64,000 nt of DNA from an uncultured Pelagibacteraceae bacterium (GTDB lineage Bacteria; Pseudomonadota; Alphaproteobacteria; Pelagibacterales; Pelagibacteraceae): positions 216,566 to 280,565 of the forward strand of contig CACORY010000001.1 in the NCBI GenBank assembly GCA_902629695.1. Reading direction: 5' to 3'. Shown in pieces: positions 1 through 64,000 of this stretch (position 1 is the stretch's first letter; every line of letters starts with the position of its first letter). The translations under genes and the position numbers were made by a program. The notes beneath the pieces are model-generated. The model searched no databases and was not told the DNA's origin. It saw only the letters and a list, made by a program, of their open reading frames with translations.

Positions 1-948
1 GATGAATATAAAGAATTAGGTGTAAATATTCAGAAAGACGAAAATGAAATAATAAAAAGTGCTGATTTGATAGTTCAATTAGGATTATTTTCAGATCATA
101 AAAAAGAAATTTTAAAAGAAAATCAAACTTTCATTGGTGTTTTGGATCCTTATAACAATAAAGAAATATTAATTAATCTTTCTAAGAAGAAAATTAATTT
201 TTTTTCTTTAGAATTACTTCCAAGAATTACAAGAGCCCAATCTATGGATATTCTTTCTTCACAGGCTAATCTTGCTGGTTATAAAGCAGTCATTGAGTCA
301 TTTGGAAATTTTGAAAAAGCAATACCTATGATGATGACAGCAGCAGGAACGATTCCAGCTGCAAAAGTTTTGGTTGTTGGTGCTGGTGTTGCTGGGTTAC
401 AAGCTATAGCAACTGCAAAAAGAATGGGTGCAATTGTTTTTGCAACAGATGTAAGAATGGCTTCAAAAGAGCAAGTAGAGAGTTTAGGAGGAAAGTTTTT
501 AACTGTTGAAGGTGCAGAAAATCTTGAAACTGAGGGTGGTTATGCAAAAGAAGCATCAGATGAATTTAAAAAAAAACAAGAGAACTTATTATCTGAGACA
601 TTAAAAAAAATTGATATTGTTATTTGTACAGCTTTAATTCCGGGCAAAAAAGCACCAGTGATAATTAAAGATAATATGATAGGTAATATGCAACCTGGAT
701 CAGTAATTTATGACTTAGCAGCGATTCAAGGTGGAAATACTGCTTTTACAGAAGTTGATAAAATTGTAGACAAAAATGGAGTTAAAATTATGGGTGAGAG
801 CAATATTTTAAATAAACTTCCTACTTCTGCGTCTAATTTATACGCAAAAAATGTGTTTAATTTTGTTTCAAATTTGTATGATAAAGAAAACAAAAAAATC
901 AAAATTAATTTAGAAGACGAAATTATTGAAAAAACTTTTATAAAATAA
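1..948 (+). CDS. pntA: NAD(P) transhydrogenase subunit alpha part 1 (5' truncated by window edge)
   Basis: Reading frame is open from base 1; protein has the Rossmann motif VLVVGAGVAGLQAIATAKRMGA and is followed by PntA-C-terminal and PntB genes. Confidence 0.93.
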   Translation, partial: DEYKELGVNIQKDENEIIKSADLIVQLGLFSDHKKEILKENQTFIGVLDPYNNKEILINLSKKKINFFSLELLPRITRAQSMDILSSQANLAGYKAVIESFGNFEKAIPMMMTAAGTIPAAKVLVVGAGVAGLQAIATAKRMGAIVFATDVRMASKEQVESLGGKFLTVEGAENLETEGGYAKEASDEFKKKQENLLSETLKKIDIVICTALIPGKKAPVIIKDNMIGNMQPGSVIYDLAAIQGGNTAFTEVDKIVDKNGVKIMGESNILNKLPTSASNLYAKNVFNFVSNLYDKENKKIKINLEDEIIEKTFIK

Positions 949-952
949 AATT

Positions 953-1261
953 ATGGAAATAGATCCTTTTATATTTAGATTAAGTATTTTTATTTTATCC
1001 ATATTTGTAGGATATTATGTGGTTTGGAGTGTAACGCCTTCACTTCACACTCCCTTAATGTCAGTGACTAATGCAATATCATCAGTAATTATAGTGGGCG
1101 CTATAATTGCAGCATTATCTGGTAATGAAGGAGTTATCTTTTCATCCTCAAGCATTTATGGCTTTTTAGCAATTATTTTAGCTGCAATTAATATTTTTGG
1201 TGGATTTTTAGTCACTCAAAGAATGCTTGCTATGTATAAAAAAAAGAAAAAAGATAAATAG
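953..1261 (+). CDS. NAD(P) transhydrogenase subunit alpha part 2 (membrane domain)
   Basis: 102-aa membrane protein with SVTPSLHTPLMSVTNAISSVIIVGA motif typical of the PntA C-terminal domain; lies between pntA1 and pntB. Confidence 0.93.
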   Translation: MEIDPFIFRLSIFILSIFVGYYVVWSVTPSLHTPLMSVTNAISSVIIVGAIIAALSGNEGVIFSSSSIYGFLAIILAAINIFGGFLVTQRMLAMYKKKKKDK

Positions 1262-1264
1262 ATA

Positions 1265-2659
1265 ATGTCAGCAAACCTTTCAGCAACTTTATATCTTATA
1301 TCAGGCGTATTATTTATCCTTGCCCTAAGAGGACTTTCTTCACCAGAAACCTCAAGGCAGGGAAATTTATTTGGAATAATTGGAATGATAATAGCAATTT
1401 CGGTTACATTTTTATCTTTAGGTAATTTTACATCTGGATTTATTTATGTACTAATATTTTTAGCAATTGGTGGAAGTATCGGTGCCTTTATTGCTTATAA
1501 AATCCCAATGACTGCAATGCCAGAATTAGTTGCTGGATTTCACAGTTTAGTTGGATTAGCTGCAGTATTTGTTGCAATTTCTGCATTTATAAATCCAGAA
1601 GCTTTTGATCTTGGAGCTCCAGGTAGTATAAAATTAGCAAGCTTGATTGAAATGGCAATTGGAGCTGCAGTGGGGGCAATCACTTTTTCAGGTTCTGTCA
1701 TTGCATTTTTAAAACTTCAAGGAATTATGTCAGGTGCACCAATAACTTTCAAAGGGCAGCATGCATTGAATGCATTATTATTGATTTTGATAGTTATTTT
1801 AACTTTTTATTTATGCTCAACTCAGTCATCAAATTTATTCTGGATATTAATAGCAGTTTCATTTTTAATTGGTTTTTTAATTATAATTCCAATTGGTGGT
1901 GCGGATATGCCAGTTGTAATCTCAATGCTAAACTCATACTCAGGTTGGGCTGCAGCAGGAATTGGTTTTACTTTAGAAAATACTGCTTTAATTATTACAG
2001 GAGCTCTAGTGGGTTCATCAGGTGCTATTCTTTCATATATAATGTGTAAGGGAATGAATAGATCTTTTTTTAACGTAATATTAGGTGGTTTTGGCGCAAC
2101 GGCTGAAACTAAAGGAGATAAGAGTAAGGAACAAAGACCTGTTAAAAGTGGAAATGCAGATGATGCTGCATTTTTAATGAAAAATGCCTCTTCCGTAATC
2201 ATTGTTCCAGGTTACGGGATGGCTGTGGCTCAAGCACAACATGCATTAAGAGAAATGGTGGATACATTAAAAAAGAATGATATAAAAGTTTCTTACGCGA
2301 TACATCCTGTTGCTGGAAGAATGCCCGGTCACATGAATGTCTTGCTTGCTGAAGCTAATGTTCCTTATGATGAAGTTTTTGAACTAGAAGAAATTAATAG
2401 TGACTTTGCTAATGCAGATGTTGCATTTGTAATTGGTGCTAATGATGTAACAAACCCTGTAGCAAAAACAGATCCCCAAAGTCCAATTTATGGAATGCCT
2501 GTATTGGATGTAGAAAAATGTAAATCAGTTTTATTTGTAAAAAGAAGCTTATCTCCTGGATATGCAGGTATTGATAATGATCTTTTTTATAAAGAAAACA
2601 CTTTAATGTTATTTGCTGATGCAAAAAAAATGACAGAGGACATTACAAAAAATTTATAA
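1265..2659 (+). CDS. pntB: NAD(P) transhydrogenase subunit beta
   Basis: Motifs VPGYGMAVAQAQHALREM, YAIHPVAGRMPGHMNVLLAEA, VIGANDVTNPVA. Confidence 0.95.
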   Translation: MSANLSATLYLISGVLFILALRGLSSPETSRQGNLFGIIGMIIAISVTFLSLGNFTSGFIYVLIFLAIGGSIGAFIAYKIPMTAMPELVAGFHSLVGLAAVFVAISAFINPEAFDLGAPGSIKLASLIEMAIGAAVGAITFSGSVIAFLKLQGIMSGAPITFKGQHALNALLLILIVILTFYLCSTQSSNLFWILIAVSFLIGFLIIIPIGGADMPVVISMLNSYSGWAAAGIGFTLENTALIITGALVGSSGAILSYIMCKGMNRSFFNVILGGFGATAETKGDKSKEQRPVKSGNADDAAFLMKNASSVIIVPGYGMAVAQAQHALREMVDTLKKNDIKVSYAIHPVAGRMPGHMNVLLAEANVPYDEVFELEEINSDFANADVAFVIGANDVTNPVAKTDPQSPIYGMPVLDVEKCKSVLFVKRSLSPGYAGIDNDLFYKENTLMLFADAKKMTEDITKNL

Positions 2660-2671
2660 AAGAAAATAGCA

Positions 2672-3370
2672 ATGAATACAAAAATTTTCTGCGATATTGC
2701 AGACTTTAATTTAATTAAAAAGTTTAATAAAAAAAATATTGTAAAAGGTTTTACAACAAATCCAACTTTAATGAGAAAAGCAGGTGCAAAAGATTATGAA
2801 GCTTACTGTAAAAAAATTTTGAAATTCTGTCGTAGGAAGCCTTTATCCTTTGAGGTGTTTGGTGACAATCATAAAAGTATGATAGATCAGGGTTTAAAAA
2901 TCAGCTCTTGGGCTGACAATATTTATGTCAAAGTTCCAATTGTAAATTCAAAAAATAAATTTACTGGCAAAGCAATCAAAAAGCTGAATGAACAAGGAAT
3001 TAAGTTGAACATTACAGCGGTTTATTCTGCTAGCCAAACAAAAAAAATTTTAAAAGTGATTAATAAAAAAACCAAAGTTATAATTTCAATCTTTGCTGGG
3101 CGCGCAGCTGACACTGGAAAAGATCCTATTCCTGAGTTCAAAGAAAGTATTGAGTTAGCAAAAAAATATCAAAATGTTGAAATTTTATGGGCCAGTGTAA
3201 GAGAACCTTACAATTTCTTACAGGCAAAAAAATTAGGCTGTCATATAATCACTGTTCCACCATCAATAATAGAAAAAATAGAAAAATTTGGTAAAACTTT
3301 TGATCAGCTTACAAAAGAAACTGTAAAAGCATTTTTATTTGATAGTAAAAAATCAAAATTTAAATTGTAA
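2672..3370 (+). CDS. Transaldolase / fructose-6-phosphate aldolase-like
   Basis: IFCDIADFNLIKKF, GFTTNPTLMRKAG, VKVPIV and IFAGRAADTGKDP motifs. Confidence 0.88.
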   Translation: MNTKIFCDIADFNLIKKFNKKNIVKGFTTNPTLMRKAGAKDYEAYCKKILKFCRRKPLSFEVFGDNHKSMIDQGLKISSWADNIYVKVPIVNSKNKFTGKAIKKLNEQGIKLNITAVYSASQTKKILKVINKKTKVIISIFAGRAADTGKDPIPEFKESIELAKKYQNVEILWASVREPYNFLQAKKLGCHIITVPPSIIEKIEKFGKTFDQLTKETVKAFLFDSKKSKFKL

Positions 3371-3371
3371 T

Positions 3372-3448
<77 letters not shown>

Positions 3449-3452
3449 ATAT

Positions 3453-3659
3453 TTAAATTCTATTTTTAAGTTTGTTTAGTTTCTTAACTCTTTTAATATT
3501 TTCTTGCAAAATTCTTTTCTTTTTTTCAGATGGTTTTTCATAAGTATTTTTTAATTTAATAATCTTAAAAAAGCCATCTCTTTGGAGTTTTCGTTTTAAA
3601 ACTCTTAAAGCTTGCTCGACGTTGTTATCTTTTACCTCTATTTTAATAATGACCTCCAA
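3453..3659 (-). CDS. rpsU: 30S ribosomal protein S21
   Basis: 68-aa basic protein, VKDNNVEQALRVLKRKLQRDGFFKIIKLKNTYEKPSEKKKR. Confidence 0.88.
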   Translation of the reverse strand: MEVIIKIEVKDNNVEQALRVLKRKLQRDGFFKIIKLKNTYEKPSEKKKRILQENIKRVKKLNKLKNRI

Positions 3660-3704
3660 AAAAAATGAGTAAATATCATTTTTATATTTTTCTGTCTATT
3701 TAAA

Positions 3705-4283
3705 TTATTCATTGTTTTGCAATTTATTAAGCTTTTCTTTTTGCTTTTTTTCTCTTTTAATTCTTCTTTCCGCTTTCTCAATTGCCTCTATTAGATCTTT
3801 TTGAGTAAAAAGATTTAAAGCTACAGGATCTTTTGGATTTAAATTATTATAATTCCAATAACTTTTATTTCTTATAGAAGTAACAGAGTTTTTTGTAATT
3901 CCCACAAGCCTAGCTATCTGAGAATCTTTCAGAATGTTGTGCTGTTTTATTAACCACAAAGCAGAGTCTGGTTTATCTTGTCTTTTTGATAAAGGAATAT
4001 ATTTTTTTATTTTTTTTTCTGAGTTTGCAATTTCTATGTCAGATCCTTTTATTTCTAACGGTCTACTTTCATCTTTTGAAGACATTTCAATTTCTTCTCT
4101 AGAAAGTTGACCTGAAATAATTGGATTATATGCTTTAATTCCTTTTGCGACTTCTCCATCCGCAATACCTTGAACTTCAACTTCGTGTAATTTACAAAAG
4201 TCTGCAATTTGTTTAAATGTAAGAGTTGTGTTTTCTACAAGCCAAACAGCAGTTGCCATTGGCATTAACGGCGCGTTTGACAT
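3705..4283 (-). CDS. DUF1013 family protein (TrcR-like cell-cycle regulator family)
   Basis: MSNAPLMPMATAVWLVENTTLTFKQIADFCKLHEVEVQGIADGEVA matches the conserved alphaproteobacterial DUF1013 N-terminus. Confidence 0.82.
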   Translation of the reverse strand: MSNAPLMPMATAVWLVENTTLTFKQIADFCKLHEVEVQGIADGEVAKGIKAYNPIISGQLSREEIEMSSKDESRPLEIKGSDIEIANSEKKIKKYIPLSKRQDKPDSALWLIKQHNILKDSQIARLVGITKNSVTSIRNKSYWNYNNLNPKDPVALNLFTQKDLIEAIEKAERRIKREKKQKEKLNKLQNNE

Positions 4284-4284
4284 A

Positions 4285-4512
4285 TTATTCTCTATTTAAT
4301 TTAAAGTTTTGGAATTTTTTATTGAACTTACTAATTCTACCCTTATCCATCAACTTTTGTTTTCCACCAGTCCACGCAGAATGAGATTTTGGGTCTATTT
4401 CAAGTTTTAGCGTATCTCCTTGAGCCCCCCACGTTGATTTAGTCTCGAATTGAGTACCATCAGTCATTTCTACTTTAATAGGGTGGTATTTTGGGTGAAT
4501 GTTTTTTTTCAT
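4285..4512 (-). CDS. rpmE: 50S ribosomal protein L31 (no zinc-binding Cys)
   Basis: [29 protein letters not shown]...[28 protein letters not shown]. Confidence 0.92.
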
Positions 4513-4546
4513 TGGTGACTTATAACAAACAATTATTTTAAAACAA

Positions 4547-5287
4547 TTAAAAGTTAAGTATTTTTTCTTGAAATTTACTCATAATATCTACATTAGCAGC
4601 AATAACTTTAATATTATTTATCTTTTTTAAATCTATTTCATTAATCAATCCTCCTGCCTCTTGTATTAATATTAACCCTGCAGCTATATCCCATAAATTT
4701 AAATTATTTTGAAAAAAACCATCATATCTACCGCAAGCTACATAAGCTAAATCTAGCGCAGCACAACCTGTTTTTCTTATCGGTAATTGAAATTGGTAGT
4801 CAATACTTCCACTAGTTACAAATAAACATTCATTTATTTTGTTTTTTTTTGAAACTCTAATTCTATGGTTGTTAAAAAATGCTCCATTATTTTTTTCAGC
4901 AAAAAACATTTCATCCTTAATTGGATCAAAAATAACACCAGATACAATTTCATTATTTGATTGAAGTGCAATCGAAATCGCAAAATGAGGTATTCCATGC
5001 AAAAAGTTAACCGTACCATCTATTGGATCAATTACCCAATTATTATTCTGATCTTTATTCTTAATTTTTCCATTTTCTTCAGTAATAAATGAGTAACCAG
5101 GTCTTGCTTTTTTTAATTCATCGATGATAATTTTTTCAACTTTTAAATCTGAATTTGTAACGAAATCTCTTGGACCTTTTTTTGAAACTTGTAATTTTTC
5201 TAATTCACCAAAATCTCTAACCAAAATTTTTGATGCTTTTTCACAAGCTTTAATCATTACATTTAAGTTTGCAGATATAGATTTCAT
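4547..5287 (-). CDS. suhB: Inositol monophosphatase family protein
   Basis: [25 protein letters not shown] and [16 protein letters not shown] motifs. Confidence 0.9.
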
Positions 5288-5289
5288 GA

Positions 5290-5850
5290 TTAAACTTTTT
5301 TTACATAAGCTAGATTTCTTGTATCTATTAAAATTTTATCACCTGACTCAATAAATGGAGGTACTTGTATATTAAGTCCATTATCTAAGGTCGCAGGTTT
5401 ATAGGAAGAAGAGGCTGTTTGACCTTTAAGTGCTGCATCTGTTGTTTCTATCTTACATGTCACTTGATTAGGCAAATCAACTGAAATAGGTATTTCATTA
5501 TTAAAACTTATGTTGACTTCTAGGTTTTCAGTTAAAAGTTTTCCTTTTTCTCCAATAACATCTCGTTTGATTTCAATTTGATCAAATGATTTGGGATTCA
5601 TAAAAAAATAACTATTTTCATCAGTATAAAGGAAGTTAAATTTTTCTTCTTCGACAGCTGCTTTTTCAACAGTCTCACTTGATCTAAATCTTTCATTAAG
5701 TTTTGTATTTTTATTCAAACTTTTCATTTCAACTTGAGCAAAAGCTCCACCCTTACCAGGTTTAACATGCTGAGTCTTAAGAACTTGCCATAAGTCATTT
5801 TTATATTCTAACAACATTCCAACTCTAATTTCACTAGCGTTTATTTTCAT
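5290..5850 (-). CDS. efp: Elongation factor P
   Basis: ASEIRVGMLLEYKNDLWQVLKTQHVKPGKGGAFAQVEMKSL. Confidence 0.95.
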   Translation of the reverse strand: MKINASEIRVGMLLEYKNDLWQVLKTQHVKPGKGGAFAQVEMKSLNKNTKLNERFRSSETVEKAAVEEEKFNFLYTDENSYFFMNPKSFDQIEIKRDVIGEKGKLLTENLEVNISFNNEIPISVDLPNQVTCKIETTDAALKGQTASSSYKPATLDNGLNIQVPPFIESGDKILIDTRNLAYVKKV

Positions 5851-6464
5851 TTTAATTTTTTAATTGCCTCTATGGGTTTTAATTTTTTATTATTCCAAAT
5901 GTAACCTGAAATAGCTAAAAAGTTTGCCTTATTCAATAAAAGTTTTTTATAATTATCTGAATTAATACCTCCAATAGCTACTATAGGAGTTTTTATAATC
6001 TTCCTAACTTTTTTTAACAAATTTATAGATGCTTTATACTTTATCTTCTTTGTTTTTGAGTAATTAAAGGCACCTAAAGCTATATAGTCGGCTTTATTCT
6101 TTGTACTTATTTTAGCTAGTTTTATTGAATTATGACAGGTTATTCCAATTATTTTTTTATTCCCAATTATTTTTCTAGCTTCAAAAATATTCATGTCTTT
6201 TTGACCTAAGTGACAGCCATCAGCATTTAATTTTTTTGCAAGATAAACATCATCATTAATCAAGAATTTAATATTAAATTTTTTACATATTTTTTTAATT
6301 TTTTTTCCTATTACAAATTTTTTTTTGTAGCTTACCTTTTTGAGCCTAAGTTGAAAAAAATTAACTTTTTTTTGTTTGAAAATTTGAGTTAAATCATTGA
6401 AGAATGACTTTTTTATTTTTAAAGGTGAAATAAGATAAACAAATTTTTTTTGACTAATTTTCAA
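5847..6464 (-). CDS. thiE: Thiamine-phosphate synthase
   Basis: FLINDDVYLAKKLNADGCHLGQKD...GITCHNS...YIALGAFNYSKTK...PIVAIGGI. Confidence 0.88.
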   Translation of the reverse strand: MKISQKKFVYLISPLKIKKSFFNDLTQIFKQKKVNFFQLRLKKVSYKKKFVIGKKIKKICKKFNIKFLINDDVYLAKKLNADGCHLGQKDMNIFEARKIIGNKKIIGITCHNSIKLAKISTKNKADYIALGAFNYSKTKKIKYKASINLLKKVRKIIKTPIVAIGGINSDNYKKLLLNKANFLAISGYIWNNKKLKPIEAIKKLK

Positions 6465-7461
6465 GATCTTTAGACCATTTTCCTTGAGCGGCTAGTGTAT
6501 TCATTTTAGCTCGGTGGTTAAAAACCTTTTGCGTGCCTACTAAATTATTTGTATCTTTTGACCAAAATTTTAAGGCGCTTTGCTGAAGGGCTCTTCCATA
6601 AGAATAACTCATTATGAAATTAGTATTATTATGTTTATTTATTAAATCTAGGTTTTTTGTTGCTTCAATTTCTGATTGACCTCCAGATAAAAAAGCGATT
6701 CCTGGTATTTCTGAGGGCACAGAATTTTTCAAGCAGTCTAATGTAAGTTTCGCTACTTCATCATTTGAGAGTTTTTCTTTTGATTTATTCCCAGCTAAAA
6801 TCATGTTAGGTTTTAGAATTATTCCTTTTAAATCGATTTGATGTAATATTAGTTCTTCAAAACATTTTTTTATTACCTCTGATGTTTTTTCATAACAATC
6901 TTTTGCAGTATGATCACCATCCATTAATACCTCTGGTTCAACTATTGGAACCATATTACACTCTTGCACTAGCGCAGAATATCTCGCTAATGCATGAGCA
7001 TTTGCTTGTATTGAGAGTTTGCTAGGATAATCTTTAGTTATACTATAAACCCCTCTCCACTTTGTAAATCTTGCGCCAAGTTTATAATATTCTTTCAACC
7101 TTTCTCTTAACCCATCCAAACCTTCAGTAATTTTTTCCTCAGGTGAACCAGCTAAAACTTTAGCACCTGTATCAACTTTAATGCCTGGAATAGAGCCTAC
7201 GTTTGAAATTAGTTCTGGAATCTTATTTTTTTTTGAAGTATTCTGTTTAATAGTTTCATCATACAGAATTACTCCTCCAATACACTCAGTCATACTTGAT
7301 GCACTAAATAGTGTTTCTCTAAATAATAATCTATTTTCTGGGGTCGATGGAACATTTACACTTTCTAATCTTTTGGTCATTGTTCCGGTACTCTCATCAG
7401 CAGCTAGAATTCCTTTTCCATTTTCTAGAATTTTAAGAGCTATATTATTTAATTCAGACAT
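6454..7461 (-). CDS. Fructose-bisphosphate aldolase class I
   Basis: GKGILAADESTGTMTKRL, PIVEPEVLMDGDH, LKPNMILAG, FLSGGQSEIEAT, MSYSYGRALQ. Confidence 0.95.
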   Translation of the reverse strand: MSELNNIALKILENGKGILAADESTGTMTKRLESVNVPSTPENRLLFRETLFSASSMTECIGGVILYDETIKQNTSKKNKIPELISNVGSIPGIKVDTGAKVLAGSPEEKITEGLDGLRERLKEYYKLGARFTKWRGVYSITKDYPSKLSIQANAHALARYSALVQECNMVPIVEPEVLMDGDHTAKDCYEKTSEVIKKCFEELILHQIDLKGIILKPNMILAGNKSKEKLSNDEVAKLTLDCLKNSVPSEIPGIAFLSGGQSEIEATKNLDLINKHNNTNFIMSYSYGRALQQSALKFWSKDTNNLVGTQKVFNHRAKMNTLAAQGKWSKDLEN

Positions 7462-7462
7462 T

Positions 7463-8641
7463 TTAGTTTAAACCTTTTATACCAGGAAGTTCTTTTCCTT
7501 CAAGATACTCTAAAAATGCTCCACCAGCAGTTGAAACAAAATTAAATTCTTGAGCTACATTCATTTGGTTAATTAAAGCTACGGTATCTCCACCACCTAT
7601 AACAGAGTAGATAGAGCTATCTTTATTTTTTTTTACAATTTGTTTTGCAATCTCATGACTGCCTCTTGCAAAATTTGGGTTTTCAAAATAGCCAGCTGGG
7701 CCATTCCATAGAACAGTCGTACTATTTTCAATTATATTTTTAATTTTTTCAATTGTCTTCGGTCCGATATCTAAAATCATATCATCATTTTCAATGTCAC
7801 TTAATTCCTTTACCTTTGATTTATCATCAATATTTTTTCCAACCAAAACATCTATGGGAAAAGAAACTTGACAAGAGTGATTTTTTGAAGTTTCAAAAAT
7901 TTCTTTAACTGTCGTTTCACAATCACGCTCTTTAATTGATTTACCAATATTATTTCCTTTATAACTGATAATATTATTCGCCATTCCTCCCACGATAATA
8001 ATGTTATCAAATTTTGGAATTAAATTTTTTATTAATCCAATTTTTGTTGAAATTTTTGATCCTCCAATAATACAAGTTATTGGTTTTTTAATTTCTGTTG
8101 TTACTTTTTTTAATGCATCAATTTCTGTTTCTAATTGTAAGCCAGCGAACGATGGAAGAAATTCTGTAATTTTACTTATTGATGCATGAGATCTATGAGA
8201 GCAAGAAAAAGCATCATTTACATATAAATCAGCAAGACTAGCCAAATGTTTGGCAAAAGAAGCGTCATTTTTTTCTTCTTCTTTATAAAATCTTATATTT
8301 TCTAAAAATACTATTTGATTATCTGTATTTTTGAACAAATCTTCTTTTTTTAACGTATAAATATCATTATCAAGAAGCTTAATTTTTTTTTTTATTTTTT
8401 TTTCTAAATTTTCACAGATAGGTTTTAAAGAATAAGTTTTATTAACCTTACCCTTTGGTCTTCCAACATGAGAAATTATTATAATATTTGATTTTTTCTT
8501 AATTAAAAAATCAAGAATAGGAACAATCTTGTTAATTCTAGTTTCATCACTAATTAGACCATCTTTAAAAGGAACATTTAAATCAAGTCTTAATAAAACT
8601 TTTTTTTGATTTAAATTTTCTTGGTCTTTAATATTATTCAT
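7463..8641 (-). CDS. pgk: Phosphoglycerate kinase
   Basis: LLRLDLNVPFKDG, ISHVGRPKG, VWNGPAGYFE, SVIGGGDTVALI. Confidence 0.96.
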   Translation of the reverse strand: MNNIKDQENLNQKKVLLRLDLNVPFKDGLISDETRINKIVPILDFLIKKKSNIIIISHVGRPKGKVNKTYSLKPICENLEKKIKKKIKLLDNDIYTLKKEDLFKNTDNQIVFLENIRFYKEEEKNDASFAKHLASLADLYVNDAFSCSHRSHASISKITEFLPSFAGLQLETEIDALKKVTTEIKKPITCIIGGSKISTKIGLIKNLIPKFDNIIIVGGMANNIISYKGNNIGKSIKERDCETTVKEIFETSKNHSCQVSFPIDVLVGKNIDDKSKVKELSDIENDDMILDIGPKTIEKIKNIIENSTTVLWNGPAGYFENPNFARGSHEIAKQIVKKNKDSSIYSVIGGGDTVALINQMNVAQEFNFVSTAGGAFLEYLEGKELPGIKGLN

Positions 8642-9642
8642 TAAGAAATCTTGTGTAGATGCTCCACAATATCACACATTCTATTAGAAAAACCCCACTC
8701 ATTATCATACCAAGCTGATATTTTACCCATGTTTTTTCCAACAACATTGGTTAAACTTGAATCAATAATTGATGAAGCAGGATTGTGATTAAAGTCTATA
8801 GAAACAAGCTTTTCATTAGTAATTTCAAGCACCTTTGTTTTTTTGCTAAAGTTTCGGAAAGCTGAATTAATCTTTTCAATGCTCAAATCTTTTTTTGTGC
8901 AAAAGACAAGTTCGACTAAAGAAACATTTGGAGTAGGCACCCTCATGGCTACACCTTCTAATTTTCCTTTTAAAGAAGGAATTATTTCACCAATTGCTTT
9001 TGATGCGCCAGTCGAAGTTGGTACAATAGATTGACTTGCAGAACGAGCTCTTCTTGGATCTTTATGTGAATTGTCTAAAATTCTTTGATCACTCGTAAAA
9101 GCATGAATTGTTGTCATAAAACCTTTTTCGATTTCAAAATTTTGATGTAAAACATAGGCAACAGGTGCAAGACAATTTGTGGTGCAAGATGCTGCAGAAA
9201 TTATTTTATCATTTTTTTTTAACTCTGACTCATTCACTCCGAACACGATAGTTTTATCTGCATTTTTGCATGGAGCTGATACAATAACTTTTTTCGCACC
9301 ATTATTCAGATGCGGTTCTAATTTATCTTTAGAGTTGAATTTTCCAGTGCACTCAAAAACATAATCCACGCCATATTTTTTCCAATTAATGTTTTTCAAA
9401 TCTGTTTCCTGACTAAACGTAATTTTATTTTTGTTTATAATTAAATGTTTGTCATCGTAACCTAAATCTGTGTTGAATTTCCCATGAATTGAATCATATT
9501 TAAGTAGAGTAGAACAAGCTTCAGAATTTGTTCTATTATTTATATGTTTAATCTCTATATTTTTATTATTACTTTCTATAATAGAACGAACGATCATTCT
9601 TCCAATTCTGCCCATTCCATTTATTCCAACTCTTATCTTCAT
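8641..9642 (-). CDS. gap: Glyceraldehyde-3-phosphate dehydrogenase
   Basis: [45 protein letters not shown]. Confidence 0.96.
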
Positions 9643-11642
9643 AATTTTTTTTTTATTTTTTGAATTATACTTTCCGTATCTAATCCAAAATGATTATAAA
9701 TTTCTTTATATGGCGCACTTTTCCCAAAGTCGTTAATTCCAAAGTTCAATCCTTTTTTTCCAGTGTATTTTTTCCAATAATGTATTTCAGAGGCCTCAAT
9801 GGAAATCACAAGTTCAGTTTCATTTAAAATCTTATTTTTGTAATCTACACTTTGTTGATCAAATAATTCCTGACAAGGCATTGATATTACTTTTGAATAA
9901 ATACTCTCTGTGGCTAATTTATGACAAATATCACTTGCTAAACTTGTTTCAGATCCTGATGCAATAATTGTTAATTTTATATCATCTTTGGATCTTAAAA
10001 TTTCATATGCACCAAATGATGATTTATTTTCAGAAGAATCTTTTACTCTTATAGGAGTAATCGCTTGTCTCGTTAAAGCAATTACACTTGGAGTGTTTTC
10101 ACTTTCAAGAGCTTTTTGCCAACACTCAAATGTCTCAATAAAATCAGCCGGTCTAAAAACGTTTAAATTTGGAATTGATCTTAAACTAGTTAACTGTTCA
10201 ATTGGTTGATGAGTAGGACCATCCTCTCCTAAGCCAATTGAATCATGAGTAAAAACGTAAATAACTTTTTGTTTCATCATCGCAGCTAACCTGATTGATG
10301 GTTTACAATAATCACTGAAGATTAAAAATGTTCCACCATATGGTATTAATCCACTATGAAGTGAAATACCATTCATTATTCCACACATTGCATGTTCTCG
10401 AACTCCATAATGAATATAATTTCCCGAAAAATCATTTGGTTTTATAATTTTATGGTTTTTAGTTTTGGTGTTATTTGAACCAGCTAAGTCTGCCGATCCA
10501 CCAATTAAGCTTGGAAGTATTGAAACAATTTCTAAAAATTTTTCAGAACATTTTCTTGTTGCTAGGGGTTCTAAGGTTTTTAGATAATTGGATTTCGCTT
10601 TTTTAATTAACCCAAAAATTGTATCTCTAGAAACATTATATCCTGGTGGAAAATTTTTTTTAAATTTATTTGATATTGACCATCCTAGCCAGCCTAATTT
10701 CTTAATTCGATTGATATAATTTTTTTCATGCTTATCTGCTTTTTTTGATGCTTTTGCACCAATTAATTTCCATTCTTTATTCAACTTTTTTGGAATTTCA
10801 AAAGGTTTGTAATTCCAATTTAGTTTTTTTCTTACTAATTTTATTTCCTCGTCACCTAATGGACTTCCATGTGATGAGGCTTTACCACTTTTATTTGGAG
10901 AACCATAGCCGATTGTTGTTTTGCATGAAATTGCTATAGGTTTTTTTGATTTTTGAGCTTTCTTTAAAGCCTTTGATATTTCTTTATAGTTATGGCCGTT
11001 TATTTTTAAATAATCCCATCCATAACTTTTGAATCTTTTTTCATGGTCATCTGAAACTGCCAAACTGGTTGGACCATCTATTGAAATAGAATTGTTATCA
11101 AAAAGTAAAATGAGATTTTTTAATTTGAGATGTCCTGCAAGACTTAATGCTTCATGACTAATTCCTTCCATTAAACACCCATCACCAGCTAAGACATAGG
11201 TTTTATGATCAATTATTTTTTTTCCGACTTGTTTTTTTAAAATTTCTTCTGAAATTGCAAAACCAACAGCATTTGATATCCCTTGACCCAAAGGTCCAGT
11301 AGTTGTTTCTATTCCAGTACCTGGATGATACTCCGGATGACCCGCGCAAATAGAGTCGAGTTGTCTAAAATTCTTTATATCGTTTAAAGAAATACTTTTG
11401 TAGCCTGTTAAGTGTAACAAAGAATAAAGCAGCATAGAACCATGTCCTGCAGAAAGAACAAACCTATCTCTATTTATCCAGCTTGGATTATTTGGATTAA
11501 AATTCAAAAAATCTTTAAATAGAACTGTTACAACATCTGCCATACCCATGGGCATACCAGGATGCCCAGAATTAGCTTTTTGAACTGCATCAATAGATAA
11601 AAATCTTATACAATTAGCCAATTCTTTATATTGTTTGCTCAA
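9639..11642 (-). CDS. tkt: Transketolase
   Basis: [47 protein letters not shown]. Confidence 0.96.
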
Positions 11643-11697
11643 AAAATTATCCTGTCTAGACTAAGAAGATTCAATTTAATAATATGTTTATATATAT

Positions 11698-12021
11698 ATG
11701 AATTCTGTAATCGAAAAAGAAAAAAAATTAAATTTGGCCTTAACAAAATTAAAAAATTTAAACCTAAAAAATCCAGATATAAAAAAAAATATTGAAGATT
11801 TAGATATTCAAAAAAATCAATTAGAAATTGAAAAACAAGAATTAGAGGAAAAATATAAAAGTTTAGAACATGATTATAATGATTTAAGTAAAAAATTGCA
11901 TGATTTTCAAAATAAAGAAAAAATAGAGCAAAAGAAACAAATTGAATTTTCTGAAAAAATTGATGAATTGAACCAAGAAACAGATACTCTGTTAAATGAA
12001 ATAGATAAATGGCAAACGTAA
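11698..12021 (+). CDS. Small coiled-coil protein upstream of zapA
   Basis: Glu/Lys/Leu-rich heptad-like sequence; 3' end overlaps zapA. Confidence 0.75.
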   Translation: MNSVIEKEKKLNLALTKLKNLNLKNPDIKKNIEDLDIQKNQLEIEKQELEEKYKSLEHDYNDLSKKLHDFQNKEKIEQKKQIEFSEKIDELNQETDTLLNEIDKWQT

Positions 12022-12452
12022 GTATAAAGTTTAATGGTAAAGAATTTTTATTGTCTTGTGAAGATGGACAAGAAGAACATTTAGAAGAGCTACTAATTCA
12101 AATAAACCAAAAGTTTAATAATCTTAAAAATGATCTTGGAAATTTAGGTGAAAATAAACTTTTATTGATAACTGCTGTAAAAGTGATGGATGAATATTAT
12201 GAAACCAAAAAAAAGGTTGACCAAAAAAAGGATGAATTGAAGGAGCTTTCAAATAAATTTAAAGAATTAAAATCTTTGATTTATGAATACAAGGATAGAA
12301 AAGAAAATGAAATTAGCGAGTTAAATCAAAATCATAAAAAACTAAAAGATGAAATTGAAATTAATCAAAAAAATTACGAAAAAATTATTGATGAAGCTAC
12401 AGAGGAAATTACAAGTTTTGTTGAAAAAGCAAACTTAGAAAAACTGTCCTAG
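12009..12452 (+). CDS. zapA: Cell division protein ZapA-like
   Basis: VSIKFNGKEFLLSCEDGQEEHLEEL...LLITAVKVMDEYYE; followed by 5-FCL gene. Confidence 0.82.
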   Translation: MANVSIKFNGKEFLLSCEDGQEEHLEELLIQINQKFNNLKNDLGNLGENKLLLITAVKVMDEYYETKKKVDQKKDELKELSNKFKELKSLIYEYKDRKENEISELNQNHKKLKDEIEINQKNYEKIIDEATEEITSFVEKANLEKLS

Positions 12453-12461
12453 AAAACCATT

Positions 12462-12992
12462 GTGAAAAAATCAGAAATTAGAAAACAAATACTAAAAATT
12501 AGAAAAAGTAAAACTCGTAATAAATTTAAGTTTAATTTTAACAATTTAATCAATTTACTCAAAAAAGAAAAAATAACAGGAAAAACTGTTGGAGGATATT
12601 ATCCTTATAATTATGAGGTAGATGCAATTAAAATTTTAGAAGATTTCGAGAAAAAAGATTATTCAATTTCATTACCCAAGATAAAAAAGAAATTTCAAAT
12701 GAATTTTTTTAAATGGTCAACAAAAGATCCTTTAACTATTAATAAATTTGGAATCCCTGAGCCAATATCCGATAAAATTATATACCCAAGCATTTTACTT
12801 GTACCTTTAGTAGCTTTTGATAAGCATTTAAATAGGATTGGTTATGGTGGTGGGTTTTATGACCGGTATATTAAAAAGTTAAAAAAAAGTAAAAAAATTT
12901 TTACTATTGGGCTAGCTTATCCTTTTCAAAAAGTAAAAAAAATACCAATTGATAAATACGACATAAGATTGGATTTTATATTAACTAACTAG
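12462..12992 (+). CDS. 5-formyltetrahydrofolate cyclo-ligase
   Basis: GGYYPYNYEVDA, LVPLVAFDKHLNRIGYGGGFYDRYI; GTG start. Confidence 0.9.
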   Translation: MKKSEIRKQILKIRKSKTRNKFKFNFNNLINLLKKEKITGKTVGGYYPYNYEVDAIKILEDFEKKDYSISLPKIKKKFQMNFFKWSTKDPLTINKFGIPEPISDKIIYPSILLVPLVAFDKHLNRIGYGGGFYDRYIKKLKKSKKIFTIGLAYPFQKVKKIPIDKYDIRLDFILTN

Positions 12993-13000
12993 GCGATTTA

Positions 13001-13804
13001 ATGAGAATACTATTTTTAGGTGATGTTGTTGGAAATACTGGTTGTAAAAAAATAAAAGATAATCTTTTAGAGCAAATTAATCTTAACAAAATTGATTTTG
13101 TAATTGTAAATGGAGAAAATGCTGCTGATGAGGGGGTAGGACTAACTAAAGAAATTTGTGAAAATTTTTTCAAATCTGGAGTAAATGTTATCACGACTGG
13201 TAATCACGTTTGGGATAAAAAGGACATAATGAAATTCATTGATAATGAAAATAGGTTACTTCGTCCAAATAATCTGTTTGAACCAGCACCTGGTAAAGGA
13301 TTTCAAGTTTATAATACTACAAAAAATATAAGAATAGGAGTTCTTAATCTAATGGGAAATGTTTTCATGAAAAAATGTGACGATGTTTTTGAGGTATCAA
13401 AAAAGTTTATTGAAAAATATAAATTAAAATATGATTATGATTTATTGGTAGTTGATTTTCATGGAGAAATTACAAGTGAAAAAAATGCATTAGGACATTT
13501 TTTTGATGGAAAAGCAACTCTTGTAGTTGGAACACATACACATATACCGACTAATGATGCTAGAATTTTGAAAAATGGGACAGCCTATCAAACAGATGCA
13601 GGAATGTGTGGAGATTATGACTCAGTAATAGGAATGGATAAAGAAAATTCGCTTAAAAGATTCAGAAAAATAGACTCAGTAAAAAATTTTCCAGCAAAAG
13701 GAGATGCTACTTTAAGTGGTGTTATAGTAGATTGTAATATAGAAACAGGATTAGCAAAAAAAATAAGAAGTTATATTTTTGGAGGTCAATTAAAGAATTA
13801 TTGA
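13001..13804 (+). CDS. YmdB-family metallophosphoesterase (TIGR00282-like)
   Basis: ILFLGDVVGNTG, VNGENAADEGVGLT, TTGNHVWDKK, VVGTHTHIPTND, DAGMCGDYDSVIG. Confidence 0.92.
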   Translation: MRILFLGDVVGNTGCKKIKDNLLEQINLNKIDFVIVNGENAADEGVGLTKEICENFFKSGVNVITTGNHVWDKKDIMKFIDNENRLLRPNNLFEPAPGKGFQVYNTTKNIRIGVLNLMGNVFMKKCDDVFEVSKKFIEKYKLKYDYDLLVVDFHGEITSEKNALGHFFDGKATLVVGTHTHIPTNDARILKNGTAYQTDAGMCGDYDSVIGMDKENSLKRFRKIDSVKNFPAKGDATLSGVIVDCNIETGLAKKIRSYIFGGQLKNY

Positions 13805-13811
13805 TTAAGTT

Positions 13812-14534
13812 ATGGCAGGTCACTCTCATTGGGCTGGAATTAAACATAAAAAAGGAAAGGCTGATAAGCTTAGGTCAAAAATCTTTTCAAAGCTTTCTAA
13901 AGAAATTACGGTTGCAGCCAAGTTAGGAGACAAAGACCCTTCAATGAATCCCAGACTTAGATCAGCAATACAAGCTGCCAGATCAGCAAATATGCCAAAA
14001 GATAATATTGAAAGAGCTATTAACAAATCCTCAATAAATTCTGAGTTAAATTTTGAGAATTTAAGATACGAGGGATTTGGACCTGAAAAAGTGGCAGTGA
14101 TTGTTGAAGCTTTAACAGATAATAAAAATAGAACTGCATCAAAAATAAGAACAATTTTTCAAAAAGCTGGAGGCAGTCTTGGCACACAAGGCTCTGCTTC
14201 TCATAATTTTATTCAATTAGGAGTTATAAAGATTGATAAAAAAGAGGCATCAGATGAACGTGTTTTTGAATTAGCAATCGAAGCTGGAGCAAATGAATGT
14301 ATTTCAAGTGATAATTTACATGAAATTCATTGCCCTGTAGGCGAAATATATAATGTTAAAAAAGAACTAGAGAAAGAGATTAATAATTTCATATCTACAG
14401 AAATTGAATGGGTTCCATTAAATAATGTAAAAATTTCAAGAGAGAAAAATGAGGATTTGATTAACTTTTTTGAGACATTAGAAGATGATGATGATGTACA
14501 AAATATTTATTCAAATGCCAAACTCTCTAATTAA
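13812..14534 (+). CDS. yebC: YebC/PmpR family protein
   Basis: MAGHSHWAGIKHKKGKADKLRSKIFSKL; RYEGFGPEKVAVIVEALTDNKNRTASKIR. Confidence 0.95.
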   Translation: MAGHSHWAGIKHKKGKADKLRSKIFSKLSKEITVAAKLGDKDPSMNPRLRSAIQAARSANMPKDNIERAINKSSINSELNFENLRYEGFGPEKVAVIVEALTDNKNRTASKIRTIFQKAGGSLGTQGSASHNFIQLGVIKIDKKEASDERVFELAIEAGANECISSDNLHEIHCPVGEIYNVKKELEKEINNFISTEIEWVPLNNVKISREKNEDLINFFETLEDDDDVQNIYSNAKLSN

Positions 14535-14537
14535 TAT

Positions 14538-15032
14538 ATGTTAATAATTGGAATAGACCCCGGGATATCTGGATCAATTTGTTTTTTTAATGATGGTAAA
14601 ATTTTAGATGTGATTGAAATGCCCACAATGAATGATGGAAAAAAAAATAAGAAACAAGTAAATGGATCACAAATTTTCAATGAAATTTCAAAAAGGATTA
14701 ATTTATTAGAAAAAAAACAAATAAAAGTTGTCATCGAACAAGTTTCTGCAATGCCAGGTCAAGGCGTGACCAGTATGTTTAATTTTGGACAATCTTTCGG
14801 AATTTTAAAAGGAATATGCTCTTCTATGCAGCTTCCAATGTATTTTGTAAGACCTGCAAAATGGAAAAAATATTATAATCTCATAAACACACAAAAAGAT
14901 GCTAGCAGAACAAGAGCCATTGAAATATTTCCTTATTTTTCCTCACAATTATCAAAAAAAAAGGACTCAAACAAAGCAGATGCTATTTTGATAGCAAACT
15001 TTTACTACGAAACTTACAAAATAGAGGAATAA
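14538..15032 (+). CDS. RuvC-like Holliday-junction endonuclease (phage/pox-type RNase H fold)
   Basis: LIIGIDPGISGSICFF (D motif), KVVIEQVSAMPGQGVTSMFNFGQSFGILKGI (E motif), SNKADAILIANFYY (C-terminal acidic motif). Confidence 0.8.
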   Translation: MLIIGIDPGISGSICFFNDGKILDVIEMPTMNDGKKNKKQVNGSQIFNEISKRINLLEKKQIKVVIEQVSAMPGQGVTSMFNFGQSFGILKGICSSMQLPMYFVRPAKWKKYYNLINTQKDASRTRAIEIFPYFSSQLSKKKDSNKADAILIANFYYETYKIEE

Positions 15033-15083
15033 ATCAATTTAGTGAAGACAAAATCATGACACATTTAAGTGTGAGAAGTCATC

Positions 15084-15758
15084 ATGGAAGCAGATATTTC
15101 AACACAAGCAGTAGGTCTTGCATCAAGTGCAGATTTTTCACTAATGAACTTATTTGTACGTGCTGATATTGTTGTAAAATCAGTAATAATTTTATTAATC
15201 GCTTGTTCTATTTATTCTTGGGCTGTCATTATAGAAAAATTTAGATTATTTAAAAAAATTAATATTTCTACTGAGGAGTTTGAAACAAAGTTTTGGAATT
15301 CAAAATCAGCAGAGACATTTTATAATAATCTCCCAGCCAATTTAGATGATCCAATGGCTCTTATTTTTAAAGATGCAATGCAAAATTTACTTAAAAGAAG
15401 ATCAAAAACTGATTTAAACAATCGTATGACTACAATGCTAGAAACAGGAATCGAAAAACAAATGTCAAAAATAAGTAAAGGATTTACTTTTTTAGCAACA
15501 GTTGGATCCACTGCACCATTTATAGGTTTATTTGGAACGGTTTGGGGTATAATGAATTCATTTCAATCTATAGCAATTTCAAGAAATACAAGTTTAGCAA
15601 TTGTAGCACCTGGTATTGCAGAGGCATTATTTGCAACAGCACTTGGTTTATTAGCAGCTATTCCTGCAGTAGTTGCTTATAACAAATTTAATAATGACTC
15701 AGCTAAATACTCTCAAAAGTTAGAAAATTTTTCAAAAAGATTTTTAACAATTATCTAA
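15084..15758 (+). CDS. tolQ: TolQ
   Basis: MotA/TolQ family: STAPFIGLFGTVWGIMNSFQSI, GIAEALFATALGLLAAIPAVVAYN. Confidence 0.95.
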   Translation: MEADISTQAVGLASSADFSLMNLFVRADIVVKSVIILLIACSIYSWAVIIEKFRLFKKINISTEEFETKFWNSKSAETFYNNLPANLDDPMALIFKDAMQNLLKRRSKTDLNNRMTTMLETGIEKQMSKISKGFTFLATVGSTAPFIGLFGTVWGIMNSFQSIAISRNTSLAIVAPGIAEALFATALGLLAAIPAVVAYNKFNNDSAKYSQKLENFSKRFLTII

Positions 15759-15759
15759 G

Positions 15760-16176
15760 ATGGCTTTCAAATTTAATCGTTCCTCTAAAGAACCTATGAG
15801 TGAAATAAATGTAACTCCATTTGTAGATGTAATGTTGGTTTTGTTAATTATATTTATGGTCACTGCCCCTTTATTAACTGTTGGAGTTCAAGTTGATTTA
15901 CCAGAGAGTTCAGCAGACTCATTACCTGAGGAAGCTGAGCCTTTAACTTTATCGATTAATTCAAAGGGAGAAATTTTTATACAAGAATCAAAAGTAGAAT
16001 ATGAAAAAATAATTGCGAAGATTTTAGCAGTATCAAAAAATAGAACAGATACAAGAATTTATGTAAGAGGAGACAAAACAATAAATTATGGAAGAGTTTT
16101 AGAAATCATGGGTTTATTATCGGGATCAGGATTTACAAAAGTTGCATTGATTTCAGAGCCTTATAAGGAAAGGTAA
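15760..16176 (+). CDS. tolR: TolR
   Basis: MSEINVTPFVDVMLVLLIIFMVTAPLLTVGVQVDLP. Confidence 0.95.
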   Translation: MAFKFNRSSKEPMSEINVTPFVDVMLVLLIIFMVTAPLLTVGVQVDLPESSADSLPEEAEPLTLSINSKGEIFIQESKVEYEKIIAKILAVSKNRTDTRIYVRGDKTINYGRVLEIMGLLSGSGFTKVALISEPYKER

Positions 16177-16182
16177 ATTAAG

Positions 16183-16992
16183 GTGAATAGAAGTATAATA
16201 ATTTCTTCTGTTTTACACTTAATTTTTATTTTGATTACAGCTATGAGTCTTCCTTTTTTAGCAAAAAAACCAATTGATCTTCCACCAATTGTATCTGTAG
16301 AGCTAATACAAATAACTGATAAAACAAATATTCCTTTTGCACCAAAGGCAAAAAAAACTATAGAGAAAATTAAAAAAGAGGAGAAAAAGTTAGTTTCTGA
16401 GCAAGCTCCACCAAAAAAGGTCAAGAAAATAAAACCAGACTCTGTGCCAATGCCAGATGATAAAGTAAAAAAAGTAGAAAAAATTAAAGAGGATAAACAA
16501 AATCCTGAAAAAATTGATAATGAGGTAAAACAAGTTTCTGAATTTGAGAAAGATGAACTTTTTGATCCAAATAATATTGCTGCTTTAATTGATAAATCTA
16601 AAGAGGAAAGTGCAGAAACTACAAAAAAAACAAATAAGATAACCCAAGATCAACAGAAAAATATTGAAAATGTTGGTTTGTCATTAAGTGAGGAGGATGC
16701 TCTTAAGGCTCAAATATTTGGTTGCTGGAGTATTCCTTTAGGATTACCATATAATGAAAACTTACTAGTAAGAATTAAACTAGAGTTAAATCCTGATGGA
16801 ACAGTGTTACAGTCAGAAATATTAGATCATGCTCGTATGAATAAACCTGGTCAAGGATTTTATAAAGTTCTGGCTGAAAGTGCTTTAAGAGCTATAAAAT
16901 TATGTCAACCTCTCAGAGTACCTACTACTGGATATGAGAGGTGGAAAGAGTTACAATTAAATTTTGATGCAAGGGAGATGTTAGAAGGATGA
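16183..16992 (+). CDS. tolA: TolA-like protein
   Basis: N-terminal TM, Lys/Glu-rich middle, TonB/TolA-like C-terminal region; between tolR and tolB; GTG start. Confidence 0.85.
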
Positions 16993-18341
16993 AAAATATA
17001 ATGATCAGAAGATTTTTTGTATTTGTTTTTTTTATTTACTCATTTAATGCGAAAGCGTTAATTGAAGTTGATATAACCCGAGGAAATTTAAATCCACTAC
17101 CAATTGCAGTATCACCTATGTCAATTGATGAAGAATCTAGAAAAAATTTCGAAAAAATTCTCAAAAAGAAAAATATTGGCTCTGAGATTTCCAAAATCGT
17201 TGAAAAGAACTTAAAAACTTCAGGTTTGTTTAATCCACTAAACAAGGATGCTTTTTTACAAGCACCAGATATTGCTAATTTAAAACCCAGATTTGAAGAT
17301 TGGAATTTAATAAAAGCTCAAGCGCTTATAACCGGAAAGGTTAATTTGATTAATGAAAAATTAAGACTTGAATTTAGATTATGGGATGTTCTTGCTGGAA
17401 AAGAAATGATGGCATTAGCTTTTACGACAGTACCAAATAATTGGAGACGTGTAGGTCATATAATTACTGATAAAGTGTATGAGAGATTAACTGGTGAAAA
17501 AGGTTATTTTGATACTAGAATAATTTATGTTGCAGAAGAAGGCCCAAAAACACGAAGAATTAAGAAGTTAGCTATAATGGATCAAGATGGAGCTAATAAT
17601 AAATTTTTGACATTAGGAAATGAACTTGTTTTAACTCCAAGATTTAATCCAACAAGTCAAATGGTGACTTATCTTTCTTATTTTAGGAATCTTCCAAGAG
17701 TTTATTTATTAGATATAGAAACTGGTATGCAAGAAGTTGTTGGAGATTTTCCAGGCATGACTTTTGCTCCTAGATTTTCACCTGATGGAAAAAAAATAAT
17801 TATGAGTTTTGCAAAAGACGGAAACTCAGATATTTACACAATGGACTTAGAGAATAGAATTGTCGAAAAAATAACTAATCACCCCTCGATAGATACTTCA
17901 CCCTCTTACTCACCTGATGGCAAGTATATTTCTTTTAATTCAGATAGAAGTGGTTATCAGCAAATTTATACCATGGAGAGTAATGGCAAAAATGTAAAAA
18001 GAATTTCTTTTGGCAAAGGTTTGTATGGAACACCAGTTTGGTCACCGAGAGGAGACCTGATTGCTTTTACCAAACTCCATAAAGGAAAATTTTATATTGG
18101 TGTAATGCGAACTGACGGTAGTGGAGAGCGATTATTAACAGAAAATTTTTACCAAGAGGCACCATCATGGTCTCCAAATGGAAGAGTTTTAATTTTCTAT
18201 AGAGAAACGAAAACTGACGATAAAGGCGAAGGTTTTTCTGCAAAATTATGGTCTATTGATTTGACGGGGTATAATGAGAGGCAAGTTGTTACTCCAACTG
18301 ATGCTTCAGACCCATCATGGTCATCTTTATTAAGTAATTAA
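16989..18341 (+). CDS. tolB: TolB
   Basis: Signal peptide; propeller repeats [46 protein letters not shown]. Confidence 0.95.
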
Positions 18342-18426
18342 ACACTATTAACTTGATTTTTAGACTTGAAACATCTATCTAGTTGTGAAAAAGTCAAGAA
18401 TAAGAAATATTGATCAAGGAGCAATA

Positions 18427-18903
18427 ATGAAATTAAACAAAATTTTTAAAAACGCTTTTTTAATAACAATTGCATGTTTGGTGCTCTCTGCTTGTGCAAC
18501 TCAAAAAAAAGCAGGACAAATGCAAGGAGACGTTTACACAGGTAAAGACACTGTAGAGTATTTAGCATCAGGAGTTCCTGATAGAGTATTCTTTGCAACT
18601 AATGAGTCAGTTTTAACAACTGCTTCTAGAGAGACTTTGAGAAAACAAGCTGCATGGTTAAGAAAAAATTCTAAAGTTACGGTAGTACTTGAGGGTCACG
18701 CAGATGAAAGAGGTACTAGAGAATATAACTTAGCACTAGGTGAAAGAAGAGCTAATGCTGCAAAAGATTACTTAATGACATATGGAATTTCTTCAGACAG
18801 GATTTCGGTTTTAAGTTATGGTAAAGAAAGACCTGTTGACTCTGGATCAAATCCGCTAGCTTGGTCAAAAAATAGAAGATCAGTTACTGTAAAAGCAAAT
18901 TAA
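18427..18903 (+). CDS. pal: Peptidoglycan-associated lipoprotein Pal
   Basis: Lipobox LVLSACA; OmpA-type VVLEGHADERGTREYNLALGERRANAAKDYL. The start at 18427 fits a lipoprotein signal better than the ORF-track start at 18385. Confidence 0.95.
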   Translation: MKLNKIFKNAFLITIACLVLSACATQKKAGQMQGDVYTGKDTVEYLASGVPDRVFFATNESVLTTASRETLRKQAAWLRKNSKVTVVLEGHADERGTREYNLALGERRANAAKDYLMTYGISSDRISVLSYGKERPVDSGSNPLAWSKNRRSVTVKAN

Positions 18904-18914
18904 TTAATTATTTT

Positions 18915-18954
18915 AAAAGACCCTTAATCATTTAGATTCAAGGGTCTTTTTTTT
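18915..18954 (+). terminator. Rho-independent terminator downstream of pal
   Basis: AAAGACCCTT (18916-18925) / AAGGGTCTTT (18940-18949) 10-bp inverted repeat, inner AATC/GATT extension, then T-tract. Confidence 0.88.
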
Positions 18955-18981
18955 GCCATTATTTTAAACATAACTTGTTAC

Positions 18982-19974
18982 ATGAAGTACCTGTGCAAAA
19001 ATAAAATTATTAAATTTTTTTTAATATTAAATTTTTTCATTGTAAGTTTCTCATATGCGGACAATCACGATATTAATGATACCCTTAAACAAATTAAAAA
19101 AGATATTCAGACTTTAGAAAAAGCTGTTTATTCAGCATCTAATGAAACAAGTAATTTAAACAATTTATCCTCTAATAATTTAAACAACAATTCAGAAGAT
19201 GTTTTAACAAGACACCTCTTAAAATTATCAGAAATTGAAAACCAGTTTCAACAACTTACAAATAAATTTGAGGAAATTAATTTTAAATTGGATAAGCTTT
19301 CAAATAGATTGTCAAAAGTTCAATCAGACAACCAGTTAAGATTTCAAGATATTGAAACACAATTATTTTCTGAAGAGGATAGAAAGAAATTGACAAAAAA
19401 TTTTACTAAAGAAAAAAAAGAAACTTTACCTGGATCATCTCAACCACAAGATTTGGGTGCAACATCTTACAAAGATACTGTATCGAATGAAACATCTCAA
19501 GAAACAAGATCTATTGACACAACTGCTGCAATAGTTACGGAAGCTTTTCAGTCTGAGGAAAAAATTCTTCCACAGGATACTCCTGACAAGCAATATGAAT
19601 TTGCTACAAGCTTTCTTAAAGTTGGAGATTATTCAACAGCCGAGAGAGCTTTCAGAGAATTTGTAATTTCTAATCCAGAACATAATCTAGCTGGTAATGC
19701 TCAATATTGGTACGCAGAAACTTTTAGAATTAGACAACTTTATACAGATGCAGCATCAGCTTACTTAGAGGGCTATCAAAAATATCCAAAAGGAGAAAAA
19801 GCTCCTATCAACTTATTGAAGCTAGGAGTTTCAATGGTACAAATTGGAGAAAAAGATCAGGGTTGTAAAATGATTAACGGAGTTGAAAAACAATATCCGA
19901 AAGCAAATCAATCTGTGATTCAAAAAGCTAAATATGAGTCTCAAAAATTTGAGTGTAAAAAACAAAATTCCTAA
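18982..19974 (+). CDS. YbgF/CpoB-like Tol-Pal associated TPR protein
   Basis: Signal peptide, coiled-coil N-terminus, TPR C-terminus (YEFATSFLKVGDYSTAERAFREFVISNPEHNLAGNAQYWYAE); after pal. Confidence 0.9.
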   Translation: MKYLCKNKIIKFFLILNFFIVSFSYADNHDINDTLKQIKKDIQTLEKAVYSASNETSNLNNLSSNNLNNNSEDVLTRHLLKLSEIENQFQQLTNKFEEINFKLDKLSNRLSKVQSDNQLRFQDIETQLFSEEDRKKLTKNFTKEKKETLPGSSQPQDLGATSYKDTVSNETSQETRSIDTTAAIVTEAFQSEEKILPQDTPDKQYEFATSFLKVGDYSTAERAFREFVISNPEHNLAGNAQYWYAETFRIRQLYTDAASAYLEGYQKYPKGEKAPINLLKLGVSMVQIGEKDQGCKMINGVEKQYPKANQSVIQKAKYESQKFECKKQNS

Positions 19975-20962
19975 AATTTTAATAGAAAAATTAGATAATA
20001 AAAAAGTAAATTTATTATATAAGAAATTTGAAAAATCTTTTAAACTGGATGAAAACTTTATAGTTGCTGTTTCTGGAGGATCTGACAGTTTAGCGCTAGC
20101 TTATTTATCAAAGATTTACGCAACTATTAATAATCTAAGATCTGAATATTTTATCATAGATCACAGGATAAGATCTGAATCCACTAGTGAAGCAAAATTG
20201 GTAAAAAATTTATTAAAAAAATTCCATATCAAAGCTGAAATTTTAACATGGTTAGGAAAAAAACCTATGAATAATATTCAATCTGTTGCTAGAAATAAAA
20301 GATATGAACTGTTATTCAAAAAATGTAAAAAAAATAAAATAAAGAATATTTTGATTGGGCATCATCAAGATGATCTTTTTGAAAATTTTTTTATTAGATT
20401 CTTAAGGGGAAGCGGTCTAAGAGGCTTAGTTTCTTTAGATAAGAAAACTAAAATTTCCGGAATAAATTTGTATAGACCTCTATTAAATTTTAAAAAAAAC
20501 GATCTAATTTTTCTTTCAAAATATATCTTTAATTTTTACGTAGATGATCCCTCAAATAGAGATGAAAAATATCAAAGAATTAAAGTAAGAAAATTAATAA
20601 AAGGACTAAATGGAAAAGGTCTTGATAAAAGTAAACTTTATAAGAGTATTATAAATTTAAAAGATTCAGACGAAACAATCAAATTTTATGTAAGACAAAA
20701 TCTTATTAACAATACTCACTATTCCTTAAAAAAGAATAAATTAATTCTTAATCAAGAGTTTTTTTCTCAACCACATGAAGTTGTATTTAGAGCATTATCA
20801 GACTCTATAAAGTTAGTTGGTAAAAAATATTATTTATCAAGAGGAAAAAAAATTGATAAAATTATCACTCAAATTCAAAATGACGCATTTTTTAAAGGCA
20901 CTTTAGGGGGTTGTATTATTGAAAAAGTTAATCAAACTCTAATAATTACTAAAGAAACCTAA
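19934..20962 (+). CDS. tilS: tRNA(Ile)-lysidine synthase
   Basis: PP-loop VAVSGGSDSLALAYL; IIDHRIRSES; ILIGHHQDDLFENFFIRFLRGSGLRGL. Confidence 0.92.
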   Translation: MSLKNLSVKNKIPKILIEKLDNKKVNLLYKKFEKSFKLDENFIVAVSGGSDSLALAYLSKIYATINNLRSEYFIIDHRIRSESTSEAKLVKNLLKKFHIKAEILTWLGKKPMNNIQSVARNKRYELLFKKCKKNKIKNILIGHHQDDLFENFFIRFLRGSGLRGLVSLDKKTKISGINLYRPLLNFKKNDLIFLSKYIFNFYVDDPSNRDEKYQRIKVRKLIKGLNGKGLDKSKLYKSIINLKDSDETIKFYVRQNLINNTHYSLKKNKLILNQEFFSQPHEVVFRALSDSIKLVGKKYYLSRGKKIDKIITQIQNDAFFKGTLGGCIIEKVNQTLIITKET

Positions 20963-21025
20963 ATTTTTGGTGTTTACGCAAAATTGCCACTTGTTTAATC
21001 TATAATAATTCTTATTTTAAAGGGT

Positions 21026-22915
21026 ATGAATTTTAAAAACATAGCGATGTGGGCAATAATAGTGTTTCTTACTATTGGTCTTTATAATATGTTTAAAAAT
21101 CCACAAACAAACATTAGGAATGGTAATCAAGTTATTTTTTCAGATTTTTTAACTTCTGTAGAAAATGGTGAAGTTTTAAAAGTGGAAATCCAGGGAAACA
21201 ATATAAAGGGTGTTTATTCTAATGGAAATAGTTTTAGAACGTATTCTCCTAATGATCCAAATTTAATTGAAAAGCTATCTGATAAAGGGGTGAGCATATC
21301 TGCAGCGCCTCTTGAAGAAAAAATGCCTTCACTATTTGGAGTTCTTTTATCATGGTTTCCAATGCTTTTATTAATTGCAGTTTGGATCTTCTTTATGAGA
21401 CAAATGCAAGGAGGTAAAGGTGGCGCTATGGGCTTTGGACGTTCCAAAGCAAAAATGATGAATGAGTTAAAAGGAAAAGTAACTTTTAACGATGTAGCTG
21501 GTGTAGAAGAAGCTAAAGAAGAAGTAGAAGAAATTGTAGAGTTTCTAAAAGATCCAAAAAAATTTAGTAGATTAGGTGGAAAAATTCCAAGAGGTGCCTT
21601 GTTAGTAGGTCCTCCAGGAACAGGTAAAACTTTACTTGCTAGAGCAATAGCAGGTGAAGCAGGTGTCCCTTTTTTCACAATATCAGGATCTGATTTTGTT
21701 GAAATGTTTGTAGGAGTTGGAGCTTCAAGAGTAAGAGATATGTTTGAGCAAGGAAAAAAAAATTCCCCTTGTATAATTTTTATTGATGAAATTGATGCTG
21801 TGGGAAGAAGCAGGGGTGCAGGTTTAGGTGGAGGTAATGATGAAAGAGAACAAACCCTTAATCAGTTACTGGTAGAGATGGATGGATTCGATACTAATGA
21901 AGGAGTAATTATAATTGCCGCTACAAACAGACCAGATGTTCTTGATCCAGCGTTATTAAGACCAGGAAGATTTGACAGACAAGTCGTAGTATCAAATCCT
22001 GACATAATCGGAAGAGAAAAAATTTTAAAAGTACATGTAAAAAAAATTAAAATGGCACCTGATGTTAATTTAAGAACTGTTGCTAGAGGTACTCCTGGTT
22101 TTTCGGGTGCAGATCTTGCAAATTTAGTTAATGAAGCAGCTTTACTTGCGGCTCGAAAAAATAGAAGGATTGTAACTCTTAATGAGTTTGAAGAGGCTAA
22201 AGACAAAGTTATGATGGGTGCTGAAAGAAGATCAATGGTAATGACAGAAGAGGAAAAAACCTTAACAGCATATCATGAAGCAGGCCATGCAATATGTACA
22301 CTTAATGAAAGCGCGGCTTACCCAATTCATAAAGCAACAATTGTTCCGAGAGGTAGAGCATTAGGAATGGTAATGCAATTACCAGAAAGAGATGAGCTAT
22401 CACAGACTAGAGAGCAATTGCATGCACAAATAGCAATTGCGATGGGTGGTAGAGTAGCTGAAGAAATAATTTTTGGACATGATAAAGTAACTACCGGTGC
22501 TGCAAGTGATATAGAACAAGTTACAAAAAGAGCTAGAGCGATGGTAATGAGAGCAGGTTTGAGCAAAGAGTTAGGACCAGTTGCTTATGGTGAAAATGAA
22601 GAGGAGGTATTTTTAGGAAGGTCGGTTGCAAGACAACAAAATATGTCTGAAGAAACTGCTAGAAAGGTCGACTCAGAAATTAGAAAAATTGTAGATAAAG
22701 GATATGAACGTGCAAGACAGGTGCTAACTGAAAAAATTGATGATTTACATAAATTAGCAAAAGCTCTACTAACATATGAGACTTTATCTGGAGAAGAGAT
22801 TGAAAATCTTATTAATAAAAATATATATCCTGCTGATAAACAAGATCTAAAATTTGAGGACGATAAAGGCTCAGCACTAAGTGCTATGGGGCTAAAACCA
22901 AAAATTGTACATTAA
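21026..22915 (+). CDS. ftsH: ATP-dependent zinc metalloprotease FtsH
   Basis: Walker [12 protein letters not shown] region, HEAGH zinc site. Confidence 0.98.
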
Positions 22916-22921
22916 TTTTTA

Positions 22922-23971
22922 ATGATAAAATATTACACTAAAGCGTGTAATTTTTATTTTGGTCTGATTTCAAAAAAAAAAGTTAAAAGTAAATTTTCAT
23001 TACCTTTGCATGGAAATAACCTTATATCTTTTGATACAATTGAAATTTTATCAAGAAAAAAGATTAAAAGAATTAATATCAAGGATATTAATCGGCTTGA
23101 AAACAAAATTAAAAAAAAAGTCTTATTAGATATAAAAAAAATAACAAAAAAAAAATCTTTTAAAGGTCTTAAACTTTCAAAATTTCCTATTCTTATGGGA
23201 GTTTTAAATTTAACACCAAATAGTTTTTCTGATGGGGGAAAGTATAATAAAAAAGGTTTAGGTATCTTGCATGCTAAAAGACTTATTAAGGATGGATGTG
23301 GTATTCTAGACATTGGAGGGGAAGCTACTAATCCTGGATCTAAAGAAGTTGATGTAGACATTGAATGGAAAAGAATTCTTCCAACTTTATCAAAGATTAA
23401 AAAACTTAATAAATTTATTTCTTTGGATACAAGAAAAAGTATAATAATGAAAAAAGGGATCAAAGAAAAAATAAATTTGATAAATGATATATCAGGTCTT
23501 GATCATAATCCTGATACAATTAAGATTTTAAAAGAAACTAAAATTCCTTTTGTGATACATCATATTCAAGGTAACCCCCAAACAATGCAAGAAAAGCCAA
23601 AGTATAAAGATGTTGTATTAGATATTTATGACTTTTTTGAAAAAAAAATTAATTATATAAGATCACAAGGTATTAAGCACAATAATATTATCTTAGATCC
23701 CGGTATTGGTTTTGGTAAAAACTTGAAACATAATATTACTTTAATAAGAAATATTTCTATTTTCCACTCTCTTGGTTTTCCTGTAATGATAGGAACTTCA
23801 AGAAAAAGATTTATTAAAGGTATTTCTAAAAATAATGATAGTAAAGAAAGATTAGGAGGAACCATATCTTCATGTTTATTTGCAATTACACAAGGAGTTC
23901 AGATTTTAAGAGTTCATGACGTTAATGAAGTTAATCAAAGTATTAAAGTTTTTAATTCGCTAAAATTTTAA
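22922..23971 (+). CDS. folP: Dihydropteroate synthase
   Basis: ILMGVLNLTPNSFSDGG, LDIGGEATNPGS, ILDPGIGFGK, IGTSRKRFI. Confidence 0.93.
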   Translation: MIKYYTKACNFYFGLISKKKVKSKFSLPLHGNNLISFDTIEILSRKKIKRINIKDINRLENKIKKKVLLDIKKITKKKSFKGLKLSKFPILMGVLNLTPNSFSDGGKYNKKGLGILHAKRLIKDGCGILDIGGEATNPGSKEVDVDIEWKRILPTLSKIKKLNKFISLDTRKSIIMKKGIKEKINLINDISGLDHNPDTIKILKETKIPFVIHHIQGNPQTMQEKPKYKDVVLDIYDFFEKKINYIRSQGIKHNNIILDPGIGFGKNLKHNITLIRNISIFHSLGFPVMIGTSRKRFIKGISKNNDSKERLGGTISSCLFAITQGVQILRVHDVNEVNQSIKVFNSLKF

Positions 23972-23972
23972 A

Positions 23973-25304
23973 ATGTCAAAAAAATATTTTGGTACAGATG
24001 GTATAAGAGGCAGGGTAAATAGAAATAAGATTAATGGAGAAATGTTTTTTAAATTTGGTTTAGCGGCAGGCACATATTTTAAAAATCAAAAAAAATTAAA
24101 ACAAACAGCAATAATTGCTAAAGACACAAGGTTATCAGGATATACACTTGAACCTGCACTTGTATCTGGATTAGCTTCAGCAGGAATGCATGTTTATACA
24201 CTGGGTCCATTACCAACTAATGGACTTGCAATGTTGACAAAAAAAAAGAGAGCTAATATGGGTATTATGATAACAGCCTCACATAATCCATTTTATGATA
24301 ATGGTTTAAAACTATTTGGACCAGATGGACTTAAACTTTCAGATAGAATTGAAAAAAAAATCGAAAAATTAATTGATTCGAAAATTGTTAAAAACCTGTC
24401 TGAACCTAAAAAATTGGGAAGAGTAAAAAGGTTAGAAGATGCTAATGATATATATATTAAAATTTTAACGGAGAATTTTCCTAAAAATTTTAGTCTTAAA
24501 GGAATGAGAATTGCAATTGATTGCGCAAATGGAGCTGGATATAAATCGGGCCCAAAGCTTTTAAAAAAATTAGGAGCTAAAGTTTACGAACACGGAACAT
24601 CTCCAAATGGATTGAATATAAATTATAATTGTGGTTCAACTTTTCCTAAAAAAATTCAATCTTTAGTAAAAAAGTATAGAACGCATTTAGGTATCTCTTT
24701 AGATGGAGATGCTGATAGAATAATTTTATCTGATGAAAAAGGAAATATTATAAATGGAGACCAAATTATTGCTATGCTCGCAAGCAGGTGGAAGAAAAAA
24801 AAAATTTTAAAAGGTGGAGTTATTGGGACTTTAATGTCAAATTATGGACTACAGAAATATTTTAAAGATCAAAAAATAAGATTTATTAGAGCGCAAGTTG
24901 GAGACAGATACGTCAAAGAAAAAATGAAAAAATATAATTTTAATTTAGGTGGTGAGCAGTCAGGACATATTATTCTTGGTAAATTTGCTACAACTGGGGA
25001 CGGCTTATTAGTTGCTTTAGAAGTTTTGTTTTCAATGAGAAAAGGAAAAAAGGCTAGTGAATTGTTTAATACATTTGAAGTAACGCCTCAAATACTAGAG
25101 AATATAAAAGTAAAGGATAAATCAATTATCGATTCAAAAAAATGCAAAAAGGCAATTAAAAAATCTGAGAAATTGATTCAAAAGCAGGGCAGGATGCTAG
25201 TAAGAAAATCAGGCACTGAGCCAAAGATAAGAATTATGGGAGAGTCTAACAATATTGTATTATTAAAAAGATGCATAGATATTGTTAAAAGATCGATAAA
25301 TTAA
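23973..25304 (+). CDS. glmM: Phosphoglucosamine mutase
   Basis: KYFGTDGIRGRVN, ITASHNPFYDNGLK, SLDGDADRIILSD. Confidence 0.96.
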   Translation: MSKKYFGTDGIRGRVNRNKINGEMFFKFGLAAGTYFKNQKKLKQTAIIAKDTRLSGYTLEPALVSGLASAGMHVYTLGPLPTNGLAMLTKKKRANMGIMITASHNPFYDNGLKLFGPDGLKLSDRIEKKIEKLIDSKIVKNLSEPKKLGRVKRLEDANDIYIKILTENFPKNFSLKGMRIAIDCANGAGYKSGPKLLKKLGAKVYEHGTSPNGLNINYNCGSTFPKKIQSLVKKYRTHLGISLDGDADRIILSDEKGNIINGDQIIAMLASRWKKKKILKGGVIGTLMSNYGLQKYFKDQKIRFIRAQVGDRYVKEKMKKYNFNLGGEQSGHIILGKFATTGDGLLVALEVLFSMRKGKKASELFNTFEVTPQILENIKVKDKSIIDSKKCKKAIKKSEKLIQKQGRMLVRKSGTEPKIRIMGESNNIVLLKRCIDIVKRSIN

Positions 25305-25305
25305 A

Positions 25306-26118
25306 TTGAGAATTAAATCTAAAATATTAGTTATTGCAGGCTCAGACTCTTCAGGAGGAGCAGGTATTCAAGCTGATATAAAAACCATCACAAGTCTTGG
25401 ATCTTATGCAATGACTGCTATTACGGCAGTCACTGTTCAAAATACCAAAGGAGTAAAATCAGTTTTCCCAATACCTGTAGATGAAATAAAAGATCAAATT
25501 CTTTATTCAGCTAAAGATATTAAACCAAATGCAATTAAAATTGGCATGTTACACTCAGCATCAGTCATAAAAAAAGTCTTATTCTCATTAAAAAAGTTAA
25601 AAATTAATAAAGTTGTGTTAGATCCTGTGATGGTTGCAAAAGGAGGTTCTAGATTAATTGATGCAAATGCAATTAAAGTTTTAAAAAAAAATCTTTTAAA
25701 TCATGTTAGCTTGATAACACCAAATATACCTGAAGCTGAAGTTTTAACAGGTATAAAAATAGAAAATAAAAAAGATATGATAATTGCAGGCAAAAAAATA
25801 ATAAAGCTTGGAGTTAAAAATGTTTTAATTAAAGGCGGACACTTAAAAACTAGAGAAGTTATAGATATTTACTTAAATAATTCAGGTTTAAAAGTTTTTA
25901 CTAGTCCTAGATACAAAACTAGAAATACTCATGGTACAGGATGTACATTATCTAGTGCAATTACGACTTTTTTTTCGTGTGGAAAAAGTATTAAGAAAGC
26001 TTGTGAGCTAGGAATTAAATATGTTAATTTAGCTATATTAAGTAATCCAAATTATGGAAAAGGACATGGTCCCATAAATCATTTAAATTCGTTAAAATTA
26101 AAAAAAAAATTTGATTAA
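25306..26118 (+). CDS. thiD: Hydroxymethylpyrimidine / phosphomethylpyrimidine kinase
   Basis: [49 protein letters not shown] start. Confidence 0.93.
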
Positions 26119-27410
26119 TGAAAAATATAGTAGTTGTTGGATCTCAATGGGGAGATGAAGGAAAGGGAAAAATAGTAGATTGGCTTTCTGAACAAGCAGA
26201 TGTTGTTATTAGGTTTCAAGGTGGTCATAACGCTGGACACACTTTGGTAATAGATGGAGTAACTTATAAACTTCGACTACTTCCGTCTGGAATAGTAAGA
26301 AAAAATAAAATTTCAATAATCGGTAATGGAGTAGTTGTTGATCCTTGGGCTTTATTAGAAGAAATACAGGAAATTAAATTGAAGGGTGTTAATGTAGACT
26401 CAAACAATTTAATAATATCAGAATCTGCTAATTTGATACTTCCATTTCACAAGGAAATGGATGAAATTAGAGAAGATGCAGCAGGTAAAGGAAAAATAGG
26501 AACAACTCGACGTGGGATTGGACCTGCTTATGAAGATAAAGTTGGCAGAAGATCTATTAGAGTTATGGATTTAAGATCAGAGAAGAATCTTGATCAAAGA
26601 TTGGAAGTAGTTTTAATGCATCATAATGCGATTCGAAAAGGTTTAGGAAAAAAAATTTTTGAAAAAGAAAAGTTAAAAAAAGATTTATTAAAAATTGCTC
26701 CTAAAATTTTAAAATTTTCTCAACCAGTTTGGTTTAAGATTGATGAATTTAAAAGAAAAAAAAAGAAAATATTATTTGAAGGAGCACAAGGAATTTTATT
26801 AGATGTTGATCATGGAACATATCCATTCGTGACCTCATCCAACACAGTTGCAGCTAACGCGGCAACCGGAACTGGTTGTGGACCAAATTCTATTAATTAT
26901 GTGCTTGGTATTACAAAAGCATATACGACTAGAGTAGGTGAAGGACCTTTTCCAACAGAATTAAAAGATGATATTGGGGAGTTATTAGGGAATCGAGGAA
27001 AAGAGTTTGGCACTGTTACAAGTCGTAAAAGAAGATGTGGGTGGTTTGATGGAGTTTTGGTTAGACAAACTATTAAAGTTTCAGGTATTGATGGTATTGC
27101 TCTTACTAAACTAGACGTTTTAGATGAACTCGATGAAATTAAGATGTGTATTCAATACGAATTAGATGGAAAAAAAATTGATTATTTGCCTGCCTCAGTA
27201 GAGGATCAGTTAAAAATTAAGCCAATATATAAATCTTTTCCTGGATGGAAACATTCAACAAGTGGAGTTAAAAATATGAAGGATCTTCCTGAAAATGCTA
27301 AAAATTATATTTATGCGGTAGAGGATTTTATTGGTACAAAAATATCAAGTATTTCCACAAGTCCTGAAAGAGATGATACAATTCTTATTGAAAATCCTTT
27401 TGAAATTTAA
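26118..27410 (+). CDS. purA: Adenylosuccinate synthetase
   Basis: [43 protein letters not shown]. Confidence 0.97.
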
Positions 27411-28300
27411 TTTGCAGGCAATAAATTTTTGGATTTAGCTAAGAGCAGCATTTGTTTTTGAAGTTTTTCAAAAGCTTTATTTTCAATTTGTCTTACTCTT
27501 TCTCTACTAATTTTATATTTTTTACTTAAATTATCAAGAGTGGATGGATTATCATTTAATTTTCTTGAATATAATATTTCTCGCTCTCTCTCATTAAGAA
27601 CTTTTACTGAGTCTTTTAATAAATCTTTTCTTTGCTCCATTTCTTCTTGGTGAGCAAGTTTTAAATCATGATCCAAGTCTTTATCTATCAACCAATCCTG
27701 CCATTCATCACCATCCTCACCTACTTGGGCATTTAAAGAAAATTCTTTTCCAGACAATCTTCTGTTCATTGAAACAACTTCATCTTTACTTACATCAAGT
27801 TTATTTGCTATTTCATCTACATGTTCATTTCTTAAATCTCCTTCGGATTGTGGAGCTATTTGATTCTTTAATTTTTTAAGATTAAAAAATAATTTTTTTT
27901 GTGCAGTTGTTGTACCTATTTTAACTAAACTCCAAGATCTTAATATATATTCTTGTATAGATGCTTTTATCCACCACATAGCGTAAGTTGCTAATCTAAA
28001 ACCTTTTTCTGGTTCAAATTTTTTAACAGCCTGCATTAGACCAATATTACCTTCTGAAATCATTTCATTTACAGGCAAACCATAGCCTTTATAACCCATT
28101 GCAATTTTTGCAACTAATCTTAAATGACTTGTAACTAATTTTTCAGCTGCTTTAATATTTCCAGTGGTTTTCCAATTCTTTGCAAGCATATACTCCTCTT
28201 CAGCATCTAACATTGGGAATTTTTTTATTTGATCTAAGTAAGCTGATAGCCCGCCCTCATTACTTAAAATTGGCAAATTACTGTTTATAGTCATACTCAC
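27407..28300 (-). CDS. rpoH: RNA polymerase sigma-32 factor
   Basis: Sigma70 region 2 [58 protein letters not shown] (RpoH signature). Confidence 0.95.
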
Positions 28301-28339
28301 AAAAGGTTATCTAATAAATTTAAAATATATTTCAATATC

Positions 28340-29320
28340 TTATTTCTTAGTATTTCTTAGCATTTTTAAGAGTATTTCAAGTTCTTGTGGCAAAATTGAG
28401 TTAAAAATCATTTTTTTATTTTTTGTTGGATGAAAGAAACCTAATGTTTTAGCATGTAGAAATTGTCTATTTAAATTTGTGAGATTTTTTTCCAGAGTGG
28501 GGTCAATATTTTTAATCTTTTTAAATCTTTTTTTGTATTTATCATCTCCGACAATACTATTTCCTAAGTAATTCATATGAACTCTTATTTGGTGAGTTCT
28601 ACCAGTTTCTAATTTACATTCTAACAAACTTAAAGTTGGAGTATTTTTATTTTCAAAAATTTCAATTGTTTTATAATTTGTAATTGCTTTTTTTCCTTTA
28701 GTTCTACTAACCTCCATCAACTGTCTATTTTTTGAGCTTCTAGATATAAACGTTTCTATTTTACCTTTTGATGGTCTTATTTTTCCCCAGATTAAAAGTT
28801 CATAAATTCTAATTATAGAATGTTTGTTAAATTGTCTTGAAAGATTTTCATGAGCTTGATTATTTTTTGCAACAACTATTAAACCAGATGTATTTTTATC
28901 AATTCTATGAACTATCCCTGGTCTTAGTTCATCACCAATATTTGATAAAGAATTTTTATCATGGTTCATTAATGCATTAACAATGGTCTTGTCGAAATTT
29001 CCTGCACCTGGATGAATCACAATACCTGAAGGTTTATTTAAAACAATCAAATCGTGGTCTTCATAAATAATATCTAGTTTGTATTTATAAGGTTTAAGAG
29101 ATGCCTTCTTTGGTTCTGGTATTACTAGATTTAAAATATCACCATTCAACATTTTTTTAGATGGATCTGATAAAATCTTATTATTTACTTTAAGTTTCTT
29201 ATCTAAAATTAATTTTTTTATTCTTGTCCTGCTTAAATTCTTTTCTTTTTTACGAATAAAAACATCAACACGTAGGTTTTTTTCATCATCTTTGACGATC
29301 AAATTTATTTTTTTTTCCAT
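28340..29320 (-). CDS. rluD: RluD-like 23S rRNA pseudouridine synthase
   Basis: S4 domain N-terminus; GIVHRIDKNTSGLIVVAKN; ETGRTHQIRVHMNYLGNSIVGDDKY. Confidence 0.92.
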   Translation of the reverse strand: MEKKINLIVKDDEKNLRVDVFIRKKEKNLSRTRIKKLILDKKLKVNNKILSDPSKKMLNGDILNLVIPEPKKASLKPYKYKLDIIYEDHDLIVLNKPSGIVIHPGAGNFDKTIVNALMNHDKNSLSNIGDELRPGIVHRIDKNTSGLIVVAKNNQAHENLSRQFNKHSIIRIYELLIWGKIRPSKGKIETFISRSSKNRQLMEVSRTKGKKAITNYKTIEIFENKNTPTLSLLECKLETGRTHQIRVHMNYLGNSIVGDDKYKKRFKKIKNIDPTLEKNLTNLNRQFLHAKTLGFFHPTKNKKMIFNSILPQELEILLKMLRNTKK

Positions 29321-29343
29321 AAAATGTTATATTAATATTAAAT

Positions 29344-29420
29344 GCGTCTGTAGCTCAACTGGATAGAGCGCCTGACTTCGGATCAGGAGGTTCTGGGTTC
29401 GACTCCTAGCAGGCGCACCA
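29344..29420 (+). tRNA. tRNA-Arg (UCG)
   Basis: GCGTCTGTAGCTCAACTGGATAGAGCGCCTGACTTCGGATCAGGAGGTTCTGGGTTCGACTCCTAGCAGGCGCACCA; anticodon loop CTTCGGA; encoded CCA. Confidence 0.96.
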
Positions 29421-29421
29421 T

Positions 29422-30213
29422 TTATTCTCCCATATTTATTAAAGTTCCTTTTACACGTGCTTTTAGAAAAGAGCGGTAAAAAAGTCCAATACCAATAATT
29501 AAGTAAATTATATTAAGTAAATACGCATATTTTAAATTATCGTAATTTACAAAATTATTTATTAAAATATTTCTCGCTTCATCAAAAATATAAACCAAAG
29601 GTAAAGCTTTAGCTATAAGTTGGAAGAAACTGGGTAAAATTTCAATTGGATAATAAATGCATCCAAGAGGTGCTAGTAAAAAAAGCGATGACCATGCAAT
29701 GTTTTCAAAAGATGGACCAAACCTAATTAATCCTGCGCATACAAATAATCCAAGTGTAATTCCAAAAATATATAAACTTAAAAACAATAATAATAAAGGT
29801 AGACCTAATTTTAAAATAGATACTCCAAATAATGGTGACGTTAATATTATAGCAGGAACAAGTCCAATCAAAGTTCTAACTAAAGCAGTGAAAATTAGAG
29901 ATACTATAATCTCTCTTAGTCTCAGTGGTGCTATGAATAAATTAGTAAAATTTCTGCTCCAAATCTCCTCTAAAAAAAGCATATTAAAACTAATACTTGA
30001 TCTAAAAAGAATGTCATAAAGTATTGCACATGTTAGAATGATACCAACTGTATTATTATAATAGTCACTATAGATAGAAAAAAACTTTGAAATGAACCCC
30101 CATAGAATTATCTGAATTGTTGGCCAGTAAATTAGATCTAAAATTCTAGGCAAAGATCCTTTAATGAGATAAAAATGTCTTAAAAAAAGACCATACATTT
30201 TATTTATATTCAT
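29422..30213 (-). CDS. ABC-2 type transporter permease
   Basis: Multi-TM protein coupled to an ABC ATPase; LRLREIIVSLIFTALVRTLIGL, SLFLLAPLGCIYYPIEILPSFFQLIAKALPLVYIFDEAR typical of ABC-2 exporters. Confidence 0.88.
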   Translation of the reverse strand: MNINKMYGLFLRHFYLIKGSLPRILDLIYWPTIQIILWGFISKFFSIYSDYYNNTVGIILTCAILYDILFRSSISFNMLFLEEIWSRNFTNLFIAPLRLREIIVSLIFTALVRTLIGLVPAIILTSPLFGVSILKLGLPLLLLFLSLYIFGITLGLFVCAGLIRFGPSFENIAWSSLFLLAPLGCIYYPIEILPSFFQLIAKALPLVYIFDEARNILINNFVNYDNLKYAYLLNIIYLIIGIGLFYRSFLKARVKGTLINMGE

Positions 30214-30215
30214 AT

Positions 30216-30938
30216 TTAATTTCTATTAAGTTTCAAAAATACTTCTTCCATGTTTTCACGACCATGTTTTTTAATTAGTTCTTTTGGAGATCCATAATCA
30301 ATTATTGATCCATTATTCATCATTAAAACTGATGAGCATAATCTCTCTACTTCTGACATATTATGTGATGCCAGAACTATAGAAGCCTTTTTTTCTTTTT
30401 GATATTCCTCTAAGAAACTTCTTACATAATCTCCCGTCTCAGGGTCGAGTGATGCAGTTGGTTCATCTAATAAAAGAACTTTAGGATCATTTATTATAGA
30501 TTTTGCTAAACTTACTCTATTTTTTTGGCCTGAAGATAATTCACCAGTTATTTTATTAAGCATTTCACTTAATTTAAGTTTATCACTTAAATAATCTATT
30601 TTTTCACTCAGTTTCTTAACATCATAAAGTTTACCATAAACAATTAAATTTTGTTGTACAGTCAACTTTTTTGGAAGTTCAATATAAGGTGATATAAAAT
30701 TCAATTTATCTAAAAGTTCCACTCTTTTTTTCTCTACCTCTATTCCATTAATTAAAATTTTTCCTTTAGACGGTTTTAATAAACCAAGTATCATTCCAAT
30801 AGTTGTAGTTTTTCCACATCCATTTGGACCAAGAATACCAATTATTTCATTTTGATTTACTTTAAAAGAAATATTGTTCACAGCTTTTTTATCCTTATAT
30901 GTTTTTTCCAAATTGATTATCTCTAAGGGATATGTCAT
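30216..30938 (-). CDS. ABC transporter ATP-binding protein
   Basis: Walker A GPNGCGKTT, signature LSSGQKNRVSLAK, Walker B VLLLDEPTASLDPETG. Confidence 0.94.
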   Translation of the reverse strand: MTYPLEIINLEKTYKDKKAVNNISFKVNQNEIIGILGPNGCGKTTTIGMILGLLKPSKGKILINGIEVEKKRVELLDKLNFISPYIELPKKLTVQQNLIVYGKLYDVKKLSEKIDYLSDKLKLSEMLNKITGELSSGQKNRVSLAKSIINDPKVLLLDEPTASLDPETGDYVRSFLEEYQKEKKASIVLASHNMSEVERLCSSVLMMNNGSIIDYGSPKELIKKHGRENMEEVFLKLNRN

Positions 30939-31870
30939 TAATATTTCGATGCTCTTTTTAATCTATCATTGATTGTTTTACCTAAGCCAATATCTGGTAT
31001 TTTAGCTACAGCGATTGAACTAAATTTTTTTTTTTTTATTTTTCTAAGAGTTGAATATAAATTTTTTGCTGCTTCTTGTAAATTTCCTTTTTTTGACAAA
31101 AAAAAATAATTTTTTTTCAATTTTTTTGTTTTTTTAATCAAAAGAAAAGCCTCATTATCTTTTATTTTTTTTACATTAAGTCTAATAGGTAAACCAGGAG
31201 AATAATGTAATTTTAATTGGCCCGGTGAGGAAATCCTTGTAGGATTTAAATTTACTTTAATTTTTTTTTTTAATATTTTTTTAATATTTGAAATATTTAA
31301 TCCTCCTAATCTTAAGATTTTTGGTTTTTTTCTAAGGTCAATAATTGTTGACTCAAGACCAATATTAGATTTTCCCCCATCTAAAACAAATTTTATTTTT
31401 TTACCAAAATCCTCTTTTACTTCAGCTGACGACACGGCACTAACTTTCGAGGATATGTTTGCACTTGGAGCAGCTAAAGGATAATCTAAATTTTGAAGTA
31501 GTTTTCTAATTACTGGATGTTTAGGAAATCTCACAGCTATAGAATTTTTATTATTAGTCACTAATTTAGAGATATTAGATTTTTTTTTTAAGTTTAATAC
31601 AAATGTAATCGGACCAGGACTAAATTTTCTGTAAAGCTTGAAAAAATTTTTATTTAACTCACAATCTTTTATTAAAGTTTTTAAATCGTAATAATGTACT
31701 ATTAAAGGATTGTATCTTGGTCTTTTTTTTAGTTGAAATATTTTCTTGCATGCAATATCAGAATATGCATTTCCAGCTATCCCATAAACAGTCTCTGTAG
31801 GAATAGCTACACATTCTCTTTTATTGAGTAATTTTTGAGCTTTTTTAATATTTGCAAGATTAATTTTCAT
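30938..31870 (-). CDS. Threonylcarbamoyl-AMP synthase (Sua5/YwlC/TsaC family)
   Basis: VAIPTETVYGIAGNAYSD, KKRPRYNPLIVHY, PLAAPSANISSKVSAVS, SPGQLKLHYSPGLPIRL (Sua5-type C-terminus). Confidence 0.93.
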   Translation of the reverse strand: MKINLANIKKAQKLLNKRECVAIPTETVYGIAGNAYSDIACKKIFQLKKRPRYNPLIVHYYDLKTLIKDCELNKNFFKLYRKFSPGPITFVLNLKKKSNISKLVTNNKNSIAVRFPKHPVIRKLLQNLDYPLAAPSANISSKVSAVSSAEVKEDFGKKIKFVLDGGKSNIGLESTIIDLRKKPKILRLGGLNISNIKKILKKKIKVNLNPTRISSPGQLKLHYSPGLPIRLNVKKIKDNEAFLLIKKTKKLKKNYFFLSKKGNLQEAAKNLYSTLRKIKKKKFSSIAVAKIPDIGLGKTINDRLKRASKY

Positions 31871-31890
31871 GTATTATCTCAGAGTAATAT

Positions 31891-32145
31891 ATGAAAGATA
31901 AAAATTTACCAAACAATTATAATGAAATGTCTTTGGAAGACTTGACTAGGGAAGCTAATATTATGATTGAAGAATTAGAAAAACAAAAAGACCTTGAAAA
32001 TTCAATAGAAAATTATCAAAACTTGTTAAAACTTAATTCTATTATTGAGAAGAAGTTTCAAAAAAATGTTAAAGAAATAAGCGAAAAAACCAAAGAAAGA
32101 ATATCTAAAATTTTATTAAAAAAAAATGCAATCAAAATTAAATAA
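31891..32145 (+). CDS. xseB: Exodeoxyribonuclease VII small subunit
   Basis: Short coiled-coil protein upstream of ispA/dxs; MSLEDLTREANIMIEELEKQKDLENSIENYQ. Confidence 0.78.
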   Translation: MKDKNLPNNYNEMSLEDLTREANIMIEELEKQKDLENSIENYQNLLKLNSIIEKKFQKNVKEISEKTKERISKILLKKNAIKIK

Positions 32146-32998
32146 AATCGCAAAAGATACAAATTTTTTTCTGAAAGCTTTTATTAAAAATCAAAAAAAA
32201 TCAAATTTAATTGTTCCAATGAGCTATGGACTTTTTTCAGGAGGAAAAAAAATAAGATCAAAAATTTTAATTGATATCGGCTCGTTATTTGGAATAGGCT
32301 ATAAGCAATTAATTACTATTGGGGCTGCAGTTGAGTGCATACATGCTTATTCATTGATACATGATGATTTACCTTGTATGGATAACGACAAAATGAGAAG
32401 AGGAAAACCTTCCACTCATATTAAATTTGGTGAATCTACAGCGGTTCTTGCTGGTAATTCACTTTTGACAATGGCTTTTGAAATTTTGAGCTACCCTGGC
32501 CTTAATCTAAATGAAAAAATTAAGAATAATTTGATAAATAAAATTTCTAGATGTGCAGGTCATTTAGGCATAGCAGGAGGACAATATTTAGATTTAAATT
32601 ATGAACATAAAAAAATTTCAAAAAAAAAAATCATAGACATGGAAATAAAAAAAACTGGTAAACTTTTTAGTTTTTGTTGTGCTGTTCCACTAATTTTAAA
32701 AAAGAGAAATAGAAGTGAGGTTCAAAAATTTGAAAATATAGGAGCAGATATTGGATTACTTTTTCAAGTTGCAGATGATATAATTGATTATAAAGGCAAT
32801 TCATTTGTTGCTGGAAAAAAAACTGGAAAAGATAAAAAAAAAGGTAAAGCAACTTTAATTAGTTTATTAGGATATGAAAATACTATTAAATATGCTAAAA
32901 ATTTAATTTTGAAAATAAATAACAAAGTAAGAAAATATGGTCCAAATTCTAAAAATCTTTTAGAAACTTTGAATTATATTTTAAATAGAAATAAATGA
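32126..32998 (+). CDS. ispA: Polyprenyl (farnesyl/geranylgeranyl) diphosphate synthase
   Basis: [23 protein letters not shown] and [11 protein letters not shown] DDxxD motifs; next to dxs. Confidence 0.93.
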
Positions 32999-34908
32999 AG
33001 AAAGACTACGAATATTTAAATCAGATTAACTTTCCCTACGACTTAAAAAAAATACCTGAGTCAAAACTTCAAAATGTTGCTGATGAAGTAAGAAAAGAAT
33101 TAATTGAAGCTGTATCAGTTACTGGAGGTCATTTAGGTGCAAGTTTAGGAGTTGTCGAATTAACAGTTGCATTACATTATATTTTTGATACTCCAAAAGA
33201 TAAATTGATATGGGATGTTGGTCATCAATGTTATCCACATAAGATTTTGACCGGAAGAAAAGATAGAATTAGAACTTTAAGACAAGGTTCTGGTCTTTCT
33301 GGATTTACAAAAAGATTAGAAAGTGAATATGACCCGTTTGGTGCAGCACATAGTTCAACGTCAATTTCATCTGCACTTGGTATTGCTGAAGCAAATAAAC
33401 TTTCAAATAAATCAGATAATGTAGTTGCTGTTATAGGAGATGGAGCAATAAGTGCAGGAATGGCATATGAAGCAATGAATAATGCAGGAGCATCTAAAAC
33501 AAAAATGATAGTAATTTTAAATGACAATGATATGTCAATTGCAAGACCCGTTGGAGCAATGGGCACTTATTTAGCTAAAATTTTTTCTGGCAAAATTTAC
33601 TTTAGTTTAAGAGAAACTATTAAACTTATTACTTCAGCTTTCTCAAAGAGATTTAGTGCAAAAGCTGGAAAGGCTGAAGATATTCTAAGATCTGCTGTTA
33701 CCGGAGGTACATTATTTAGTTCTTTAGGATTTTATTATATTGGTCCTATTGATGGTCACGATTTAAATTCTTTGCTTCCAATTTTGAAAAATGCAAAAGA
33801 CACAAAACATGATGGTCCGATATTAATTCATATTAAAACAAAAAAGGGTAAGGGTTATTCCTATGCTGAGGAAGCAAAAGATAATTATCATGGAGTTTCC
33901 AAGTTTAATGTTAAGACTGGTGAACAATTAAAAAGTAAGGTTTCTATACCTTCATATACAAAAGTATTTGCCAATACACTTATCCAACATGCTAAAAAAG
34001 ATAGTAAAATTGTTGCAATTACTGCGGCAATGCCTGATGGTACAGGAATAGACTTATTTAAAAAAGAATTTCCAGACAGAGCATTTGATGTTGGGATAGC
34101 AGAACAACACGCTGTTACATTTGCTGCAGGTCTTGCAACAGAAAATTACAAACCTTACGCTGCTATTTATTCTACATTCTTACAAAGAGCTTATGATCAA
34201 GTTGTACATGATGTAGCCATTCAAAGTTTACCAGTGAGATTTGCTATAGACAGAGCAGGTTTAGTTGGGGCCGATGGCCCTACACATGCAGGAAGTTTTG
34301 ATACAACATTTTTGACCACATTGCCAAATTTTATTGTAATGGCTGCAAGTGATGAGGCAGAACTTGTTCGAATGATTAACACATCAACAGATATCAATGA
34401 TAAGCCATGCGCTTTTAGATATCCGAGGGGCACAGGCGTTGGAGTAAATTTACCAGATATCACAGATAAAATTAAAGTTGGTAAATCAAAAGTCATAAGA
34501 GAAGGAAAAAAATTAGCACTTTTAAGTTTTGGTGCTAGATTAAATGAAACTTTGAAGGCTTCAGAAAATTTAAAAAAAAAAGGTGTAGATATAACAGTCA
34601 TAGATGCTAGATTTGCAAAACCATTAGATGAAAATTTAATTTGGCAACTAGCTACAACTCACGAAGCGATCATGACAATTGAGGAGGGTTCTATAGGTGG
34701 TTTTGGCTCACATGTTGTTGATTTTTTATCAAAAAAAGGTCTTCTAGACACTAATCTTAAATTTAGATCAATGACACTCCCAGATTTATTTATTGATCAA
34801 GATACACCTGATAATATGTACAAAATTGCAAATCTTGATGCTAACTCTATTGAAAATAATGTTTTAGACCTTTTAAATTCTAATATAATTTTACAGAAAC
34901 AAAAATAA
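32995..34908 (+). CDS. dxs: 1-deoxy-D-xylulose-5-phosphate synthase
   Basis: [75 protein letters not shown]. Confidence 0.97.
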
Positions 34909-34911
34909 GAA

Positions 34912-35994
34912 TTACCCGCATTGTGCTTTGTTCATTAGATAATGATCTAATAAAACACATGAAAGCATTGCCTCACCAACAGGAACAGCTCTTATTCCAA
35001 CGCAGGGATCATGTCTACCTTTAACTGATATAGTTGTATTTTTTCCAAATTTATCGATTGTTTTTTTAGTTTTTAAAATTGAAGATGTTGGTTTTACCGC
35101 AAAAGATACCTTTATTTCCTGTCCAGAAGAAATACCACCAAGAATTCCGCCAGCATTATTTGTTTTAAATTTTAATTTTTTATTTTTATTGAAAAGTTCA
35201 TCTGAGTTTTCCTCTCCAGATAATTGAGCAGAATTCATTCCAGATCCAATGTTAACCCCTTTTACAGCGTTAATACTCATCATTGCAGATGCTATGTCAG
35301 CATCTAATTTTGAGTATATAGGCGCACCTAAGCCAGCGGGGACTCCATTAGCCCTTACCTCAATTATTGCACCACAAGATGAGCCTGCTTTTCTTATAGT
35401 TAACAAATACTTTTCCCATAAATTTACCATAGATTTATCAGGACAAAAAAAAGGATTTTTATAAATTATTTTATCATTCCATTTTGATGTGTCACAACCA
35501 AGAATACCTAATTGTGTTACAGCACCTGTAATTTTAAATTTTTTTCCTAATTTGCTTTGTAAGACTTTTTTTGCTATAGCTCCAGCTGCAACTCTAGCAG
35601 CAGTTTCTCTAGCTGAAGATCTTCCTCCACCTCTGTAATCTCTAATTCCATATTTTTTAAAATAAGTAAAATCAGCATGACCCGGTCTAAATTTATTTTT
35701 AATATCTGTATAATCTTTAGAGCGCATATCCTCATTATAGATTATTAATGAAATTGGTGTCCCAGTAGTTTTACCCTCAAAAACTCCTGAGAGTATTTCA
35801 ACCTTATCACTCTCTTTTCTTTGGGTAGTAAACTTAGACTGTCCTGGTTTCCTTTTATCTAATTCTTTTTGAATATCTTGTTCTTTCAATTGAATTAAAG
35901 GGGGGCAACCATCAACTATACAACCAATAGCAGGCCCATGAGATTCTCCCCATGTTGTGAAACAAAAAACCTTTCCAAAAGTATTAAATGACAT
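34912..35994 (-). CDS. aroC: Chorismate synthase
   Basis: [54 protein letters not shown]. Confidence 0.97.
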
Positions 35995-36027
35995 TATCTA
36001 TATTGTATAGATTATTTTGTTAAAATT

Positions 36028-36654
36028 ATGAATGAAAAAAACTCTTTAGGGCTTAATAAATGCTTTTTGGATGAAGACAATCCTTTCAAGTTATTTGAAA
36101 ATTGGTTTGATGAAGCCAAAAAGAAAGAAATTAACGATCCAAATGCTCTAGCCTTAGGTACTGTCGGCAGAGAAGGTATTCCCTCGGTTAGAATGGTTCT
36201 TCTCAAGGGTTTTGATAAAAATGGATTTGTTTTTTATACAAATTTAAATAGTCAAAAAGGAAATGAAATTAAAGAAAACCCAAATGCCTCTATGTGTTTT
36301 CATTGGAAAAGTTTACTAAGACAAATTAGAATTGTTGGAACTTTAAAACAAGTAGATGATAAAACTGCAGATGATTATTATAATTCTAGAGCGTACGAAA
36401 GTAGAATTGGTGCATGGGCATCTAAACAAAGTAGTATTTTAGAGAATAGAAAACAACTTTTAAAAGCATTAGATGATTTTAGAAATAAATATAAAGATAA
36501 AGAAAATGTACCTAGACCTAAACATTGGTCCGGCTGGAATTTAAAACCATCTAGCATTGAATTTTGGTTAGATGGAGATAATAGAATTCACGAGAGATTA
36601 AAATATATTTTAGATAAAAATAATAAATGGACTAAAGTTATTTTAAGTCCTTAA
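36028..36654 (+). CDS. pdxH: Pyridoxine/pyridoxamine 5'-phosphate oxidase
   Basis: SVRMVLLKGFDKNGFVFYTNLNSQKGNEI; FWLDGDNRIHERLKY. Confidence 0.94.
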   Translation: MNEKNSLGLNKCFLDEDNPFKLFENWFDEAKKKEINDPNALALGTVGREGIPSVRMVLLKGFDKNGFVFYTNLNSQKGNEIKENPNASMCFHWKSLLRQIRIVGTLKQVDDKTADDYYNSRAYESRIGAWASKQSSILENRKQLLKALDDFRNKYKDKENVPRPKHWSGWNLKPSSIEFWLDGDNRIHERLKYILDKNNKWTKVILSP

Positions 36655-37664
36655 AAATTTCTAGACAGACTAAAAGATGTCAAGTTTTCTAATATAATTT
36701 TTTCTTCACTCTCTTTAAATATTGATAAAGAATTTGAAGCAAGATTTATATAATGTTGAGCTTTCTGATAACAATCTCTTATAACATCATATTTTTTTAT
36801 AAGTGATAAAATGGAGTCTAGATCTTTTTCATCTCTAATTTCTTTTGAAAAAATTTTTTCTAGATTTTTTTTCTCCTCAACATTTGCCTTTTGAAATAAT
36901 ATAATAATAGGGAGGGTTATTTTTCCTTCATAAAAATCAGTTCCTATTTTTTTACCAAACAATTTTAATTCTGAATTATAGTCTAAAGTATCGTCTGCAA
37001 TTTGAAATGTTAAACCTAAATTTCGTCCATAAAATTCTAAAGCTTCTTTTTCTTTAGTTTTTACATTTGATAATATGGCACCTACCTTTGTTGAGGCTGC
37101 AAATAATTCAGCAGTTTTTGCAGAAATAATTTTTAAATAGGTTTCCTCAAGCATATCAACTTCGCCCTTATGTTGTAGTTGTAATATTTCTCCCTGTGCA
37201 ATTTTTGATGAAGTGGAGGACAAAAGCTTTAAAACTTCATTATTTCCATCCTCAACCATCATTTCAAAACATCTACTGAGTAAATAATCTCCAGCTAAAA
37301 CTGAAGGGTGGTTCCCCCAAATTTTGTTTAAAGTTTTTTTTCCTCTTCTTACTGAACCATCATCAATTACGTCATCGTGCATTAAAGTTGCTGCATGAAT
37401 TAATTCAACGCACGCTGCTAAATTAACATCACGTGTTCCCTTGGAGTATTCACACAATTTAGCAGAACCTAAAGTCAACAAAGCTCTTAATTTTTTTCCA
37501 CCAGTATTTAGATGATAATCAGTCATTTCTTGAACTAGCTCAACATCACTATTTAGCTTTGATTTGATTTTTTCTTCAACTAACATTAATTTTTCCTCAA
37601 CAGAATTTTTTAGTTGAAAATAAGAATTATTTATTTGATCTTTTAATTGTATTACTCTTCCCAT
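36651..37664 (-). CDS. Polyprenyl (octaprenyl-type) diphosphate synthase
   Basis: TGGKKLRALLTLGSAKL, LIHAATLMHDDVIDDGSVRRGKKT, QIADDTLDYN. Confidence 0.93.
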   Translation of the reverse strand: MGRVIQLKDQINNSYFQLKNSVEEKLMLVEEKIKSKLNSDVELVQEMTDYHLNTGGKKLRALLTLGSAKLCEYSKGTRDVNLAACVELIHAATLMHDDVIDDGSVRRGKKTLNKIWGNHPSVLAGDYLLSRCFEMMVEDGNNEVLKLLSSTSSKIAQGEILQLQHKGEVDMLEETYLKIISAKTAELFAASTKVGAILSNVKTKEKEALEFYGRNLGLTFQIADDTLDYNSELKLFGKKIGTDFYEGKITLPIIILFQKANVEEKKNLEKIFSKEIRDEKDLDSILSLIKKYDVIRDCYQKAQHYINLASNSLSIFKESEEKIILENLTSFSLSRNF

Positions 37665-37777
37665 TAATTCAGCAAATTAGTATAATAAGTTTCTTTTTAT
37701 ACTTATCAATTGACGCACCTAAATCTTCAATTATAAGGTGTCTTTATATTCAACAAAAAATTCTATAAAGATTAAAA

Positions 37778-38584
37778 ATGCTCTCTTTTTTTAAAAAGAA
37801 AAAAACAATACCACATATAAAATTAAGTGGAGTAATTGGAAATACCGGTAAATTTAAACAAGGCATAGACTTTTCAGGCCAAGAGGAGATTATTACTAAA
37901 GCATTTTCAGTTAAAAAAGCTCCATGTGTTGCTATTACTATCAATTCACCTGGTGGTTCCCCAGTCCAATCACATTTGATTTATAGTTTTATTAGACGTG
38001 AAGCAAAAAAGAATAACAAAAAAGTAATAGTCTTTGCTGAAGATGTAGCTGCATCAGGTGGTTATCTAATTGCTTGTGCTGGAGATGAAATATATGCAAA
38101 TTCCAGTTCGATTATAGGATCTATAGGTGTTATTTATTCTTCATTTGGTTTCACTGAGTTAATAAAAAAGATAGGGGTCGAAAGAAGAGTACATACAGCT
38201 GGAAAAAATAAAAGCACACTTGATCCTTTTCTTGAGGAGAAAAAAGAGGATATTCAAAGATTGAAAAATATTCAATTAGACTTACACAAAGATTTTATTG
38301 ATGTTGTGGAAAAAAGTAGGGGTCTTAAATTAAAAAAAACAGAAGTAGAATTATTTTCAGGGGAATTTTGGTCAGGAAGAAAAGCTAAAGATCTAGGTTT
38401 GATTGATGAAATAGGGGATGCAAATTTAGTGTTAAGAGAAAAATTTGGAGATGATGTAATAATTAAAAAATTTGAAAAATCTAAAAGTTGGTTAAGTAAA
38501 AAATTATCTTCTTCTAATAATCATATAGATCAGCTTTCAAATGTATTGGAAGAAAAATCTATTTGGCAAAGATATGGTCTCTAA
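37778..38584 (+). CDS. S49-family signal peptide peptidase (SppA/SohB-like)
   Basis: [54 protein letters not shown]. Confidence 0.92.
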
Positions 38585-39455
38585 AAAGAGTAAAATAAAA
38601 CCAAAGTTTCAAACTTTTCAAGATACAATTATAAATTTACAAAAATATTGGAGTAAACATGGATGTATAATTTTACAACCATATGATATGGAAGTTGGTG
38701 CTGGAACCTTTCATCCTGCTACAACATTAAGGTCACTTGGCCCAAAGCCATGGAAAGCTGCTTACGTTCAGCCTTCACGAAGGCCAACAGATGGAAGATA
38801 TGGAGACAACCCAAACAGGCTTCAACATTATTATCAGTTTCAAGTTATAATTAAGCCTTCTCCATCAAATATAAAAAAACTTTATCTCAATAGTTTGTCT
38901 GTGATCGGTATTAATCATAAAAATCATGATATTAGATTTGTCGAGGATGATTGGGAAAGTCCAACGTTAGGTGCTGCAGGATTAGGCTGGGAAGTTTGGT
39001 GTGATGGTATGGAGATAACTCAATTTACATATTTTCAACAGATGGCTGGATTTGAGTGTAAGCCTGTTTCTGTTGAATTAACATATGGTTTAGAAAGAAT
39101 TTGCATGTTTACTCAACAGAAACAAAATGTTTACGATTTAGTTTGGAATAATGAAAATGTAAAATACCGAGAAGTTTTTCATCAATCTGAAAAAGAATTT
39201 TCGGCTTATAATTTTGAGCATGCAAATACAACAAACCTTTTTAAAATGTTTGATATGTTTGAAAGTGAGGCCAAAGTTTTAGCTGAAAAAAAAATATCAT
39301 TGCCAGCATATGATCAGTGCTTAAAAGCGAGTCATGTTTTTAATATACTTGACTCACGGGGTGTAATTAGTGTTGCTCAAAGAGCAGAATATATAGGTCG
39401 GATAAGAGAGATAACCAAGTCAGCTGCTACTGTTTGGATAGATAGTCAATTATAA
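38574..39455 (+). CDS. glyQ: Glycyl-tRNA synthetase alpha subunit
   Basis: [58 protein letters not shown]; start taken at internal Met (ORF track starts 38541). Confidence 0.96.
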
Positions 39456-39456
39456 A

Positions 39457-41529
39457 ATGGCAGAATTTTTTTTAGAGTTATTTAGTGAGGAAATTCCTGC
39501 AAAACTTCAAAAGAATTTGCGTGAAAAAATGTTAAAAGAATTTCAAAATTTTTTTTCATCAAAATCAATAAATTCAAAAAAAAATTTTTCTTTATCAACA
39601 CCAAACAGAATGATTATAGTATTTGAGGGTTTAGACAAACAAATAAGAATTTCTTCAGAGGAGACAAGAGGCCCCAAAACTAATGCTCCGGAACAAGCGT
39701 TAGAGGGTTTTTTAAGATCAAAAAGGATAGAAGAGAAAGATTTGTACAAAAGAAATACTGAAAAAGGTGAGTTTTATTTTTTTAAATCAAAAGCAAAGAC
39801 ACTTAATACACAAGAATTACTGATTGAATTTATCCCAAAGCTTTTAGAAAATTATCAATGGAAAAAATCAATGAGATGGGGCGAGTTTGATCTTATCTGG
39901 GGGAGACCTTTAAAATCAATTTTATCAGTTTTTGATAATAAGACGATTAATTTTAAGTTTCATCATATTGCGTCGTCAAACTCAACATTTATAGATAAAG
40001 ATTTTGAAGATAAAAAAAAGATCTTTAATAATTTTAAATCATATGAGAAATTTTTTAAAAAAAACCAAGTGATTATTAACCAAAATATAAGAAAAAAAAT
40101 AATTTCTAAAGAATTTTCAAAAATTTTAGAAAAAAGAAGATTGAAAATTGAGGAAAATGAAAGCTTACTAAATGAAGTAGTAGATCTAGTTGAAAATCCT
40201 AATGTTTTATCATGTAGTTTTGACAAAAAGTTTTTGTCTATTCCAAAAGAGATATTAATTCTAACAATGCAATCACATCAAAAGTACTTTCCAACTTTGG
40301 ATGAAAAAAACCAAGTGACAAACGAATTTTTAATCGTTGCCAATAAAAAAGATAAAAAAGGATTAATAAAGATTGGAAACGAAAGAGTTATTGAAGCTCG
40401 ATTAAGTGATGCAGAATTTTTCTGGAAAAAAGATAAAACACAAAATTTAGTAAAAAAAGTTTCTGACTTAAAATTGATTAATTTTTTTAAAGGTCTTGGT
40501 ACATATTTTGACAAAGTTCAAAGAATGAGAAAATTGGGTGGTATTATTTCTGATGAACTATTAATAAGTAAAGAGAAAGTTGAACTATCTGCATCAATTT
40601 GTAAAACAGATTTGACTTCAGATTTAGTTAAAGAATTTCCTGAACTTCAGGGTATAATGGGTGGATATTTTTCAGCTCATCAAGGATTTGATAAAGACAT
40701 ATCCCAAGCTATTAGTGATCAGTATCTTCCAATAGGTTTAGATTCTAAAGTTCCAAAAAAACTGTTAAGTGTAGCTTTATCTGTTACAGATAAAATTGAT
40801 ACTTTAGTTGGGTTTTTTGGTATTAATGAAAAACCTACAAGCTCAAAAGATCCATTCGCTTTAAGAAGAGTTGCACTAGGTATTATTAGAACAATTGTTG
40901 AAAATAAAATTGATCTTAAGTTAAACGATTTGCTTGTGTATTCTGTAAATTTATACAAAAGCCAAAATTTTGATTTAACAAATAACAATTTACAACAAGA
41001 GCTTCACAATTTTTTAAAAGATAGATTCAAGTATTACCTTAAAGAAAAACAAGTTCGTTTTGATATTATTGAGTCATCAATATCATCATTTTCAGCTAAT
41101 AAATTATTTTCGTCTTTTGAAAAGGCAAAGAGTTTAAATAAAATAATTAGTAACCAAGTGGGAATTGATATTATCTCAACTTTTAAAAGGGCGTCAAATA
41201 TATTAGAAAGCGAAATGAAAGATAATAAAATCGAAATATCTAATACAACTGATCCTGGTATTTTTAAAACAGATTATGAAAAAAATTTGTTTAAAAAAAT
41301 TAATGAAATTAAGAAATATTATTCAAGTATTGATAATGACGAGAATTATGAAAAATCGTTGTTAATTCTAGCTGATCTTAAAAAAGAAGTATTTGAGTTT
41401 TTTGATAATGTAAAAGTTAATGAGGAAAACGAGTTTTTGAGAAAAAACAGGCTGGAACTTATCAATATGTTATGTAAAACATTTCAAAATTTTATTAATT
41501 TTCAATTATTAAAAGCTAGTAATGAATAA
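39457..41529 (+). CDS. glyS: Glycyl-tRNA synthetase beta subunit
   Basis: ELFSEEIPAKLQKNLREK; MQSHQKYFPTLDEKNQVTNEFLIVAN; DPFALRRVALGIIR. Confidence 0.96.
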   Translation: MAEFFLELFSEEIPAKLQKNLREKMLKEFQNFFSSKSINSKKNFSLSTPNRMIIVFEGLDKQIRISSEETRGPKTNAPEQALEGFLRSKRIEEKDLYKRNTEKGEFYFFKSKAKTLNTQELLIEFIPKLLENYQWKKSMRWGEFDLIWGRPLKSILSVFDNKTINFKFHHIASSNSTFIDKDFEDKKKIFNNFKSYEKFFKKNQVIINQNIRKKIISKEFSKILEKRRLKIEENESLLNEVVDLVENPNVLSCSFDKKFLSIPKEILILTMQSHQKYFPTLDEKNQVTNEFLIVANKKDKKGLIKIGNERVIEARLSDAEFFWKKDKTQNLVKKVSDLKLINFFKGLGTYFDKVQRMRKLGGIISDELLISKEKVELSASICKTDLTSDLVKEFPELQGIMGGYFSAHQGFDKDISQAISDQYLPIGLDSKVPKKLLSVALSVTDKIDTLVGFFGINEKPTSSKDPFALRRVALGIIRTIVENKIDLKLNDLLVYSVNLYKSQNFDLTNNNLQQELHNFLKDRFKYYLKEKQVRFDIIESSISSFSANKLFSSFEKAKSLNKIISNQVGIDIISTFKRASNILESEMKDNKIEISNTTDPGIFKTDYEKNLFKKINEIKKYYSSIDNDENYEKSLLILADLKKEVFEFFDNVKVNEENEFLRKNRLELINMLCKTFQNFINFQLLKASNE

Positions 41530-44188
41530 ACTGATTTTAAATTTTAATTCTAAAGAATCGAAAAAAATTAAAGATCCTAAAAATTTTTTAGGTGGCAAAG
41601 GTGCTAACCTATCAGAAATGGGAAGAATGGGATTACCAGTCCCCCCAGGATTTACAATTTCAACAAAAGTTTGTGAAATTTTTTATAAAGATAAAAAAAA
41701 ATTGAATTCAAAATTAGTTGCTCAAATCAATAAAGAACTTAAAATAATAGAAAAACAAGTCTCCAAAAAATTTGGCGATTTAAAAAATCCGCTTCTTTTG
41801 TCTGTTAGATCAGGAGCAAGAGTATCAATGCCAGGAATGATGGATACAATTCTTAATTTAGGTCTTAATGATAAGACAGTTGTTGCCTTAGCTAAAAAAA
41901 CCTCAAATGGAAGATTTGCAAAAGACAGTTATAGAAGATTTATTCAAATGTATGCGAATGTTGTAATGAATGTAGAAAGCTATCATTTTGAAGAGTTAAT
42001 TGAAAATTATAAATTAACAAAAGGCGTATTGTTAGATACTGATTTAGATGAAGAAGATTGGGATGGTTTGATAATAGATTTTAAAAATACTGTAAAAGAA
42101 AAAACAGATAAAGATTTTCCTCAAGATGTTTATAAACAATTATTTGGAGCCATCAGTGCTGTTTTTTTATCTTGGGAAAGTAATAGAGCAAAAGTTTACA
42201 GAAAATTGAATCAAATTTCATCGGATTGGGGCACTGCAGTTAATGTTCAATCTATGGTTTTTGGAAACATGGGAAGTGACTGTGCTACAGGAGTAGTATT
42301 TACAAGGAATCCATCTAATGGATCAAATAATATTTATGGAGAATATCTTATTAATGCTCAAGGTGAGGACGTTGTAGCAGGAACCAGAACACCACAATAC
42401 ATTACCAAAAAAAGTAAAAAAGAGGCAAAAGTTAAAGAGGCATCAATGGAGGAGACGATGCCCAAAGTATATTTAGAATTATTAAAAATTTTAAAGAAAT
42501 TAGAAAAACATTATAAAGATATGCAAGACGTAGAATTTACAGTCGAAAATAATAAACTTTGGATTTTACAGACACGTTCAGGCAAAAGAACATCAAAGTC
42601 AGCTGTTAAAATTGCAGTTGATATGGTTAAAGAAAAGTTAATTTCAAAAAAAGATGCTATTTTAAGAATTGATCCAAATTCTTTAGATACTTTATTGCAT
42701 CCTACTTTAGACGAAAAAAGTTCAATTCAAGTAATAGCAAATGGTCTTCCAGCATCTCCTGGAGCAGCTAGTGGAAAAGTAGTCTTTACCTCAGAAGAAG
42801 CTGAGAGATTAAATGATATGATGCAAGACACAATTTTAGTAAGAATTGAAACTTCTCCTGAAGATATAAAAGGCATGCATGCTGCTAAAGGAATTTTAAC
42901 TGCGAGAGGTGGAATGACTAGCCATGCAGCAGTTGTCGCTCGCGGTATGGGTAGGCCATGTGTTTCTGGTTCTAGTGAAATAGATATTAATTACGATAAA
43001 AAAGTTTTTAAAACCTCATCGGTTGAAGTAAAAGAGGGTGATACAATTACAATAGATGGATCTACTGGCAGGATTATTTTAGGAACAGTCCCAACGGTTA
43101 AACCTGAGATATCAGGGGATTTTTCAAAGTTAATGAGTTGGGCAGACAATATTAGAAAATTAAAGATCAGAACAAACTCTGAAACACCACTAGATACTAA
43201 GACAGCAAGAGAATTTGGTGCTGAGGGGATTGGTCTTTGTAGAACAGAACATATGTTTTTTGATGAAGAAAGAATTTTATCAGTAAGAGAAATGATTTTA
43301 TCAAAAACAAAAGAAGATAGAGCTAAAGCATTAGAAAAGTTATTACCTCATCAAAAAAATGACTTCATAGAAATATTTAAAATTATGCAAGGTCTTCCAG
43401 TCACTGTCAGATTACTTGACCCACCACTTCATGAATTTTTACCGAAATCTGATAAAGAAATTTCAGAAATTGCAAATGTAGTCGGAACAGATAAAAAAGA
43501 GGTTAGGTCAAGAATAGAGGAACTTCATGAGCAAAACCCAATGTTAGGACATAGAGGATGTAGATTGGGTATTTCATTTCCTGAAATTTATGAAATGCAG
43601 TGTAGAGCAATTTTTGAAGCTCTGTCAGATCTAAAAAAAAATAAACAAAAATCAGCTTTTCCAGAAATTATGATACCACTGGTTTCTACAGAAGCAGAAA
43701 TAAAAATAATGAAAGATCTTGTGATCAGTATTGCTAAAAAAGTTCAAAATGAAAATAAGACAAAAATAGAATTTCTAGTAGGAACTATGATAGAATTACC
43801 AAGGGCAGCAATCAAAGCTAAAGATATTGCTAAACACGCTGAATTTTTTAGTTTTGGGACAAATGACTTAACCCAAACTACTTTTGGAATAAGTAGAGAC
43901 GATAGTGGTAAATTTTTGAATGATTATATTGATAATAAAATTTTTATGATAGATCCGTTTGTATCTATCGATGATGGTGTTAAAGACTTAGTAAAATTAG
44001 CAGTTGAAAAAGGAAAAAAACAAAATAAAAAGATTAAACTAGGAATTTGTGGAGAACACGGTGGGGATCCTAAAAGTATTAATTTTTGCTCAAAAGTTGG
44101 TTTAAATTATGTTTCATGTTCACCATATAGAGTCCCAATTGCAAGATTAGCTGCAGCACAAGCAGAACTTACTAAAAATTACAATTAA
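41522..44188 (+). CDS. ppdK: Pyruvate, phosphate dikinase
   Basis: GGKGANLSEMGRMGLPVPPGFTIST; GGMTSHAAVVARGMGRPCV; SFGTNDLTQTTFGISRDD. Confidence 0.97.
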   Translation: MNKLILNFNSKESKKIKDPKNFLGGKGANLSEMGRMGLPVPPGFTISTKVCEIFYKDKKKLNSKLVAQINKELKIIEKQVSKKFGDLKNPLLLSVRSGARVSMPGMMDTILNLGLNDKTVVALAKKTSNGRFAKDSYRRFIQMYANVVMNVESYHFEELIENYKLTKGVLLDTDLDEEDWDGLIIDFKNTVKEKTDKDFPQDVYKQLFGAISAVFLSWESNRAKVYRKLNQISSDWGTAVNVQSMVFGNMGSDCATGVVFTRNPSNGSNNIYGEYLINAQGEDVVAGTRTPQYITKKSKKEAKVKEASMEETMPKVYLELLKILKKLEKHYKDMQDVEFTVENNKLWILQTRSGKRTSKSAVKIAVDMVKEKLISKKDAILRIDPNSLDTLLHPTLDEKSSIQVIANGLPASPGAASGKVVFTSEEAERLNDMMQDTILVRIETSPEDIKGMHAAKGILTARGGMTSHAAVVARGMGRPCVSGSSEIDINYDKKVFKTSSVEVKEGDTITIDGSTGRIILGTVPTVKPEISGDFSKLMSWADNIRKLKIRTNSETPLDTKTAREFGAEGIGLCRTEHMFFDEERILSVREMILSKTKEDRAKALEKLLPHQKNDFIEIFKIMQGLPVTVRLLDPPLHEFLPKSDKEISEIANVVGTDKKEVRSRIEELHEQNPMLGHRGCRLGISFPEIYEMQCRAIFEALSDLKKNKQKSAFPEIMIPLVSTEAEIKIMKDLVISIAKKVQNENKTKIEFLVGTMIELPRAAIKAKDIAKHAEFFSFGTNDLTQTTFGISRDDSGKFLNDYIDNKIFMIDPFVSIDDGVKDLVKLAVEKGKKQNKKIKLGICGEHGGDPKSINFCSKVGLNYVSCSPYRVPIARLAAAQAELTKNYN

Positions 44189-44189
44189 T

Positions 44190-45029
44190 TTAATTTATAA
44201 TTTCTAATTTGAAGTCTATTGCAGGAGCACTATGTGTAATACTCCCAATTGAAATTCTATCTACCCCAGTCAATGCAACCGATCTAACATTTTTTAAGTT
44301 TATATTTCCTGAGGCTTCAGTTTCATAATATTTTTTTGCAAGTTTAACACCCAATTTTAAATTTTTTAAATTCATATTATCAAATAAAATAGTATTAAAT
44401 TTTAACCCCATAATTTTTTTTAATTGTTTAATTTTATCAACTTCTACAGTAATTTTTTTTTTATGATTATTCTTGATAGCCTTCAAAACTAGCTCTCTTA
44501 TGTCAGAACTTGCAATATGATTATCCTTAATCAAAAATTCATCACTTAAATTAAATCTATGATTGGTACCACCTCCTAATTTAACAGCATATTTTTGAAT
44601 AACTCTATAATTTGGTAGAGTTTTTCTAGTACAGCAAATTTTACATTTTTTTCCAGCTAGTTTAACAAATTGATTTGTCTTAGTTGCGATACCTGAAATA
44701 TGGGATAAGAAATTTAAAGCAACTCTCTCTGCAATCAATATTGAGTTTGCCCTTCCCTTGACTGTTGCAATAATAGAATTTTTCCCAACTAAAGAGCCAT
44801 CTTTCTTTTTAGAAATAAATTTAATTTTATTATCTACCTTAGAAAAAGTATGTTTTGCGAATAATAAACCAGCAATTATAGCTTTTTGATTTGATATTAA
44901 TCTTGCACTTACAATCTTATTATTATTTATTAAGTTTGTAGTTATGTCACCATTGGGAAATAAATCTTCAGTTAATGCAAGCTTAACTCGATCTTTGATA
45001 TAATCTTCACTTAATTTAATTTTTGACAC
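44190..45029 (-). CDS. nadC: Nicotinate-nucleotide pyrophosphorylase
   Basis: ALTEDLFPNGDITTNLI; RVALNFLSHISGIATKT; KLGGGTNHRFNLSDEFLIKDNHI. Confidence 0.95.
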   Translation of the reverse strand: MSKIKLSEDYIKDRVKLALTEDLFPNGDITTNLINNNKIVSARLISNQKAIIAGLLFAKHTFSKVDNKIKFISKKKDGSLVGKNSIIATVKGRANSILIAERVALNFLSHISGIATKTNQFVKLAGKKCKICCTRKTLPNYRVIQKYAVKLGGGTNHRFNLSDEFLIKDNHIASSDIRELVLKAIKNNHKKKITVEVDKIKQLKKIMGLKFNTILFDNMNLKNLKLGVKLAKKYYETEASGNINLKNVRSVALTGVDRISIGSITHSAPAIDFKLEIIN

Positions 45030-45035
45030 AAAGTG

Positions 45036-46031
45036 TTATCTACCTATAGCAACCATTTTTTCTACTGATAATCTAGCTTTATCAATAGTTACTTGATCCA
45101 TAGTTATTTCACCAGTTTCATTTTCTAAACAATCTAATATTTTCGGAAGAGTAATTTTTTTCATATGAGGACACATATTACATGGTCTAATGAATTCAAC
45201 ATTAGGATTTTCCACTTGAATATTGTCACTCATTGAACATTCCGTAACCATCATTACTTTTTTTGGCTGGTTATCTTTAACATAATTAATCATACCTGAT
45301 GTTGAACCTGCAAAATCACTTGCTTTAATTACTTCAGGAGGACACTCTGGATGAGCGATTATCTTAATTCCAGGATTATTTTTTCTTATATTTTCAATTT
45401 CTTTTTGATTAAATTGATCGTGCACTATACAAATTCCCTTCCAAGAAATAATTTCAACATCAGTCTGTGAAGCAACATATTTTGCAAGATAATCATCAGG
45501 TAAGAATATTACTTTTTTAACTCCTAATGACTTTACAATTTTAACAGCATTTGCTGAAGTACAACACACATCTGTCTCTGCTTTTACATCTGCTGAAGTA
45601 TTTACATAAGATACAACTGGAACACCTGGATATCTTTCTTTAAGTAACCTTACATCTTTTCCTGTAATAGATGATGACAGAGAACATCCAGCATCCATAT
45701 CTGGTAATAAAACTTTCTTATTTGGACTCATTAATTTTGCAGTCTCAGCCATAAAATGAACTCCAGCCATAACAATTATATCTGCTGAAGTTTTTGATGC
45801 TTCTACAGCTAGAGCCAAAGAGTCTGCAGAAAAATCTGCAATACCATGGTAAATTTCTGGCGTTTGATAATTGTGAGCAAGAATTACTGCATTTTTTTCT
45901 TTTTTGAGTTGATTAATTTTATAAATGTAAGGCGCATGTATTGACCATTCAATCTCAGGCATAACCTTTGATATTTTTTGGTAAATTGGATCTGTAGCTT
46001 CTCTTACTTCTTGATTAAATTCCATAAACAA
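45036..46031 (-). CDS. nadA: Quinolinate synthase
   Basis: ILAHNYQTPEIYHGIADFSADSLALA; VMAGVHFMAETAKLMSPNKKVLLPDMDAGCSL; CNMCPHMKKITL. Confidence 0.96.
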   Translation of the reverse strand: MFMEFNQEVREATDPIYQKISKVMPEIEWSIHAPYIYKINQLKKEKNAVILAHNYQTPEIYHGIADFSADSLALAVEASKTSADIIVMAGVHFMAETAKLMSPNKKVLLPDMDAGCSLSSSITGKDVRLLKERYPGVPVVSYVNTSADVKAETDVCCTSANAVKIVKSLGVKKVIFLPDDYLAKYVASQTDVEIISWKGICIVHDQFNQKEIENIRKNNPGIKIIAHPECPPEVIKASDFAGSTSGMINYVKDNQPKKVMMVTECSMSDNIQVENPNVEFIRPCNMCPHMKKITLPKILDCLENETGEITMDQVTIDKARLSVEKMVAIGR

Positions 46032-46082
46032 AATTTATCAATTTGAAACCTACTTGTCATTGATTTAATGTGGGTCATATTT

Positions 46083-46168
46083 GCGGCCATGCTGAAATTG
46101 GTAGACAGGCACGGTTGAGGGCCGTGTGGACCTAGTCCATGAGAGTTCGAGTCTCTCTGGCCGCACCA
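46083..46168 (+). tRNA. tRNA-Leu (GAG)
   Basis: GCGGCCATGCTGAAATTGGTAGACAGGCACGGTTGAGGGCCGTGTGGACCTAGTCCATGAGAGTTCGAGTCTCTCTGGCCGCACCA; long variable arm; anticodon stem CACGG/CCGTG, loop TTGAGGG. Confidence 0.95.
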
Positions 46169-46172
46169 AAAT

Positions 46173-47060
46173 TTAAATCTTTAACCACTCAGGTATTAAT
46201 ATTTTAAAAGATCCGTTTTTACTTTGAAATATGGAGTCTTTATCAAAATCCTCATGTAAGTATTTTATTAATGCAAATGGATATTCCTCATTAATCAAAA
46301 CTTTTCCGATTTCAACATCATTATTATATATTGTCTCATCTTCTAATAATTTCCCTTTTATAATCTCAATTGGAAATAATCTTTTTGAAAGTTTATTTTT
46401 TAATTTTATTCTTGCTGTATTTTCCTGACCGACATAGCATCCTTTTTTAAAATCTATTCCATTTAATTCCTCAAAGTTACATTCAATACCAAATAATTTA
46501 TTCTTTAATTTATTTAGATTTTTTGGAACAATTCCAAGTTTATGACTTTGCATGTAATAATTTTCAATTTTATCGTCTTTCAATTCAAGTTTTTTTAAAG
46601 ATAAATAAAGTTTTTCTAAATTGATAATTAATCTGGCTCCTAAATGTTTATTTCTTGGATCTAAAATTATGGGATCTTCTCTATATTTAAATGTAAAACC
46701 TAAAATATCTTTTGAACCATTTATAGAAAGATATTTTTCATAACCAAAACTTGCTACGACAAATTCATTGCTGAGATTAAGAATTTCTACTTTGGATCTG
46801 ATTTTGTACAAATGCAACTGTTTAAATATTTCTTCGGATTGAGATTTTTCACAATCAATAAAGAAACCTGATTTATGTTTTACAATAATAAACTCATATA
46901 AAAACTTTCCTTGAGGGGTTAATAAAGATGCAAAACAACTTGAATTATCTGTGACTTTATTAATGTCATTACTAATTAAATTTTGTAAAAAATTTTGAGA
47001 GTCCTCGCCACTTACAAAGAGTAAAGCTCTGTCTTTTAATATATAAACACTGTTTTTCAT
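46173..47060 (-). CDS. ygfZ: YgfZ/GcvT-domain folate-binding protein
   Basis: FLQNLISNDINKV and KGCYVGQENTARIK (YgfZ signature K-G-C-Y-x-G-Q-E). Confidence 0.9.
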   Translation of the reverse strand: MKNSVYILKDRALLFVSGEDSQNFLQNLISNDINKVTDNSSCFASLLTPQGKFLYEFIIVKHKSGFFIDCEKSQSEEIFKQLHLYKIRSKVEILNLSNEFVVASFGYEKYLSINGSKDILGFTFKYREDPIILDPRNKHLGARLIINLEKLYLSLKKLELKDDKIENYYMQSHKLGIVPKNLNKLKNKLFGIECNFEELNGIDFKKGCYVGQENTARIKLKNKLSKRLFPIEIIKGKLLEDETIYNNDVEIGKVLINEEYPFALIKYLHEDFDKDSIFQSKNGSFKILIPEWLKI

Positions 47061-47103
47061 ATTTGATTGATATACATTTTTAATATAATAACTTTTTTTA
47101 GAA

Positions 47104-48414
47104 ATGTTAGATCTAATAATAAAAAATGGACAGTGTTATATTAATGGAAAATTAGAAGAGAGAGATATCGCTGTTAAAGATGGTAAAATTATTAAGATAG
47201 GTGAAGTTTCAGAGGAAGCAAAAGAAGTTTACGATGCAAAAAATCAAATTGTTTTACCAGGCTGTATAGATACTCAAACACATTTTAGAGAACCAGGCTC
47301 AACTGATACAGAGGATCTTCATTCAGGTAGTAGAGCTGCAATAGTGGGAGGTATCACAGCTGTATTTGAAATGCCAAATACCAATCCACCGACTGCAAAC
47401 ATAAAAGAATTTCAAAGAAAACTAGATCTTGCTAAAAATAGAATGTTTTGCAATTATGCTTTTTATTTTGGAGCAACAGCTGACAACGTAGGTCAATTAG
47501 CAGAACTAAAAGACTTAGAAGGATGTTGTGGTATAAAACTATTTGCAGGATCTTCGACAGGTAATCTTTTAGTAGCAGAGGAAGAGGATATTGATAAAGT
47601 ATTTCAAAACTGTTCTAAAGTTGTAGCAGTACATTCAGAAGACGAGGAAATTTTAAATAAAAATAAAAAATTGATTAAACAAGGAGATGTGCATTCTCAT
47701 CCTGTGTGGAGAAGTGAAGAGTGTGCAATGTCATCGACAAGAAGAATAGTTAGAATTGCTGAAAAATATAACAAAAAAGCTCATGTACTTCATATAACAA
47801 CTAAACAGGAAATAGATTTTTTATCTCAACACAAAGGAAATATTACATTTGAAATTACTCCCCAGCATCTAACTATCTATGCACCAGATTGTTATGATAA
47901 ACTTGGAACTTATGCACAAATGAATCCGCCCATAAGAGATAAATCTCATTACGATCGATTGTGGTATGCAGTAAAAAATAATTTAAATGATACTATTGGT
48001 TCAGATCATGCTCCTCATTTAAAAGTTAATAAAGATAAAGAATATCCGAACTCACCTTCAGGAATGCCAGGCGTTCAAACTCTCATGCCAGTAATGTTGA
48101 ACCACGTTAATGATGGAAAATTATCACTTAATCAGTTGATTAATTTAGTGTGTGAAAATCCAGTAAAAATTTTTGGAATTAAAAATAAAGGATTTATCAA
48201 AGAAAATTACGATGCAGATTTTACTATAGTAGATATGAATAAAAAGATTATTATTAAGAATGAAAATATTGAGAGTAAATGTGGATGGTCACCTTTTAAT
48301 GGAGTTGAATTTAAGGGTACACCAATGGCCACAATTATCTCCGGAAAAATAAAAATGAAAGATGGTAAGATTTTAGGAGATCCAGAGGGAACGGCTTTAG
48401 AATTTTCGAATTAA
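47104..48414 (+). CDS. pyrC: Dihydroorotase (type I)
   Basis: LPGCIDTQTHFREPGSTDTEDLHSGSRAAIVGGITAVFEMPNT; IGSDHAPH. Confidence 0.93.
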   Translation: MLDLIIKNGQCYINGKLEERDIAVKDGKIIKIGEVSEEAKEVYDAKNQIVLPGCIDTQTHFREPGSTDTEDLHSGSRAAIVGGITAVFEMPNTNPPTANIKEFQRKLDLAKNRMFCNYAFYFGATADNVGQLAELKDLEGCCGIKLFAGSSTGNLLVAEEEDIDKVFQNCSKVVAVHSEDEEILNKNKKLIKQGDVHSHPVWRSEECAMSSTRRIVRIAEKYNKKAHVLHITTKQEIDFLSQHKGNITFEITPQHLTIYAPDCYDKLGTYAQMNPPIRDKSHYDRLWYAVKNNLNDTIGSDHAPHLKVNKDKEYPNSPSGMPGVQTLMPVMLNHVNDGKLSLNQLINLVCENPVKIFGIKNKGFIKENYDADFTIVDMNKKIIIKNENIESKCGWSPFNGVEFKGTPMATIISGKIKMKDGKILGDPEGTALEFSN

Positions 48415-50682
48415 ATTAATAGTTGCCTCATCAAATTCTTCAGGTCTCATAGCATTATTAGTCAATTTAAAATCAATCAGATAATCGTTTATTTTTTTAC
48501 TCAAAACATAATTAGATTTCAATTCATCGCCCCCAGTTATTGAAAAAGCGTAATTTGTTTCTTTATTGGGCAAATATCCAATTGCTATGTGGACTTTATC
48601 GGTATGACCTGATCCTAGAGCTTGATTACGTTCATAGATTAAAAAGAGACTAAAATTATCCTGCAACACTATATCAATACCAATCTCTCCATTAATATTA
48701 TGCAACGCTCCTGAGTGCAAGGTGTCACTAAAGTTTACGCTGTTATCACCCGTATAAGTATATTTGAAATTTGAGGAACGATCTATATCGATAACGTATT
48801 CAATTTTTCCATGTCTTTTCAAAGTATATTTATCATCAGTCAAATCTTGAACTGCAGCAAATCCTGCTCTGATTTTCTTCGTTCGAATATGTTGATTTTC
48901 TACATCAATACCACCAGTGCCAACTTCTTTATAGGATCCTAAAATAGTGTGACCAATATCAAATCTTCCAGAAGGAATAAAAGTGAAATTATCTTTTTTA
49001 ATTTCATCTTTTACTCTTATGGTTCCGTATATCTGTTTTCCTGTTCTATTAGCAGTAAACTTTTTACCTTCTAGAACAGTTAATAAGTCCGATTTTAATT
49101 TTCCAATCCCAATAAAAGTATCAAGAAATTTAGTATCATCTTCTATTGGGGATGTAGAATAATAGGTAATATTAAATGTATCCGTATCTAAATTGCTTCC
49201 ACCAGTTCCAACATCGACATTATTTCTACCAACTCTAAATGCTAGGCCTTGTATACCATTTTCTTCAGTAAATTTATCTGCACCAAAGGTGATTGCATCT
49301 GTATCAATTTTTTTGGTGGAAGAAATACTGGTATCACCAATTCTGCCAATATTAATACTGCCTTCACTCCAATAAAACACATCTTCATCTTTATTTTTTT
49401 TCTTAACTTTTGAAGCAGAGGCTTTAACCACCTCAGTTAAAGAAGCTAATCTTTCATTGGTAAAATTAAAATTAATATTTAAATTTGTTAAATTTTGTTT
49501 GTCTTTATTTCTTCTAATCCATTTTAAACGATTGAGTGCACTATCAGTTGCATGATCAATAGTTCTTTTAGCAATTTCTATTTGGGCTAATGCCATTCCA
49601 GTTCGATCTTTATTTTCAACAATTGGAGGACATGTCTCAGAAAAAATAGTAAATGGACAAACTAAATCATACTCCATTATCTCATCAAAACCACTGTTTC
49701 CAAAATCAGCTCCAATGTATAATTTTAAACCACTTGAATTAAATGCAACTCCTCTAGGTTGTTGATTGTCTGGAGATGCATTATTGAGATCAAATTTACC
49801 ATCCATAACAAATGATGAAGTATCAAAAGCATTTGTAAGGGAAATCTGACTAATACCTTCATTGTGATTTCCGTGACTAATAATAAAAATTCTTTTTCCA
49901 TTAGCGCTAAACCTAATTCCTGCTGAGTTGATTACATCAGCAGTGGTACCTGTGCCCATATCAATTCCAGCTGTTGTTACAATTTGAATTGAAGTTACGT
50001 CATACGGGGTTGAAAGTGTGTATTCTAATAATTTAGCAGAATTATCACTAGCCTCAAACCAACTCAAAAATAATTTCGTACCGGTGTTGTTAAATTCAAA
50101 ACCTTGTAGCCTTACGTGTTCATGTCCTACATAATCTTCATCAACCCTTGAAAAATTTCCAGCTGCACTATCACTTAAATTAGCAATGGTATCAAGGTCG
50201 ACCTCTTGTGCAAACTGACAAGTAGAAATATCATAAGGTGTAGTTAAATCATATCTAAAAAGGTTATCACTATCAGCACTATTAGTACGCGTTCTGCTCG
50301 CAACAAATAATTTTGTTCCATCATTATTAAATTCCAAATCATACACTGCACGGACACCAGCAACTGGAATTTCACTCATTGCACATCTTTCACTATCACC
50401 TGCATAAGTTCTTGAGCTTATATCGTAAGGTGTACTTAAGTTAAATTCGTTAACATGAACAGTATCTTCTGCAGGTTTTTCTGGCTGAGTGGAACTTATA
50501 AAAACTTTTGTTCCATCATTATTAAATTCGATACCAGCTATACCTCTAATTCGAGTTTTTTCATTTGACTCATCATCAAATATTACAGTTTGTACGTGTG
50601 TAAGAGTTGCTTCTCCAAAAGATTTAGAAATTGGAAACAATAAAATAAATATAACTAATATTCTTTTAGCCAAGGTCATCAT
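48397..50682 (-). CDS. Exported protein: propeller-like repeats plus C-terminal outer-membrane barrel-like domain (autotransporter-like)
   Basis: Signal peptide MMTLAKRILVIFILLFPISKSFG; about 5 repeats FNNDGTKVFISS / FNNDGTKLFVAS / FNNTGTKLFLSW / FSANGKRIFIIS / FNSSGLKLYIGA alternating with STPYDIS; alternating polar/aromatic C-terminal half ending in Phe. Confidence 0.7.
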   Translation of the reverse strand: MMTLAKRILVIFILLFPISKSFGEATLTHVQTVIFDDESNEKTRIRGIAGIEFNNDGTKVFISSTQPEKPAEDTVHVNEFNLSTPYDISSRTYAGDSERCAMSEIPVAGVRAVYDLEFNNDGTKLFVASRTRTNSADSDNLFRYDLTTPYDISTCQFAQEVDLDTIANLSDSAAGNFSRVDEDYVGHEHVRLQGFEFNNTGTKLFLSWFEASDNSAKLLEYTLSTPYDVTSIQIVTTAGIDMGTGTTADVINSAGIRFSANGKRIFIISHGNHNEGISQISLTNAFDTSSFVMDGKFDLNNASPDNQQPRGVAFNSSGLKLYIGADFGNSGFDEIMEYDLVCPFTIFSETCPPIVENKDRTGMALAQIEIAKRTIDHATDSALNRLKWIRRNKDKQNLTNLNINFNFTNERLASLTEVVKASASKVKKKNKDEDVFYWSEGSINIGRIGDTSISSTKKIDTDAITFGADKFTEENGIQGLAFRVGRNNVDVGTGGSNLDTDTFNITYYSTSPIEDDTKFLDTFIGIGKLKSDLLTVLEGKKFTANRTGKQIYGTIRVKDEIKKDNFTFIPSGRFDIGHTILGSYKEVGTGGIDVENQHIRTKKIRAGFAAVQDLTDDKYTLKRHGKIEYVIDIDRSSNFKYTYTGDNSVNFSDTLHSGALHNINGEIGIDIVLQDNFSLFLIYERNQALGSGHTDKVHIAIGYLPNKETNYAFSITGGDELKSNYVLSKKINDYLIDFKLTNNAMRPEEFDEATINLIRKF
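49700..50550 (-). repeat. Intragenic tandem protein repeats (propeller-like, about 5 copies)
   Basis: Repeated F(N/S)xxGxKxFI...Y(D)(I/V)(S/T) units in the N-terminal half of the 48397..50682 product; boundaries approximate. Confidence 0.7.
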
Positions 50683-50839
50683 TTTTTTTTACAGCAATTT
50701 TAATCTAATTCATCTTTTTTTTAGCCTAAAATTAGTAGTAAATTATTATTTTTTTAACCATTATGGGCAATTAAACCTTTTGAGATTTCATAAAAAAGTA
50801 TAATCTTGTCTTTAAGAAAATTTCTAAATAAAAAATATT

Positions 50840-51853
50840 ATGTTTGAAAAATTAGAAGAATTAGCCAAAAACAACAAGAAAATTTCGGACTTTCATATTA
50901 GAAGTGGCTGGCCATTAGCTTTTAGACAAACAGGAGAAATTCATAAAATACCAGAAGTAATTGTTAAAGCTCAAGATCTTCAAGATTTATTATCAACAAA
51001 TTGTAATGAAGTTGAAATGAAAAGATTTACTGAAACACATGAGTTAGACTCTTCAGTTACTCTTAGCGGATTAAGATTTAGAGCTAACTTTTATAAAACT
51101 ATTACAGGACCAGCTGCAGTATTAAGAAGAGTAGAAAGCGTTATACCTGAAATGGGACAGTTTGATCTACCACAAGTTCTTTATGATATTATTGATATGC
51201 ACAAAGGTCTTGTTCTTGTTACAGGTCCAACAGGATCTGGAAAATCAACTACGCTTGCAGCTATCATAAATGAAATTAATAAAACCAGAACTGCAAATAT
51301 TATTACTGTTGAAGACCCAGTTGAATTTATTCATAAAGATGTAAAAAGTATTGTCTCTCATAGAGAGGTGGGAAAACAAACCAAAACTTTTGCAAGTGCA
51401 TTAAAAGCGGCACTTCGAGAAGATCCAGATGTAATTTTAGTAGGTGAGATGAGAGATTTAGAAACAGTTTCATTAGCTTTAACAGCTGCAGAAACAGGTC
51501 ACTTGGTTTTTGGAACATTACACACAAGTGGTGCACCAAATACTATCAACAGAATTATCGACGTGTTTCCACCTGAACAACAAGCTCAAATTCGAGCACA
51601 AATTTCAACATCATTAAAGATGGTTGTTACTCAAAGACTTTTAAAAACTAAAGACGGCCAAGGTCGTTGTGGTGCTTTTGAGGTGATGAAGTGTACAGCC
51701 CCAATTCAAAACTTAATAAGAGAGTCTAAAATTCATCAAATCCCAAGCATCATGCAAACTGCTGTTAAAGAAGGAATGATAACAATGCAGAAATCATTAG
51801 AAGAACTTGTTAAAGCTGGGAAAATTGATGCTGGTGCAGGAAAAGAACATTAA
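50840..51853 (+). CDS. pilT: Type IV pilus retraction ATPase PilT-like
   Basis: Walker A VTGPTGSGKSTT; IITVEDPVEFIHKD; ALREDPDVILVGEMRDLETVSLALTAAETGHLVFGTLHT. Confidence 0.94.
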   Translation: MFEKLEELAKNNKKISDFHIRSGWPLAFRQTGEIHKIPEVIVKAQDLQDLLSTNCNEVEMKRFTETHELDSSVTLSGLRFRANFYKTITGPAAVLRRVESVIPEMGQFDLPQVLYDIIDMHKGLVLVTGPTGSGKSTTLAAIINEINKTRTANIITVEDPVEFIHKDVKSIVSHREVGKQTKTFASALKAALREDPDVILVGEMRDLETVSLALTAAETGHLVFGTLHTSGAPNTINRIIDVFPPEQQAQIRAQISTSLKMVVTQRLLKTKDGQGRCGAFEVMKCTAPIQNLIRESKIHQIPSIMQTAVKEGMITMQKSLEELVKAGKIDAGAGKEH

Positions 51854-52523
51854 AGGTTTTAATATACTAGAGTTGATTGTTGTTCTCGCAATCATCGGAG
51901 TTATATCTGCTTCAGCTTATCCAAAGTTTTCATCGTGGAAAAAAGGTAGAGAAGTAAGAACTGATGCTCTTAAAGTAAAAAAAGTATTTGAGGGTATTAA
52001 TGCTCAGGTTCAAAGAGGCCAATTTGCATTTGTACAAGTTTTAATTGGTGTAAATGATGATAATGTTATTTTTACCACTAGAGGCATGAAAACAGATACT
52101 TTAGCTCAAAAAATTAATAATGGTGATAGTGCATGGAACACAACTATATCTTCAAGATGTGATATGACTACACCAGATTATTGGGACGTAGATGGCTCAG
52201 AGGTAAACGATATTGAAGTTCAGTCAATAACATTCGAGGATATCACTACTAATTTAGCAGGTGATTCTGCGGTATGCTTTTCTAAAAATGCTAGGTGGTT
52301 TAGTGGAGCTGGAGATCTACTCAGTGGAACAGGCAATGACTCTGTAGTCGATGAAAGTTTAATAATATGTAAAAGAGATGGTGATAATACATGTGTACTC
52401 AGTGCATCTGGTGAACCTGCTGACACAGAAGATAATTTGATGTATTCTTTAGATTGGACTAGATTTGGAGAAATTACTTTAGACAAATGGAGCAGTAAAT
52501 CGTCAGAGTGGGTTTTGCAATAA
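51807..52523 (+). CDS. Type IV pilin/pseudopilin-like protein
   Basis: Class III signal KNIKG|FNILELIVVLAIIGVISASAYPKF with Glu5; overlaps pilT 3' end; start may be 51828. Confidence 0.88.
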   Translation: MLKLGKLMLVQEKNIKGFNILELIVVLAIIGVISASAYPKFSSWKKGREVRTDALKVKKVFEGINAQVQRGQFAFVQVLIGVNDDNVIFTTRGMKTDTLAQKINNGDSAWNTTISSRCDMTTPDYWDVDGSEVNDIEVQSITFEDITTNLAGDSAVCFSKNARWFSGAGDLLSGTGNDSVVDESLIICKRDGDNTCVLSASGEPADTEDNLMYSLDWTRFGEITLDKWSSKSSEWVLQ

Positions 52524-52524
52524 T

Positions 52525-53232
52525 ATGAGAAAAATAAAAAATATTTTAGGTTTAACAATTTTAGAAGGACTTATTTCAACAGCAATTGTTGGTATTGGTT
52601 TTATCGCTATACTTCAAATGGTAAATTATTCAGTACAATCAATTGATACATCTGGAGAGAGAACTAAAGCTAATTACTTAGTTAGCATGATTGCAGAAGA
52701 TATCATTGGTTATAAAGATTCTGTTTATGGAGTAGATCCAAATGTAGATAAAGTTGCTATAAGTATTGATGGTACAGTGACAATTAATGAGGAAGAAAGA
52801 GAAAATGCAAGAAGATTTACGGAACATTTAGCTCACGATAATGTAGAATTTTTTACGGGAGCATGTGGATCGTCAAATTTAGCTACCGCTGCTATTGGTA
52901 CAACTGGTACAACAGAACAACAAGAAAGTTCACCAAGCTCAAGTGCACCAACTAGTATTTATGGCTCACAATTTTCAGATGGTCCACAAAATAAAGAGCA
53001 GAAATGGATGACAATATTTGGAGAGGATCGTTATTTGAAATGTAGAGGCGATAAAGATATTAAAAAAGTAAAAATGTATAAAATTTGCAGATGGAATGAT
53101 GCATGTTCAAATTATGTTGACCCCCGAATTAATGATAACGGAATGTATATTGGAAGAATTCAGGTTAATTTAAACAATGGAAAAAAAAGAAAGTTTTTAT
53201 ACTTTCAAGCTGATTACAACACAAGAAAATGA
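52525..53232 (+). CDS. PilV-like minor pilin/pseudopilin
   Basis: NILG|LTILEGLISTAIVGIGFIAILQMV class III signal. Confidence 0.85.
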   Translation: MRKIKNILGLTILEGLISTAIVGIGFIAILQMVNYSVQSIDTSGERTKANYLVSMIAEDIIGYKDSVYGVDPNVDKVAISIDGTVTINEEERENARRFTEHLAHDNVEFFTGACGSSNLATAAIGTTGTTEQQESSPSSSAPTSIYGSQFSDGPQNKEQKWMTIFGEDRYLKCRGDKDIKKVKMYKICRWNDACSNYVDPRINDNGMYIGRIQVNLNNGKKRKFLYFQADYNTRK

Positions 53233-54149
53233 AAAAAAATAAATTTAAAAATATTGCAGGTTTAACTCTTTTAGAGATGCTCATTGGAGTTGTGATTTCA
53301 TCGATTATGATGGGAGCAATTTATACTACATATACAGTTGTTAATAATAGCTATAGCCAGGTAACAGAGAGAGCAAAAATTAGTCGATCTGGTAGAGATA
53401 TTGTGGAAATGATGATGAGGGACATTAGAATGGCGGGTTTTAAATATATGTTAGGCACCAACACTCTTGGTTTACCTAATAGAAGTTATTTAGAGTTTGT
53501 AGGTGGTGATACTACTATTGCAGAAAGTCATGATCCAATAATTATAGAAAAAGGTGAGAGTGCCTTAGGACCAGCGGAAGGTTCTTATAGCAAAATAGAA
53601 ATACAAGGGCACCCAGACGAAGGTAGTAAATGTTGTGACAGGATACATATAGTTTATGATGATTTTAATCAAAATGATACAACTCAACCATATAAGAGAT
53701 ATAAGATTACCTATTATGCTGCACCAATTACAGATGGTGATGGACAAAGGTATGCTGCATATAAATCTCTTATAAGCTGGTCTCAACCAATAGACTCTGA
53801 AAGTGGTACTTGGGTTGATAATTGCCCAGAATGTTATGTTGGACAAAAAATTCGTGACCACATAGTGGATATGGAATTTGTTCCACTGGATGCTGAGGGT
53901 AGAGTACTTTCTCCATTGCCTCGTCCTGGCTCAGATACTGCAGCTAGGGATAATCTTTACAAAATTAGAGCAGTTGATTTAATAATTACTTTTAGATCAA
54001 AAAGTAATTTCTATAAATTTAAATCGGCATCAGGCAAACCTCGTTATGTAAAAGGTTTAGGAGACAGAGGACATGATTTTGATGATACTAAATTAAGAGA
54101 CTCAGTTGTTGTTACTATCCACACAAGAAATATAGGAGGTGGGATATAA
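53229..54149 (+). CDS. PilW-like minor pilin/pseudopilin
   Basis: NIAG|LTLLEMLIGVVISSIMMGAIYTTYTV; RSGRDIVEMMMRDIRMAGFKY typical of PilW. Confidence 0.88.
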   Translation: MKKNKFKNIAGLTLLEMLIGVVISSIMMGAIYTTYTVVNNSYSQVTERAKISRSGRDIVEMMMRDIRMAGFKYMLGTNTLGLPNRSYLEFVGGDTTIAESHDPIIIEKGESALGPAEGSYSKIEIQGHPDEGSKCCDRIHIVYDDFNQNDTTQPYKRYKITYYAAPITDGDGQRYAAYKSLISWSQPIDSESGTWVDNCPECYVGQKIRDHIVDMEFVPLDAEGRVLSPLPRPGSDTAARDNLYKIRAVDLIITFRSKSNFYKFKSASGKPRYVKGLGDRGHDFDDTKLRDSVVVTIHTRNIGGGI

Positions 54150-54151
54150 TC

Positions 54152-54997
54152 ATGAAACGTAAAAATGAAAAAGGATTTGCATTAGTTTTATCACTTTTAC
54201 TTTTACTTGTAATGTCTTTGATGGGAGGAGCACTTATTGTTATTTCTTCAACTGACCACCAAAGTAATAATTCAAGCGATGAATATCAACAAACTTTTTA
54301 TGTAGCTGAGACCGCATTGCTTGAAGGAGAAAAATGGATAATCAACCAAAGAATGGGTCCCTGGATTTCAACATCAACAGTTGAATCTGAAGACACCTCA
54401 GGAATGACTAGTGATGAAAAAGCAAGTTGGGACTCGATGATCGAACAAATGAAAACTACGGCGGTTCAAGGAATGTCAAGATATGTTGATAAAAGAGATT
54501 TGCCTACTAACAGAAATGTGGTTACAAATACTCCGTGCTTCAATAGTTATAGAAATATTGCTAAAAGTAATGTCGAAATAGATGGCACTACTCATTCAAA
54601 TACATTAGCAGTTGCAGCCCATGCGGTGAATAAAAACTTTGGATCATTAATACAACAAGTTTTTTCAGATTCTTCTCTTGATAATTTAACTGATGCAGAC
54701 ACTATTCAAAAAGAAAAAGCCCACATGGATAGATTTAGGTATGAGTATTTTATCGTCAATATTGGAACTGCAAATTTTCGTGGAGCAGGAGCTAGTTTAA
54801 AAAAAACTACTACTAATACACAATCATCAGGTACCGCGTATAAAATTTATGGTTGTGGCTATATGATGGATAAAAGCGACTCAAAAAGTAGCGCTGAAAT
54901 TGGCTCGGGTTTTACTGATGAAGGCTGGGCTGAAATTGATGGAAAAAGACCAGACATCTTAGTAGCCCTAGAAACTGTGGTTGTTGTGTCAAATTGA
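54152..54997 (+). CDS. PilX-like minor pilin
   Basis: KG|FALVLSLLLLLVMSLMGGALIVISSTDHQSNNSSDEYQQTFYVAETALLEGEKWI, PilX N-terminal family pattern. Confidence 0.87.
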   Translation: MKRKNEKGFALVLSLLLLLVMSLMGGALIVISSTDHQSNNSSDEYQQTFYVAETALLEGEKWIINQRMGPWISTSTVESEDTSGMTSDEKASWDSMIEQMKTTAVQGMSRYVDKRDLPTNRNVVTNTPCFNSYRNIAKSNVEIDGTTHSNTLAVAAHAVNKNFGSLIQQVFSDSSLDNLTDADTIQKEKAHMDRFRYEYFIVNIGTANFRGAGASLKKTTTNTQSSGTAYKIYGCGYMMDKSDSKSSAEIGSGFTDEGWAEIDGKRPDILVALETVVVVSN

Positions 54998-55067
54998 TAT
55001 GCTCAAAATAAGTAATTTCTTTAAAAAGAGCCTTTTAAAAATAAACTCAAAATTTTATAATATTTTT

Positions 55068-55580
55068 ATGAATAAAAATTTTTTTATAATTTTTGTTTTT
55101 ATTTTATTCACTAATAATTCTTTAGCTTGTGATGCACTTAAATTAACAGGCACTAAGGTCTCAAGCGCAAAAAAAACTTTTTTTATTATTGACGGGTATT
55201 CAGAGGAAGATTTTGATGAATGGAACACTGTTCAATACATGGGTAATGCTGCAGATTATTGTCCAAAAAGTAATTTAGAAAATTCTTACATCCATGTCTT
55301 TGTTTATCAATCAAAAATTGTTGGGATTCGATTAGAAACCATGGATGTTGGAGTAAATGAATATGAAATATATAAATTTGCCAAAGTTACCTATGGAAAT
55401 TTGAGTAAGGAAGTTGAGAATAAAAATTGGTTTGGCTATAAAGATATTAGTGTTGGCCAAGACAAAATTCTTTATGCAAAAACAAAAGATTATAATGGCA
55501 CGATAGAAACTCTTGATATTTCGACAGAAGAATTGATAGATTTTACAATAGGAGAAGAGGTTATTTTAGCAGTAAATTAA
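55068..55580 (+). CDS. Uncharacterised exported protein in pilus operon
   Basis: Internal Met at 55068 gives signal peptide MNKNFFIIFVFILFTNNSLA|CDALK; no recognised domain; ORF-track start is 54981. Confidence 0.7.
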   Translation: MNKNFFIIFVFILFTNNSLACDALKLTGTKVSSAKKTFFIIDGYSEEDFDEWNTVQYMGNAADYCPKSNLENSYIHVFVYQSKIVGIRLETMDVGVNEYEIYKFAKVTYGNLSKEVENKNWFGYKDISVGQDKILYAKTKDYNGTIETLDISTEELIDFTIGEEVILAVN

Positions 55581-55583
55581 ATT

Positions 55584-58500
55584 ATGAAACATTTTGCAAA
55601 ATATTTCTTATTCTTATTTATCTTATTAGAGATTGCATTTGTATCTAAAGTTGATGCAAAACCAGTTCCTCCTGGTTCAGGAGAGGGAGATGTCCCTGCT
55701 AATATTCTGATTTTAATTGATAGTTCAGCAAGTATGAGACGAAGAATGAGTAATAGAGATGCCATTCAGTATGTTCCAAATGCAATTTACGATTCAAATG
55801 GAGATATTCTTGCATCACAGTTTAGAAATAACGGAGTAGTAAAATTTAATGCTGATGGATCTAGAAACAGAGAGTTTAATGATAATGTTGGAAGATATAC
55901 TGGTAATGCGTCCGACTCATGCCAAATGTCATCTACAGGAATGGGCTATGGTGGAGCCATAACAAAAAATACGGTTGCACGGCACACTGCCGATATAAGA
56001 TTTGCAGAAGAATTAACTACTGATAATGGAAATCTTACAAATACGGATATATTTTTCTTCAGATCTAATGATCGTCAACTAAGAGATGATCAAGCAATTG
56101 TTGGATATTCTGAGAATGGACAGGATTGTCTAATGTACATAGAGCTTGGACTGACAATTCAAGGATTGGATTATCAACAAATAGGAGACGAACACTTTTT
56201 GTTCGTTACTGGTAGAGTGGGTAATTCTTCAGCATTTGTATCATTCAATTTAAATTCAGGCATGAGTAGCGGTGTACAGACTTTTACAGGAAATCTTAAT
56301 AATTCATTTGCACGTCTTGGTAGGCTTACTTGGAGAATTGCAGTTAACAGTGATGCCTCAATGTTATATTTAGGCCGAGTTCATATATATGGGTATACCA
56401 TGGAAAGAGATGGTGAAGCTTTTCGAATTACCAATAACGCGGCCACCAGACTTTATACTAGAGTAAATCGTGGAAATTTAGATACACAATTAGCAGACGT
56501 AATAGGTATCGATGTTTCACCTGATGATGATGATATTTTATATATAACTTCAACAAGAAGACATGTAATTCAAAAAGTTCGGCTTGATACAAATACAACA
56601 TACACAATATTAGCAAGAGCAGGTAGAGGAGTAAGACATAATGGAGCGAATATAGAAGCTTCTGGAGCTCTTAGAGCTAACTCCGTTAGATTTAACCAAC
56701 CAATTGGTATTCATGTAACATCGGATAGAATTTTAGTTGGAACTACAAGAGGAACTATAGATGTTTTCAATGAAAATTTATTTACTGCAGAAAATAGAGA
56801 CACTGCTTGGTTACTTCAAATGGGTGGTGGAGTCGTATCAAGATGGGTTGGTGTTAAAAAAGCAATGAGTGCCATTATAAGTGACACAACTTTAACCAGT
56901 GGTGCTCACTTTGGTTATGGACACTGGAATGCTGGAGAAACTGGTGGTCGAAGAACAGGAGCTAGAGGTGGAAGATTCTGTCATTTTAATGATGGTTGTA
57001 CATATTACGGTGGGTGGAATGGTGATCATCCAGACGGACAATCATTACAATGTAATAGAGACTCATGTTTAAATGTAGGAATAAGTGCTGAAGGATATAC
57101 GAGAATTCTAGATAATTTAATTCCTCAAGGTTTAGCTTGGGGTACTGACGCTAACGCATACTCTATTATGGCACTCGATTACTTTAATAATGATTTTGAG
57201 GCTTACGATGAGAACTCAGAGTGTCAATTAAATTATGTTATCGTAATTGGTGATGGGATGATGAGAAACAATGCTTCTGCCGTTCCTAGAATTGCGGAAT
57301 TAAGAGATAAAACAAATCCAGTTAAAACTTTATTTGTTGCTTATGGCGGAGGTATTAACGCCAGAGGAATGGAAATTTTTGATGAAATGGCTGTGGCTGG
57401 ATCTTGTCCAGGGGGAGACGCAAACAGCCCTGATTGTGAACCAACAATAGTTGCTGATACACCAGAGTCTTTAAAAACTCAATTGACAGCAAAAATCAGA
57501 CAAATACTTGCTGAACGATTGTCATTTACCGCTCCATCGATCACAGCTACTGTTCAAGAAGGGGGTTCTTTATATCAAGCACAATTTTCTTATGAACAAT
57601 TTGGAGAATGGCAAGGAACAATTTTGAGAAAAACTTTAAACGCGGACGGAACTGTTATTCATGAAATGGATGCAGCCGGAAACTGGGATGCATCGGTAGA
57701 AATTAGAAAACAAGCTTCAATTGCTGATGCGGCTGATACAAGAAATTTATGGAGTGCGATACCTGGATCACCTTACCTTGGAAATTGGGATAACTTCAAC
57801 ACAGACAACTCAGATGATATAACTGAATTATTTGAATTATATGGTTTTGATATTGCTGACTACCATAATGCAACTTCTTACTGTGCAACAAATGGATATG
57901 TGGGTGACAACGGAACATCTGATGATCTTTTAGGATTAATAAATTTTATGAAGGGTACGGATTACTTTGACTATGATGGAGACTGTGATGTTACTGAAGT
58001 AAGAAGTCATGTTCTTGGGGATATTTATCACTCACAATTGATAGAAGTAGGCCCACCTGATGCAAGTATTGAGTTTACTGGTGCTAATGAAGAAGCATAT
58101 TATAGAGCAACTAATAACTATCAAAGTTTTGTGGCAAAACACGCATCAAGAAGAAACGTTATCTATGCAGGTGCAAATAGTGGTGTGCTTCATGCTATTA
58201 ATGCTGAAACTGGTGCAGAGGAGTGGGGCTTTATTCCACCATTCATTGCTGGATTGCTTCCCTCACTAATGAATGCTGATCTCAGTGGAAAAATTGATAG
58301 TAAAAAAGGTGGAACCAATGCAATTTTTGGTGTTGATGGATCACCAGTAGTACATGATGTTTTTATTAGAGGAATTAATGAACGAGGAGAACTAGAGAAT
58401 CAAAGAAATTGGCATACTATTTTATTTGTTCCTTATGGAAGAGGTGGAGCAGGATTTTCTGTTTTAGATGTTACCAATCCAATATTAAAAGACAATTTGG

Positions 58501-60431
58501 GACCTATACATATGTTTAGTGTCTTTAATGATGCAATTAACAGTACTGTCTATATGGCTGACCATGAAGGTCAAATTACAACATATCCTTACTCGTCTGG
58601 TTCTGTTAGTATTCAAGATTCATTAGAGGCAATAAAAGCTGGTGAAAATTTAGATACAGCCTTTGAAGCAGATGGAGGCGATGACTCTTTAAATCCAGAT
58701 CATTCCTCTTACTGTGATAGCTCAGATAATCCTGATGAAATACAAGACTGTACTAATCAAGATGCTATAGCAGTCTGTCAACTTAATGATACAGACGTCA
58801 TGACGACCACTGGTCTATTCCATTCAGATGCACAAGGAACAGCTTCGTGCTTCAAAGGTACAAAATTTAGATTTTCTGATTTAAAACCTCAAGCAAAAGC
58901 TGATGGAACTGTACCTAAGTCATCATTAAAAGTTACAGAAAGAGTTGATGGAACTTTACAAACAATCGATTTTACTAGTGCAGAGTATGAAAATGATAAT
59001 TTAGTAATAACGTTTCCTTCTGAGAAAACTTATAATGCAGGAGGTAGTCCTCTTGAAACTTCGCCGACTAATCAGTTTACAGTCGCCACATCATGCACTG
59101 CAGCTACTGATATACCAGTACAATATGATTATAGCCAATTAGGAGAAACATGGTCAGCTCCAAGAATATTTAGAATTCCATCAGAAACGCTTGCTGATAG
59201 AAATAATTCAAGCAAAGATAGATATGTTGCAGTAATGGGAGCCGGTATGGGTGCTACAAATTTATGTGCTGGTTCAGCAGTATTTATAGTTAATTTAGAT
59301 AGAGATGATGAAGAAGGTATTGAACCTGGAACTATTTATGGAGCTACAACTAATGGAGGTCCAATTACAATTGTAGATACAGTTGTAACTAGAGAAGCTG
59401 TAACAACAACAATTACAAAGGATGACGGTACAACTGAAACTGTGACTACACAAGCAGCAACTAAAGTTGCTGGGCAGCATACACCAAATGGAAGCGATAT
59501 TGGAAACTCTTTACCTGCTTCTGCAGTCGTTATAACCCCAGATACTGCATTTAATATTCCTTGGAGAGGCGCTATGGTTTATTTTAATGATCTTGAAGGA
59601 AAAATCACAAAATTAAATTTAACAAGTTCTACAAAAAATGATGCAGATCTTTTTGATCAAACTACTTTATTTAGATTAGATGCTAACACAGTTAATAAAA
59701 GATACAGTTATTTCTCAATGGATGCAGGAATTGGACAAACAACAAGAGACTTTTGGTTATTTGGTGGGACAGGAAACTTTAATGATATAGGTGGAGGTTC
59801 TAAATTTATGGATAATATTTTGTATGGTGTTAAAGATCCAAATTACCCATATTTTAGTCATTTAAATGAAGCGCATGTCCCAAGAGAAACTGATGATGAT
59901 TTTTTAGCCGAGGCACACAAAGGAGCTAATGCAGCTGCAAGTATTGATAATGCAGTTGTTTGCAAAAATACCACCGGTAAAATAAGTTGTGATGATGGAC
60001 CTTCAAGCGGGCAACAAGCATGGGTAGTTCATTTAGATACACCAGATGGTAAAGGTCCAAATGAAAATAGCACTAATACTTTTAGAAAATTATCAGCTGC
60101 ACCTACTTTATTTAAAGGTCAAGTTTACTATCCAATATATGAACCTCCTCAAGGAGCCAATCCATGTAACATTGGTAATGCATTTATTTGTGTCGTAGAT
60201 GATGAGTGTGGATCAAATAACTCTCATCTCCTATCTAGAGGTGGCGTGCCAAACGGAAAAAATTGTGAATTTGTAAGAGAAGGTATTTTGTCAGAGCTTG
60301 TAATATTCGGGGATAAATTATTCGCAAACGTTGCAGGACCTAAAGAAGATGCTGAAACACTCTACTCAATCTTAGCTGCCGCTGGAGAAGTGGAAACAAG
60401 CAGAGGTAGTTGGAGAGAATCTGGCTTTTAA
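55584..60431 (+). CDS. pilY1: PilY1-like pilus-associated adhesin/assembly protein
   Basis: Signal peptide; MIDAS ILILIDSSASM; C-terminal PilY1 propeller VIYAGANSGVLHAINAETGAEEWGFIPPFIAGLLPSL; downstream of pilV/W/X-like genes. Confidence 0.9.
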   Translation: MKHFAKYFLFLFILLEIAFVSKVDAKPVPPGSGEGDVPANILILIDSSASMRRRMSNRDAIQYVPNAIYDSNGDILASQFRNNGVVKFNADGSRNREFNDNVGRYTGNASDSCQMSSTGMGYGGAITKNTVARHTADIRFAEELTTDNGNLTNTDIFFFRSNDRQLRDDQAIVGYSENGQDCLMYIELGLTIQGLDYQQIGDEHFLFVTGRVGNSSAFVSFNLNSGMSSGVQTFTGNLNNSFARLGRLTWRIAVNSDASMLYLGRVHIYGYTMERDGEAFRITNNAATRLYTRVNRGNLDTQLADVIGIDVSPDDDDILYITSTRRHVIQKVRLDTNTTYTILARAGRGVRHNGANIEASGALRANSVRFNQPIGIHVTSDRILVGTTRGTIDVFNENLFTAENRDTAWLLQMGGGVVSRWVGVKKAMSAIISDTTLTSGAHFGYGHWNAGETGGRRTGARGGRFCHFNDGCTYYGGWNGDHPDGQSLQCNRDSCLNVGISAEGYTRILDNLIPQGLAWGTDANAYSIMALDYFNNDFEAYDENSECQLNYVIVIGDGMMRNNASAVPRIAELRDKTNPVKTLFVAYGGGINARGMEIFDEMAVAGSCPGGDANSPDCEPTIVADTPESLKTQLTAKIRQILAERLSFTAPSITATVQEGGSLYQAQFSYEQFGEWQGTILRKTLNADGTVIHEMDAAGNWDASVEIRKQASIADAADTRNLWSAIPGSPYLGNWDNFNTDNSDDITELFELYGFDIADYHNATSYCATNGYVGDNGTSDDLLGLINFMKGTDYFDYDGDCDVTEVRSHVLGDIYHSQLIEVGPPDASIEFTGANEEAYYRATNNYQSFVAKHASRRNVIYAGANSGVLHAINAETGAEEWGFIPPFIAGLLPSLMNADLSGKIDSKKGGTNAIFGVDGSPVVHDVFIRGINERGELENQRNWHTILFVPYGRGGAGFSVLDVTNPILKDNLGPIHMFSVFNDAINSTVYMADHEGQITTYPYSSGSVSIQDSLEAIKAGENLDTAFEADGGDDSLNPDHSSYCDSSDNPDEIQDCTNQDAIAVCQLNDTDVMTTTGLFHSDAQGTASCFKGTKFRFSDLKPQAKADGTVPKSSLKVTERVDGTLQTIDFTSAEYENDNLVITFPSEKTYNAGGSPLETSPTNQFTVATSCTAATDIPVQYDYSQLGETWSAPRIFRIPSETLADRNNSSKDRYVAVMGAGMGATNLCAGSAVFIVNLDRDDEEGIEPGTIYGATTNGGPITIVDTVVTREAVTTTITKDDGTTETVTTQAATKVAGQHTPNGSDIGNSLPASAVVITPDTAFNIPWRGAMVYFNDLEGKITKLNLTSSTKNDADLFDQTTLFRLDANTVNKRYSYFSMDAGIGQTTRDFWLFGGTGNFNDIGGGSKFMDNILYGVKDPNYPYFSHLNEAHVPRETDDDFLAEAHKGANAAASIDNAVVCKNTTGKISCDDGPSSGQQAWVVHLDTPDGKGPNENSTNTFRKLSAAPTLFKGQVYYPIYEPPQGANPCNIGNAFICVVDDECGSNNSHLLSRGGVPNGKNCEFVREGILSELVIFGDKLFANVAGPKEDAETLYSILAAAGEVETSRGSWRESGF

Positions 60432-60434
60432 TTT

Positions 60435-60635
60435 TTAGAAAATCTTTAAATAATAATAAATTATCCAAGCAAACATTGTAAACATTGTTACAAATATTAG
60501 AGCTAGACCTACCAAAGTATCTTGATTAACTTTCTTACGCCATTTTTTTGGAAAAAAATTAAGTGAATAAGCATAAACGATTATAAAAATATTAAATGCG
60601 AGAAGAGAAATATTAAAGAAAAAAAATTTTTCCAT
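60435..60635 (-). CDS. Small two-TM membrane protein coupled to pilD
   Basis: 66 aa with two hydrophobic segments; start overlaps pilD stop by 1 nt (TAATG). Confidence 0.6.
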   Translation of the reverse strand: MEKFFFFNISLLAFNIFIIVYAYSLNFFPKKWRKKVNQDTLVGLALIFVTMFTMFAWIIYYYLKIF

Positions 60636-61399
60636 TATAGAAAAAAAGTTTTTATTTGATTTGCAAATAATACATAGATTAAACAGCCAATAATTATAAA
60701 AGGCCCGAAAGGGATTTGTGTAGACAAATCTCTGCTCTTGTTCATTAATGATGGAATAGAGTAAACTAAAGCAACAACTGAGGAAATAAAAATTGTAAAA
60801 GGTATACTAAACCACCCAAACCAAAAACCAACTACAGCAATTAATTTTGCATCACCAAGCCCCATTCCCTCTTTATTTCTTAAAGTTTTATAAAAAAAAA
60901 TGATTAACCAAATAATTGCATAACCAAACAATCCTCCAATTAAAGAATTGATATAATTAGGAAATAAAGATTGATTTAAATTTGGATCAAAAGATTTTAC
61001 AAAACCAATAAGCATCAAAGGAAATGTTAATTCATTTGGAATTATATAATGCTTTAAGTCAATAAAAAATATCATGATAAAAAAAATACTCAAAATAACT
61101 AGTAATAAGGCAGTAACTGAAATTCCGTACATATAAAAAATGAAAAGAAAACTTAACGCTGAAATCAATTCTACTATAAAATATTGTATACTTATCCCAA
61201 TATTACATTTTCGACATTTTCCTTTTAAGAAAAGAAAAGAAAAAAAAGGGATATTATCAAACCATCTTATCTGCTCTTTGCATGAAGGACAAAAAGATCT
61301 CCCTTTCATTACATTTTGTTCTAATGGTAGACGATAAATACAAACATTACAAAAACTACCCCAGATACTACCTAAAATAAAAGCTAGAATATAAAACAC
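60635..61399 (-). CDS. pilD: Prepilin peptidase
   Basis: CPSCKEQIRWFDNIPFFSFLFLKGKCRKC zinc motif; FFIDLKHYIIPNELT and GLGDAKL aspartyl peptidase motifs. Confidence 0.95.
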   Translation of the reverse strand: MFYILAFILGSIWGSFCNVCIYRLPLEQNVMKGRSFCPSCKEQIRWFDNIPFFSFLFLKGKCRKCNIGISIQYFIVELISALSFLFIFYMYGISVTALLLVILSIFFIMIFFIDLKHYIIPNELTFPLMLIGFVKSFDPNLNQSLFPNYINSLIGGLFGYAIIWLIIFFYKTLRNKEGMGLGDAKLIAVVGFWFGWFSIPFTIFISSVVALVYSIPSLMNKSRDLSTQIPFGPFIIIGCLIYVLFANQIKTFFL

Positions 61400-61417
61400 G
61401 TATTATATTTTTATGTA

Positions 61418-61472
61418 AGATGCGAGTTCTAAAACTCCATTTATACAGTATTGTATAAATACTGCTGCATCT
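61418..61472. other. Predicted three-way-junction structured element between pilD and GAF-phosphatase gene
   Basis: AGATGC(61418-23)/GCATCT(61467-72) closing stem; GAGTT-ctaa-AACTC (61424-37); TTTATAC-agtatt-GTATAAA (61440-59). Found by eye; not energy-tested. Confidence 0.4.
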
Positions 61473-61562
61473 TGAATGTGTAAGTAAAAATTAGGTGCGT
61501 AAATAACTATTTCCATTCTTGTTGAAACTATCAAAAAAGATGTAAAATGCAAAATATAAAAT

Positions 61563-62843
61563 ATGTTTTTTAAATCAAAAAAACCTGAAATAATTAAAGA
61601 AGACTCAAGAATAGAAGATTTTCAAATTATTACAAAACTAAGTCAAGAATTTGCTACCTCTCTTGATTTAGGTGAGACTCTCCAAAATTCACTTGATGTC
61701 ATTATTAAAAGAATAAATGCACAAGCTGCTAATGTTTTTTTAATAGAAGAAAAAAAACAAGTTTTCCAATGCATCGCGTCAAAACACCAAGCATACTTGG
61801 AGGATTACGAGATTCCTTTGACTCAAGGAGTGATGGGTAAAGCGGTTTTACAAAAAAAATGTATTCGTGTTGGAGATGTTAGAAAGGATGTGAGAGAAAT
61901 TGCAGAATTTTATTTTGATTTAGATAACAAAACAAATTTTACTACGTACTCGGTACTATGTGCTCCATTAATTGCTGCTAATGAATGCATTGGTGTTCTT
62001 CATTGTTTAAATAAAAAAACAACCAATAAACTTTTTGAAGAGAGTGATAGAAAACTTTTAGAAACATTAGCCACACCAGCAGCTCTTGCTATTAGAAATG
62101 CTCGAATGGCTAAAGAGCTTGTTGATAAAAATAGAATGCAGAAAGAAATAGAGATTGTCGGAGAGATACAGAAAACTTTATTATCCAAAAATAAAGAAGA
62201 CGCTTTTCCAATAGCTGGGATAAATATTCCTGCAAAAGTAGTGTCTGGAGATTTTTACAACTTTTCTGATTTAGGAGATGGTAAATATGGATTTGGTGTT
62301 GCAGATGTATCTGGAAAAGGAATTAAGTCATCTTTATTGATGTCAAAAGCCTCAAGTCTTTATCGGTGCTTAAGTAAAACAATGTTCTCAGCATCAGACT
62401 TATTAAATTTATTAAATAAAGAAATTTGTGAAACTGCAGCCAGAGGTATGTTTGTTACCATGTTAGTTGGAATTTACGATAGTAATAAAAAACAATTATT
62501 AATTTCAAATGCTGGACATGAACCTCCATTGATTTATTCAAAAGATGGAAAATTTTCCAATCATACAGAGGCAGGACCACCATTAGGTATTATGCCAAAT
62601 ATTACCTACAAGGAGAGTTCAATTTCCTTTTCAGAAAGTTCTATGTACATTTTTACCGATGGTGTAACAGAAATAAAAGATCCTGATGGAGAAATGTTAG
62701 GAGCTGAAGGTTTCCAGGATTATATTAAAAAGTATCAATCCACGGCCAATAATAAAAGATTAAAAGTAATTATAGAGGATATTGTTAAGTCTGGAAAAAT
62801 TCAAAAAGATGATTTAACAATTGTTGTTATAGACGGAAAATAA
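61563..62843 (+). CDS. GAF-domain SpoIIE/RsbU-type PP2C phosphatase
   Basis: GAF-like N-terminus (IINAQAANVFLIEEKKQVF...QGVMGKAVLQKK); SGDFYNFSDLGDGKYGFGVADVSGKGIKSSLLMS; ISNAGHEPPLIY; FTDGVTE. Confidence 0.92.
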   Translation: MFFKSKKPEIIKEDSRIEDFQIITKLSQEFATSLDLGETLQNSLDVIIKRINAQAANVFLIEEKKQVFQCIASKHQAYLEDYEIPLTQGVMGKAVLQKKCIRVGDVRKDVREIAEFYFDLDNKTNFTTYSVLCAPLIAANECIGVLHCLNKKTTNKLFEESDRKLLETLATPAALAIRNARMAKELVDKNRMQKEIEIVGEIQKTLLSKNKEDAFPIAGINIPAKVVSGDFYNFSDLGDGKYGFGVADVSGKGIKSSLLMSKASSLYRCLSKTMFSASDLLNLLNKEICETAARGMFVTMLVGIYDSNKKQLLISNAGHEPPLIYSKDGKFSNHTEAGPPLGIMPNITYKESSISFSESSMYIFTDGVTEIKDPDGEMLGAEGFQDYIKKYQSTANNKRLKVIIEDIVKSGKIQKDDLTIVVIDGK

Positions 62844-62844
62844 G

Positions 62845-63147
62845 ATGATGGGCGTCCCTAAAGTAATGATTTTTTTTGCAATAATAATCAGTTCAGTACT
62901 TTACTGGGCCACTTCAAATGTTTGTAAGTATAACTTCGCATTAGAAAAGAAAACACAGCAACTAAATATCATTACAGAAAATATTGATCCCTCATTAGGA
63001 AATGCAAAATATTATGTTTATAGAGAACTAAATTGTAATGATGTTCATTTAGAATGGGATTATGAAAGAGTAATTGAAAATTTACGAAACATCACAGTAC
63101 TTATATATCAAGAACTTAATACGGATATAAGAGGCGATCCAAATTAA
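62845..63147 (+). CDS. Uncharacterised membrane-anchored small protein coupled to the phosphatase gene
   Basis: One N-terminal hydrophobic segment; begins 2 nt after phosphatase stop. Confidence 0.6.
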   Translation: MMGVPKVMIFFAIIISSVLYWATSNVCKYNFALEKKTQQLNIITENIDPSLGNAKYYVYRELNCNDVHLEWDYERVIENLRNITVLIYQELNTDIRGDPN

Positions 63148-63149
63148 AA

Positions 63150-64000
63150 TTATTTTTTAGTAAAAAAATAAACATCAATTAAATCTTCGAAATGAACTCT
63201 TCTTTTTGACGCAAACATTGGCGGTGTATCTGAAAAAAAAACTAACAGGTCATTTTTATTCATGCGATTAATAAATTTTGAAATACTTTCATTAAATAAC
63301 ATTTGGTTATTATAAATTTTACAAAATTGTTCACTGATATTTAACGGAAAATTTTTATTACAATCTATGTATGAAATATTATAAACAGGCTCTACTGGAA
63401 TATGATTATTCACCGTTAAGAAAATAATAAAATTATTTTTTTTATCTTTAATAATTCTATCTAAATTGTCCAAGATTAAATGATCACATATTCCACTGTA
63501 CTTTTGATTACAAATTTCAAAATTTAGATCACTTAATTCTTTTTTGAAAAATGTTTTATTAAAAAAACTTTTATATCTTGATCTGTTAAAAAAAGATTCT
63601 TCATAGCTATGTATATAAATTAAGTTTTTATCTTTCATTAAATTGATCCAGCAATTATTTTTTTCAATAAAATATTTCAATTCACTGACAATATATTTTT
63701 CAAAATTAACATCTTTGTTGCAGAAAAATTCCATTTCAGCTCCTTGAGTTGTTAAAGTTCTGTTCCATTTTTTTTTAAATTTTTGAATAAGTAAATCATC
63801 ATTACCCATCTTTATTTTTTTTAATAAATTTTCTTTGAGTTTTTTATTTCTAAAATTAGGGTAAGACTCATTTATGATTACATAGACATTATCATATTCA
63901 CTTTTTGTTATTATTTTACCAAAATCTCTAAAACTTTTTAATTTTATGTTTTTATCAAATTGTGAAAGTTTTCTTTCACCAGAAGGATTACTGTCAAAAT
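63150..64000 (-). CDS. Sulfatase/alkaline-phosphatase-superfamily-like protein (5' truncated by window edge)
   Basis: Manual reading past the ORF-track start shows the frame is open to base 64000 (...NVYVIINESYPNFRNKKLKENLLKKIKMGNDDLL...). NESYP, TQGAEMEFFC, FLTVNNHIPVEPV and LVFFSDTPP resemble the sulfatase/phosphoethanolamine transferase layout. Confidence 0.6.
   Translation of the reverse strand, partial: FDSNPSGERKLSQFDKNIKLKSFRDFGKIITKSEYDNVYVIINESYPNFRNKKLKENLLKKIKMGNDDLLIQKFKKKWNRTLTTQGAEMEFFCNKDVNFEKYIVSELKYFIEKNNCWINLMKDKNLIYIHSYEESFFNRSRYKSFFNKTFFKKELSDLNFEICNQKYSGICDHLILDNLDRIIKDKKNNFIIFLTVNNHIPVEPVYNISYIDCNKNFPLNISEQFCKIYNNQMLFNESISKFINRMNKNDLLVFFSDTPPMFASKRRVHFEDLIDVYFFTKK

Follow-up and report, generated by a model that had tools for sequence, protein, structure and literature searches.

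This locus raises the question of what occupies the stretch between the first MIDAS motif of a VWA domain and the remainder of that domain in a PilY1 pilus tip protein, and what it might do there. The gene lies in a 64,000-nucleotide stretch of DNA from an uncultured Pelagibacteraceae (SAR11) bacterium, which we refer to in its entirety as the window; the source assembly is 0.96 Mb and 79.75% complete. We are highly confident of the general anatomy, that of a PilY1 whose VWA domain has a six-bladed NHL-type propeller built into the loop from the MIDAS to helix 1.

A SAR11 pilY1 gene and its neighborhood

The open reading frame at 55584–60431 (+) codes for a predicted protein of 1615 residues, with a probable signal peptide (residues 1–25; 55584–55658, +) read directly from the hydrophobic N-terminus, and a DxDGDxD stretch, a candidate calcium-binding motif, at residues 796–802. 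Its C-terminal segment matches the Pfam family T4P_PilY1 (PF05567) at 33.1 bits (cut-off 28.1), with profile positions 1–150 aligned at 58014–58478 (+), where the C-terminal PilY1 propeller begins, and the same match is present in this segment of all 16 aligned relatives. The best PDB match of a profile of the C-terminal region is to the Pseudomonas aeruginosa PilY1 structure (3HX6; E 3.5e-15). The AlphaFold2 model of the C-terminal 846 residues is poor (pLDDT 51.8), and a Foldseek search with it returned nothing at E ≤ 0.001, so that the PilY1 identity, which the initial annotation also gave, rests on sequence profiles. Searches of the full-length protein against Pfam, NCBIfam and PDB sequences found no VWA domain and no convincing propeller, and a family profile and relatives were therefore needed. 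The relatives in our genome collection that are 47–98% identical belong to Pelagibacteraceae or Candidatus Pelagibacter. Most probably, this pilY1 encodes the adhesin at the tip of a type IVa pilus in SAR11.

Genes for minor pilins and for pilus machinery accompany pilY1, in the neighborhood and on another contig. Upstream are a PilT/PilU-type ATPase gene (50840–51853, +; Pfam T2SSE 3.2e-50), with a putative retraction role suggested by its position and length, and four pilin-like genes (FimT/PilE-, PilV-, PilW- and PilX-like; 51807–54997, +) assigned from Pfam matches, position and N-termini. Two of these four have N_methyl matches (one just under the cut-off) and one has PilX_N; the PilV-like gene is without a Pfam match and is assigned from its position and N-terminus. 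A prepilin peptidase gene, pilD, is downstream on the opposite strand (60635–61399, −; A24_N_bact 3e-32, Peptidase_A24 4.4e-24). The other contig contains a strong match to a PilB-type ATPase and a secretin, about 0.6 kb apart. With ATPases, pilin-like genes, a prepilin peptidase and a secretin all found, the genome has key components of the machinery for a type IVa pilus.

Several other genes in the region are of interest. One at 54981–55580 (+), between the PilX-like gene and pilY1, codes for a probably secreted 199-residue protein with no family match over cut-off. To the left of the pilus genes is an autotransporter gene (48397–50682, −) with a Pfam beta-domain match (3.9e-19), the passenger of which has five or more repeats of the GIEFNNDGTKVFIS kind, and therefore looks propeller-like rather than like a beta-helix. 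Adjoining the pilus genes on the right is a gene for a protein with GAF and SpoIIE-type phosphatase domains (61563–62843, +), a close relative of which sits between two PilY1 genes in another SAR11 genome (L151); it may provide a regulatory link to the pilus.

A predicted six-bladed propeller nested in the VWA domain

The first VWA strand and first MIDAS motif (NILILI-DSSAS) are at residues 40–50 (55701–55733, +; model strand E14–21), with DSSAS at residues 46–50 (55719–55733), where it was initially placed. The VWA domain resumes with SRWVGVKKAMSAIISDTTLTSGAHFGYGHW, in helix 1, from residue 419 (nt 56838), and the remainder (56838–57527, +), defined by the AlphaFold2 model and the Pfam VWA matches of relatives, includes helix 1, the MIDAS threonine (WGTDA, T521), the MIDAS aspartate (IGDG, D557) and the final helix. 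The DxSxS...T...D set is complete (DSSAS, T521 and D557), and 367 residues (52–418) separate DSSAS from helix 1. The initial annotation had given a gap of about 365 residues with the VWA resuming near nt 56845, within an interval (55700–56866) that agrees with our boundaries of 55737–56837 to a few tens of bases. Pfam VWA or VWA_2 matches are above cut-off in several relatives but not in the window protein, where the VWA elements are visible in the AlphaFold2 model. The proposal that the VWA is split by an insertion is borne out by this model and by the relatives, in which NHL matches are followed by VWA matches (to 4.3e-11) that begin at VWA profile position 12–17, as expected for a VWA domain cut after its first strand.

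The AlphaFold2 prediction, for residues 26–727 with 17 relatives, has an overall pLDDT of 82.3; the insert is mostly at about 80–97, with low loops near model residues 326–338 and 378–383. The strand order runs from VWA strand 1 through six groups of approximately four strands each to VWA helix 1, and the insert (residues 52–418; 55737–56837, +) is thus predicted to consist of six four-stranded blades, its assignment and limits being drawn from the model, Foldseek, and the NHL matches and boundaries of relatives. Blade 1 starts about 15 residues past the MIDAS (residues 66–117; 55779–55934, +), and is followed on the same strand by blades 2 (126–187; 55959–56144), 3 (191–234; 56154–56285), 4 (252–291; 56337–56456), 5 (308–346; 56505–56621) and 6 (373–414; 56700–56825), all delimited by the model strands. 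The three NHL-like units quoted in the initial annotation are present and lie in predicted blades 4, 5 and 6, with three further blades upstream of them. Foldseek against the PDB yields 245 matches with E ≤ 0.001, of which the best reaches 6.2e-8; the matches listed are propellers, of YVTN, WD40, kelch or NHL type. The segment is thus predicted to fold as a propeller and not as normal VWA loops.

The propeller is far less conspicuous in the sequence. The profile of the window family matches the NHL domain of PknD and the designed Pizza propellers weakly (E 0.012 and up; the PknD match, at E 0.012, falls in blade 1 at profile positions 34–69), and no Pfam propeller family, including NHL (PF01436), is above cut-off in the window protein itself. 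Self-similarity among its blades is no better than chance, with 290 of 500 shuffled sequences scoring as well, and the blades are too diverged for recognition from the window sequence alone. PF01436 is over cut-off, however, in all ten sampled N-termini from other Pelagibacterales, with relatives from other genera and a second family reaching 1.8e-21 over three repeats. The NHL signal is thus plain in the relatives, and for the window protein the label applies by homology.

Distribution of the insert and use of the insertion site

A profile of the N-terminal region matches 65 of 197 Pelagibacterales genomes, in two families, and 59 of the 149 of better quality. The insert is 266–468 residues long in every Pelagibacterales PilY1 where the MIDAS and helix 1 can both be located, and with the same architecture found across the order it is an order-wide feature and no peculiarity of the window genome. 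Some SAR11 genomes encode more than one PilY1-like protein with differing N-terminal heads: there are three in a single genome represented by L150 and L149, and two in L151. Two PilY1 fragments come from a second alphaproteobacterial family; the first residues of one fall at VWA helix 1, those of the other within the C-terminal domain. Searching the whole phylum with the N-terminal profile recovered only the window's own genome, the profile being too specific for distant PilY1 proteins, and we therefore compared the insertion site in 22 VWA-type PilY1 proteins of other Pseudomonadota whose VWA domains were read directly; P. aeruginosa PilY1 is itself outside this set.

In 14 of these 22 proteins the VWA domain is interrupted at this very point by 111–224 residues of other sequence, and in the other eight just 3–15 residues separate DxSxS-M from helix 1. 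An insert of Pelagibacterales size is present at this site in none of the 22, and a Pfam scan of ten of the 14 inserts gave no propeller match. Three of the eight short-loop proteins have a large VWA insert elsewhere, composed of repeats that we read as jelly-roll-like; in L115, L117 and L118 such repeats extend for several hundred residues further along the VWA. With extra sequence there in 14 of 22 proteins, the loop following the MIDAS is a hot spot for additional sequence in PilY1. The initial suggestion of an unusual PilY1 architecture thus needs to be narrowed: the insertion site is common, and it is only the propeller content that is unusual.

Divergence of the propeller and its probable exchange in one clade

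The propeller is the most divergent PilY1 domain in three clades. In the window's group (with the propeller taken as residues 53–419, a shift of one residue that leaves the result unchanged) its mean pairwise identity is 49%, compared with 65–68% for the other large domains, and in two further clades the values for the propeller and the rest are 53 versus 68–69%, and 43 versus 60–70%. The dN/dS ratio of the insert exceeds that of the adjoining VWA in all five close pairs that include the window protein, and is well below 1; relaxed constraint could give faster divergence of the propeller.

There are also signs of exchange. In the comparison of the window with L032, dS is 0.19 in the propeller and 0.64–0.77 in the flanks, which indicates that the propeller segment was shared more recently than its flanks. 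Trees of nine sequences in the window's clade, built for the propeller and for the rest of the gene, reject each other, the propeller data rejecting the rest-of-gene tree with a delta logL of 100 (AU p < 1e-4), and four equally long control segments taken outside the propeller agree with their complements. The conflict is marginal in clade C (p 0.027). There is none for the propeller in clade B, and we have rejected tree conflict as a general property of the propeller. The phylogenies thus support exchange of the propeller module in one clade and not as a general process.

Proposed role of the propeller and alternatives

Propellers often bind ligands via one face, and we think it rather likely that the nested propeller serves, next to the MIDAS, as a variable recognition head, which is the likeliest of the roles considered. 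From its place by the metal site, the head would bind a surface or polymer ligand, the VWA body would transmit pulling force to the stalk and the C-terminal PilY1 propeller, and the latter would cap the pilus. We infer that a ligand is bound, that the propeller contacts the MIDAS and cooperates with the metal site, and that force is coupled. The initial annotation had offered the insert as a candidate ligand-recognition module, a reading strengthened by the fast divergence of the propeller and its exchange in one clade; as the fastest-changing part of the protein, swapped in that clade, it probably decides what the pilus binds. A more speculative extension, to which we give only a modest chance, is that the propeller is a cassette that recombines between SAR11 strains independently of the remainder of the protein.

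Of the alternatives, the one that fares best, and which we nonetheless consider unlikely, gives the propeller a structural role as a gate or spacer: it would shield or position the metal site and determine tip mechanics, and bind no ligand itself. The insertion comes immediately after DxSxS, and because unrelated sequence occupies the same site in so many other PilY1 proteins, occupancy may matter more than the occupant; extra folds form a planar shield round the MIDAS in a published model of Acinetobacter baylyi ComC (PMC10374093). Such a part would be expected to be constrained, yet the propeller diverges fastest in all three clades. Somewhat less probable again is a variable decoy, an exposed tip domain with a minor binding role that changes under pressure from pilus-targeting phages or grazers. 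Both the fast divergence and the tree conflict specific to the module in the window's clade would fit such a decoy, but the propeller is kept in every Pelagibacterales PilY1 measured, which suggests a positive role. An artefact, whether long but ordinary VWA loops, a misassembly or a fortuitous fusion, might be suspected from the lack of an over-cut-off Pfam propeller match in the window protein, but is refuted by the recurrence of the arrangement in several genera and a second family, in genomes independent of one another, the confident propeller model and the single uninterrupted reading frame.

The recognition-head reading can be set against several known systems. P. aeruginosa PilY1 (3HX6) shares the N-terminal VWA with its MIDAS and has a homologous C-terminal PilY1 propeller; this is the only propeller in its published architecture (PMC11891296), whereas the window protein has a second, nested one. 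The VWA scaffold of PilY1/ComC orthologues bears lineage-specific inserts. Acinetobacter baumannii ComC, a PilY1 homologue, has such an insert in the form of a VWA finger, and adhesion, twitching and DNA uptake are all impaired when the finger is deleted (PMC10374093). The ComC insert is an antiparallel beta finger (residues 166–256), whereas the SAR11 insert is a predicted propeller, and the finger is the nearest experimental precedent for a propeller head. A 2026 survey of myxobacterial PilY1 proteins describes VWA or DUF4114 heads and, as here, widely differing N-termini with a constant C-terminal propeller; the passages found in it do not mention a VWA-nested propeller (PMC13190605).

Among other propellers, the sensor domain of PknD has the fold and the weak sequence match to blade 1, and NHL-2 has the fold and is among the Foldseek matches of the insert; neither is known to be nested in a VWA domain. 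In the integrin head a VWA (I) domain adjoins a propeller, with the MIDAS at the ligand site, and the VWA sits inside the propeller. The nesting is reversed in SAR11 PilY1, where the propeller is inside the VWA, and the likeness is one of analogy only.

A SAR11 gene cluster with a PilY1 annotation was included in a 2013 paper (PMC3686209), and our literature search found no paper combining PilY1 with an NHL repeat. The PilY1 family, VWA inserts and NHL propellers are each known already; an NHL propeller nested in the PilY1 VWA and conserved across an order appears to be undescribed in the literature searched.

In type IV pili, adhesion and force sensing are ascribed to the VWA domain of PilY1, and the nested propeller offers a defined, expressible domain for asking what SAR11 pili bind. 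Streamlined, free-living bacteria have retained it throughout an order, and it changes more quickly than other parts of the protein. If the head is indeed exchangeable, sticking to particles, DNA or other cells could be rapidly re-specified. The loop after the MIDAS can accommodate whole domains, and is a general site of PilY1 diversification.
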